A stretch of 46,474 nucleotides of DNA from Actinocrinis puniceicyclus (GTDB lineage: Bacteria; Actinomycetota; Actinomycetes; Streptomycetales; Catenulisporaceae). The position numbers and the translations under genes are program-made. The DNA is taken from positions 1-46,474 of the forward strand of contig NZ_JAGSXH010000044.1 in assembly GCF_018283645.1 (NCBI RefSeq). The letters are read 5' to 3'. The notes below the pieces were generated by a model. It did no database searches. It was not told the DNA's origin and saw only the letters and a list, made by a program, of their open reading frames with translations. Within the stretch, counting starts at the first letter, position 1. Each line of letters starts with the position of its first letter. Of this stretch, positions 1 through 46,474 are shown in pieces.

Positions 1-933
1 GGGCAGCCGAGGGTGGGAATCGCGGTGCTGGTGGTCACATGGAACAGCGCGAAGGTGATCGACGGTCTGCTGGAGTCGCTGCGCCCGGGACTGGACGGCC
101 TGGACTGGCAGTTGATCGTCGCGGACAACGATTCCGCGGACGATACGGTCGCGCGCGTGGAGAGTTGGGCGGCGCGTAATTGCGACGCGGTTTGCCGGGT
201 GGTGCACACCGGCGGAAATCTCGGTTACGCCGCCGGAATCAACGCGGCTTTGACGAAGGCTGATAAATACGACGCGGCTTTGGTACTGAACCCGGATATC
301 CGGTTGCATGAGGGTTCTGTTCGAAGCATGTATGAATTCATCGACGACGGCGAAGGCACGGCGGGTGAACCGGGGCCGCGCACCGGGATCGTCGTCCCGC
401 GCATCGTCGACGAGGAAGGCGCGCTGGCGTACTCGCTGCGCCGGGAGCCGACCCTGCTGCGCGCGCTGGGCGAGGCCACGCTGGGCGCCCGCGCCGGGCG
501 TTTCGCCCCTCTCGGCGAACTGGTCATGGACGAGCAGGCGTATCAGCACCCTGTGGTGGCGGACTGGGCCACCGGCGCCGTCATGCTGATCTCCGCGGCC
601 TGCCTGGCCGCATGCGGCCCGTGGGACGAGTCCTTCTTCCTGTATTCGGAGGAGACCGAGTTCTCGCTGCGGGCCCGCGACCGCGGTTTCCTGACCCGAC
701 TGGCGCCGCGGGCGGTGGCGACGCACATCGGCGGGGAGTCGAGGGTCTCGCCCGAACTGTGGACGCTGCTGATGAGCAACCGGGTCAAGCTCTACCGCCG
801 CCGGCACGCGCTGGCGCCCTCGGTCGCGTACTGGGGTGCGGCGCTGCTGCGCGAGGCGCCCCGGGCCGCCCTCGGGCAGCAGCGCAGCCGCAGCGCCGTC
901 AAAGCCCTGCTGAGCAGGAAGATGCTGGACTGA
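1..933 (+). CDS. GT2 family glycosyltransferase (5' end probably outside window)
   Basis: Predicted to transfer a sugar from a nucleotide-sugar donor during cell-wall or polysaccharide assembly, at the cytoplasmic face of the membrane. The start AVLVVTWNS, then NLGYAAGINAAL, the metal-binding region NPDIRL and the acceptor-side block DWATGAVMLI followed by SEETEFSLRARDRG are the usual order of motifs in rhamnosyl- and galactofuranosyl-type GT2 enzymes. A GTG lies at position 13 but has no spaced Shine-Dalgarno sequence, and the frame is open to base 1 (GQPR), so the true start is probably a few codons upstream of the window. The C-terminus is complete. The sugar and the acceptor cannot be told from sequence. 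It converges on the NTF2-like gene. Confidence 0.85.
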   Translation, partial: GQPRVGIAVLVVTWNSAKVIDGLLESLRPGLDGLDWQLIVADNDSADDTVARVESWAARNCDAVCRVVHTGGNLGYAAGINAALTKADKYDAALVLNPDIRLHEGSVRSMYEFIDDGEGTAGEPGPRTGIVVPRIVDEEGALAYSLRREPTLLRALGEATLGARAGRFAPLGELVMDEQAYQHPVVADWATGAVMLISAACLAACGPWDESFFLYSEETEFSLRARDRGFLTRLAPRAVATHIGGESRVSPELWTLLMSNRVKLYRRRHALAPSVAYWGAALLREAPRAALGQQRSRSAVKALLSRKMLD

Positions 934-1012
934 AAGGCCGGGTTCGCGCCGGGGCCGTGACGCCGATCCGGCGCTGCTTCCCAAACGCGGCCGAGCCGGT
1001 CGGGGCTCGCGG

Positions 1013-1459
1013 CTACGCGATGCGCCCTCGGGACGCCTCCAACAGGGCCGCGACTTCGAGCGGGTTGCCGTAGTCGCGCGATGAGACGATCAGCCCGTCG
1101 CGCACACGCGTGACCGTGATGTACGACAGCGAGAACGGCTGTCCGCCGTCGGTCACGCGCCCGGTGATCCGGTACTCGGCGACGATCACCTCCGGATCGG
1201 CGGTTTCGTGCAGCCGCACGTCCGAGACGGCGTCGAACTCGAACAGGGCCGCCGCGGCGTTCATCCGTGCCCGCATGCTCTCGCGGCCTTCGGTGACGGC
1301 TGCGATTCCGTTCGGAGCGAAGGGGATCTCGATCACCACGTCGGGCGCGTAGAGGTCGGCGATCTGGTCGCGGGTACCCTCCGCGGTGGTGCGCAGCAAG
1401 AGCTCGACCGTCTCGCGCGGGCCGCGGGGGTGAGCGGCGGCGGGCGACTTCGCGGACAT
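1013..1459 (-). CDS. SnoaL/NTF2-like fold protein
   Basis: This is a 148-residue protein of the SnoaL-like or ketosteroid-isomerase-like cone fold. The typical pattern is visible: an N-terminal helix (VELLLRTTAEGTRDQIADLYAPDVVIEIPF), a mid helix with a mutable pocket, then strands ending with the conserved RVRDGLIVSSRDYGNPLE, the usual 'dGkI...r.Y.dp' signature. Such proteins range from isomerases and cyclases to non-enzymatic binding proteins, so the substrate is unknown. The gene diverges from the TetR gene, and a 26-bp inverted repeat lies between them, so it is the probable target of that regulator. Confidence 0.8.
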   Translation of the reverse strand: MSAKSPAAAHPRGPRETVELLLRTTAEGTRDQIADLYAPDVVIEIPFAPNGIAAVTEGRESMRARMNAAAALFEFDAVSDVRLHETADPEVIVAEYRITGRVTDGGQPFSLSYITVTRVRDGLIVSSRDYGNPLEVAALLEASRGRIA

Positions 1460-1490
1460 GTTTGACTCCCGGATAGGATGGCGCGGCGCA

Positions 1491-1516
1491 GTAAGCGGAA
1501 CGATGACCCCGCTTAC
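1491..1516. promoter_or_regulatory. Inverted repeat, likely TetR operator
   Basis: Perfect 8-bp arms GTAAGCGG (1491-1498) and CCGCTTAC (1509-1516) are separated by 10 bp. The repeat sits between the divergent starts at 1459 and 1576, where an autoregulating TetR repressor normally binds. The match is seen in sequence; binding is inferred. Confidence 0.65.
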
Positions 1517-1575
1517 CCGACTATACGGAACGCGCGCCCCGTTTGTCGACGCCGCGCGCGGAGGAAGGACGGCTC

Positions 1576-2172
1576 GTGACGCCGGAAGCCCAGGCCGGGC
1601 GCCCGCCGCGGGCGGATGCCCGACGCAACCGGGCCCGCGTGCTGGCGGCCGCCCATGCGGCCTTCGCGGCGCAGGGACTGGCGGTGCCGCTGGACGAGAT
1701 CGCCCGCCGGGCCGGGGTCGGAGCCGGCACGGTGTACCGGCATTTCCCCACCAAGGAGGCGTTGTTCGAGGCGGTGATCGTGGCCAGGCTGGAGTCCCTG
1801 GCCGAGCAGGCGCAGGCCGCGCTCGAGGTGCCGGCGCGGCAAGCCGGCGCGGCGTTCTTCGACTTCCTGTACGTGATGCTGGCGGACGCGGACTCGAAGA
1901 AGGACCTGGCCGACGCGCTCGCCGGCGCCGGGATCGACCTGCGCGCGATCACCGTGGTCGCGGCCGCGCGGCTGAACGCGAGCCTGGCCGAGCTTCTCGC
2001 CCGTGCGCAGGCCGCCGGCGCAGTGCGTCATGGTATTGATGCATCCGATCTGCACGCGGTCATCGTCGGCGCCCTCGCGGCCGAGCGGCGCCGGGCGGAT
2101 CCGCAACGCCCCGGCCGTATCGCGCGGATGGTCTGCGACGCGCTGCGCCCGGCCACACCGCTCAGCCGCTGA
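1576..2172 (+). CDS. TetR/AcrR family transcriptional regulator
   Basis: Dimeric DNA-binding repressor that probably controls itself and the divergent SnoaL-like gene. The N-terminal helix-turn-helix is clear: ARVLAAAHAAFAAQGL, then LDEIARRAGVGAGTVYRHFPTKEALFEAV, the standard TetR pattern. The remaining ~130 residues form the helical ligand domain, rich in alanine. I choose the GTG at 1576 because AGGAAGGA (1562-1569) lies 6 bases ahead; an in-frame TTG at 1543 would put this ribosome site inside the coding region. The product is 198 residues, typical for the family. The ligand is unknown. Confidence 0.88.
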   Translation: MTPEAQAGRPPRADARRNRARVLAAAHAAFAAQGLAVPLDEIARRAGVGAGTVYRHFPTKEALFEAVIVARLESLAEQAQAALEVPARQAGAAFFDFLYVMLADADSKKDLADALAGAGIDLRAITVVAAARLNASLAELLARAQAAGAVRHGIDASDLHAVIVGALAAERRRADPQRPGRIARMVCDALRPATPLSR

Positions 2173-2290
2173 GTCACCGCACCGCTGGGCCGGCGGGCCG
2201 GCCGGTCACAGCGCAGCCAAATCAGCCTTCTTCGCCAATATCGGACATCAGTGCGAGACGCCGCGCCATACGTCTGCCACAGTGACGGGC

Positions 2291-2938
2291 ATGAATACGA
2301 TTCCCCGCCGGGCACGCGGTTTCAGGGTCACCACCATATCTGCGGCAACTACTGTAACAGTGTTGCTACTCACCGTGAGCGGTTGTAAGTCAGGCGTCAT
2401 ATCCACGCTCAGCGCCAGCGGTTCGCCGAGCGGCGCGGCCGGCGCGGCGCCGTCGATCCAGCCGCGCTCGGCCGGTCTGCTCGCGGTGCACGACCCGAAG
2501 CAGGTCACATACTCACTGAAGATCACCAGCTGTCACTTCCAGTCCGGCCCCAGGCCCGACCCGCACTGCACTCCCGGCTCGTTCGACCCGTCGGTGACCC
2601 AGGCGAACATCCACAGCACCATCTGCCGCAGCGGCTACACCGCCACCGTGCGCCCGGCGGTCAGCCAGACGAACGCGGCCAAGCACACCCTCTACGCCGA
2701 CTACGGCGTGCCGAGCAGCACCACTTCGGAACTGGACCACCTGGTCTCCCTGGAGCTCGGCGGCTCCAACGACGTGGCCAACCTCTGGCCGGAGATCGGC
2801 AAGATACCCAATCCCAAGGACTCGGTGGAGAACCGCCTGCACGAGGCCGTGTGCACCGGAAAGGTGACGCTGGCCGCGGCGCAACAGGCGATCGCCACCG
2901 ACTGGACCACCGCCGAGCAGCGCCTCGGCGTGAAGTGA
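2291..2938 (+). CDS. Secreted lipoprotein with HNH-like motif
   Basis: A 215-residue protein with a lipoprotein signal: basic N-terminus (PRRARGFR), hydrophobic stretch, and lipobox VSGC with the lipidated Cys at residue 32. A Ser/Ala/Gly-rich linker follows. The folded part contains four further cysteines and ends with ELDHLVSLELGGSNDVANLWPE, which resembles the beta-beta-alpha metal core of HNH nucleases (DH ... N.ANLWP). Many actinobacteria encode such exported HNH-like proteins; nuclease activity is an inference. The ATG at 2291 is the first start compatible with the signal peptide. It is followed 10 bp later by a palindromic element. Confidence 0.75.
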   Translation: MNTIPRRARGFRVTTISAATTVTVLLLTVSGCKSGVISTLSASGSPSGAAGAAPSIQPRSAGLLAVHDPKQVTYSLKITSCHFQSGPRPDPHCTPGSFDPSVTQANIHSTICRSGYTATVRPAVSQTNAAKHTLYADYGVPSSTTSELDHLVSLELGGSNDVANLWPEIGKIPNPKDSVENRLHEAVCTGKVTLAAAQQAIATDWTTAEQRLGVK

Positions 2939-2948
2939 GCCTTCAGAG

Positions 2949-3174
2949 GGACGTTTGGTTTGGTTCTGGGGTAGATCGTCACGACAGGTGGACGTTCGAT
3001 TCGCCCGAGAAGTCGGGTACCCGACAGCGAATCGGCCAAGCGGCGGCGCTCGCAAGGCGCCGGAGCGTCCTCGCGGTGTTCGAATTCAACACAGTGGGTC
3101 GTCTGTGGGCGCTTCGGCAACGCAGCGAGCGTCGTCGATCGGCCGATTCGCCCCCAGAATCAGACCAAACGTCC
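2949..3174. mobile_element. Divergent palindromic MITE-like element filling a convergent gap
   Basis: The outer arms are 23 bp (2949-2971 and 3152-3174) and match at 21 positions. Inner arms of 27 bp (3027-3053 and 3125-3151) match at 23 positions and begin GCGAATCGGCC. Between them, 3061-3118 is about 85% identical to the core of the 219-bp element at 21662-21880 (its reverse strand, 21725-21782). A perfect 14-bp palindrome GTCGGGTACCCGAC lies at 3012-3025. Its ends differ from the CTAG-type repeats of the other copies. It occupies almost exactly the space between two convergent stop codons (2938 and 3177). No transposase is encoded. Confidence 0.65.
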
Positions 3175-3176
3175 GC

Positions 3177-4037
3177 TCAGCTCCCGCCCGCGATGGCCGC
3201 GGCGAGAAGCTCGCGCAACCGTCCGGGCGTGTGCCCGGTGTGTTCTCGCACGGTTCTGATGAAGTGCGCCTGGTCGGCGAAGCCGAGGTCCGCGGCCAAT
3301 CCGGCGAGGTCGCGCTCGCCGGCCTCGATCCGCTCCAGCGCGCGGCTGACCCGGGCCCGATTGCGGTAGCGCGTCAGCGAAGTCCCGGTCTCCCGGCGAA
3401 AGACGCGGCTCAGGTGGTAGGGGGAGACCTCGAGCAGCCCGGCCAGAGTGGTCAGGCGGTCGGCGGCGGGGTGCCCGGCGGCGACCGCCTCCCGCGCGCC
3501 GTCGGCCAGAGCCCGCGCCGCATGGCTCGGCACCTGGGCGCGGCGTTGCGCCGCGCCCGACCCGAACACGGGCGCCGAGAGCGCGAGCACGTCCAGAAGC
3601 TGCTCGGGAACGGCGAAGCCGGTATCGCCGCCGGCGATGGCGCGCGCCAGCCGGCGATGCGCCAACTCCAGCCGCCCGTCGACGTGCAGCCACGGCCGCG
3701 ACGGCCGCCCGCCGTCTCCGGCGAGCGACCTCCACCACCGGTCGCTGACGCCGATGGAAGTGCAGACGTCGCCCCCCGCGGGGTGCGCGAACCGCTGCTG
3801 CGCGCCGGGCAGCTGCAGGTAGCCGGTCGTGGGATCGACCACGCCTTCGCGCCCCATCGTGCGCAGCCGGAAGCGGCCGGATCTGACGAGCACGATGCGC
3901 CGGCCGGCGCCCGGTTCGGCCGGAGACCAGCCCGCGTGCTCGTCGCTGCACGTGACCACGCTGATCGCGAACCCGTCGCCTTCGATATGGGCCTTGACGT
4001 ACCGCACGGGAACCACGGTACCGGGGGTCGCCGACAC
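3177..4037 (-). CDS. AraC/XylS family regulator
   Basis: Transcription factor with a ~165-residue N-terminal sensing domain and a C-terminal double helix-turn-helix. The first HTH reads LAGLLEVSPYHLSRVFRRETG and the second DLAGLAADLGFADQAHFIRTVREHTGHTPGRLRE, the classic AraC signature. It is divergent from the MFS exporter, so it probably senses a toxic compound and controls the exporter. The start is uncertain: GTG at 4037 (286 residues) or GTG at 4016 (279 residues); neither has a good Shine-Dalgarno sequence, so a leaderless message is possible. The stop lies next to the end of the palindromic element. Confidence 0.85.
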   Translation of the reverse strand: MSATPGTVVPVRYVKAHIEGDGFAISVVTCSDEHAGWSPAEPGAGRRIVLVRSGRFRLRTMGREGVVDPTTGYLQLPGAQQRFAHPAGGDVCTSIGVSDRWWRSLAGDGGRPSRPWLHVDGRLELAHRRLARAIAGGDTGFAVPEQLLDVLALSAPVFGSGAAQRRAQVPSHAARALADGAREAVAAGHPAADRLTTLAGLLEVSPYHLSRVFRRETGTSLTRYRNRARVSRALERIEAGERDLAGLAADLGFADQAHFIRTVREHTGHTPGRLRELLAAAIAGGS

Positions 4038-4094
4038 GGGCCGCGGGCAAGAATCTTCAATCCGGACCCTGGTGCGCGCGCCGACACTGGCCGG

Positions 4095-5573
4095 GTGGAA
4101 ACGAGAGAACTGATCGGGAAGCGCCGAACCGGCACGGTCCCGAAGGCGCCGCCGCGCGGCCGCGCCCTGCTGGCGGTGCTGTTGGGCGGGCAGGCGATGG
4201 CGACCATGGACGCCTCCATCGTCAACGTCGCCGCGCCGAGCATCCGCACCGGTCTGCACGCCTCGGGCGGTGCGCTCCAGCTGATCGTGACGGGGTATGT
4301 CCTGTCCTTCGCCGTGGTGCTGGTCATCGGTGCGCGCCTGGGCGACCGGCGAGGGCACGCGCGGATGTTCCGCCTGGGGCTCGCCTCGTTCATGGCCGCA
4401 TCGCTGGCCTGCGGACTGGCGCCGTCGGCCGCGGCGCTGACGGGGTTGCGGGTCGTGCAGGGCGCGGCGGCGGCGCTGCTCGTGCCGCAGGTTTTGTCGG
4501 TGATCCAGTTGCGCTTCGAGGGCCGGGCGCTGGCCCGGGCGATCGGCTGGTACTCGATGGTGCTGGCCCTCGGGGTCGCCGCCGGCCAGCTCGCCGGCGG
4601 CCTGATCGTCGGCGCCGACCTGCTGTCGGCGGGTTGGCGTCCGGTCTTCCTCGTCAACGTCCTCGTCGGTGCCGTCCTGCTGGCCGTGTGCTCGCGAGTA
4701 CTGCCGATGGACCGCGGCACCGGTGCGGGGCGGCTCGACGCGCCCGGTTCGTCGCTGCTGGCGTTCGCGATGGTCGCGGTGGTGCTGCCGGCGGCTCTGG
4801 GGCGTGAGCACGGCTGGCCGCCGTGGACCTGGTGCTCGTTCGGCGCCGGCTGCGCCGCGATGGCCGGGTTCGGCTGGTGGGAGACCAGGCTGCAAAGGTC
4901 CGGCGCGGAGCCGCTGCTGGATCTCACGGTGCTCACACGGGTCGGCGTCCGGCCGGGCTTGGCCGCCTGCTGCGTCGTGATGGGGTGCTACGCGGCGGTG
5001 TTCTTCACCCTCACCCTGCACCTGCAGTCCGGCCTGGGTTTCACGCCGCTGCGCGCCGCGCTGACCTTGCTGCCTTACCCGGCCGGGTTCGCGGCGATGG
5101 GACTGACCTGGACCAGGATGCCCGTCCCGGTGCGATCGGCGTTGCCGGTCGCGGGGCCCGTCGCGTTCGCGGGCGCGTTTCTCGCGCTGGCCGCGCCGGG
5201 GTACGGCAGGTGGCCGGTCGTCGCGGCGGTGCCATTGCTCGCCGTCGCGGGCGCCGGCCACGCGGCCGGTTTCAGCCCGCTGCTTTCCAGGATCACCGAA
5301 GCCGCCGGTCCCGGCCGCGCCTCGGCCGTCTCCGCGCTGGCCAACACGGGTTCGCTGCTGGCCAACGTCCTGGGCGTGGCCGGCCTCGGCGGTCTCTATC
5401 TGTCCGCGGCCGGTCCCCGGGCGACGCAATCCGCTGACGCACTGACCCGTGTCGCCTGGTCCACCGCACTTCTGCTCGCCTTCGGTGCCGCCTGCGCGGC
5501 GCGGGCGCAGCGGGCACGGCACAGCCCGCATCCTGCCGTCGCACGGCACCGTGACCACGTGGGTTGTGGATGA
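4095..5573 (+). CDS. MFS drug exporter, DHA2 (EmrB/QacA) type
   Basis: An inner-membrane proton antiporter of 492 residues with about 14 hydrophobic helices, the size of the DHA2 multidrug family. The family motif in helix 1 reads MDASIVNVAAPSI, and RLGDRRGHARMF matches the cytoplasmic loop-2 motif G-x-L-x-D-R-x-G-R. GTG at 4095 is chosen as the only start before helix 1. The long opposite-strand frame over this gene is a compositional shadow. The divergent AraC gene is its probable regulator. The substrate cannot be predicted. The last ~20 residues are polar and probably cytoplasmic. Confidence 0.88.
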   Translation: METRELIGKRRTGTVPKAPPRGRALLAVLLGGQAMATMDASIVNVAAPSIRTGLHASGGALQLIVTGYVLSFAVVLVIGARLGDRRGHARMFRLGLASFMAASLACGLAPSAAALTGLRVVQGAAAALLVPQVLSVIQLRFEGRALARAIGWYSMVLALGVAAGQLAGGLIVGADLLSAGWRPVFLVNVLVGAVLLAVCSRVLPMDRGTGAGRLDAPGSSLLAFAMVAVVLPAALGREHGWPPWTWCSFGAGCAAMAGFGWWETRLQRSGAEPLLDLTVLTRVGVRPGLAACCVVMGCYAAVFFTLTLHLQSGLGFTPLRAALTLLPYPAGFAAMGLTWTRMPVPVRSALPVAGPVAFAGAFLALAAPGYGRWPVVAAVPLLAVAGAGHAAGFSPLLSRITEAAGPGRASAVSALANTGSLLANVLGVAGLGGLYLSAAGPRATQSADALTRVAWSTALLLAFGAACAARAQRARHSPHPAVARHRDHVGCG

Positions 5574-5581
5574 ACTCTGTC

Positions 5582-6448
5582 TCAGGTCCGGATGCCGAAC
5601 TTCGACAGCCGCCGGTCGGCCAGCGCAGTACCGCCGGTCTGGCAGGTCGGGCAGTACTGCAACGACGAGTCGGAGAAGCTGACCTCGCGGATCGTGTCGC
5701 CGCACACCGGACACGGCTCCCCGGTGCGGCCGTGCACACGCAGCCCGGTCTTCTTCTCCGCCTTGAGGGTCGCGGCGCGCTGCCCCACGCAGCGCTCGAC
5801 CGCGTCAGTGAGCACCGAGCGCATCGCCCCGTGAAGTCGCTCGACCTCCTGCGGGCTCAACCCCGTGGCGAGCTTGAACGGGGAGAGCTTGGCCGTGTGC
5901 AGAATCTCGTCGCTGTACGCGTTGCCGATGCCCGCGATCGCGCTCTGGTCGGTCAGCAGCCCCTTGATCTGCTTGCGCCGCTCGGCGAGCACGGCGCCGA
6001 GCGCCGCCGCGTCGAACCGGGGGTCGAGCGCGTCCGGGCCGAGCCGGGCGATACCCGGCACTTCTTCGAGATCCCGCACGACGTAGACGGCCAGCCGCTT
6101 CTGGGTTCCGGCCTCGGTCAGATCCCAGCCGCAGCCGCCCTCAAGGTGCACACGCAGCGCCAGCGGACCCTTGCCCGCCCGAGGGGGAGCGGACGGCAGC
6201 GTGTCGCGCCACTGCAACCAGCCCCCGCGGGACAGATGGCAGACCAGGTACGTGCCGTCGAGGTCGACCGTCAGGAACTTGCCGCGCCGCCCCGCCGCGC
6301 GCACGGCGGCCCCGGCCAGCGCCGAAACCGCCGGGTCGAAGGTCTTGAGCGCGCTGAACGCGACCACGTCGATCCGCAGGACCGTCAGCCCGCGCGCGCG
6401 TTCGGTCAGGAACGCGGCCAGTGCTTCGACTTCCGGCAGTTCGGGCAC
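5582..6448 (-). CDS. Fpg/Nei family DNA glycosylase
   Basis: Base-excision repair enzyme that removes oxidised bases and cuts the abasic site. After start-Met removal the protein begins PELPEVE, giving the catalytic N-terminal proline and the following glutamate. The central helix-two-turn-helix contains AIAGIGNAYSDEIL, and the C-terminal zinc finger has the spacing CPVC-x16-CPTC, with RVHGRTGEPC ahead of it. At 288 residues it has normal length. The GTG at 6448 is fixed by the required N-terminus. It is the actinobacterial Fpg/Nei-like type; whether it prefers 8-oxoguanine or pyrimidine lesions is not clear. It converges on the MFS gene (8 bp between stops). Confidence 0.9.
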   Translation of the reverse strand: MPELPEVEALAAFLTERARGLTVLRIDVVAFSALKTFDPAVSALAGAAVRAAGRRGKFLTVDLDGTYLVCHLSRGGWLQWRDTLPSAPPRAGKGPLALRVHLEGGCGWDLTEAGTQKRLAVYVVRDLEEVPGIARLGPDALDPRFDAAALGAVLAERRKQIKGLLTDQSAIAGIGNAYSDEILHTAKLSPFKLATGLSPQEVERLHGAMRSVLTDAVERCVGQRAATLKAEKKTGLRVHGRTGEPCPVCGDTIREVSFSDSSLQYCPTCQTGGTALADRRLSKFGIRT

Positions 6449-6571
6449 CAGTCCAGTCTGCGTGCGCGGCGGCGCCCGGTCCACTCGGCGCCGCCAAGGC
6501 ACTGTCGGTGGATTGCGGAAGAATCTTGAAGCAGGAGTACAGCAGCACGTGAGTGATTGCGAGGGACCAAC

Positions 6572-7396
6572 GTGGGTGTCATACCCGAGAGCGTGAGCGG
6601 AACCGTCGATGTGGGTGAGGTCGCGCTCGCGTACGACGAGACGGGCCGGGGCCCGGCCGTCGTCTACGCGCACGGCCTGACCGGCAGCCGCGCGAACGAC
6701 CGCTATTACATGCTCAACGACTGGTCGCCGCTCGTCGCCGCGGGCCGCCGCCTGATCCGCTACGACGCGCGCGGCCACGGCGAGTCCGGCGGCCGGCCGC
6801 AGCACACCGACTACACGTGGCGGCATTTGGCGCAGGACCTGCTCGCGGTGCTCGACCGGCTGGCCGGGCCGCGACCGGCGGACGTGATCGGCGCCTCGAT
6901 GGGGTGTGGCACGCTGCTGCACGCGGCGCTCTCCCGTCCCGATCGCTTCGCGCGCCTGGTGCTGCTCATCCCGCCGACCGCGTGGGACACCCGGCCCGAG
7001 GCCGCGCGCATCAACAACGAGCTCGCCGATCTGGTGGACCGCCGCGGGCTGGACTTCGTGCTGGCGGCCATCGAGGACGCTCCGCTGCCTCCGGTGCTGG
7101 CACAGGCACCGGACAAGCCCCGACCTGCGGCCATCGACGAGAGGCTGTATCCGCACGTGATGCGCGGGGCTGCGGCCTCCGATCTGCCGGCGCCGGAGGC
7201 GCTGCGCGCGCTCACCCACCCCACGCTGATCCTGACCTGGGTCGGGGACCCGACACACCCGCAGTCCACCGCCGAGAAGCTCAGCGAACTGCTACCGCAC
7301 GCCCGCTTGCACGTCTCGTCCGACTACGCGGACGTGCTCACGTGGGGCGAGCGCGTGTCCGCGTTCCTCGACGACACCGAGCCGAGGCCGCTGTGA
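6572..7396 (+). CDS. Alpha/beta-fold hydrolase
   Basis: A 274-residue hydrolase. The oxyanion region AHGLTGSR, the strand-helix RLIRYDARGHGESGG, the nucleophile elbow GASMGCG (Ser near residue 107) and a C-terminal strand PTLILTWVGDPTHP with the acid are all visible. The usual C-terminal catalytic His is less certain: the LHVSSDY stretch has the only suitable one. The GTG at 6572 has GAGGG 6 bases ahead; a TTG at 6557 is less likely. It diverges from the DNA glycosylase. Substrate unknown; esterase, lactonase or C-C hydrolase are all possible. Confidence 0.85.
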   Translation: MGVIPESVSGTVDVGEVALAYDETGRGPAVVYAHGLTGSRANDRYYMLNDWSPLVAAGRRLIRYDARGHGESGGRPQHTDYTWRHLAQDLLAVLDRLAGPRPADVIGASMGCGTLLHAALSRPDRFARLVLLIPPTAWDTRPEAARINNELADLVDRRGLDFVLAAIEDAPLPPVLAQAPDKPRPAAIDERLYPHVMRGAAASDLPAPEALRALTHPTLILTWVGDPTHPQSTAEKLSELLPHARLHVSSDYADVLTWGERVSAFLDDTEPRPL

Positions 7397-7410
7397 GCGC
7401 GGATCCCCGC

Positions 7411-7447
7411 CGGCCCGCAACCGGCCCGCAACCGGCCCGCAACCGGC
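7411..7447. repeat. 11-bp tandem repeat
   Basis: The unit CGGCCCGCAAC is repeated about 3.4 times, directly between the hydrolase stop and the CTAG-flanked element. It is probably a slippage product. Confidence 0.85.
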
Positions 7448-7536
7448 CTAGGCGGTGTTGGGGAATGTATCAAGGCAACGATTCGACCGCCGCTTTGTCG
7501 GATTCGCCCCTTGAGGCATTCCCCAACACCGCCTAG
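7448..7536. mobile_element. 89-bp CTAG-flanked MITE, deletion derivative
   Basis: The perfect 17-bp terminal repeat GGCGGTGTTGGGGAATG (7451-7467) is inverted at 7517-7533. The repeat extends imperfectly to about 25 bp. CTAG stands at both ends (7448-7451 and 7533-7536). The sequence is identical to the two ends of the 219-bp element at 21662-21880 (reverse orientation), with 130 bp missing between two copies of CGGA. The last CTAG supplies the TAG stop of the cupin gene. No coding capacity; a parental transposase would have to act in trans. Confidence 0.85.
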
Positions 7537-8291
7537 AACTCGTAGGTTTCCAGCCGCCCGCACATCCCGAATCTGCGGTCCTCCGGCACCGGCGCCTGCT
7601 CGACCCGGGCCGCCGCGCGCAGCAGGTGGTCGATGTCGCCCAGCTTGAGCTGCGAGAGCTGCTCCCCGGTGCGCTGCGCGGCGAGCGCCGCCCCACCGCG
7701 CCACAGCTCCTCCCACTGTGCGAGCCGGTCCGCGCGCAAGGCGAGCGCCTGCCGATAGAACTCCTCCAGCGCGCCGACGTCGCCGGACTGCACGCGCTCG
7801 ACCAGCACGCGGAACCCGGAGACGGCCAAGTCCCGGCGCCTTCTCGCGGCCTGCTCGCTGGACGCGTGCGAGGAGTGCGCGTCCAGCAGGGAGGCGGCCG
7901 CGGCATACGCGTCCGGGTCATCGAGCACCGGAGGCGGGAAAGTCAGCACGGCGTCCCCGGCCTCGGGTAGACCGCCGTTCTGCATCACGACCACGACGCG
8001 CAACGCGCCGTCACCGTTGACGGCCCGGTGGATCGTGCCGGGGCCGAACCACGCCACGGTGCCGGGCCGCAGCGGCAGCTCCTGGAATCCGTGCGCGGTC
8101 AGGGTCTGCAGCGAGCCCTCGCCGCCGACCACGACATAAGCCTCCGTGCATACCAGGTGCGCGTGCGGCGAGCCGCCGCAGCAGCCGTCCGCGGCCGGCC
8201 AGTCGTAAACCCGCAGCCCCGAGACGGCAGCGCCGCCGGGAAAGATCGGCGTCTGCGCGCCGTCCGGGGTCCCGAGCCCGTCAACAGTCAT
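7533..8291 (-). CDS. Cupin-domain protein
   Basis: 252 residues. The N-terminal half is a cupin barrel with the metal-site motif PHAHLVCTEAYVVVGGEG (His-x-His, then Glu) and the second motif PGTIHRAVN. The C-terminal ~110 residues are helical and not recognised. It is probably a sugar isomerase- or binding-type accessory protein, because it is the last gene of the LacI-controlled unit, 10 bp after the oxidoreductase fusion. I choose ATG 8291 (GAGG 8 bases ahead, just inside the gap) over ATG 8318, which would overlap the upstream gene. The stop codon TAG lies within the CTAG of the mobile element, so the original C-terminus may have been preserved by the target duplication. Confidence 0.8.
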   Translation of the reverse strand: MTVDGLGTPDGAQTPIFPGGAAVSGLRVYDWPAADGCCGGSPHAHLVCTEAYVVVGGEGSLQTLTAHGFQELPLRPGTVAWFGPGTIHRAVNGDGALRVVVVMQNGGLPEAGDAVLTFPPPVLDDPDAYAAAASLLDAHSSHASSEQAARRRRDLAVSGFRVLVERVQSGDVGALEEFYRQALALRADRLAQWEELWRGGAALAAQRTGEQLSQLKLGDIDHLLRAAARVEQAPVPEDRRFGMCGRLETYEF

Positions 8292-8301
8292 GACCCGCGC
8301 C

Positions 8302-10377
8302 TCACCAGGGATGAGCATTGATATACGACTCGATGCGTTCGTGGTCCCATCGCCCGTCGGCGACGACGACCCGGTAGCGGCGCCGCAGCGTCTCGCCGGC
8401 CGGCAGTTCGAGCCCTTCGAAGAAGGCGAGCGAGGGGTTCACCGCGGCGAACGGTTCGCTGCGCACGAACCAGACCGGTTCCCCTCCCGGGTTCTGCGGA
8501 TCGGGCACGAACAGCAGCGTCGCGAAGCCGTCGCGCTCGTCGAACTCGCCGCCGAAGGCCAGCCAGGGCGAGGTGTGGCCCATCGCGGCGCTCTCCCCTT
8601 GCCGTCCCCCGGATGTAAGTACCCTGCCGCCCCGGAACGCGCGCGGGCCGCGCCAGAAGAAGCCGCAGTAGCCGGCCAGTTCCCGGCCGAACACGGTCGG
8701 GCTGCCGAAGTCGAGGCTCTGCCCGCGCACGTTGAGCAGTTCGGTGCCGAACTCCAGGGTCCAGCAGCCGGCCTCGACGTCCACGTCCCGCACGCCGATG
8801 GTGCGCTGCTCCCGGATCCACAGCTCACCGTCCGCGTTGATCCAGTCAAGCGTCTCGGCCACACCCGGCCGCGCGCCGTCCGCGTCGCCCTGCCCGATCG
8901 TCGCGAACCCGGTGTGGTCCATGCGGCCCACGTTCGGCAGGTCCTGGTAGCCGCCTCCCGCGGGCCCGGACACGTACGTGCCGCCGCCCCAGAAGTTCTG
9001 TCCGGACAGGTGCGACGCGGTCATCGCCAGGCCCTTGTGCCAGCGGTGGTCGTTGGGCCGGTTGTCCGTCACCACACCGCCGGAAAGGGTCCGCAACGGG
9101 TGGAAATAAGGGGACGGACACTCGAAGGGGTCGAGTTCGGGCCGGTAGTGATAGCGCAGCAGTTCCCGGCCGGCCGCCGCCGCGGTCAGCTCCGAGACGT
9201 CCTCGTGCCGGGTCAGCCGCGGCGCCGCCGCGGCCTTGCCGGGCGCCGCGGCCGTGGCACCCGGTGCCCAGCCGGGCACGTCGCCGTGCAGCCGGTGGTA
9301 GAACGGATCGCGCGGCCCGATCTGCCCGCGCAGCACCGGCGCTCCCGTCAACGCCGAGCGGTAGAGCGCCGTGACCAGCTCCAGCGTCTCGCGTCCCGCC
9401 GGGCCACTCGTCGGCGGCCGTTCGCCGCGCTCCATCGCGTCCAGGACGTAAGGCAGCTGAGCCGTGTGCGAGCTGCCCACGCCGCCGCCCGCCGCCGCCG
9501 GCCCGTCCCCGGTCCAGCCCGCGATCCGTTCCCCGTCCTGGGCCACGTGCGGAGCCGGCGTGTAGACCCAGTCAGAGTCCGAATATCCGTAGAGGTGTTT
9601 GACCTCGACCGTCGCGTCGGTGAAGTCGAAACGCAGCCGGCTCTCCTCGCGCGGCGACAGGATGCTGTTGACGATGGTGGCCAGCGCGCCGGAAGTGAAG
9701 CGCACCAGCGCCATGGACACGTCCTCGGGCTCCATCCGGCGCTCGAGCCGCCCGGCCATCGCCCGCACCTCGGCCCAGTCGCCGAGCACCGCCAGCAGCA
9801 GATCCATCTGATGGATGCCGTGCCCCATCGTCGGGCCGCCGCCCTCGGTGGCCCACTTTCCGCGCCATGGCACGTCGAAGTACGCCTGCGGGCGGAACCA
9901 GCTGGTGTCGCACTGCGCGACCAGGGCCCGTCCCAGTTCGCCCGAGGCGGCCTGGCGGGCCAGGCGCAGCGCGCCCGAACCGAAGCGGTGCTGGAAGACG
10001 ACGCTCGCGTACGGGCCGCCCTCCCGCTCGGCCTGCTCGATCCGGTCGAACTCGGCCAGCGACAGCACCGGGGGCTTCTCCACCAGCGCCCAGGCGCCGG
10101 ATTCGAGGATCCGCACGACCGCGTCGGCGTGCGCGGCCGGCGGCGTGCACACGTGGACCAGGTCAGGCCGCTGCTCGGCGAGCATCGCGTCCAGCGACGT
10201 GTAGCCCGCCGGGATCTCGTGCTTACTCTGGAAGTTTTCAAGCCGTTCCGGGTCGATATCGACGGCGGCGATGACCTCGACTCGGTGGGATTGTGATCGT
10301 AGAGCGGGGAGATGGGCGATCTCGGCGATACCCCCGGTGCCGAGGATCGCGGCCCGGAAGCGACGGGAAACGCTCAA
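8302..10377 (-). CDS. Fusion of Gfo/Idh/MocA oxidoreductase and DUF6807 (PmoA-like) domain
   Basis: 691 residues in two parts. Residues ~1-355 are a Gfo/Idh/MocA NAD(P)-dependent sugar dehydrogenase: Rossmann motif AILGTGGIAEIAHLPAL, the EKP motif (LVEKPPVLS) and the catalytic-region GHGIHQMDLL. After an Ala-rich linker (~365-395), residues ~400-690 match the DUF6807/'methane oxygenase PmoA' family, an all-beta domain often found beside sugar oxidoreductases (VTDNRPNDHRWHKGLA, MDHTGF, SPWLAFGGEFDE). The TTG at 10377 has GAAGG 7 bases ahead. It is the first gene of the unit controlled by the LacI regulator. The substrate is probably a sugar or cyclitol; not known. Confidence 0.85.
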   Translation of the reverse strand: MSVSRRFRAAILGTGGIAEIAHLPALRSQSHRVEVIAAVDIDPERLENFQSKHEIPAGYTSLDAMLAEQRPDLVHVCTPPAAHADAVVRILESGAWALVEKPPVLSLAEFDRIEQAEREGGPYASVVFQHRFGSGALRLARQAASGELGRALVAQCDTSWFRPQAYFDVPWRGKWATEGGGPTMGHGIHQMDLLLAVLGDWAEVRAMAGRLERRMEPEDVSMALVRFTSGALATIVNSILSPREESRLRFDFTDATVEVKHLYGYSDSDWVYTPAPHVAQDGERIAGWTGDGPAAAGGGVGSSHTAQLPYVLDAMERGERPPTSGPAGRETLELVTALYRSALTGAPVLRGQIGPRDPFYHRLHGDVPGWAPGATAAAPGKAAAAPRLTRHEDVSELTAAAAGRELLRYHYRPELDPFECPSPYFHPLRTLSGGVVTDNRPNDHRWHKGLAMTASHLSGQNFWGGGTYVSGPAGGGYQDLPNVGRMDHTGFATIGQGDADGARPGVAETLDWINADGELWIREQRTIGVRDVDVEAGCWTLEFGTELLNVRGQSLDFGSPTVFGRELAGYCGFFWRGPRAFRGGRVLTSGGRQGESAAMGHTSPWLAFGGEFDERDGFATLLFVPDPQNPGGEPVWFVRSEPFAAVNPSLAFFEGLELPAGETLRRRYRVVVADGRWDHERIESYINAHPW

Positions 10378-10386
10378 CGCGACGCC

Positions 10387-10417
10387 TTCTTTCGAAAGTC
10401 TCTGAAATTCTTTCGAA
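10387..10417. promoter_or_regulatory. Tandem LacI-type operator half of the dehydrogenase-cupin unit
   Basis: A 10-bp palindrome CTTTCGAAAG (10389-10398) has the central CG typical of LacI-family operators. TTCTTTCGAA occurs at 10387-10396 and again at 10408-10417, exactly 21 bp (two helix turns) apart, immediately upstream of the TTG start at 10377. It is the probable target of the LacI protein encoded just upstream. Confidence 0.65.
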
Positions 10418-10458
10418 CTGTCTCCGGAACGCTACGGCCGCGGGGCAGCCCCGTCAAC

Positions 10459-10490
10459 GCCTTTCGCCCGCCGCGCGGCGGGCGAAAGGC
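10459..10490 (-). terminator. Strong hairpin after lacI
   Basis: A perfect 32-bp palindrome (arm GCCTTTCGCCCGCCGC) begins one base after the lacI stop. It separates lacI from the downstream unit. No T-run follows. Confidence 0.75.
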
Positions 10491-10491
10491 C

Positions 10492-11556
10492 TCAGCTCAT
10501 CGTCGCGGCCGGGGGCGCGGTGCTGCTGCGCTCGACCAGGCGCGTGGCCAGATCCGCGCGCAGCGCGTTCGGCCGCTTGCCCCGGCTCAGGTCGATCACC
10601 AGGCGCGCGGCGGCCTCGGCCATCTCGGTCAACGGCTGGCGCACCGTGGTCAGCGGCGGCCCTATCCAGCGGGTGATCGGCAGGTCGTCGAAGCCGACCA
10701 CGCTCAGGTCCCGCGGGATCACCAGGCCCAGCTCGCGCGCGGCCTCGTACAGCCCCAGCGCCTGAAGGTCGTTTCCGGTGAAGATCGCGCTCGGCCGGTC
10801 GCGCATCCGCAGCAGCTCAAGGCCCAGCGAGTAGCCGGACTCGTGGTGGAAGTCGCCCTCGCGGATCAGCTGCGGGTCGATGGGCAGGCCCGCGGTGTCC
10901 ATCGCGGCGCGGTACCCGTCGATCCTGGCGCGGCTGCACATCATCCGGCCCGGCCCGCCGATCACGCCGATGCGCCGGTGGCCGAGCTCGATCAGGTGCC
11001 GGGTCGCGGCCAGCCCGCCGTGCCAGTTGGTCGCGCCGACCGAGGGCACGTCCTCGCCCGGGTCTCCCGCCGGGTCCATCACCACGAACGGGATGTCGCG
11101 GCTGGTCAGCTGCGCGCGCTGGCCCGGGTCGAGATTGCTGAGCACCAGGATCACGCCGGTGGGCCGCCGGGCGAGCACCCCGTCCACCCAGGTCTGCCCG
11201 GGACTGAGCCGCCCCGCGGATTCGGAGAGCACCACGTGCAGCCCGGTATCCCGCGCCACGTTCTCCACACCGCGGATCACTTCCATCGCCCACGGGCTCT
11301 CCAGCTCGTGGAAGACGAGGTCGAGCAGCGCGGACGGCTGCCCGCTGCCGCGGCGGCGGCTGTATCCGTGCTGGCGCAGCAGTTCCTCGACGCGCACACG
11401 TGTCGCGGGCGCGACGTCGGCGCGTCCGTTGAGCACTTTCGAAACTGTCGGAGTCGACACCCCCGCGGCGCGGGCGATCTCCGCGAGGGTCGCCGCGCCG
11501 TCGCCGGACGGGCCACCCTGCTGGGACGTGACCTCTGGTGGGCTCATGGCACGCAT
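10492..11556 (-). CDS. LacI family transcriptional regulator
   Basis: 354 residues: DNA-binding N-terminus ATLAEIARAAGVSTPTVSKVLNGRADVAPATRVRVEELL (HTH plus hinge start), then a periplasmic-binding-protein-like ligand domain (LVFHELESPWAMEVIRGVE, HLIELGHRRIGVIGG, FTGNDLQALGLYEAARELGL, LTTVRQPL). The sensor is sugar-type. It lies on the same strand just before the oxidoreductase-cupin genes and is separated from them by a terminator and the tandem operator, so it probably represses them. Either ATG 11556 or ATG 11547 could be the start; neither has a clear ribosome site. Confidence 0.9.
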   Translation of the reverse strand: MRAMSPPEVTSQQGGPSGDGAATLAEIARAAGVSTPTVSKVLNGRADVAPATRVRVEELLRQHGYSRRRGSGQPSALLDLVFHELESPWAMEVIRGVENVARDTGLHVVLSESAGRLSPGQTWVDGVLARRPTGVILVLSNLDPGQRAQLTSRDIPFVVMDPAGDPGEDVPSVGATNWHGGLAATRHLIELGHRRIGVIGGPGRMMCSRARIDGYRAAMDTAGLPIDPQLIREGDFHHESGYSLGLELLRMRDRPSAIFTGNDLQALGLYEAARELGLVIPRDLSVVGFDDLPITRWIGPPLTTVRQPLTEMAEAAARLVIDLSRGKRPNALRADLATRLVERSSTAPPAATMS

Positions 11557-11643
11557 GGTAACGCCAACAGCGGCCGCGAGGGCCAGGCGGTGGGGTACTT
11601 GTGGCCCCTTGACGCCGATGATGGCGCACCGTAAGTTGGCGAT

Positions 11644-11669
11644 AACATTCGAAGTGGATCCCGAATGTT
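11644..11669. promoter_or_regulatory. Inverted repeat upstream of lacI
   Basis: AACATTCG (11644-11651) and CGAATGTT (11662-11669) form perfect 8-bp arms with a 10-bp spacer, 88 bp upstream of the lacI start. A regulator site is likely; which protein binds is unknown. The rest of the ~265-bp gap shows nothing else I can support. Confidence 0.4.
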
Positions 11670-11822
11670 GCGAAATATCCGGGAACCACTCAGTGCCCGA
11701 GGAGGGGCGCCGATCCGCACATCGGCCAGCCTCACGGCCGGGGCCGCAGAGCCCCGCCGAACCCGGGGTCCGGCCGGTTGGCGCGTCGTAGCCGCACTCT
11801 ACGACGCGCCAGCTCGTCGGGA

Positions 11823-12713
11823 TCAGGGATCGCCCGCCCCCGGCCGGGCGGCGAGAGTTGAATTCGAATACGAATCCCCCTCCATAAGTTCGTTGAGCTG
11901 CTGATAGCCGAGAGGCTCGCGGATCGACTCATATGTCCCCGCCGTGAAAGCTTCATGCGCGGCCCGCCGCACGAGCGCGTACGCGGCCGCGGCGATCGAC
12001 GAGCCGAGACTGATCCGCGCGACGCCCAGGGCCGCCAGTTCGCGGATCGGGGCAGCGCCCGGCCCGGCCAGGATGTTGAGCGGCGCGTCGATTCCGTCGA
12101 CGAGTGCTGACACCGTCTCCGGGTCGGTGACCGAGGGCACGAAGATCCCGCTCGCCCCCGCCGCGATGAAAGCCCTCGCGCGGTCAAGTGTCGCGTCGAG
12201 CCGCGTGGCGGGCTCGCCGGCGCCGTTGAGGTACGTGTCGATCCGCGCGTTGATGTAGAGGCGCACGCCGGCCGAAGAGGCCGCCTGCCGCGCCGCCGCG
12301 AGCCGCTGTGCCTGATCGTCCACGGGCCGCAGTTCGCGGCCCGAACCGGTCTTCGCATGGACGCTGTCCTCGATGTTCACACCCACGGCGCCGGCCGCCA
12401 GCACGCCGCGGATCGTCTCCGCGACCTGCGCGGGCGTCCTGCCGAAGCCCTCCTCGATGTCGGCCGTGACCGGGACGTCCATCACCCGCGCGATCCGCGC
12501 GATCACGGCCAGCGCGCCGGCGCGGTCCACCCGGTCGCCGTCCGGGTAACCCAGGCTCCACGCGACCGCGGCGCTCGTCGTCGCGATCGCTTTCGCCCCG
12601 GCATCCCGCACCACGCGCGCGCTGGCCACGTCCCAGGCGTTCGCCAGAATCACGGGCTCGCCGCGCCGGTGCAGCGCGTGGAAAAGCTCGGCGTTCTCGT
12701 TGATCGTCGTCAT
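11823..12713 (-). CDS. Isocitrate lyase/PEP phosphomutase family enzyme
   Basis: 296 residues, TIM-barrel of the ICL/PEPM superfamily. Visible motifs: ILANAWDVASARVVRDAGAKAIATTSAAVA, then MDVPVTADIEEGFG, GVNIEDS, and LYINARIDTYL with the conserved active-site arginine. The isocitrate lyase Cys-Gly-His motif is missing, as in the oxaloacetate decarboxylase/2-methylisocitrate lyase-like and phosphonate-type branch. The exact reaction (C-C or C-P lyase on a small 2-oxo acid) cannot be assigned. It follows the fad genes on the same strand, about 100 bp away. Confidence 0.85.
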   Translation of the reverse strand: MTTINENAELFHALHRRGEPVILANAWDVASARVVRDAGAKAIATTSAAVAWSLGYPDGDRVDRAGALAVIARIARVMDVPVTADIEEGFGRTPAQVAETIRGVLAAGAVGVNIEDSVHAKTGSGRELRPVDDQAQRLAAARQAASSAGVRLYINARIDTYLNGAGEPATRLDATLDRARAFIAAGASGIFVPSVTDPETVSALVDGIDAPLNILAGPGAAPIRELAALGVARISLGSSIAAAAYALVRRAAHEAFTAGTYESIREPLGYQQLNELMEGDSYSNSTLAARPGAGDP

Positions 12714-12812
12714 GCCGCCAGTCCATCAACCGGTGGCTTCGGTGTCCAGCGAAAGTCCGGCGCCGCGCCGGGCCACGCCCGACCGCCTGCCCGGCGCGGC
12801 GCGGTCCGGCCG

Positions 12813-15020
12813 TCAGAACGCCTCGCCGCGGGCGGCCTTCTCACGCAGCAGGCGCGGCGGCCGGAAGCGCTCGCCGTACAGGTCGGCCAGGTAGTCGGCG
12901 CGCGCTGCGAACTCCTCGACGCCGTATGCGTTCACGAACTGCACCGTGCCGCCGGTCCACACCGGGAATCCGATGCCGAAGACGGAACCCAGGTTCGCGT
13001 CCCGGATCGAAGTCAGCACGTTCTCCTCCAAGCAGCGGATCGTCTCCAGCGACTGGATGAACAGCAGCCGGTCGCGCAGATCCCGCTCCCCGACCCCGCC
13101 GCCGTCCGGGCGCGCGTAACGCTGGGCCAGTCCCGGCCACAGGCGCTTGGGACCGTCGGCCGGGTAGTCGTAGAACCCCGCGCCGCCCGCCTTCCCCGGC
13201 CTGCCGTGCTCCCGGATGAGCTCCTCGATGATCCGGAACGCCGGGTCGTCCTCCAGCTGCTTGATCCTCGCCGCCGTCTGCTCGGTCGGCGGCGAGGCGG
13301 CCAGATCGGCGAGGGCCTGGTCGCGCACCTTCAGCGACAGGGTCAGCGTCACCTCGTCGTGCACGGCCAGCGGGCCGACCGGCATGCCCGCCTTCTTCGC
13401 CACGTTCTCGATCAGCGCCGCGGGCACGCCCTCGGCCAGCAGCCTGACCCCCTCGCCGATGTAAGTGCCGAAGGTGCGCGAGGTGTAGAAACCGCGCGAG
13501 TCGTTGACCACGATCGGGCTCTTGCCGATCTGCTGCACGTAGTCGTAGGCGCGCGCGAGCGTCGCGTCCGAGGTCTTCGCGCCGCGGATGATCTCGACCA
13601 GCTTCATCTTCGCCACGGGGGAGAAGAAGTGCAGCCCGATGAACCGGCCCTGGTCCGTCACCGCCTCGGCCAGGCCGGTGATCGGCAGCGTCGAGGTGTT
13701 CGACGCGATCACCGCGTCCGGGCGCGCGGCGGCCTCGGCCGCGGCGTTCACCTCGTTCTTCACCGCGCGCTGCTCGAATACGGCCTCGATGACCAGGTCG
13801 CAGCCTTCGAGGTCGGCGTACCGGCTCGTGGTGGCGATCCTGGCGAGCGCGGCGTCGCGCTGCCGCTCGGTCAGCCGGCCGCGGGCCACCTGCGCGTCGA
13901 GCTGCTCGGCGACCGCGGCCCTGCCCTTCTCGGCGGCCTGCGCGTCCACGTCCTTGAGCACGACATCGATGCCTGCGACCGCGCTGACCTGAGCGATGCC
14001 CGAGCCCATCATCCCGGCCCCCAGCACGCCCACCTTCGTGGTCTGATGTTTCTCCTGCCCGGAGGGCCGCGACCCGCCGGCCTTGATCTCGTTCAACTGG
14101 AAGAAGAACGTGCCGATCAGGTTCTTGGCGATCTGCCCGGTGGCCAGTTCGGTGAAGTACCTGCCCTCCACCTGCAGTGCCGTGTCGAAGTCCACCAGCG
14201 CGCCCTCGACCATGGCGGCCAGGGCCTTCTCCGGCGCGGGCAGCGTGCCGTGGGTCTGCTTGCGCAGCGCGGCGGGCGCCGCGGCCAGCAGGCCGTAGGA
14301 GGCCGGGTCGAGGGGTTTGAGGTCCTTGACACCGACGGCCCCCGGCGCGGCGTCCCACGGCTGCCGCGCGTCCGGGTGCGCCAGGGCCCACGCTCGCGCC
14401 TTCGCCAGCAGTTCCCCGCCGTCCGAGGCCAGCTCGTCCGCCCAGCCGGCCTTCAGCGCCGCGGCCGGGCGCAACCGCCTGCCCTCCGTGATCAGCGGCA
14501 GCGCGGCCTGCACGCCCATCATCCGCACCGTGCGCACGATTCCGCCCGCTCCGGGGATCAGCCCGAGCGTGACCTCGGGGAAGCCGAGCCGCACGTCCGT
14601 CTGGTCCAGCACGACGCGGTGGTGGCAGGCCAGCGCGATCTCCAGGCCGCCGCCCAGCGCGCTGCCGTTGACCGCCGCCACGACCGGACGGCCGAGCCGC
14701 TCAAGCCGGCGCTGACAGGTCTTGACCTGCTCCACCTCGGCCGCGAACGCCTCGGCGTCGGCCTTGGACACCGCCACCAGTTCGCGCAGGTCCGCGCCCG
14801 CGAAGAAGGTCTTCTTGGCCGAGGTGACGATCACCGCGCGGATCGAGTCGCGCTGCGCCTCAAGGCGGTCCACGGCGGCGGCGAACGCCGCGCGGAACCC
14901 GGCGTTCATGGTGTTGACCGGGCCGTCCTGATCGATCGTCAGCGTCACCACGCCCTCGGCGTCGAGGCTGTAGCGGATGCCGCCGGGCAGGTCGGCGCGC
15001 TCCTCGGCGCACTGGTTCAC
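12813..15020 (-). CDS. fadB: Multifunctional fatty-acid oxidation alpha subunit (enoyl-CoA hydratase/3-hydroxyacyl-CoA dehydrogenase)
   Basis: 735 residues that hydrate trans-2-enoyl-CoA and oxidise the 3-hydroxyacyl-CoA to 3-ketoacyl-CoA. The N-terminal crotonase domain has the oxyanion hole FFAGADLREL (~72-81), ALGGGLEIALA with Glu128 and GFPEVTLGL with Glu149, the two expected catalytic acids. The NAD-binding motif GVLGAGMMGSGIA starts near residue 331, followed by ASNTSTLPI and GLHFFSPVAKM, then two C-terminal HCDH domains. The GTG at 15020 is fixed by AAGGAGG (15029-15035) 8 bases ahead; in-frame starts at 15056 and 15071 have weaker sites. It is in an operon with fadA, which ends 53 bp upstream. 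Confidence 0.93.
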   Translation of the reverse strand: MNQCAEERADLPGGIRYSLDAEGVVTLTIDQDGPVNTMNAGFRAAFAAAVDRLEAQRDSIRAVIVTSAKKTFFAGADLRELVAVSKADAEAFAAEVEQVKTCQRRLERLGRPVVAAVNGSALGGGLEIALACHHRVVLDQTDVRLGFPEVTLGLIPGAGGIVRTVRMMGVQAALPLITEGRRLRPAAALKAGWADELASDGGELLAKARAWALAHPDARQPWDAAPGAVGVKDLKPLDPASYGLLAAAPAALRKQTHGTLPAPEKALAAMVEGALVDFDTALQVEGRYFTELATGQIAKNLIGTFFFQLNEIKAGGSRPSGQEKHQTTKVGVLGAGMMGSGIAQVSAVAGIDVVLKDVDAQAAEKGRAAVAEQLDAQVARGRLTERQRDAALARIATTSRYADLEGCDLVIEAVFEQRAVKNEVNAAAEAAARPDAVIASNTSTLPITGLAEAVTDQGRFIGLHFFSPVAKMKLVEIIRGAKTSDATLARAYDYVQQIGKSPIVVNDSRGFYTSRTFGTYIGEGVRLLAEGVPAALIENVAKKAGMPVGPLAVHDEVTLTLSLKVRDQALADLAASPPTEQTAARIKQLEDDPAFRIIEELIREHGRPGKAGGAGFYDYPADGPKRLWPGLAQRYARPDGGGVGERDLRDRLLFIQSLETIRCLEENVLTSIRDANLGSVFGIGFPVWTGGTVQFVNAYGVEEFAARADYLADLYGERFRPPRLLREKAARGEAF

Positions 15021-15073
15021 GCCGCCCGCCTCCTTCGTGTCGCGGTCCTGTCGCATCGCTTCCTGACTCACAG

Positions 15074-16276
15074 TCACACCCGCTCGATGATCGTCGCCAC
15101 GCCCATGCCGCCGCCGACGCACAGCGTCGCCAGCCCCCGCCGCAGATCGCGGCGTTCCAGCTCGTCCAACAGGGTGCCCAGGATGACCGCCCCGGTCGCG
15201 CCGAGCGGATGCCCGAGCGCGATCGCCCCGCCGTTGACGTTGACCCGCTCCTCGTCCACGCCCAGGTCGCGGCAGAACTTCAGCACCACGGCCGCGAACG
15301 CCTCGTTCACCTCGAACAGGTCGATCTCGTCCACCGAGAGCCCGGCGCGGTCCAGCGCCTTGCGCGCCGACGGACCCGGGCCGGTGAGCATGATCGTCGG
15401 TTCGGTGCCGACCGAGGCGGCCGCGACGATCCGGGCCCGCGGCCGCAGGCCCAGGCGCCGGCCGGCCTGCGCCGAGCCGATCAGGATCGCGGCCGCCCCG
15501 TCCACGATCTGCGAGGAGTTGCCGGCGTGGTGCACGTGCTCGATCCGCTCGACGTGCGGGTAGCGGTCGATCGCGACCGCGTCGAAACCGAACTGCCCGG
15601 GCGCGGTGAACGAGGGCTTGAGCGCCGCCAGCCCGGACAGCGTCGTCTCCGGCCGGATCGTCTCGTCCGCGGCCAGCAGCACCCGGCCGTTGCGGTCCGC
15701 CACCGGCACTACCGAGCGCTCGAAGTAACCCTTTTCGCGCGCGTTCGCCGCCTTCTGATGGCTGCGCACCGCGAACTCGTCCACGTCGGTGCGGCTGAAG
15801 CCCTCCAGCGTCGCGATCAGGTCCGCGGACACGCCCTGCGGCACGAAACTCACCGCGAGGCTCGTCTCCGGGTCGGCCATCCACGCCCCGCCGTCCGAGC
15901 CCATCGGCACCCGCGACATCGACTCGACCCCGCCCGCCACGACGAGGTCCTCGAACCCGCAGCCCACCTTCGCGGCGGCCGTGTTGACCGCTTCGAGGCC
16001 GGAGGCGCAGAACCGGTTGAGCTGCACGCCGGCCACGCTCTGGTCCCAGCCCGCGGCGAGCACGGCGATGCGGGCGATGTCCGCGCCCTGTTCGCCGACG
16101 GGGGAGACGACGCCGAACACAACGTCGTCCACGGCCGAGGTGTCGAGGTCGGTGCGCTCGGCCAGCGCCCGCAGCAAGCCGGAGGCGAGAGACACCGGCT
16201 TGACGCTGTGCAGCGAGCCGCGCTTGCCCCTGCCGCGCGGTGTACGTACCGCATCGAAGATCAGTGCATCGGTCAT
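15074..16276 (-). CDS. fadA: Acetyl-CoA C-acyltransferase (3-ketoacyl-CoA thiolase)
   Basis: 400-residue thiolase that cleaves 3-ketoacyl-CoA to acetyl-CoA and a shortened acyl-CoA. The nucleophile is Cys90 in [31 protein letters not shown] (catalytic His) and the second Cys in LCVGGGMG are in the usual places. The start ATG 16276 follows GGCAGG. Together with fadB it forms the beta-oxidation complex; both genes point away from the AraC-type regulator, which is probably their controller. It starts about 110 bp downstream of that regulator's stop. Confidence 0.93.
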
Positions 16277-16388
16277 ACCTGCCACGTTAGGCGCGGCCAC
16301 GTCGAAAGTCGCATGACCGGGGCGCTCAGTGTTCTTGACCGCAACGCTGCGCGGCAGCCGGCGGGCCGCAACCGCGCGTGGCTCTTCG

Positions 16389-17480
16389 TCACGCGGAACG
16401 CGATGCCTGGCGGCCGGACGCGGTCGCGTCTCGATTCGCCTCTTGATAGGAGCCCTGGTAGGAGCGCGGCGTCGCTCCGGTCCACCGGCGAAACGCCCGG
16501 TGGAACGCGCTCGGTTCGGAGAAACCGAGCCGCGCCGACAGCTCCTCGATCGACGTGTCGCCGCGCGCCAGCGCCGAGACCGCCACGTCGCGGCGCAACT
16601 GGTCGCGCACCTGCTGGAAACTGGTGCGTTCCGCGGACAGCCGGCGACGCAGCGTCTGCGGGCTGACGGCCAGCCGGGCCGCGACCTGCTCCGGGCCGGG
16701 CAGCGGCGCTTCGGCGCCTGCGCCAAGGGCCTGGTTCAGCAGTCTGCGTACCTGCGCGGAGACCTCCTGGCCGTAGTCCATCCGGGCCAGGATGTCCCAG
16801 GGCGCGCGCCGCAGGAACGCGCGCAGCGCGGCCTCGTCCTGCACCACCGGTTGGTCCAGGAGCGCGCGGTCGAAGCTCACCGCGGTGGCGGCGGCGCCGA
16901 AACGGCAGGTCGTGCCGTACAGCAGCCCGTACTCGAGCGCATGCGGGGGAGCGGGATACCCGAGCTCCACCTCGTCCAACCCGATCCGGCGGCGGATCAG
17001 CCAGGACGCGGAGCGGTGCCAGACGATCAGCAGCGACTCGGCCGCGAACCGGTCCGGATCGTCGTAGTCGGACAGGTCGAACTCCACGCGCGCGACCGAG
17101 TCCCGCTCGGTCAATGAGAACCGAGGGCCGGCCGGGAACAGTCGGTAGAACCGGTCCGCGCGGCGCACCGCGGTACGCAGGTCCGGGCTGCAATGCACCA
17201 CCGCGTGCGTCATCATCGCGAAGGTGCCGAGCCGCAGCGGCGCCGAACACAGGCCGAGCAGTTCGTCGTCGAGGGCGCTCCACAGCGCCTTGGTCAGTGC
17301 CACGAACTGCGCAGCGGGCACCCTTCCGTGCTCATCGGCCAGCGCGTGCTCCTCAATGCCTGCGCGTTCCAGCAGCGGCGCGACGTCCACACCCCGCCGC
17401 CGCGCGCCGACCAGCGCGGCACGCACGTGGTGCGCGGCGGCCCACCGGGTGAACCCCATCGGCTCCGTCACAGTCCGCAT
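16389..17480 (-). CDS. AraC family regulator with arabinose-binding-like sensor domain
   Basis: 363 residues. The N-terminal ~190 residues match the OruR/ArgR-like 'Arabinose_bd' sensor ([63 protein letters not shown]). The C-terminal double HTH reads [22 protein letters not shown] and [32 protein letters not shown]. Regulators of this group often sit beside acyl-CoA degradation genes. Here it lies directly ahead of fadA-fadB and diverges from a CoA-transferase, so it probably senses a fatty-acid or acyl-CoA signal (inference). Confidence 0.88.
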
Positions 17481-17541
17481 CGTACGTAACCCGCGGCCGC
17501 CGGGCTTCAGCGCGTGCAAGACCTGGCCAGGCCTCACGGCA

Positions 17542-17575
17542 TGACGACACTTAAGCTCACAGCGTGACGACACTT
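17542..17575. promoter_or_regulatory. Direct repeat at the CoA-transferase start
   Basis: TGACGACACTT occurs at 17542-17552 and 17565-17575, with starts 23 bp apart. The second copy overlaps the GTG start of the CoA-transferase. AraC-type proteins often bind direct repeats about two turns apart, and the AraC gene diverges here, so it may be the operator. Confidence 0.45.
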
Positions 17576-18754
17576 GGGCGCGACGACGACGCATATGACA
17601 ACCCAGGCGATGCGTACACCGCACATGCCGCTGCCGGTCCGCTGTCCGGCATTCGCGTGCTGGAGTTCGCGTCCCTGGCACCGGCACCTTTCGCGTGCAC
17701 GCTGCTGTGCGATCTCGGCGCCGACGTGCTGCGGATCGTGAACCCGGCGGACCGGGGACCGACCGCCCGGCCGCATCCCGGAGATCCGCTGGACCGCGGC
17801 CGGGCGGTCGCGGCGCTCGACCTCAAGCAGCCGGGCGCCGCGAGCACCGCCCTCGACCTGGCCGCGCGGGCGGATGTGCTGGTGGAGGGCCTGCGGCCCG
17901 GGGTCATGGAACGGCTGGGGCTCGGCCCGCAGGTGTGCCTGGAACACAACCCGCGGCTGGTTTACGCGCGGATGACCGGCTGGGGGCAGGACGGGCCGCT
18001 GTCCGCGCGGGCCGGACACGACCTGAACTATCTGGCGCTCTCCGGGGCGCTGGAACACCTCGGGCCGTTCGACGGGCCGCCCGCACCGCCGCTCAACTAT
18101 GTCGCGGACTTCGGCGGCGGCGGGATGCTGCTCGCGGTCGGTGTGCTCGCGGCGCTCGTCGAACGGGAGCGCTCCGGGCGCGGGCAGGTCGTGGACGCGG
18201 CGATGAGCGACGGCGCCGCGCTGCTCGGCGGCGTCGTGCACGGCTTGCGGGCGCGCGGCCTGTGGGGTGAGCAGCGCGGCGGAAACCTGCTCGATGGATC
18301 AGCGCCCTTCTACACGACGTATACGTGCGCGGACGGCCGGTTCGTCGCGGTCGGGGCGATCGAGCCGCAGTTCTACGCGCAGCTGATCGACTTGCTGGGC
18401 CTGGGGGATCGGATCGATCCGGCGGGCCAGCACGACCGCGGCGCCTGGCCGGAGACGAGGCGGCTGCTCGCGCGGACCTTCGCCACGCGCCCCCGCGACG
18501 AGTGGAGCTGGCTGTTCGCGGGTTCAGACGCCTGCGTCACGCCGGTGCTGACGCCGTGGGAGGCGCCGGACCATCCGCACAACGAGGCCCGCGGCACGTT
18601 CACGACCGTGGCAGGGTATGTACAGCCGTCGCCCGCGCCGCGCTTCTCCCGCACCCCGGCGGCCGTGCCGCTGCCGCCGCACACGGTGGATCCGGACGAA
18701 CACTGGCCGCGCACCGGGTCCGCGGGCGCGTCCGGGTCGCCTTCGGTCGGGTAA
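17564..18754 (+). CDS. CaiB/BaiF family CoA-transferase or alpha-methylacyl-CoA racemase-like
   Basis: 396 residues of class III CoA-transferase fold. Conserved blocks: LSGIRVLEFASLAPAPFACTLLCDLGADVLRI, LDLKQPGA, ADVLVEGLRPGVMERLGLG, LVYARMTGWGQDGPLSARAGHDLNYLALSGAL, and the GGNLLDGSAPFYTTYTCADGRFVAVGAIEPQF strand typical of alpha-methylacyl-CoA racemases. The residue set (GHDLNY with Asp) favours racemase, which would prepare branched acyl-CoAs for the neighbouring beta-oxidation enzymes. The start GTG 17564 has no strong ribosome site. The tail of ~25 residues is Ala/Gly/Ser-rich. It converges on the AI-2E family gene. Confidence 0.88.
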   Translation: MTTLGRDDDAYDNPGDAYTAHAAAGPLSGIRVLEFASLAPAPFACTLLCDLGADVLRIVNPADRGPTARPHPGDPLDRGRAVAALDLKQPGAASTALDLAARADVLVEGLRPGVMERLGLGPQVCLEHNPRLVYARMTGWGQDGPLSARAGHDLNYLALSGALEHLGPFDGPPAPPLNYVADFGGGGMLLAVGVLAALVERERSGRGQVVDAAMSDGAALLGGVVHGLRARGLWGEQRGGNLLDGSAPFYTTYTCADGRFVAVGAIEPQFYAQLIDLLGLGDRIDPAGQHDRGAWPETRRLLARTFATRPRDEWSWLFAGSDACVTPVLTPWEAPDHPHNEARGTFTTVAGYVQPSPAPRFSRTPAAVPLPPHTVDPDEHWPRTGSAGASGSPSVG

Positions 18755-18802
18755 ACCACCCCCGGCACGGCGGTCACGGCCCCCGGCCGGCCCGGCCGCG
18801 CG

Positions 18803-20089
18803 TCAACTCGGGTCGGGCGCTTCCACCTCGACGTCCGCGTCGTCGCCCGCAGGTTCGGAACGCAGTTCGCGCACCACGGACCAGGCGATCGAGACCATCG
18901 GGACCGCCACGACCGCGCCCACCACGCCCGCGACGATGCTGCCCGCGATCACCGAGACCGCGACCATCACCGGGTGCAGCCGGACCGCCCAGCCCATGAC
19001 CAGCGGTTGCAGCACGTGGCCCTCGATCTGCCCGAAGACCACGATCAGCACCAGCACGATCAGCGCGGTGACCACGCCCCGCCCGGCCAGCGCCACGACC
19101 GTGGCCACCGCCATCGCCACGGGCGAGCCGACCAGCGGCACGAAGGAGGCGATGAACTCCAGGATCGTCAGCGGCAGCGCCAGCGGGACCTTGAGCAAGT
19201 ACAGCGAGATGCCGACCATCACCGCGTTCGTGCCCGCGACGATGATCACACCGCGGGTGTAGCCGGAGAAGGTGCTCCACGCCGCACGCCCGGCCCGATC
19301 CCAGGTGGAGCCCGAGTCGCCCGGCAACTGCGTGGTGAACCAGCGCCACATCTGATCGCCCGACTTCGTGAAGAAGATCGAGCAGAACACCGCCAGCGCC
19401 ACCACCGTCAGGACCTCCACCGCCCGGCTGGCTCCGCTCAGCGCCTGGCTGATCAGGGTGGAGCGGTGGCTGGCGACGAAGGAGCTGACCTTGCCCTGCA
19501 AACCCGAGAGCGTCGAGGGGCTCACGTGGAAAGGCGAGCCCTCCAGCCACTGCTCGATGCGGCCGAGCCCGCCGCTGAACTCCTTGCCCAGTTCGCCGCT
19601 CTCGTTCGCGACCGTCGTGCCGACCAGGGTGAACACCCCGCCGATCACGGCGATGCTGCCGAGCATGGACACCAGCACGGCCAGCGGGCGCGGCATCCGC
19701 CGGGACAACACGTTCACCGGCGGCCGCAGCAGCGCGGTGAAGACCAGGGCGAGGAACAGCGCGATGCCGACCAGCTCGAACCGCAGCAGCAGCAGGTAAG
19801 CGACGTAGACGGCCGCGCCGACGATCAGGATCCGCCAGGAGTAGGCGGCGGCCATGCGCAGCCGCAGATTCACCAGGGCGTCCGCGTTGTTCTCGGCCAG
19901 CGCCCGCTGCCGGGCCAGGCCGCTGCGCGTGCCGGCCAGCGAACCGGCCGCCCGGGACTTGGAACCCGCCGTACCGGAGACCCGCCCGTTGCTCGGCGGG
20001 GAGGCCGCAGCCGTACCCGAGTCAGGGGGTTGCGGCGCGCCGCCGCGCCGCGGGCGAAGAGGCCGGCTACTCAACCTGCGCACCGCCAC
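18803..20089 (-). CDS. AI-2E/UPF0118 family membrane protein
   Basis: Multi-pass permease of the AI-2E exporter family (PF01594). A disordered Ser/Pro/Arg-rich N-terminus (~75 residues) is followed by ~8 membrane segments, with the family's long extracellular region (ANESGELGKEFSGGLGRIEQWLEG...) between helices 3 and 4 and the conserved C-terminal VFGQIEGHVLQPLVMGWAVRLHPVMVAVSVIAGS block. Members export autoinducer-2 or act as ion antiporters; the cargo here is unknown. The start is uncertain: GTG 20089 or TTG 20164, the latter giving 453 residues. A ~45-residue Asp/Glu-rich tail ends the protein. It follows the amyloid-motif gene on the same strand. Confidence 0.8.
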   Translation of the reverse strand: MAVRRLSSRPLRPRRGGAPQPPDSGTAAASPPSNGRVSGTAGSKSRAAGSLAGTRSGLARQRALAENNADALVNLRLRMAAAYSWRILIVGAAVYVAYLLLLRFELVGIALFLALVFTALLRPPVNVLSRRMPRPLAVLVSMLGSIAVIGGVFTLVGTTVANESGELGKEFSGGLGRIEQWLEGSPFHVSPSTLSGLQGKVSSFVASHRSTLISQALSGASRAVEVLTVVALAVFCSIFFTKSGDQMWRWFTTQLPGDSGSTWDRAGRAAWSTFSGYTRGVIIVAGTNAVMVGISLYLLKVPLALPLTILEFIASFVPLVGSPVAMAVATVVALAGRGVVTALIVLVLIVVFGQIEGHVLQPLVMGWAVRLHPVMVAVSVIAGSIVAGVVGAVVAVPMVSIAWSVVRELRSEPAGDDADVEVEAPDPS

Positions 20090-20194
20090 TTCGCCACTCG
20101 CGTGATCCGTCCGGATAGCCGTCTCGATCGTTTCGCGGCGAGTATCCCCGCCGGACCTGTTCAAACAACCGCGCGCGCGCAGCGCGCCGCCCGG

Positions 20195-20584
20195 TCACGG
20201 CCCGAAGGAGATCGAGCCGACGTCCCGGGCCTGCACGACGTTCCCGCTCACGGTCGCGCCGCCGGTGATCACATTGGTCGTGGTCCCGCCGTCGACGGCG
20301 GCCGCCGCGGCCCCGCTCAGCCACTGCCGCAGCGCCGCCTCGAACTGCGCGTCGCCGCGCGCCAGGGTCACCAGCTCGGCACTCAGGTCGATCACAGAGC
20401 CCTCATCGTCTCGGCCGCCCGCGCTCAACTGCTCGACGGCCCGCGCGGCGGCGGCCCGCTGCGGGAAGGCCGAGCGCACCAGCTTCACCAGGGCGGCCCA
20501 GGCGCTCTTTCCGGCATCGGCGGCGGCGGCACCGAGGGCGGAGTCGATCGCCGTCGCGACGGCCGATACCGTCAACGGATCCAT
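20195..20584 (-). CDS. Small protein with C-terminal amyloid-signalling-like motif
   Basis: 129 residues. Residues 1-~95 form a helical domain (MDPLTVSAVATAIDSALGAA, SAWAALVKLVRSAFPQRA, AQFEAALRQWL). After an Ala/Gly linker, residues ~103-128 carry the pattern N-V-I-T-G-G-A-T-V-S-G-N-V-V-Q-A-R-D-V-G, ending SISFG. This glycine-spaced 'xGxVxGxVVQARDI' pattern is the one I associate with actinobacterial proteins bearing BASS/RHIM-like prion-forming motifs, linked to NLR-type immune signalling. Family resemblance is from memory; amyloid formation is inference. ATG 20584 has AGGAG 7 bases ahead. No NLR or effector with a matching motif was found in this window. Confidence 0.7.
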   Translation of the reverse strand: MDPLTVSAVATAIDSALGAAAADAGKSAWAALVKLVRSAFPQRAAAARAVEQLSAGGRDDEGSVIDLSAELVTLARGDAQFEAALRQWLSGAAAAAVDGGTTTNVITGGATVSGNVVQARDVGSISFGP

Positions 20585-20786
20585 CGCCCACTCCTGCCCG
20601 CTCGCCGCACCCTCTTGCGCCAGGATAACCAGCGCGCCACGTAAGCGGCGGGAACACGCGAGACATCCCGCCGGAAAGCCGTGGAGGGGCGATCGCCGAG
20701 GCTCGAGTCCCGGCGGCGCCTCGGCCCGGCGAACCGGGGCTCACAAAGCACGCCGGAACAGCACGCCGGATTCCGGAGAACCTGTG

Positions 20787-21275
20787 CTACACGCTCAGCC
20801 GCAGCGCGTAGTAGCAGAGTTCTGCCGTTGTGCGCACGCGGCGCAAGCCGTTCTTCTCCAGCACGCGCTGTGAGCCGATGTCGGCCGGGTCGGTGTCGGC
20901 ATTGACCGCCGTCACCCCGCCGTGCGCGCGGCAGATGTCGATCAGCCCGGCCACGGCCTCGGTGCCGTAGCCCTTGCCCCACTCCGGTTCGACCATGCCG
21001 TAGCCGATGGTCACCTCGCCGGATGCGTCCGGGGGGCCGTGGAAGCCGGCTGTGCCGATCGTGCGCCCGTGTGCCAGCGGCACGATCCGGTAGACCCCGA
21101 ACGCGCCGAGGTCCTGTGCGGCCTGCGCAAGCCTGGCGCATGGAGCGCGGTCCTCATCACGCGGAAAGCCCACGGCCCACCTGTCGCCGTGGCCCGGTTC
21201 TCCGCCGGCGACCGCGGTTGCCTCGGATCTGGTGAGCGGCAGCAGGTCGATGGTGCGGGCAGGCCAGTTCCCCAT
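20787..21275 (-). CDS. GNAT family N-acetyltransferase
   Basis: 162 residues of RimJ/RimL-like acetyltransferase. The acetyl-CoA loop is EPEWGKGYGTEAVAGLIDICRA (Q/R-x-x-G-x-G/A), followed by VNADTDPADIGSQRVLEKNGLRRV, the standard motif. Strands ahead (VYRIVPLAHGRTIGTAGFHGPPD) fit. The start ATG 21275 is chosen to match normal family length; no clear ribosome site is visible. Substrate unknown (a protein N-terminus or small amine). Confidence 0.85.
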   Translation of the reverse strand: MGNWPARTIDLLPLTRSEATAVAGGEPGHGDRWAVGFPRDEDRAPCARLAQAAQDLGAFGVYRIVPLAHGRTIGTAGFHGPPDASGEVTIGYGMVEPEWGKGYGTEAVAGLIDICRAHGGVTAVNADTDPADIGSQRVLEKNGLRRVRTTAELCYYALRLSV

Positions 21276-21452
21276 AGTGCGGACGATCGAAGCAGATCCC
21301 TTCCGCCCGTGCCACCGAGTTTTCGCCGGCCGGTACGAGCGCCTCATCGCGTCCGCCGCCCGCGCGACGGCGAACCATGAAAAGCCCGCACGTCGCAAGA
21401 AAGCTGGCTGCCTGGCCGTCGCATCGTCACAACTCTGTGAAAGGCACATGTG

Positions 21453-21629
21453 ATGGCATTGACGAGCGTGTCAGCCAGGATTCGACGAGGTGCCGGCGTA
21501 CGCCTCGCTGCCGTTCTCGCAGCCGGCTCCCTCAGCGCCGCCGTGTTCCCGCTCACCCCTGCGCCGCCGCGTCGGGTGGGGAGTGTGTCCGGGCCGAGTG
21601 GTCTACACCTCCCCGGCGCGGGACACTAG
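21453..21629 (+). CDS. 58-residue secreted peptide or truncated exported protein
   Basis: ATG 21453 has GAAAGG 8 bases ahead. The peptide has an arginine-rich n-region (RIRRGAGVR), a hydrophobic core (LAAVLAAGSLSAAVFPL), a Pro-rich site likely to be the cleavage region, and then only ~20 residues ending PGAGH. The TAG stop is part of the CTAG at 21626-21629 that begins the mobile-repeat cluster. It may be a real small secreted peptide, or the 5' remnant of a longer exported protein cut off by the insertion. No homologue recognised. Confidence 0.4.
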   Translation: MALTSVSARIRRGAGVRLAAVLAAGSLSAAVFPLTPAPPRRVGSVSGPSGLHLPGAGH

Positions 21630-21665
21630 GGGCTGTTCGGGGTTCGGATCATGATCAGCCCCTAG
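21626..21665. mobile_element. 40-bp CTAG-flanked hairpin remnant
   Basis: CTAGGGGCTG (21626-21635) is perfectly inverted as CAGCCCCTAG (21656-21665), with a 20-bp spacer. The right CTAG is shared with the 219-bp MITE. It may be a deletion remnant of a second element that uses the same CTAG target, or a terminator for the small secreted ORF. Confidence 0.5.
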
Positions 21666-21880
21666 GCGGTGTTGGGGAATGCCTCAAGGGGCGAATCCGG
21701 TGATTGACTTCGCCTGGACGCACGGCCGAAACGTCCACAGACGACCGCTGTGTTGAATCATGAACGCGCGAGGACGCTCCGGCCGCGCGCCCATGCTCGT
21801 CGCTGACCGGATTCGCCATGACGATTCCGACAAAGCGGCGGTCGAATCGTTGCCTTGATACATTCCCCAACACCGCCTAG
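21662..21880. mobile_element. 219-bp CTAG-flanked MITE, full-length copy
   Basis: The 17-bp terminal repeat GGCGGTGTTGGGGAATG (from 21666) is inverted at the other end (to 21877), with CTAG at both ends (21662-21665 and 21877-21880). Inner inverted arms GCGAATCCGGT lie at 21691-21701 and 21806-21816. The core 21725-21782 is shared with the element at 2949-3174. Its right CTAG supplies the TAG stop of the gene ending at 21877. No transposase is encoded; the CTAG duplication is suggestive of an IS5-like parent (inference). Confidence 0.85.
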
Positions 21881-22353
21881 CCGACGCCGGGGCGCGGGAA
21901 TGCCTCGGCGGCGACCAGGCCGTCGCGCACCGCCTCGCGCTGCACCGCGTGAACCGTGCGGCCGTGCAGGTCGGAGATGCGCTGCCAGCCGAAGCCCGAG
22001 CCGACCTCGTCCGCCAGGCGCCCGCGCTCCTCCGGCGACCAGCGGGTGTGCGAGTTCGGGTACTGCTTGCGTCGCGCGCGCAGCCACTCGCCGAAGGTCG
22101 GCCGGTCCACGAACCAGGTCAAAGCACTGAAATAGCGGCGGTCCAGCCGGAAGACCACCTCTTCGGCGCACAGGAACACCAACTGCTCCTCATCCACCGC
22201 CACCCGGTCGGCGCGCAGCACCAGTTCGCCCTCGGTCAGGGAAACCCCGCGCGGCCCGCTCGTCGTCTCCACCGGTGCGGTCAGCCGCACCCGCACCCAC
22301 CCGGCCTTCTGTGCCGTCGCGCGTCCACTGTCCCCGAAATCCTTGCCGGTCAC
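21877..22353 (-). CDS. Uncharacterised protein with SANT/Myb-like C-terminal segment
   Basis: 158 residues, function not recognised. The first ~85 residues look beta-rich (WVRVRLTAPVETT, EGELVLRADRVAVDEEQLVFLCAEEVVFRLDRRYF). Residues ~104-140 fit a SANT/Myb-like three-helix pattern: RWSPEERGRLADEV, GWQRISDLHGRT and a third helix, hinting at DNA binding. GTG 22353 is fixed by GGGGAGGT 7 bases ahead. A LexA-type box lies 59 bp upstream. The TAG stop is inside the CTAG of the 219-bp MITE. It shares this terminus with the convergent small secreted ORF. Confidence 0.75.
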   Translation of the reverse strand: MTGKDFGDSGRATAQKAGWVRVRLTAPVETTSGPRGVSLTEGELVLRADRVAVDEEQLVFLCAEEVVFRLDRRYFSALTWFVDRPTFGEWLRARRKQYPNSHTRWSPEERGRLADEVGSGFGWQRISDLHGRTVHAVQREAVRDGLVAAEAFPRPGVG

Positions 22354-22411
22354 GGAAGCTACCTCCCCGACGGTTCCGTTCGCTGACTCCTGATACCTAC
22401 CCGGCACGGTT

Positions 22412-22427
22412 TCGAACAAACGTTCTC
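22412..22427 (-). promoter_or_regulatory. Putative LexA (SOS) box
   Basis: TCGAACAAACGTTCTC matches the actinobacterial SOS consensus TCGAAC-N4-GTTCGA except for the last two bases. It is nearly the same as the recA box of this window (TCGAACTATCGTTCTA). It lies 59 bp upstream of the GTG at 22353. Confidence 0.6.
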
Positions 22428-22588
22428 GGGCGCGAAAAACGGGGTTTGGCCTGCGGAAATCAACGCGCGGACAGCCCGCGCGGCGCCAGTTCCACACCGC
22501 TTCGTGGGCCGGCTCGACCGGCTCGCCGGTCCGTACGCCCGTACCCGCCGGATGCGTCGCTTCGCCGGCCTGTGTACGGAAACGGAAA

Positions 22589-22650
22589 GGAGCCCCGCCG
22601 CCCGAAGGCCGCGGGGCTCCCGTCCTCACGTCGGCCGCTTTTCGCGGCCG
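22589..22650 (-). terminator. Tandem terminators after the helicase gene
   Basis: CGGCCGC/GCGGCCG with a 5-base loop (22632-22650) comes first, then a 10-bp stem GGAGCCCCGC/GCGGGGCTCC (22589-22620). On the gene strand the second stem is followed by TTTCCGTTTCC, an intrinsic-type ending. Both lie just past the stop at 22661. Confidence 0.8.
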
Positions 22651-22660
22651 GGGTTCATCC

Positions 22661-24664
22661 TCAGCTCGCGCGCCGCCGGTCGGTGCGATCCTGCTCCGGG
22701 CGCTTGTAGCCCTGGTGCCGGCTGTCGCGGCCGAACCGCTCGGCGCCGCGGTTGCGGTCGAAACCGCCGCGCTCGCCGTGCCGATCGTCGCGCCGCGCGA
22801 AGCCGCCGCGCTCCTCGGAACGGCGCCCGTCGGCGCCGCCCGTCTCGGTGCCCGGCTGGCGCGGGCCCGCCGCGGCCGGGCGCTGGAAACCGCCTTCGCG
22901 CCGCTCGCCGCGCCCGAAACGGTCCGCGTCGCGTCCGCCTTCGAAGCGCCGGCCCTGATAACCGTCGCGCTTCCCGTCGCGCCACTCGCCGCGGTCCCGG
23001 CCGCCCGTCTCGGGCCGGTCGGACCGTGTCGTGGCGCCGACGCCACCGGGCGCCCCGTCGCGCGTGCCGCCTCCAAAGCGGTCGCGCCCGTACCGCTCGT
23101 TGCCGTACCGCTCGTTGTCGGATCGCTCGGTGCCGGGCCGGTCAGTGCTGGGCCGGTCAGTGCTGGGCCGCTGCGCGCCGAACCGCTCCGTCGCGGGCCG
23201 GTCCGTGCCGGGCCGATCGGCGCCCCGTCGGTCGAAATCGCGTCCGCGCCGCTCGAACGAGCCCGTGCGGTACTCGCGTCCGGGCCGCGCGTACCGGTCG
23301 CCACGGTCCCGGTTCCAGTCACGCCCATCGCGCGGCCGCGCGACACGCTCGCGCACCGGCAGCGTGAACACCGGCACGTCGCCGGGCTCCGGAACCTCGC
23401 GGGCCCCGGTCAGGTCGGCGAGCGCGACGCCCGCGGCCTCCCACCTGCCCCCGGAACCCAGCGGGGCGGTGTCCAGCTCCTCGGCGGTGACCCCGGCCTC
23501 GTTCATCAGCCGCTGCGCCTGCTTGCGCTGCTTCGGCAGGATCAACGACGCGACCACACCGGCCTGTCCCGCGCGCGCCGTACGGCCCGCCCGGTGCAGG
23601 TAGTCCTTCGAGTCGCGCGGCGGGTCGAGATGCACCACCAGGTCGATGCCGTTCACGTGGATGCCCCTCGCCGCCACGTCGGTGGCGACCAGGACCGGGG
23701 TGAGGCCCTCCTTGAAGTCCTCCAGCGTCTTCGTGCGCGCCACCTGCGTCATCCCGCCGTGCAACCCGGCGGCCGGCAGCCCGCGCTCGCGCAGCTGCTC
23801 GGTGACCCGGTCCACCGCCATCTGCGTGCGCACGAAGAAGAGCGAACGGGACTCGCCGGGCTTCTCGGCCGCGTGCCGCCCCGCGATCTGCGCCGCGACC
23901 TTCGCCTTGTGCTGCGGGGCGACCATCAGCAGGTGGTGGCTCATCGTGGAGACCGCGCCCGCGTGCGGGTCCACCTCATGCAGCGCCGGGTCGTTCATGT
24001 ACTTCTTGACGATCTCGTCGACCGCGCCGTCGAGCGTGGCCGAGAACAACAGCCGCTGGCCGCCCTCGGCGACCTGGTCCATCAGCTCGCAGACATGCGG
24101 CAGGAAACCCATGTCGCACATCTGGTCGGCCTCGTCGAGGATCGCGATGTCCACCTGGCCGAGCTCGCACTCGCCCTGCTCGATCAGGTCGGACAGGCGG
24201 CCGGGGGTGGCCACCAGCATCTCGACGCCGTACCGCAGGTTCTCGATCTGCTTACGCATCGGAGCGCCGCCGTAGACCGAGCGGATCCGCAGACGCAGCG
24301 CTCTGGCATACGGCCGCAGCGCCTCCTCGACCTGCATCGCCAGTTCCCGCGTGGGCACCAGCACCAGCGCGAGCGGCTTGCGCGACTGGGCGCGCAACCC
24401 CTCGAGCCGGGCGAGCGTCGGCAACCCGAACGCGAGCGTTTTGCCGGAGCCGGTGCGCCCGCGGCCGAGCACGTCCCGGCCGATCAGCGCGTCCGGGATG
24501 GTGGCAGCCTGGATGGGGAACGCGGTGGTGAGGCCGGCTTCGGCGAGCACGCCCAGAAGCGGGGTCGGCAGTTCGAGCGAGGCGAAGGTCACCTCGGTGC
24601 CGGTGTCGAGCACGGCCGCGGTCTCGGGCGCGGCTTCGGGAGTCGTGGTGGTGTCCACGGACAT
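22661..24664 (-). CDS. DEAD-box ATP-dependent RNA helicase with RG/RD-rich tail
   Basis: 667 residues. The helicase core (~25-400) has the Q motif region, Walker A GRGRTGSGKT, Ia PTRELAMQ, the DEAD motif in AILDEADQMCDMGF, SAT, and motif VI HRAGRTARAG. Residues ~430-667 are a disordered tail of repeated Arg-Pro/Asp/Gly units (DRPxTDRP-type repeats near 515-535), typical of RNA-binding tails of cold-shock and RNA-decay helicases. ATG 24664 has GGAGGT upstream. It unwinds structured RNA, probably in ribosome assembly or mRNA turnover. Long frames on the opposite strand over the tail are compositional artefacts. Confidence 0.92.
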   Translation of the reverse strand: MSVDTTTTPEAAPETAAVLDTGTEVTFASLELPTPLLGVLAEAGLTTAFPIQAATIPDALIGRDVLGRGRTGSGKTLAFGLPTLARLEGLRAQSRKPLALVLVPTRELAMQVEEALRPYARALRLRIRSVYGGAPMRKQIENLRYGVEMLVATPGRLSDLIEQGECELGQVDIAILDEADQMCDMGFLPHVCELMDQVAEGGQRLLFSATLDGAVDEIVKKYMNDPALHEVDPHAGAVSTMSHHLLMVAPQHKAKVAAQIAGRHAAEKPGESRSLFFVRTQMAVDRVTEQLRERGLPAAGLHGGMTQVARTKTLEDFKEGLTPVLVATDVAARGIHVNGIDLVVHLDPPRDSKDYLHRAGRTARAGQAGVVASLILPKQRKQAQRLMNEAGVTAEELDTAPLGSGGRWEAAGVALADLTGAREVPEPGDVPVFTLPVRERVARPRDGRDWNRDRGDRYARPGREYRTGSFERRGRDFDRRGADRPGTDRPATERFGAQRPSTDRPSTDRPGTERSDNERYGNERYGRDRFGGGTRDGAPGGVGATTRSDRPETGGRDRGEWRDGKRDGYQGRRFEGGRDADRFGRGERREGGFQRPAAAGPRQPGTETGGADGRRSEERGGFARRDDRHGERGGFDRNRGAERFGRDSRHQGYKRPEQDRTDRRRAS

Positions 24665-25186
24665 GGTGGTACTGACCTCCTGGTCGGAACGGCACGTGCC
24701 AAGGAGGCTTCAGGGAACGCGGGAGCGCGCCGCCGAGCCAATCACAAGTACGGGCCCTACATCGGGGCAATGCCGCGCCTGTGTTGGCCTCTGATCCCCA
24801 GTCAGCCGACCGCTGTACGCGGTCGTCCTGTGATCGTGAGCCGGAGGTCTTCCCTCCGTGGGGTGCGGGCCGGATTCCCGCCACGCGGGCGGCATCCAGG
24901 CGCCGAATAGCGCGCGGGCATCACATGAGTACCTGGTCAGTGTAACCGGGCTGCCCGTGTGGCACGAAACCGGCAGGCCAGCGGGGGAGAAATGGCCGTC
25001 GCGCAGCCGTGTTCGTCAGCATTCGGCCATCCGAGCACCGCGGCCGCGAGTAAGCTTTGAGGCACACAGGGGGAACGTACATACCTCCGGGAATCGACCG
25101 AGTGGCCGGTATCCGACCGTGGCGCCGCTCGTTGACCCAGGGCGGTCCCTTCATCCGGGGTGTGGCGGGAAGGAGGCGGGCCGAGC
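24665..25186. other. Intergenic region between two divergent genes
   Basis: 522 bp with no gene I can support. It must carry the promoters of the helicase (minus) and PrimPol-like gene (plus). A 10-bp palindrome GGCACGTGCC lies at 24691-24700 in the helicase leader. The PrimPol ribosome site AAGGAGG is at 25170-25176. A structured cold-shock-type leader for the helicase is possible, but I do not see a known riboswitch. Confidence 0.5.
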
Positions 25187-25879
25187 ATGACAGCGACAGG
25201 CGCCGACAGAGCGGTGTCCCGCGGCCGGATTCCCGGGATGCGCCGCAAACGCGAGGAACCGGACCTGGTGGCGGCTTTCGTCGCGCGCGGACTCGCGGTG
25301 GTCCCGGCCGCCGCGCCGCTGGGCCCGGGCTGCTCCTGCAGCCGTGTCGGCTGTCCCGACCCCGGTGCCCACCCGCTCTCGTACGGCTGGCAGACCGAGG
25401 CCAGCGCCGACCCCGCCCAGCTGCGCCGCTGGCGCTCGCGGTTGCCGGACGTGAACTTCGCCAGCCCCACCGGCCGCACCCACGACGTGCTCGACGTCCC
25501 GATCGGCGCCGGCCGGATCGCCTTCCGCTCGCTGACCGCCGCCGGTGTGCAGCTCGGCCCCGTAGCCGTGTCCGCGCAGGGAGACCGCTGCCTGTTCTTC
25601 ACCACTGCCCGCCCGGGCGGCCAGGAGGAACGCGCCGGCGACGAGTGGTGGCACTGCGACCTGGATGCGGCCCCGGAGACGGGGCTGGGCGGCCCCGGCC
25701 TGCGCTGGCACACCCGCGGCTCCTATGTGCTCGTGCCGCCCGCCCGTGCCCTCAACGGCGGGCGCGCCCGCTGGATCCACGCGCTGGACGCGCCGCTGCC
25801 GGACCCGCTGCGACTGCTGGGCGCCCTCGCCGACGCCTGCGAAGCCGTCGCCGCGACGGGCGAGATCGCACAGTGGTAA
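25187..25879 (+). CDS. PrimPol-like domain protein, probably catalytically inactive
   Basis: 230 residues matching the N-terminal 'bifunctional DNA primase/polymerase' domain. Present: the zinc-type cluster CSCSRVGCPDPGAH (Cys49, Cys51, Cys56, His62) and the region FASPTGRTHDVLDVPIGAG. In active PrimPols this strand carries a D-x-D/E metal site followed by a Gly turn; here it reads D-V-L-D-V-P, so catalysis is doubtful. ATG 25187 has AAGGAGG 10 bases ahead. Actinobacteria often keep such a stand-alone gene next to map, as here; the role is unknown. Confidence 0.75.
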   Translation: MTATGADRAVSRGRIPGMRRKREEPDLVAAFVARGLAVVPAAAPLGPGCSCSRVGCPDPGAHPLSYGWQTEASADPAQLRRWRSRLPDVNFASPTGRTHDVLDVPIGAGRIAFRSLTAAGVQLGPVAVSAQGDRCLFFTTARPGGQEERAGDEWWHCDLDAAPETGLGGPGLRWHTRGSYVLVPPARALNGGRARWIHALDAPLPDPLRLLGALADACEAVAATGEIAQW

Positions 25880-25994
25880 CGACAGGGGCTGCGGCGATAG
25901 CGAGGGGCTGCGCGGTCGGCAGGGCTGCGCGGCGTTGTTGAGCGGTTCCGCACGGTGAGGCGGTATCGCCTGTGCGACGGCGCCGGCGGAAAGA

Positions 25995-26843
25995 TCAGGC
26001 GACGGTGAGCAGCTGCGCGCCCTCGTCCGTGACCACCATCGTGTGCTCGAACTGAGCCGTCAGCTTCCCGTCCGCCGTCACCGCGGTCCAGTTGTCGTCC
26101 CACATCCGGTGCTCGATCGTGCCGAGCGTCAGCATCGGCTCGATCGTGAACGTCATCCCCGGCTCAAGCAGCTTCGTCCCCCGCGGATCGTCATAATGCG
26201 GGATGATCAGTCCGCTGTGGAACGCGGTGGCGATGCCGTGCCCGGTGAACACGCGCACCACCCCGTACCCGAAGCGCTTCGCGTACGACTCGATGACCCG
26301 CCCGATCACGTTGATCTGACGACCCGGCCGCACAGCCTTGACCGCGCGGTTCAGCGCCTCGCGGGTGCGCTCGACCAGCAGGTGCGCCTCCTCGGAGACC
26401 TCCCCGACCTCGAAGGTCGCGTTCGTGTCCCCGTGCACGCCGTTGATGAACGCGGTGATGTCGACGTTGACGATGTCGCCCTCGTTCAGCACCGTGGAGT
26501 CCGGGATGCCGTGGCAGATCACCTCGTTGATCGACGTGCACAGCGACTTCGGGTAGCCCTTGTAGCCCAGCGTGGAGGGGTAGGCTCCGTGGTCGCACAG
26601 GAACTCGTGCCCGACCCGGTCCAACTCGTCCGTGGTGACCCCGGCCTTGACCGCGTTGCCGACCTCGGTGAGTGCCTGCGCCGCGATGCGTCCCGCGATC
26701 CGCATCTTCTCGATCGTCTCGGCGCTCTGCACGTCCGGACCGTTGTACGGCTTAGGTCGCGGTTTGCCGACGTATTCCGGTCGGGCGATGTGTGCGGGGA
26801 CGGACCGTGTCGGGGACAGAACGCCGGGAACAAGGGAAGGCAT
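25995..26843 (-). CDS. map: Methionine aminopeptidase, type I with N-terminal extension
   Basis: 282 residues. It removes the initiator methionine from nascent proteins in the cytosol. The five metal ligands are all present: Asp128 and Asp139 ([13 protein letters not shown]), His202 (TGHGIAT), Glu235 (TIEPML) and Glu266 (QFEHTMVV). The ~40-residue N-terminal extension ([16 protein letters not shown]...) with a PxxP-like segment is typical of actinobacterial MapA/MapB enzymes. ATG 26843 starts at this extension. It converges on the PrimPol-like gene and diverges from a small conserved gene. Confidence 0.95.
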
Positions 26844-26930
26844 GCGCACGAGTCTAAGACGTCGATGCGGGGAAGTAGCCCTCTGCCTATCGCCAGCGGC
26901 CCCATGGCTGAAGTCCCGAAAGGAACGCGG

Positions 26931-27104
26931 ATGACCGACGAGGAGCCTCAGTGGTTCTACTGCATCAAGCATCACACCGTCGAAGGTCCGGTCGGATGCA
27001 GGGCCCAGGACCGGCTCGGCCCGTACCACACGCGTGAGGAAGCGGAACAGGCGCTGGAAAAGGTGAAGGAACGCAACCAGGCATGGGGTGATGATCGCGC
27101 CTGA
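26931..27104 (+). CDS. Small conserved actinobacterial protein
   Basis: 57 residues ([19 protein letters not shown] at the start, then [23 protein letters not shown]). It is a recognisable small actinobacterial family, often with Cys/His residues ([14 protein letters not shown]) that could bind metal, and a final helix. ATG 26931 has AAAGGAA 8 bases ahead. The function is unknown. It diverges from map by 87 bp. Confidence 0.8.
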
Positions 27105-27119
27105 GTTCCGGGGCCGCGC

Positions 27120-27722
27120 CTACCAGCGCTCCACCCGAGGTCCGCTGACCGCCTCGATCCAGCGGCCCAGCCGCGCTCGCAAACCGCCCGGCGCCGCTTC
27201 CCGCGTCGCGGCGGCCAGCGAGACGAGGTGCTGCGCGCTGTCGAAGGTCAGCGGGCCCGGTCCGGACGGAACGATCAGCTTCTCGTGCGCCAGGGACCGC
27301 AACTGGCCGGCGCTCTGATCGACGGTCAGGATCCGCGCCCCGCGCCGTCGCGCGTCGTCCACCCGCTCCAGCAGTTGATCGGCGGGATCCCGCTGCGCCA
27401 CGACCAGCAGGGCCTCGCCGCGGCCGGTCGATTCCAGCCGCCGCAGGCCGGCTGCCAGGTGCGGAGGAGCGTCCGGCGGCGGATCGTGCCGCAGCAGCAC
27501 CGGCGCCAGCTGCGGCAGGTTGGCCCACTGCGACTCATCGGTCAGGTGCGCCGCGAGGTGCCACGGCTCGTCGTCCGCGGGCCCGGCCAGCAGCAGCCCG
27601 CCGGCCCGGTGCGGTGCCCGGCGCAGCGCGCAGCCGAACTCGTCGCTGGCCTCGAGCCAGTCCGCGCTGCCGCCGGTGGCGTCCAGCAGGTCGCGCAGGG
27701 CGGCCGCCTGCACTCTGTCCAT
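27120..27722 (-). CDS. Conserved hypothetical protein, degenerate SIS-like
   Basis: 200 residues, not confidently recognised. Segments such as EALLVVAQRDPADQLLERVDDARRRGARILTVD followed by LRSLAHEKLIVP resemble the phosphosugar-binding strand-helix pattern of SIS domains, and the start contains LLDATGG...WLEASDEFG. A binding rather than catalytic role is likely. ATG 27722 is taken; ATG 27731 is also in frame. It ends 15 bp from the stop of the small plus-strand gene. Confidence 0.6.
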   Translation of the reverse strand: MDRVQAAALRDLLDATGGSADWLEASDEFGCALRRAPHRAGGLLLAGPADDEPWHLAAHLTDESQWANLPQLAPVLLRHDPPPDAPPHLAAGLRRLESTGRGEALLVVAQRDPADQLLERVDDARRRGARILTVDQSAGQLRSLAHEKLIVPSGPGPLTFDSAQHLVSLAAATREAAPGGLRARLGRWIEAVSGPRVERW

Positions 27723-27866
27723 GGACACCATCGTGCCAGCTGAATGCCTGGGTCGTGGCATCTTGCGCAAAACGGACGGTTCGGAGGGCGTTCAGTCCCG
27801 TTTCGGACTTACAGACGGTTACGTTAGGGCCTGCACTCCTGCGTCTCAGGCACCGCAGGACGAGGA

Positions 27867-27888
27867 CCCGGCCGGATCTGCGGCCGGG
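27867..27888 (-). terminator. Hairpin after panB
   Basis: 8-bp stem CCCGGCCG/CGGCCGGG with a 6-base loop, 14 bp past the panB stop. No T-run follows. Confidence 0.65.
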
Positions 27889-27902
27889 CCCTCATCATCG
27901 GC

Positions 27903-28835
27903 TCAGTGGAACGTGTGCTCCGGGGCCGGGAAGGCCCCGCTGACCACGTCCGCGGCGTAGGCGCGGGCGGCGTCGCCGAGAACGGCGCGCATATCGGCGT
28001 ACTTCTTCGCGAAGCGCGGCGCTTGTCCGGCCGTCATCCCCGCCATGTCCGTCCACACCAGCACCTGCGCGTCGGTGCCCGGGCCGGCGCCTATGCCGAT
28101 CGTCGGGATGTTCAGCAGCTCGGTGACCCGCGTGGCCAGTTCCCCGGGCACCAGTTCCAGGACCACCGCGAAGGCCCCGGCGGCCTCCAGCGACTTGGCG
28201 TCCGCGAGCAGCCGCTCCGCCTCCTCGTCGCCGCGTCCCTGCACCCGGTAGCCGCCGAGCACGTTGACGGACTGCGGAGTGAGCCCGACGTGCGCCATCA
28301 CCGGGATTCCGGCCTGGACCAGCGCCTCGACCTGGGGCACGACCCGGCGGCCGCCTTCCAGCTTGACCGCGCCGGCCCCCGCCTCCTTCAGGAACCGGGT
28401 ACCGGTCGCCAGCGCCTGAGTCGCCGAAGCCTGGTACGAGCCGAACGGCATGTCGGCCACGATCAGCGACCGTTTCGTGCCGCGGACCACGGCCGCGGTC
28501 AACGTGATCAGTTCGTCCACCGTCACGGGCACCGTGTTCGGGTAGCCGAGATGATTGTCCGCCGCCGAGTCTCCGACCAGCAGCACCGGGATCCCGGCCT
28601 CGTCGAACACGCCGGCGGTCAGCGCGTCATAGGCGGTGAGCATCGGCCAGCGCTCGCCGCGGCGTTTGGCCAGCGCGAGATCGCGTACGGTGACCCGGCG
28701 GCCCACGCCGTCCGAGCCGCCGTAGAGCGTCAGCCTGGACTCGGCGGCGGGTTTGGGTTCCACCTGCGCCGCCGGGGCTCCTTGCGCGCAGGCGGCGGCG
28801 GGCTCGGGTTGCGGAGACATGCCTGGGACTGACAT
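27903..28835 (-). CDS. panB: 3-methyl-2-oxobutanoate hydroxymethyltransferase
   Basis: 310 residues; transfers a hydroxymethyl group from methylene-THF to ketoisovalerate, the first committed step of pantothenate and CoA synthesis. Motifs: [34 protein letters not shown] (metal Asp), [26 protein letters not shown] and a final [16 protein letters not shown]. The ~40-residue Pro/Ala-rich N-terminus is longer than in E. coli and usual in actinobacteria. ATG 28835 has GAGGAG about 10 bases ahead; ATG 28820 is the alternative. A terminator-like hairpin separates it from the protease gene upstream. Confidence 0.93.
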
Positions 28836-28853
28836 GAAAGTGCGACTCCTCGG

Positions 28854-28882
28854 AAAAAAGATCTCGTGGCGCCCTGCGGGCG
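28854..28882 (-). terminator. Small hairpin with T-run ahead of panB
   Basis: CGCCCTGCGGGCG (28870-28882) forms a 5-bp stem; on the minus strand it is followed after 10 bases by six T (28854-28859). It may end transcription from the protease gene or act as a leader element for panB. Confidence 0.4.
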
Positions 28883-28957
28883 TCCCCGGACTGAGAGGGA
28901 TCGTCTCACCTCCGGCGCGCCGCCGCCAGGGTGCGGCTGCGCCCCGACGCCGCGCGG

Positions 28958-29809
28958 TCAGTGCTGCCAGAACATGAACGCGTCGCGGCCCTGGCCCGGT
29001 CCGTAGTAGGGCTGGCCGAACGTGCTCATGATCGACTCGACCGCGTGCGAGAAGCCGTCGCGCACCGGCGGGAAGGCGACCAGCAACAGCAGCACCAGCA
29101 GGATTCCGTAGGGCCTGATCGGCTCCAGCCCGCGGCGGGTCTCCGGGCGCAGATACGGCTCGATGATCCCGAAGCCGTCGAGCCCGGGAACCGGGATCAG
29201 GTTCAGCAGCGCCACGGCGACCTGGATGTAGGCGAAGAAGGAAACGCCCTGCCAGAAAACCTGATGCGGCCCGAAGATCGCCGACCCGCCCACGATGAAC
29301 GGGGCGCCCACGGTCGGCGCGGCCAGCGCGATGGCCACCATGGCGATCACCGCGAACTGGATGTTGAACAGCGGCCCGCTCGCCGAGATCATGGCGGCCT
29401 GCCAGCGTTTGCGCGCCACCGTGCGGTCGACGAGCACCGCGCCGCCGGGCAGCGGAAGGCCGCCGAGCGCCAGGTAGATCGCCGGGAGCAGCAGGCTGAG
29501 TACCGGATTGAGGTAGCGCAGGGGGTTGAGGTCGAGATAGCCGCGCGCGGCCACCCCGCTGTCCCCGGCCAGGTGCGCGGCGTATGCGTGCCCGAACTCG
29601 TGCAGGCACAGCACGACGAAGTAGGCGCCGAAGACGAACACGAACACCGCGAACTTCGCGTCGCCGTAACCGGTCCAGGACGCCACCGCCCCGGTCACCG
29701 TCACCGCCACGATGGCCAGGAAGACCGAGCTCACCTTGATTCTCTCGCGCCGCTTCCACGGCGCCGCGGTGCGCCTCGGCACCCCCGTGCGCTGGCCGAA
29801 AACACCCAT
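28958..29809 (-). CDS. Site-2 protease family zinc metalloprotease (M50-like)
   Basis: 283 residues, about six membrane segments. The zinc motif HEFGH is in the second helix ([19 protein letters not shown]) and the third ligand segment is [13 protein letters not shown], both standard for intramembrane metalloproteases of the M50/Rip3-like or SpoIVFB-like group. Such proteases cut membrane-embedded substrates such as anti-sigma factors. No PDZ or CBS domain is present. The C-terminus contains a glycine/proline-rich stretch ([10 protein letters not shown]). The substrate is unknown. Same strand as panB. Confidence 0.9.
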
Positions 29810-30129
29810 GTTCGCTGAGCACTCGCTTCTGCAGGTCGGGTGCCCGGCGCCGGACCGGTCGGCCGGGACGGGCGGTGGTCAGAGGTGCCGGTCGGCGCCT
29901 CGCCGCCCATGGTATGGCCCGATACTGAGCGTGCGATGTGAACGCCCGCGATGGTGGGAGCAGCTCATGAGCTTATGGGCCGGTTTTGGTGCGTAACGCA
30001 ATATCGGCCCGGCTGTGGAACGCCGCGTTCTGAGGCCGGTGGAACTGAGGGCTGCGGCCGTATGCCCCGCTCCGGCACACAACGGGCCGGCCTGCGGTTC
30101 GCACCCGCAAGCGGCCGGAAGACCCTCGT
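29810..30129. other. Intergenic region with two palindromes
   Basis: 320 bp without a supported gene. AGCTCATGAGCT (29962-29973) and TGCGTAACGCA (29990-30000) are perfect palindromes 16 bp apart and may be regulatory or structural. Nothing else stands out. Confidence 0.4.
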
Positions 30130-30951
30130 TCAGAAGACCGCGTGCGCGTTCTGCTCCGGCATGGCCGGCTGTTCCTCTTCTTCGCCGGCGACGATCAGCT
30201 CGCCGACCCGGTCCGCCAGCGCGGTCCGCCCGTCCTGCCCGAGGCCCGAATCGGTCACCAACGCCGCGGCGCCCTCCAACCCGGCGATCGCGCACAGGCC
30301 GACCACGCCCCACTTGGTGTGGTCCGCCAGCACTATCAGCCGCCGCGCCGTCGACATCAGCGCGCGGTTGGTCTCGGCCTCCATCAGGTTCGGCGAGGTG
30401 AACCCGGCGACCTCATCCATGCCGTGCACGCCCATGAACACGCAGTCCAGATGCAGGGCACGGATAGACTGGATGGCGACCGGCCCTACCAGAGCATCTG
30501 ACGGTGTCCGCACCCCGCCGGTGAGAATCACCGTCTGACTCGCGACGGCGTGCGTATGCAGCACCTCGGCGACACGTAGGGAATTGGTGACGACGGTCAC
30601 GTCCGGAACCCTCGCCATCGCACGGGCGAACGCGTGCGTCGTCGTTCCCGCAGTGACCCCGATCGCGGTTCCGGGCCGGACCAGTTCCGCCGCGCGCCGG
30701 GCGATGGCGTCCTTGGCCGCGCGTTCCCTGCCGACCTTCGCCTCGAAACCCGGTTCGTCCGTCGAGCCGGGGTGGCGGGCCGTCGCGCCGCCGTGCACCT
30801 TCTCGATCAATCCCTTGCGGGCGAGGGTGTCGAGGTCCCGGCGCACGGTCATGTCCGAGACGCCGAGCGCCTGGGTCAGATCACTGACCCGTACCCCGCC
30901 GATGCGGCGGACCTCCTCCAGGATCCAACTTTGCCGCTGCGCCGCCAACAT
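30130..30951 (-). CDS. DeoR/GlpR family sugar-responsive repressor
   Basis: 273 residues. The HTH is ILEEVRRIGGVRVSDLTQALGVSDMTVRRDLDTLARKGLIEKVHGGA, a near-consensus DeoR start, and the C-terminal DeoRC domain follows (IGVTAGTTTHAFARAM, VVTNSLRVAEVL, LTGGVRTPSDALVG, with the phosphosugar-binding loops). ATG 30951 has AAGGAG 7 bases ahead. It diverges from the sugar ABC operon and probably represses it until a sugar phosphate is present. The last ~20 residues are Glu-rich. Confidence 0.9.
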   Translation of the reverse strand: MLAAQRQSWILEEVRRIGGVRVSDLTQALGVSDMTVRRDLDTLARKGLIEKVHGGATARHPGSTDEPGFEAKVGRERAAKDAIARRAAELVRPGTAIGVTAGTTTHAFARAMARVPDVTVVTNSLRVAEVLHTHAVASQTVILTGGVRTPSDALVGPVAIQSIRALHLDCVFMGVHGMDEVAGFTSPNLMEAETNRALMSTARRLIVLADHTKWGVVGLCAIAGLEGAAALVTDSGLGQDGRTALADRVGELIVAGEEEEQPAMPEQNAHAVF

Positions 30952-31040
30952 CTCCGGGCTCCTTCTCGCCGAGGACGGCCCGCTGCGCGCAACCGTCCCG
31001 CACACCGTTGCGCAGCGAACCACCAGCCGACACAGAAACA

Positions 31041-31312
31041 CACTCGATCCAACACGGACCGGCCTTACGTGGGTGGGAAGAACCCAGAACGCAACAGTAA
31101 CGACAGCGCGGCTGGCACACCAGCCCCAACAACAGCCGGTATGGATGTTTCATTTTGAGCAAGAACCCTTGACATCAGTGCCGATACGGCGGTTTGCTCT
31201 GCGCCAGATTGTTTGTTCACGTTCGATTGGGGTCAGTTAGCGTTCCTCTTCGCTCGCGACTCCACACCAGTAAGGTTCTCCCTGCTCCACTGACGTCTCA
31301 CATGGAGGTGCG
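31041..31312 (+). promoter_or_regulatory. Promoter region of the sugar ABC operon
   Basis: The divergent gap holds TTGACA (31169-31174), a good -35 match; the -10 is not clear. TTTCATTTTGAGCAAGAA (about 31148-31165) and the T-rich TTGTTTGTTCACGTTCG near 31210 resemble the repeated TTYRTT half-sites bound by AgaR/DeoR-type regulators. Assignment is tentative. Confidence 0.4.
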
Positions 31313-32641
31313 ATGTCCCCAGAGTCCCCCAGGGTGTTCCATGGCCCTGATGTCGACCGGCGGATCATGCTCAAGGGCTTGCTCGGGGCGGCCGGCGTCG
31401 CCGCGCTGCCGACCCTCGCGGCGTGCAGCTCGTCGAACAAGTCGTCCTCCTCGACGCCCGGCGCCGCGGCCGGCACCGTCACGCTCGGCTCAAACGCCTC
31501 CGACGCGGTCCCGAAGAAGGCGTTCCAGGCCGTCTACGACGCGTTCCAGGCGAAGAACACCGGCATCAAGGTGCAGGTCAACACCAAGGACCACGACACC
31601 TTCCAGGAGCAGATCAACAGTTACCTCCAGGCCACACCGGACGACGTGTTCACCTGGTTCGCCGGCTACCGCATGCAGTTCTTCGCGGCCAAGGGCCTGT
31701 CAAACAAGATCAACGACGTCTGGGACAAGATCGGCAACAACTTCCCGCAGTCGGTCCACGATCTGTCCAAGGGCCAGGACGGCAACTACTACTTCGTGCC
31801 GATCTACTACTATCCGTGGGCGGTCTTCTACCGCAAGAGCGTGTTCGCGGCGCACAACTACCAGGTCCCCACCGACTGGAACAGCTTCGTCTCGCTGTGC
31901 GAGAAGATGAAGTCCGACGGTCTGAACCCGATCGCCTTCGCGGACGCCGACAAGTGGCCCGCCATGGGCACCTTCGACCAACTGAACATGCGCACCAACG
32001 GCTACCAGTTCCACATGGACCTGATGCACGGCAAGGCCGCCTGGACCGACGCGAAGGTGAAGAAGGCCTTCGACTACTGGACCCAGATCCTGCCTTACCA
32101 CCAGGCCGGATACATCGGCCGCAAGTGGCAGGACGCCGCGCAGTCGCTGTTGCAGAAGAAGTCTGGCATGTACCTGCTCGGCACCTTCGTCGCCCAGCAG
32201 TTCACCAACCCGGACGACCTGGCCGACCTGGACTTCTTCGCCTTTCCCGCGATCGACCCGCAGTGGGGCCAGGACAGCGTCGAGGCCCCGGTCGACGGCT
32301 TCATGCTCAGTAAGAACCCGAAGAACCGCGCCGCCGCGGTCAAGCTGCTCGAGTTCATCGGGTCGGCTGACGGCGAGGGCGCGTACCTGAAGGTGGACAA
32401 CAGCTACGACGCGCTGGTCAATGGATACGACACCTCCGGGTACAACGCGATCCAGAAGAAGTCCGCGCAACTGTTCGGCTCGGCCCAGCACGTCTCGCAG
32501 TTCATGGACCGCGACGCCAACCCGGCGTTCACGTCCACGGTGATGCAGCCGCAGCTTCAGGCGTACCTGCAGAACCCGGGCAGCATCGGCAGCATCCTGA
32601 GTGGGATCGAGCAGCAGAAGCAGTCCATCTACAACTCCTGA
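31313..32641 (+). CDS. ABC transporter sugar-binding lipoprotein (Tat-exported)
   Basis: 442 residues, family 1 extracellular solute-binding protein. The N-terminus has a twin-arginine motif (DRRIMLKG, Arg16-Arg17) and the lipobox LAAC, so Cys38 would be lipidated after Tat export. The body (TVTLGSNASDAVPKKAFQAVYDAFQAKNTGIKVQVNTKDHDTF) is a typical carbohydrate-binding start; Trp and Tyr are abundant. ATG 31313 has GGAGG 5 bases ahead. It delivers sugar to the two permeases that follow. The linked SIS and NagD-like genes suggest an amino sugar or other phosphorylatable sugar (inference). Confidence 0.93.
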   Translation: MSPESPRVFHGPDVDRRIMLKGLLGAAGVAALPTLAACSSSNKSSSSTPGAAAGTVTLGSNASDAVPKKAFQAVYDAFQAKNTGIKVQVNTKDHDTFQEQINSYLQATPDDVFTWFAGYRMQFFAAKGLSNKINDVWDKIGNNFPQSVHDLSKGQDGNYYFVPIYYYPWAVFYRKSVFAAHNYQVPTDWNSFVSLCEKMKSDGLNPIAFADADKWPAMGTFDQLNMRTNGYQFHMDLMHGKAAWTDAKVKKAFDYWTQILPYHQAGYIGRKWQDAAQSLLQKKSGMYLLGTFVAQQFTNPDDLADLDFFAFPAIDPQWGQDSVEAPVDGFMLSKNPKNRAAAVKLLEFIGSADGEGAYLKVDNSYDALVNGYDTSGYNAIQKKSAQLFGSAQHVSQFMDRDANPAFTSTVMQPQLQAYLQNPGSIGSILSGIEQQKQSIYNS

Positions 32642-32686
32642 CCGGCCACGCCGGAGACGGCGAAGCCACCGGAACGAGGAACTCCG

Positions 32687-33649
32687 ATGACCGTCGGAAC
32701 CAGCGCCGACGCCGTCGAGACCGGGCGCGCAGCGGATCTTCCCCGCGCGCCCGGGCGGCTGCGACGGCTGACCGGCCGAGACAAGACTGTCCTGACCCTG
32801 ATGACCGGCGTGCCCACGGCACTGATGGTGGTGTTCGTCTGGATCCCGGCGCTGGCCTCGATCCTGCTGTCCTTCACCTCCTGGGACGGGATCGGCCTGG
32901 ACTCGATCAAGTGGATCGGGTTGCGCAACTACCAGCAGATCTTCACCATCTACCCGTCCTTCTGGCCGGCTGTGGAGCACAACGTCCTCTGGCTGGTGGT
33001 ACTCGCGCTCCTCCCGACGCCGTTCGGCCTGTTCCTGGCCTACCAGCTGGACAAGAAGATCAGGTTCAGCCGGTTCTACCAGAGCGCGTTCTTCCTGCCG
33101 GTCGTGGTGTCCAGCGCCGTGATCGGGTTCGTCTGGGAGCTGATCTACAACCCGGACCACGGCCTGATCAACAGCCTGTTCCACACGAACAACCCGAACG
33201 GCACCTACCTGGACTGGGTCGGCAACCCGAAGCTGAACATCTGGGCGGTGCTGGTCGCCGCGTCCTGGCGGCACGCGGGTTACATGATGATCCTCTACCT
33301 GGCCGGCCTCAAGAGCGTCGATCCCTCGCTCAAGGACGCCGCCGCGGTCGACGGCGCCAACGAGTGGCAGGCGTTCCGGCATGTGGTCTTCCCCGCGCTG
33401 CGCCCGATCAACGTGGTCGTCGCGGTCGTCACGGTGATCGAGGCGCTGCGCGCCTTCGACATCGTCTACGTGTTCAACAAGGGAGAGCACGGCACCGAAC
33501 TGCTCTCGATCCTGATCACGCAGAACATCATCGGCGAGGCCAGCCGGATCGGCTACGGCTCGGCACTGGCGGTGATCCTGCTGGTCGTCTCGCTCGCGGC
33601 GATCATCCCGTACCTGATCGTCACCTTCCGGAAGGAGCGGCGCACGTGA
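32687..33649 (+). CDS. Sugar ABC transporter permease (MalF-like)
   Basis: 320 residues, six membrane segments; the EAA loop reads LKDAAAVDGANEWQAFRHVVFPALRP, the contact site for an ATPase. The N-terminal ~45 residues are cytoplasmic and arginine-rich. It overlaps the next gene by 4 bp (GTGA), showing translational coupling. It pairs with the second permease to form the channel. Confidence 0.93.
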   Translation: MTVGTSADAVETGRAADLPRAPGRLRRLTGRDKTVLTLMTGVPTALMVVFVWIPALASILLSFTSWDGIGLDSIKWIGLRNYQQIFTIYPSFWPAVEHNVLWLVVLALLPTPFGLFLAYQLDKKIRFSRFYQSAFFLPVVVSSAVIGFVWELIYNPDHGLINSLFHTNNPNGTYLDWVGNPKLNIWAVLVAASWRHAGYMMILYLAGLKSVDPSLKDAAAVDGANEWQAFRHVVFPALRPINVVVAVVTVIEALRAFDIVYVFNKGEHGTELLSILITQNIIGEASRIGYGSALAVILLVVSLAAIIPYLIVTFRKERRT

Positions 33650-34569
33650 CCGCCACGGCCCTCGCCTCAGACACCGCGCGGCCGAGCGGCGCCCATCCGG
33701 TCGCCGGCAAGCGCCGGGTTCGACCCGCGCGCGTAGTGCTGCACGTCTTCCTGGCTTGTACCGCGCTCGCCTGGCTCGTGCCGATGCTGTGGGCGATCTA
33801 CACCTCGCTGCGGCCCTACTCGGAGACCCAGTCCAAGGGCTACCTGTCCCTGCCCAGCACGCTGAACTTCCAGAACTACATCGACGCCTGGAACCAGTCC
33901 GGGATGCCGCACTACTTCTGGAACACGGTCATGATCGCGGTTCCGGCCGTGCTGCTCACCCTGCTGCTCTCCTCGTTCGTGGCGTTCACGGTCACACAGT
34001 ACAACTTGAAGATCAACCTGCTGCTGCTGATGGTCTTCACGGCGGGCAACCTGCTCCCGCAGCAGGTCATCATCACCCCGCTGTACCGGCTCTACCTGCT
34101 GATCAGTCTGCCGTCGCAGGTCAGCGACTCGGGCAAGATGTACGACACGATCATCGGACTGGTCGTGATCCACGTGGCCTTCCAGTCGGGCTTCTGCACG
34201 TTCGTGCTGTCCAACTACATGAAGACCATCCCGACGGGCCTGCGCGAGGCCGCGGTCGTGGACGGCGCCACGGTCTGGCAGATCTACAGCCGGATCATCC
34301 TGCCGCTGCTCAAGCCCGCGGTGGCCGCGTTGGCCACGCTGCTGTCGATCTGGATCTACAACGACTTCTTCTGGGCGATCGTGCTGATCTCCAGCGGCGA
34401 CAAGATGCCGATCACCTCCTCGCTGGCCAATCTGTCCGGCACCTTCTTCACCAACGACAACCTGGTCGCCGCCGGTGCGCTGCTGACCGCGGTCCCGACC
34501 CTGCTCGTCTACTTCCTGCTCCAGCGCCAGTTCGTCTCGGGCCTGACCCTGGGCGCCGAGAAGGGCTGA
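33646..34569 (+). CDS. Sugar ABC transporter permease (MalG-like)
   Basis: 307 residues, six membrane segments, EAA loop LREAAVVDGATVWQIYSRIILPLLKP. GTG 33646 overlaps the previous stop. No nucleotide-binding protein is encoded nearby, so a shared MsiK-type ATPase encoded elsewhere probably powers the system, as is usual in actinobacteria. Confidence 0.93.
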   Translation: MTATALASDTARPSGAHPVAGKRRVRPARVVLHVFLACTALAWLVPMLWAIYTSLRPYSETQSKGYLSLPSTLNFQNYIDAWNQSGMPHYFWNTVMIAVPAVLLTLLLSSFVAFTVTQYNLKINLLLLMVFTAGNLLPQQVIITPLYRLYLLISLPSQVSDSGKMYDTIIGLVVIHVAFQSGFCTFVLSNYMKTIPTGLREAAVVDGATVWQIYSRIILPLLKPAVAALATLLSIWIYNDFFWAIVLISSGDKMPITSSLANLSGTFFTNDNLVAAGALLTAVPTLLVYFLLQRQFVSGLTLGAEKG

Positions 34570-34627
34570 GTCCAAGCCGCGCCGCAGCCCGCCGCTCCTG
34601 GTCCGGCGGCGGCTGCGGCGCCTGAAC

Positions 34628-34690
34628 GCGGCGCCGCCCGGACACGCCGCCGCCCGGACACGCCGCCGCCCGGACATGGCGCCGCCCGGA
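34628..34690. repeat. 16-bp tandem repeat
   Basis: About four copies of a GCCGCCGCCCGGACAC-like unit in the gap between the permease and SIS genes. It may act in mRNA stability between operon segments. Confidence 0.75.
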
Positions 34691-34818
34691 CGCGGCGCGA
34701 ATTGGCCTATACCAATTCCGCGGATGCGGTACCCCGGCGCCGCGCCGTGCAGTAGCGTGCCGATCATCGCGCGGACAACCGCGCAGATCACCGGACCGCC
34801 GCACCCAGGGGAGCACTC

Positions 34819-35577
34819 GTGCCCGTCGACACCGCCTCGTTCCTCGGCAAGGTCCGCGAGCAACTCGACCGGATCGAGTCGACCCAGGGCCCCGCGATCG
34901 AGCGGGCCGCCGACCTGATCGCCGCCTGCCTGGCCGACGGCGGCGTGCTGCAGGTCTTCGGCACCGGCCACTCCGAGGCGCTGGCCATGGAGCTGTGCGG
35001 ACGGGCCGGGGGACTGATCCCGACCAACAAACTCGCCCTGCGCGACCTGGTCATCCTCGGCGGCGAGGACGCGGCCGCGCTGGCCGATCCGAAGGCCGAG
35101 CGCGACCCGGACCTGGCCGGCCGGGTCTGGAAGCTGGCCCCGATCGCTCCCGCGGACGTCGTGGTCATCGCCTCGCAGTCCGGCGGCAACGGCTCGACCG
35201 TGCAACTGGCGCAGATCGCCCGCGAGCAGGGGCACCCGGTCATCGCGATCACCTCGCTGGAGCACTCGCGCCGCATCACCTCCCGGCACCCCTCCGGCAA
35301 ACGGCTGTTCGAGCTCGCCGACGTCGTCGTCGACAATGCCGCGCCCCACGGCGACGCGGTGCTCGAACTGCCCGGCGGCGGCAGGGCCTGCGCGATCTCG
35401 TCGATCGGCAACGCGGTCATCGCGCAGCTCCTCGTCGCCGCGGTCACGATGCGCCTGCTCGCGCGCGACGTGGAGCCGCCGATCTACCAGTCGGCGAACA
35501 TAGCCGGGGGAGACGCGCACAACGACGCATGGGAGGCGCGGTACACGGGCCGGATCCGGCGCAGCGCCTGCCTGTAA
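34819..35577 (+). CDS. SIS-domain sugar isomerase-like protein
   Basis: 252 residues of the COG4821-type SIS family. The phosphosugar-binding motif is VLQVFGTGHSEALAMELCGRAGG, and SQSGGNGSTVQLAQIAREQGHPVIAITSLEHSR is the second conserved segment. It probably isomerises or deaminates a sugar phosphate made after import. GTG 34819 has GGGGAG upstream. It lies ~250 bp after the permease, same strand. Confidence 0.85.
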   Translation: MPVDTASFLGKVREQLDRIESTQGPAIERAADLIAACLADGGVLQVFGTGHSEALAMELCGRAGGLIPTNKLALRDLVILGGEDAAALADPKAERDPDLAGRVWKLAPIAPADVVVIASQSGGNGSTVQLAQIAREQGHPVIAITSLEHSRRITSRHPSGKRLFELADVVVDNAAPHGDAVLELPGGGRACAISSIGNAVIAQLLVAAVTMRLLARDVEPPIYQSANIAGGDAHNDAWEARYTGRIRRSACL

Positions 35578-35585
35578 GGGTCCTG

Positions 35586-35897
35586 TCACCGCGGCGGCTC
35601 GTCCGACGCGGACGCATCCCGCGAGGTGCCGCGGTGGCGCGAGACCTGGCGCGGAACGGCGACGGCCGGCCGGGCGTGGGCGAGGGCGCCGGACGCGTGC
35701 GGAAACCCGGCGGCGGCGGGTAGAGCGCTCGCGGCACGCACCGCCGCGCGCGGATCGGCTCCGCGGTCGCCGGGGACGCAACGCTGCGCCAAGCGATATT
35801 CCAGGACCAGGGCGTCGTAGAGCGGAGTCGCGGTCGGCGCCGTTTCAGGGCCGGGATCCGACAGCGGAACCCGGGGATCGAGTTGTGGTGCGTTCAC
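35586..35897 (-). CDS. Short hypothetical protein (PLYDALV-type)
   Basis: 103 residues starting at GTG 35897: MNAPQLDPRVPLSDPG, then TPLYDALVLEYRLAQRCVPGDRG and a low-complexity Ala/Arg tail. The 'PLYDxLvxEwr...VPG' segment occurs in many small actinobacterial proteins of unknown function (from memory). There is no good ribosome site and the tail may be non-coding, so the call is tentative. Confidence 0.4.
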   Translation of the reverse strand: MNAPQLDPRVPLSDPGPETAPTATPLYDALVLEYRLAQRCVPGDRGADPRAAVRAASALPAAAGFPHASGALAHARPAVAVPRQVSRHRGTSRDASASDEPPR

Positions 35898-35971
35898 AAC
35901 CGGCTCAACGAGGCGGCGCCTCGGCGTGCCGGGATGTTCGGCCGATCGAGTGATCAGCCGGACCGGTGGGA

Positions 35972-36754
35972 CTACCTGACTTCGGGGATCAACTCCGCGA
36001 CGGACTTCACGATCCGCGACGGCCGGTAGGGGAACCGGTCGACGTCGGCGAGCTGGGTGATGCCGGTCATCACCAGGATCGTCTCCAGTCCGGCCTCGAT
36101 GCCGCACTTGATGTCGGTGTCCATCCGGTCGCCGATCATCGCGGTGGTCTCCGAGTGCGCCGCGATCTTGTTCAGGCCCTCGCGCATCATCACCGGGTTC
36201 GGCTTGCCCACGAAGTAGGGCTCGACGCCGGTGGCCCGCGTGATCAGCGCGGCGACCGAGCCGCAGGCCGGCAGCGCGCCCTCCAGGGACGGGCCGGTCG
36301 CGTCCGGGTTGGTGGCGATGAAGCGCGCCCCGTCGTCGATCAACCGGATCGCCCGCGTGATCGCCTCGAAGCTGTAGGTCCTGGTTTCGCCGAGTACCAC
36401 GTAGTCTGGCCGGTTCTCGGAGAGGGTGTACCCGGCCTCGTGCAGCGCGGTGGTCAACCCCGCCTCGCCGATGACGTAGGCCGAGCCACCGGGCCGCTGC
36501 GAGTGCAGGAAGTTGGCGGTGGCCAGCGCGGAGGTCCAGATGTTCTCCTCCGGCAGGTCGATGCCGGTGGACACCAGCCGGGCGCGCAGGTCGCGCGGGG
36601 TGTAGATCGAGTTGTTGGTCAGCACCAGGAACGGCGTCCCGCAGTCGCGCAGCCTGCGGATGAACTCGTCCGCGCCGGGGATCATGTTGCCCTCGTGGAT
36701 GAGGACTCCGTCCATGTCCGTCAGCCAGGTGGTCACCGGCTTGCGGTCTTTCAA
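35972..36754 (-). CDS. HAD-IIA family phosphatase, NagD-like
   Basis: 260 residues. Catalytic motif DMDGVL (Asp13, Asp15), motif II FLVLTNNS, motif IV GDRMDTDI and GKPNPVMM, the NagD/PGP layout with cap domain. It removes phosphate from a small sugar- or nucleotide-phosphate. The TTG at 36754 is supported by AAGGAG 6 bases ahead. It lies opposite the SIS gene; with the SIS and ABC genes it suggests phosphosugar turnover. Confidence 0.9.
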   Translation of the reverse strand: MKDRKPVTTWLTDMDGVLIHEGNMIPGADEFIRRLRDCGTPFLVLTNNSIYTPRDLRARLVSTGIDLPEENIWTSALATANFLHSQRPGGSAYVIGEAGLTTALHEAGYTLSENRPDYVVLGETRTYSFEAITRAIRLIDDGARFIATNPDATGPSLEGALPACGSVAALITRATGVEPYFVGKPNPVMMREGLNKIAAHSETTAMIGDRMDTDIKCGIEAGLETILVMTGITQLADVDRFPYRPSRIVKSVAELIPEVR

Positions 36755-37229
36755 TTCCAGCTCCTTCCGGGCCGCCGGGCGGATCCCGGCGGGCAGATGC
36801 GCGACGCGGAGGGACGCGTGTTGCCTCAGCGCCCATCATCTCGTGTCCGGCCGCACCGGAGCGCAGTGCGGTTCACATGCCGGAACGACATCGGCCGCGC
36901 CGCCGCAGAGCGGGGCACGGCCGATGGGGTTGATTGACGCCGGTACGCGTGTCGCCTCTCGGCGAGTGGCACAGCGCGGCTCCAGCCTGACGGTATTCCG
37001 CGCCGGCTATTGGTGAGGCCCGGGGACATCGTACGTACCGGCCCAACGAGGCTAACACAACGCGGCGGCCGACCGCCGCTCCCGCGCCTCACCAGCGCGC
37101 TCGTGTCACAAAGCCACTGTTCGACGTGCCCTTTTCAGCGTGGGCCCCCGGGCGCTGGGCCGTCTTTGACAAGCAGCTTGACGCTACGTCTCAAACAGGG
37201 CACAGCAACGGCCTGGTGTCCGCAGGACA
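36755..37229. other. Intergenic region, no gene seen
   Basis: 475 bp between the NagD-like start and the MgtC stop. I find no supported gene. GGTGAGGC (37012-37019) pairs with GCCTCACC (37086-37093). A TTGACA is at about 37164-37169 on the plus strand. Function not known. Confidence 0.4.
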
Positions 37230-37233
37230 CTAG
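37212..37233 (-). terminator. Short hairpin overlapping the MgtC stop
   Basis: CTGGTGTCC-GCA-GGACACTAG is a 9-bp stem with one mismatch that includes the TAG stop of the MgtC gene (CTAG 37230-37233). It may be the terminator of that gene. Confidence 0.5.
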
Positions 37234-37961
37234 CGAGCCGAGCCGCGGGACGTGGCGGCGTTCGCCTCGATCATCTGATCCGCGATGACGTCGGCCTCGA
37301 TCGCCCGCTCGACGTCGTCCGAGATGGCTGCCCTTGCGGTGCCCCTCGGTGCCGCGTCGAGGAGAACGGCGCGGACCTGCTCGACCTGCGTCTGCGTGCA
37401 TTCGTGCGGCTCGTCGGGATGCCCGCACGCGGCCAGCGTGAGCTGCTTGACGGCCTCCGCCTCGCTCTCCACCTCGCGCTCGATCGCCTTCTCGATCCCG
37501 CGCAGGGTGAAGTGCGCGTGATCGTCGTGGTGGAAGTAGGGGGCCCAGCGCCTCGCGTCCAGCAACCGGAACACCGGCAGATGCCTGATTTCCAGGCTGA
37601 GGAAGACGGCACCGGCGGCGATCACGGCGAGCCACACGTGGCCGACGCCGGCCGCGGCGCCGATCGCGGCGGCGCAGAAGATCGAGGCCGCGGTGGTGAC
37701 CCCGTGCAGGATCTCCCTGTCCTGGGCAGCCTGCCGGAAGCACAGGCCGCCGCCGATGAACCCGATCCCGGTCACCGCGCCGCCGAGCACCGAAGGCGAG
37801 GACAGCGAGAGCGCCCCGATCAGCGCGGTTCCGGCGCCGACCAAGGAGAAGGTCCGATCGCCGGCCGGCGCGCCGCGCACCGCCCGCTCGAAGCCGAGCA
37901 CGAAGGTCAAGCCCCATCCGACCAGTACCCGGGTCACCAACTCCAGCTCGCTGATATGCAC
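37230..37961 (-). CDS. MgtC/SapB family membrane protein
   Basis: 243 residues with 4-5 membrane segments. MgtC pattern: LVTRVLVGWGLTFVLGFERAVRG (the conserved G-x-E-R loop), SLVGAGTALIGALSL, TGIGFIGGGLCFRQ (IGFIGAG motif) and GVTTAASIFCAAAIGAAAGVG, then a ~100-residue soluble C-terminus with a His/Asp-rich stretch (HHDDHAH). MgtC proteins act in Mg2+-limited growth and modulate ATP synthase or phosphate uptake. GTG 37961 has GGGGAGG 9 bases ahead; TTG 37979 would overlap that site. Confidence 0.88.
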   Translation of the reverse strand: MHISELELVTRVLVGWGLTFVLGFERAVRGAPAGDRTFSLVGAGTALIGALSLSSPSVLGGAVTGIGFIGGGLCFRQAAQDREILHGVTTAASIFCAAAIGAAAGVGHVWLAVIAAGAVFLSLEIRHLPVFRLLDARRWAPYFHHDDHAHFTLRGIEKAIEREVESEAEAVKQLTLAACGHPDEPHECTQTQVEQVRAVLLDAAPRGTARAAISDDVERAIEADVIADQMIEANAATSRGSAR

Positions 37962-38177
37962 CGCGTCTCGCCTCCCCAAACCGCCGATGGCGCAGCCGAT
38001 CTGCCCGGCGCTGCGCGCCGGTCTCGTGGTGCAGCAGTCTAGGGTCTGCCCGTCGCCGATAAGCCGGGTCCCCGCGCCGCAATCGGTTACGTTTCAACAG
38101 AGATCGTGGCGACAGCCCCTCGATGCGCGGACACCCGTGTTGCCTCACGTCGAGGCGGATCGCCTACCGTGTCGGGC

Positions 38178-40321
<2,144 letters not shown>

Positions 40322-40579
40322 ACTGGTTCGCGCCGTGCGCGGCGAGCGATCGTCCCGCCGCGCACAGGCGCGCCCAGTAACGGCCGCGGCGCCCATGTTC
40401 CCCGTTGAACGCGCGGTTGCCGCGGTGCGCGGACACTCGTACTAGGCCAGGCCCAGGAGCCCACTGAAGATCGTGCTTCGGCCGTCCAGCCCGCCCTGGT
40501 TCGCGGTCAGATGTCGATCGGGGCCATGGCAAAGGCAGGCGCGGTTTTCAAGGCGTTCAGCGGGCTTCCGGTTCGGCTT

Positions 40580-41077
40580 CTAGCTCACCGCGAACGTGAC
40601 GGGAGACGACTCGCTCGGGCTGTAGTGCTGGTCGCCGCTGTAGGTGGCGGAGGCGGTGTGCTCGCCCGGCGTCAGCGTCAGCTTCTCAAGCGCGCGGCCG
40701 TGCGAGATGCGCACGGGCGCGAGCTTCTTGCCGTCCACCGTGAACACGACGGAGCCGGTCTCCGACGTGCGGCGGTGCCCCTTTCCGCCCTTGCCCTTCT
40801 TGCCGTGCCCCCGGCCCCCCTTGCCCTTGCCGCTCTTGGCGGCCTTGCCCTCCGGTTGCGGGTCGGTGGTCGGCGCAGTGGGCCCCTTCGCCAGGCTCAC
40901 CCGGGCCGACAACAGGAAATCCGCGCCGCTCTGCGCGTGCTTGGGCGCGAGCACCCGCGTCACGGTCGGCGCGTGCGGAGAGGACCCGCCACCGCCGGCG
41001 GCGTAGGCGAGCGACGGCGCGACGCCCAGGCCGCCGATCGTCGACAGAACCAGGGCGCGAGTGAACGCTCGGGACAT
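40580..41077 (-). CDS. Secreted Ig-like protein with lysine/glycine-rich insert
   Basis: 165 residues. Sec signal peptide (MSRAFTRALVLSTIGG... cleaved near LAYA-A), then an Ig-like beta-sandwich of the 'Big_3' type: TVTRVLAPKHAQSGADFLLSARV, GSVVFTVDGKKLAPVRI, LTLTPGEHTASATYSGDQHYSPSESSPVTFAV. The two halves are separated by a ~30-residue strongly basic Gly/Lys insert (~77-104), unusual for this fold and possibly for binding teichoic acid or DNA. ATG 41077 has GGAGG 7 bases ahead. Function unknown. Confidence 0.7.
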   Translation of the reverse strand: MSRAFTRALVLSTIGGLGVAPSLAYAAGGGGSSPHAPTVTRVLAPKHAQSGADFLLSARVSLAKGPTAPTTDPQPEGKAAKSGKGKGGRGHGKKGKGGKGHRRTSETGSVVFTVDGKKLAPVRISHGRALEKLTLTPGEHTASATYSGDQHYSPSESSPVTFAVS

Positions 41078-41160
41078 AGTTGAACCTCCTCGTTGGAGTC
41101 GTCGCTGTCACGGGCGGCTCCCGTGAGGTTCAGCGCGACGTGATCAACGATGGCAGGAAA

Positions 41161-41292
41161 CGGCCGCGGGCGAATCCGTAAAAGAGCGTATCTTTTCTAC
41201 GCACAAGAGACGGGGCTTTTCGAGTGATTCGAATGCCCACCGCTGATTATTTTACGATTATTCTTGCGTATATTGGAGCGGGCGCCGCAGGA
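41161..41292. other. AT-rich promoter-type region
   Basis: The 60 bp at 41221-41280 are about 43% GC by count, far below the rest of the window. AAAAGA (41180-41185) and TCTTTT (41191-41196) make a small palindrome. It lies upstream of the secreted protein gene. It may bind a xenogeneic silencer such as Lsr2 or hold its promoter; not testable here. Confidence 0.5.
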
Positions 41293-42333
41293 TCAGGAAG
41301 CCCCGTTTTCAGGGGAGGACGCGCCGAATCGGTGGGCGAACCGCGGATCGGTCTCCCACCAGGGCCGCAGGTGTCCTTCCGGCAGCGCTTCTTCGCCGGG
41401 GTTCTGCGCCGCGTCGGCGTGTTCGACGATCTCCAGTGCGTCCAGCAACGTGTCGACGGCCGCGGCCTCGTGCTTGTCCTCGCGGAACATCCGCCGCCAC
41501 AGCGCTCCGATGAACGGCAGCCCGGCGAGGTCGCCGACCACCCAGATCGCCCCGCCGCCGATCAACTGGTCCTGATGGAAAGACATGCCCCATGGACGAG
41601 CCAGAGCCGTGTAGTAGTCCAGCGCGACGGTGTAGCTGCCCCACATCAGGATGATGCCGAGCGCCCCGTCGGTGACCGCTTCGGCGAAAGTGATCCAGAC
41701 CGAAACCATGTGCGGATACTCATGCGGCACCGGATCGACGCGCAACCGCATCCAGTAGTAGTAATAACCGACGCCGACCAGCGTGAATCGCAGGAGTTCG
41801 TTCTGGAAGTCGCTGCGCATCGCCGCCTCGAACCACGGCGTCAGATACACCAGGAACGGCGTGCTGAGAAAGACGGCCGATACCGTGGCCGGGAATCCGA
41901 GTAGATAGGCCGGGCGGCTGCGCAGTACCCGCTCGATGCGAAGACGGCCGCCCTCGGAGCAGTTCTCCATCATCAGGGACAGCGGTGAGCCGAGTGCCAG
42001 CAGCATCGGCACGACCATCATCAGCAACGTGTTCTGCACGGCCCGCGGCCAGAAGAGGATGCGCTCGTACGATCCGAGGAACGACATGCAGACGAAAGCG
42101 AAAAGGCCGAGACCGCCGAAGAAGAGCACCGTGCGTGAGCGTTCCCACCGGCTGCCACGCGCCTTCACCCGCTTGACGCCGGCCAGGTAGAGCGCCCCGC
42201 TGACGACGACGACCGCAAGCACCCAGGGATTGAGCGTCCACTGGGTCAGGTAGGCGGAGTTCTGCAGGTTCGGCGGCCCCGAATAGGCGCTGAACAGCGT
42301 GTGCGGGCCCGCTCCGGGCAGTCCGGTCGTCAT
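41293..42333 (-). CDS. ctaG: CtaG-like cytochrome c oxidase assembly protein (caa3 type)
   Basis: 346 residues, about seven membrane segments, matching the caa3_CtaG family (PF09678) that supports copper insertion into caa3-type oxidases. Conserved pieces: RTVLFFGGLGLFAFVCMS, VQNTLLMMVVPMLLALGSPLSLMM, FLVYLTPWFEAAMR, and PWGMSFHQDQLIGGGAIWVVGDLAGLPFIGALWRRMFREDKHEA. ATG 42333 has GAGGTGA 7 bases ahead. The symbol follows the family name; no oxidase subunit is encoded nearby. Confidence 0.88.
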   Translation of the reverse strand: MTTGLPGAGPHTLFSAYSGPPNLQNSAYLTQWTLNPWVLAVVVVSGALYLAGVKRVKARGSRWERSRTVLFFGGLGLFAFVCMSFLGSYERILFWPRAVQNTLLMMVVPMLLALGSPLSLMMENCSEGGRLRIERVLRSRPAYLLGFPATVSAVFLSTPFLVYLTPWFEAAMRSDFQNELLRFTLVGVGYYYYWMRLRVDPVPHEYPHMVSVWITFAEAVTDGALGIILMWGSYTVALDYYTALARPWGMSFHQDQLIGGGAIWVVGDLAGLPFIGALWRRMFREDKHEAAAVDTLLDALEIVEHADAAQNPGEEALPEGHLRPWWETDPRFAHRFGASSPENGAS

Positions 42334-42595
42334 GCGCGCATCACCTCGTGACTTCGCCTGTACCCGCACATGGTAGGCAACCGGGTGTACCCGCCAGGAC
42401 ACCGGGGCCGAGATCAGGTCGGCAGGTGACGGCGGCGCCCTTCGCGCCGCCACCACCGGTTATGGCTGGATTGCCGACTCGGAGTGCGCGCGGACGTGTC
42501 ATCAACCGTCCGGTGTGGTGTCACGATCCGCGCGGGACACTAGGCCACTCTGTCGTCCGAGTTCTTTGATTTTGAGGCAAGTTTTTCTGGCCTGG

Positions 42596-43069
42596 TCAGC
42601 TTGCCGCAGCCTTCGCTTCAGAGGGGGCGCAGCAGGCGGTGGAACCGTCGCAGGCGCCGGTCGTTCCCGACGCTACGTCGACTTTGCCGAGCGTGTCGGT
42701 GTCCGCCTTGACGACGTACACCTCCCACGGCTCCTTGCCGGGGCCGGTCACCCATACCTTGTCCTGCAGCGCGTAGCAGCAGGAGGTGTCGTTCTCCTCG
42801 AAGGTCGCCAGGCCGGCCGCGCTCAGCCGCGCGGTGGCTTCGTTCACCTCGGTGGCGGTCTCGACCTCTACGCCGAGGTGGTCGAGCGTGGTGGGCTCGT
42901 CGCCCCCGCCCTCGCCCTCGATGAGGACGAGCTTGAGCGGCGGCTGGGCGATGGCGAAGTTCGCGTAGCCGGGCCGCCGCTTGGCCGGTTCGGCGCCGAA
43001 CAGCTTGCTGTAGAAGGCGATCGAGCCTTCCAGGTCCGAGACGCGCAGTGCGAGTTGGACACGGGCCAT
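42596..43069 (-). CDS. arsI: ArsI/CadI family VOC metalloenzyme (organoarsenical C-As lyase candidate)
   Basis: 157 residues, vicinal-oxygen-chelate fold. The adjacent cysteines Cys97-Cys98 in TSCCYALQDKVWVTGPG, which bind trivalent organoarsenicals in ArsI, are present. Gln5, His64 (TLDHLGVEV) and Glu116 (PWEVY) are at the likely Fe(II) positions. A second cysteine pair lies in the tail (ACDGSTACC). ArsI splits the C-As bond of methylarsenite using O2; CadI relatives are metal-induced. ATG 43069 has AAAGG 7 bases ahead; ATG 43093 lacks a site and would overlap the operator. Divergent from arsR. Confidence 0.8.
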   Translation of the reverse strand: MARVQLALRVSDLEGSIAFYSKLFGAEPAKRRPGYANFAIAQPPLKLVLIEGEGGGDEPTTLDHLGVEVETATEVNEATARLSAAGLATFEENDTSCCYALQDKVWVTGPGKEPWEVYVVKADTDTLGKVDVASGTTGACDGSTACCAPSEAKAAAS

Positions 43070-43086
43070 GAGGGTGCCTTTCTGAT

Positions 43087-43100
43087 TAGACATCCGTCTA
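43087..43100. promoter_or_regulatory. Putative ArsR operator, lyase side
   Basis: TAGAC-ATCC-GTCTA, perfect 5-bp arms, 18 bp upstream of the chosen arsI start. It shares the half-site ATAGAC with the second palindrome in this gap. Confidence 0.5.
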
Positions 43101-43138
43101 TGTACGACCCAGGTTGCCCGCCATATCGATGACTGTCA

Positions 43139-43152
43139 ACATAGACCTATGT
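43139..43152. promoter_or_regulatory. Putative ArsR operator, arsR side
   Basis: ACATAG-AC-CTATGT, a perfect 6-bp-arm palindrome that overlaps the arsR ATG (43149). This suggests autoregulation of a leaderless or very short-leader message. Confidence 0.55.
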
Positions 43153-43520
43153 CGAAGAAGGAACTGCCGCTGTTGCAGCCGGCCGACCCGGCAGCCCCGT
43201 GCTGCTCGCCGCTTGCCCGCGAGCCGCTGAGCGGGGCGGAAGCGGCTACCCTGGCGCCGGTGTTCAAGGCGCTGGCCGACCCGGTACGCCTGCGGCTGTT
43301 CTCGCTCATCGCCTCGTCCGCCGGAGGGCAGGCGTGCGTATGCGACCTGACCGTCGCGTTCGAGGTCTCCCAGCCCACCATCAGCCACCATCTGCGTGTC
43401 CTGCGCGAAGCGGGGCTCGTCGATTGCGAGCGGCGGGGCACGTGGGTTTACTACTGGTTGCTGCCGAACGCTCTGGCCCGGCTGTCCGCCCTGCTCACGC
43501 CGGCCGCAGCCGCGGCGTAG
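43149..43520 (+). CDS. arsR: ArsR family metal(loid)-sensing repressor
   Basis: 123 residues. Winged HTH: ALADPVRLRLFSLIASS, then CVCDLTVAFEVSQPTISHHLRVLREAGLV and the wing RRGTWVYYWL. The metalloid site is suggested by Cys-x-Cys in ACVCDL and the N-terminal pair in APCCSP, the layout of actinobacterial As(III) sensors. It diverges from arsI and precedes the acetyltransferase gene; both are probable targets. Confidence 0.88.
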   Translation: MSKKELPLLQPADPAAPCCSPLAREPLSGAEAATLAPVFKALADPVRLRLFSLIASSAGGQACVCDLTVAFEVSQPTISHHLRVLREAGLVDCERRGTWVYYWLLPNALARLSALLTPAAAAA

Positions 43521-43610
43521 GGCAGACAGGCCGGTCTCGCGCTCGGCGTGTCCGTACACAACGCAGGGCGTTGTCTCCCGCAAGGGTGGATCCATGAACA
43601 CGGTGTATGC

Positions 43611-44120
43611 ATGAAAACGAGCGCAGGGGCTCCGCCGCGCGTCGCTGCGATGCTGCCTGAGCACGCCGAGCAAGTTCTGGCGATCTACCAGGCAGGGATC
43701 GACGAAGGTCAGGCCACCTTCGAGACCACGGCGCCGGATTGGGCGTCCTTCGACAAGTCCAAGCTGCCGGGACAGCGGCACGTCGCTCTTGCCCTCGACG
43801 GCAGTGTCCTCGGCTGGGTGGCCGCCGGCGCGGTATCCGACCGCTGTGTCTACTCCGGCGTCGTGGAGCACTCCGTCTACGTCCGCTCTCAAGCCCGCGG
43901 CCGAGGTGTCGGCGGGGCACTGCTGCGCGCTCTGATCGAGTCCACCGAGGCCGCCGGCATCTGGACCATCCAGTCCGGAATCTTCCCGGAGAACGCCGCG
44001 AGCCTCGCCCTGCACCGTCGCGCCGGCTTCCGTGAGGTCGGGCTGCGCGAGCGACTGGGACAACACCGCGGCGTCTGGCGCGACGTGATTCTCGTCGAGC
44101 GGCGCAGCCGGGCGTTGTGA
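43611..44120 (+). CDS. arsN1: ArsN1/PAT-like GNAT acetyltransferase (arsinothricin or phosphinothricin type)
   Basis: 169 residues. Motifs of the Pat/ArsN1 group: QVLAIYQAGIDEGQATFETTAP near the N-terminus, SVLGWVAAGAVSDRCVYSGVVEHSVYV, the acetyl-CoA loop RGRGVGGALLRALIESTEAAGIWTIQSGIFPENAASLALHRRAGF, and GVWRDVILVERR. ArsN1 acetylates the amino group of arsinothricin and can acetylate phosphinothricin. The ars neighbours favour arsinothricin; a plain phosphinothricin-type detoxifier remains possible. The start ATG 43611 gives normal length but lacks a clear ribosome site; GTG 43548 is in frame. Confidence 0.75.
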   Translation: MKTSAGAPPRVAAMLPEHAEQVLAIYQAGIDEGQATFETTAPDWASFDKSKLPGQRHVALALDGSVLGWVAAGAVSDRCVYSGVVEHSVYVRSQARGRGVGGALLRALIESTEAAGIWTIQSGIFPENAASLALHRRAGFREVGLRERLGQHRGVWRDVILVERRSRAL

Positions 44121-44144
44121 GAGGGGCCGATCAAGCCGCCCTGT

Positions 44145-44174
44145 GAAACCGAAGCCGGGCCGGCTGCGCGGTTC
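44145..44174 (+). terminator. Hairpin after the acetyltransferase
   Basis: GAAACCG...CGGTTCC (one mismatch) encloses the palindrome AGCCGGGCCGGCT and is followed by a pyrimidine-rich run (GTCTTCCCTCCTTC). Confidence 0.55.
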
Positions 44175-44201
44175 CGTCTTCCCTCCTTCGGCGGCTAGGA
44201 T

Positions 44202-44217
44202 TCGAACTATCGTTCTA
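44202..44217 (+). promoter_or_regulatory. LexA (SOS) box of recA
   Basis: TCGAACTATCGTTCTA fits the actinobacterial consensus TCGAAC-N4-GTTCGA except for one base. It lies about 240 bp upstream of recA, so a LexA-controlled promoter with a longish leader is expected. Confidence 0.75.
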
Positions 44218-44373
44218 GAGCTGTGGCGTGCGCAGTGCCGTGCGACCGGGTTTGCCTGGATTTCCGGTATTTGCGCCCCCTCGGGCCCGAGGACGTGAAA
44301 CAGTGACTTCATAAGCGGTGGCCGCGGGATCCCGGGACCACCGCGGCGGGTACGCCTCGCGGAGTCGGCGACG

Positions 44374-44396
44374 TTGTCGGTGGCGGCCGGTAGCGT
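44374..44396 (+). promoter_or_regulatory. RecA-NDp/PafBC-type promoter of recA
   Basis: TTGTCGGTGG (44374-44383), 7 bases, then TAGCGT (44391-44396) matches the LexA-independent DNA-damage promoter TTGTCRGTGG-N7/8-TAnnnT known from mycobacteria and streptomycetes and activated by PafBC. It is 63 bp upstream of the ATG. Confidence 0.8.
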
Positions 44397-44459
44397 TTTT
44401 GCCGCAACTCCAACCGGCGGCCCCAGACCGCGGAACCAACACACGAAGGCGAGAGAACC

Positions 44460-45577
<1,118 letters not shown>

Positions 45578-45581
<4 letters not shown>

Positions 45582-46321
45582 GCGTCCCCGGGAGCGGGCA
45601 GGGCGCCGCGCACCGGCCGGGCTGGGTGGCACGGGCCGAGGCGGCGGCGGACCGCGGCTGCGGCGAAATGGCACGCGGGTATCAGCCCGACGTGTCGCTG
45701 AGCACACACGTGCGGCCCGAACGCGAGGCCGCGTCGCCAGCGCGGCGGGAAGCGGAACCTCGGCCGGCCGGCGGCGCAGAGGCCGAGGCTCGCCGGCTCG
45801 CGTTGGACGCGCTCTCCCGAGCGGCTCGCACCCGCGGCCAGTTGGCGAGCCTGCTGCAGCGCAAGGGCGTCGCCCCGCAGGCGGCCGACGCGGTACTCGA
45901 CCGATTCGAGGAAGTGGGCCTGGTCGACGACGTCGGCTACGCCGAGTCCTTCGTCGAGTCCCGGCACCGCGTCCGCGGGCAGGGCGGCCGTGCTCTGTCC
46001 GCTGAACTGCGGCGCCGCGGCGTGGCCGACGAGGTCGTCGCGGACGCGGTCGCCGCGCTCGACCCGGAGCGGGAGTACGAGACCGCGTGCCGGATCGCCC
46101 GAGCTCGCTACGCGCGCATGCCGTCGGTGCCACCGGAGGTGAAGCTGCGCCGGCTGGCCGGTTTCCTGGCCCGCAAGGGCTATAGCGGTGCCATCGTGTC
46201 CCGCGCGGTGCGCCAGGTCGTCCAAGACGCGGCGGCCGAGGAGCGGGAAGCGGTCGAAGCCGCGGCGCAGGCCCTTGACGCGTTCGGCACCGAGAGCCCG
46301 GCAGCCGATGGCGAATGCTGA
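45578..46321 (+). CDS. recX: RecA regulator RecX
   Basis: 247 residues. RecX limits RecA filament growth by binding in the filament groove. The core (~90-220) shows the three-helix repeats: [73 protein letters not shown], and [26 protein letters not shown]. The first ~75 residues are low-complexity. GTG 45578 overlaps the recA stop (translational coupling); an ATG at 45669 is possible. Confidence 0.88.
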
Positions 46322-46339
46322 TAACTGGTCTGATAAGCG

Positions 46340-46474
46340 AGCTGGTTAGGGCTCGTCGCTAAATTATCTTTACATGTCCTGATTGTCCTGCCAGGATTCT
46401 GCTATGGCTGTGGTCATGGAGATCGACGAGCGGGTGCTGGCGGCGAAGTTCGAGGCGATCCTGCCGCATCTTGA
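46340..46474 (+). mobile_element. Left end of an ISAzo13-like insertion sequence (truncated by window)
   Basis: From about 46340 the sequence turns AT-richer (GCTCGTCGCTAAATTATC and on). An ATG at 46404 opens a frame reading MAVVMEIDERVLAAKFEAIL, then PHL, to the window end. This matches the start of ISAzo13 family transposases as I remember them. The exact end of the element and target duplication cannot be fixed here. Confidence 0.6.
46404..46474 (+). CDS. Transposase, ISAzo13 family (5' fragment)
   Basis: Only the first 23 residues are in the window. Assignment rests on the N-terminal pattern (ERVLAAKFEAILPHL) and the AT-rich leader that differs from recX. A full-length transposase would continue for ~400 codons beyond the window. 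Confidence 0.6.
   Translation, partial: MAVVMEIDERVLAAKFEAILPHL

Follow-up and report, generated by a model that had tools for sequence, protein, structure and literature searches.

The palindromic element at positions 2946 to 3176 of the window (the whole stretch analysed, 46,474 nucleotides of contig NZ_JAGSXH010000044.1 of Actinocrinis puniceicyclus) probably belongs to a modular superfamily of MITE-like elements, in which the palindrome centre has been exchanged between families with unrelated tips. As far as this could be tested, the core that these families share records DNA exchange between mobile elements, not a working RNA or protein site. The initial annotation had argued that core and ends behave as separate modules, beyond what a simple single-family MITE predicts, and this holds: tips and bodies reassort, and apex alleles are shared across families.

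The window element (L001; plus strand, end family A) is an imperfect palindrome of 231 bp. It was first recognized at 2949-3174, and proved to be a real element with slightly wider limits. The trinucleotide TCA flanks it on both sides (2943-2945 and 3177-3179), in agreement with the reported absence of CTAG; as other family A copies are flanked by TAA/TTA or TCA, the target of this family is TNA. The ends, GAGGRCGTTTGGTYTGGTTYTGGGG, are imperfect inverted repeats of ~25 bp, the left at 2946-2971 on the plus strand and the right at 3152-3176 on the minus strand, with an inverted match of 91% over 23 bp between 2949-2971 and 3152-3174. Further inside sits a module running from GCGAATC to GATTCGC (3027-3151), closed by a 27-bp inner inverted repeat (3027-3053 and 3125-3151). 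The shared core occupies 3061-3118, within the segment 3034-3140 spanned by covariance model R1. At the apex, the element carries an allele termed LONG, with the segment GCGGTGTTCGAATTCAACACAGT at 3073-3095, where most family A copies have an ATACC-type sequence instead. The CACAG/CTGTG hairpin described initially does exist (3090-3107), with a spacer of 8 nt in this element (TGGGTCGT) and 7 nt in its partner instead of the 6 or 7 nt first given. It is limited to the LONG allele and missing from the short one, most family A copies carrying CATACCGGGTTGTCTG. A minus-strand reading frame (3160-4050) enters the element from the right and takes its stop codon TGA (3160-3162) from the element tip; it has no Pfam or NCBIfam match.

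The partner is a family B element on the minus strand (L031; 21666-21876), which has the common core and CTAG duplications. Its core (21725-21782) is 86% identical to that of the window element over ~58 bp with short gaps, the inner arms GCGAATCGG and GCGAATCCGG are found in the two elements, and the outer ends are unrelated, all as originally described. A longer match between 3059-3154 and 21688-21783 has an E value of 6e-11 when the whole 6.77-Mb genome is searched, and is thus not due to chance. The genome is a draft of 430 contigs, and short repeats can be mis-joined, but it is barely credible that the shared core arose from assembly or chance: beyond this E value, the apex of the window element carries private bases, and a genome assembled as a single contig likewise contains the core, its alleles and a chimera. 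Sequence searches of the window also revealed a family B element lacking the core (7448-7536, plus strand). Adjoining the partner, at 21610-21668, CTAG sites enclose a mini palindrome of ~32 bp (GGGCTGATCATGATCCGAACCCCGAACAGCCC), and after it comes a fragment similar to the family C tip.

DNA searches of the window's genome (G000) revealed dozens of core copies with differing ends. An exact pattern scan of GTDB contigs, using a pattern tuned to this genome, gave no matches; a covariance model of the core, built from 15 copies, later found relatives. This search, proposed in the initial annotation, yielded 53 matches in the window's genome, and 27, 19 and 28 in three genomes of the sister genus Actinospica, in addition to two weak matches in one genome of a third genus (G008). 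The sister genus is represented by A. acidithermotolerans MGRD01-02 (G001), A. durhamensis CSCA 57 (G005) and a single-contig genome of 9.9 Mb labelled Actinospica (G003). The window's genome and the three Actinospica genomes together yielded 124 distinct elements or fragments with the core, and two more were recognized by eye in G008. Tip classes were assigned by pattern and checked by eye, automatic end detection having succeeded for most, not all, elements. The core is present under at least eight end classes (A, B, C, D, G, H and K, plus J by eye), among which class K has one copy, class J has two copies, both read by eye in G008, and class D comprises five tip variants on an identical arm type. 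The initial suggestion of a captured module comes close to the data.

These elements share the usual features of MITEs. They are ~160-230 bp long, gene-less and present in many copies; of the first 18 bases, 17-18 are paired in the other copies of family A, and 14-18 in most copies of the other families. Target duplications are TNA for family A and CTAG for most copies of B, C, D, G and H. With respect to neighbouring genes, 18 lie in convergent, 42 in tandem and 4 in divergent contexts, a distribution that is usual for intergenic repeats and non-diagnostic.

Core-less relatives occur in three families: ~16 true loci of family B, including the diverged copies L253-L256, two copies of family C (L116 and L122) and three class D minis (L271, L274 and L283). 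The old core-less form suggested by the diverged family B copies would suit a core that is itself a second, smaller MITE inserted into several outer MITEs. So would the sharp boundary GCGAAWCGG...CCGWTTCGC, which the window element has in common with tip families B, G, H, J and K, making six with family A. Nevertheless, we consider such nesting highly improbable. Reading by eye revealed no target duplication at the module edges in A, B, G, H and K, the core-less junction in family B falls inside the module and not at its edges, and no module was seen standing free of outer ends. Moreover, deletion between short repeats yields an identical core-less product, and nesting leaves unexplained both the tip-body reassortment and the apex alleles inside fixed arms.

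Several observations speak for exchange of the centre between families. The LONG and short apex alleles cut across tip families: in the window's genome, LONG and short copies number 1 and 5 in family A, 5 and 3 in B, 19 and 3 in C, and 1 each in D, and no LONG allele was seen in the Actinospica genomes. G003 likewise has two apex alleles, each present in both C and D. Four separate origins of one 21-bp replacement are improbable, so allele sharing across tip families counts for exchange. Whole bodies reassort as well. Class D elements of A. durhamensis have two tip variants, and their 126-bp bodies differ by a mean of 3.10 bases between tip classes, compared to 2.83 and 2.89 within them; bodies with zero differences occur under different tips, and five of the seven informative body sites display all four combinations with tip class. 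Exchange is not universal, since the two tip classes of A. acidithermotolerans keep distinct bodies, with none of 15 body sites mixed.

Individual copies preserve the products of such events. Around the apex, the family C copy L159 is almost identical to family A for ~57 bp, and the similarity falls to background outside. Chimeras in the draft genome join B to C (L041) and C to E (L021 and L086). With 430 contigs, these could include assembly errors; however, a C/D chimera with a different tip class on each side (L203) lies in the single-contig genome G003. Identity values follow the same division between centre and arms: the loop is 0.90 identical between families within one genome and 0.86 within one family across genomes, compared to 0.57 and 0.95 for the arms.

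Several further copies have unusual ends or apices. In L021 (contig C77) and L086 (contig C344) of the window's genome, one family C end is replaced by the CTAG-flanked sequence GGCCACTCTGTCGTCCGAGTTC, and the two junctions differ. The family C copy L015 (contig C221) has TTAGTGTCCCGTCACGGCGGCAATG as its other end, and only the outermost TGTCCCG is in common with the usual tip. Family B and C elements adjoin each other in the pairs L034/L014 (contig C244) and L037/L010 (contig C1), with one CTAG-like site in common, a configuration that could give rise to chimeras via recombination between the two cores. A degenerate core copy (L250, contig C88) contains at its apex three tandem copies of the 14-bp unit GACACGGTCAATGC, which suggests slippage at this point. 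In G003, the apex of L207 is enlarged by CTCGCC-like repeats, a sign of a mutable apex.

The initial annotation had also proposed that the core may be a functional RNA or a protein-binding site, a claim that the data do not support. It had named equal decay of core and ends as the observation that would speak against its proposal, and such decay was found within family C, where nucleotide diversity is 0.0248 in the core and 0.0218 in the rest (permutation P = 0.61; right-tip values, which include host flank, were left out). Core-less copies persist in families B, C and D, and no Rfam family matches the window element at the cut-off; elsewhere, Rfam gave one sub-threshold match, to a viral miRNA family. 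Equal decay and core-less copies, together with the shared alleles, identical bodies and chimeras, suggest that the core is shuffled and not under special constraint.

In a broader form of this proposal, selection keeps a 16-nt loop and its covarying stem amid change, because they act as a functional RNA or as a hairpin or cruciform site for a protein. Between different families in different genomes, the loop retains an identity of 0.81, whereas stem (0.53) and arms (0.57) are near background, a degree of conservation that also suits functional constraint, and the loop is still recognizable in the third genus. In addition, the compensatory stem changes sought in the initial annotation are abundant: 13 of the 17 stem pairs display double changes, more than in any of the 500 shuffles or any slid control. 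Among copies of one family in one genome, however, conservation is lower in the loop (0.93) than in the arms (0.97), and the loop tolerates the 21-bp replacement and further changes. The covariation itself is undecisive for RNA, since arm copying at the DNA level can mimic it. The right arm of L206 reproduces the element's own left arm as an exact reverse complement over 28 bp, down to a variant seen in just two of the ten G003 copies, and template switching has been reported to create and maintain hairpins (PMC8794818). Combined with the equal decay and the core-less copies described above, these points make a selected hairpin rather unlikely. More specifically, the loop might be read by a common host or transposon protein, or serve an RNA role, so that tips change while the hairpin is kept; this version appears distinctly unlikely. 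If it were true, loop-bearing palindromes would be adoptable by transposases of different specificity.

Based on the reading that we favour, exchange of the palindrome centre, we propose that these elements would be non-autonomous, MITE-like long imperfect palindromes built of three layers: tips recognized by a transposase, arms specific to each family, and a centre that the families share. This centre, or at times the entire body, would be swapped between differently tipped elements of one genome via short conversion-like or template-switch events, after which arm copying would restore pairing and symmetry. One observation speaks against this reading: in G003, C and D have a common loop allele, and the adjacent stem differs, making the shared tract too short for ordinary homologous recombination. 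Exchange might start at the hairpin apex, for instance after cleavage or fork stalling. Several truncated copies break off close to the apex (model positions 36-40 or 54-64), but matches to SbcD, a candidate hairpin nuclease, are partial and under the curated cut-off. In this way, families with unrelated tips would keep a common core, and the tips would track whichever transposases are present.

The tips themselves may depend on IS5-type transposases acting in trans. In A. acidithermotolerans, a 1,033-bp CTAG-flanked element is bounded by the class D tip CTAGGCCGTGTCTTCAAA and contains a transposase gene; the gene matches an NCBIfam IS5-family transposase model (3e-74), as well as Pfam DUF4096 and DDE_Tnp_1. 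Ends matching a transposon were thus seen for class D tips, and the shared ends suggest that this transposase may move the MITE-like elements. Among the PF01609 loci of the window's genome, no transposon bearing the family A tip was found.

Many of these ingredients are already known, namely MITEs, IS5-type ends, quasipalindrome correction and chimeric foldback-like elements such as Galileo (PMC3573991). The present elements resemble IS5-derived prokaryotic MITEs in that they are short, have no transposase gene, and possess inverted ends, CTAG or TNA duplications and many copies, besides the class D tips that match an IS5-family transposon. They differ in having at least eight tip classes around one centre, and a keyword search in a review of prokaryotic MITEs gave no reference to chimeric elements or to a common centre (PMC10969869). 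A parallel in chimerism is Galileo of Drosophila, which has chimeric copies whose two ends stem from different subfamilies, as well as copies in which the ends of one subfamily surround the interior of another, both explained by its authors through ectopic recombination and conversion (PMC3573991). However, Galileo is eukaryotic, with long terminal repeats and related subfamilies, whereas the elements here are bacterial, 160-230 bp long and have unrelated tips. TIMEs are bacterial Tn3-derived miniature elements, whose conserved core stretches can generate mosaics (PMC4133298). In contrast to the present families, TIMEs have a single end type (Tn3), and their mosaics form by mobilizing DNA between copies, not by placing different tips around one core.

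Known palindromic repeats also include the REP/BIME units, which are 20-40 bp long, carry a GTAG or CGTC tag and are linked to RAYT transposases (PMC3733652). Like REP palindromes, the elements described here are intergenic, lie mostly downstream of genes and can fold as RNA, but they measure 160-230 bp and have long inverted ends and short target duplications. Finally, template-switch correction of quasipalindromes rewrites one arm of an inverted repeat from its counterpart (PMC7202029, PMC8794818), the same arm copying as in L206. It is a mutational mechanism rather than an element family, and alone swaps no tips.

A limited search of open-licence literature did not find a bacterial MITE superfamily in which unrelated tips reassort around one exchanged centre. 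The elements provide a natural data set on how gene-less bacterial transposons may change their transposase dependence, through tip-body reassortment, exchange of palindrome centres and arm copying. They also serve as a warning: when palindromes are repeated, compensatory base changes do not necessarily point to a functional RNA.
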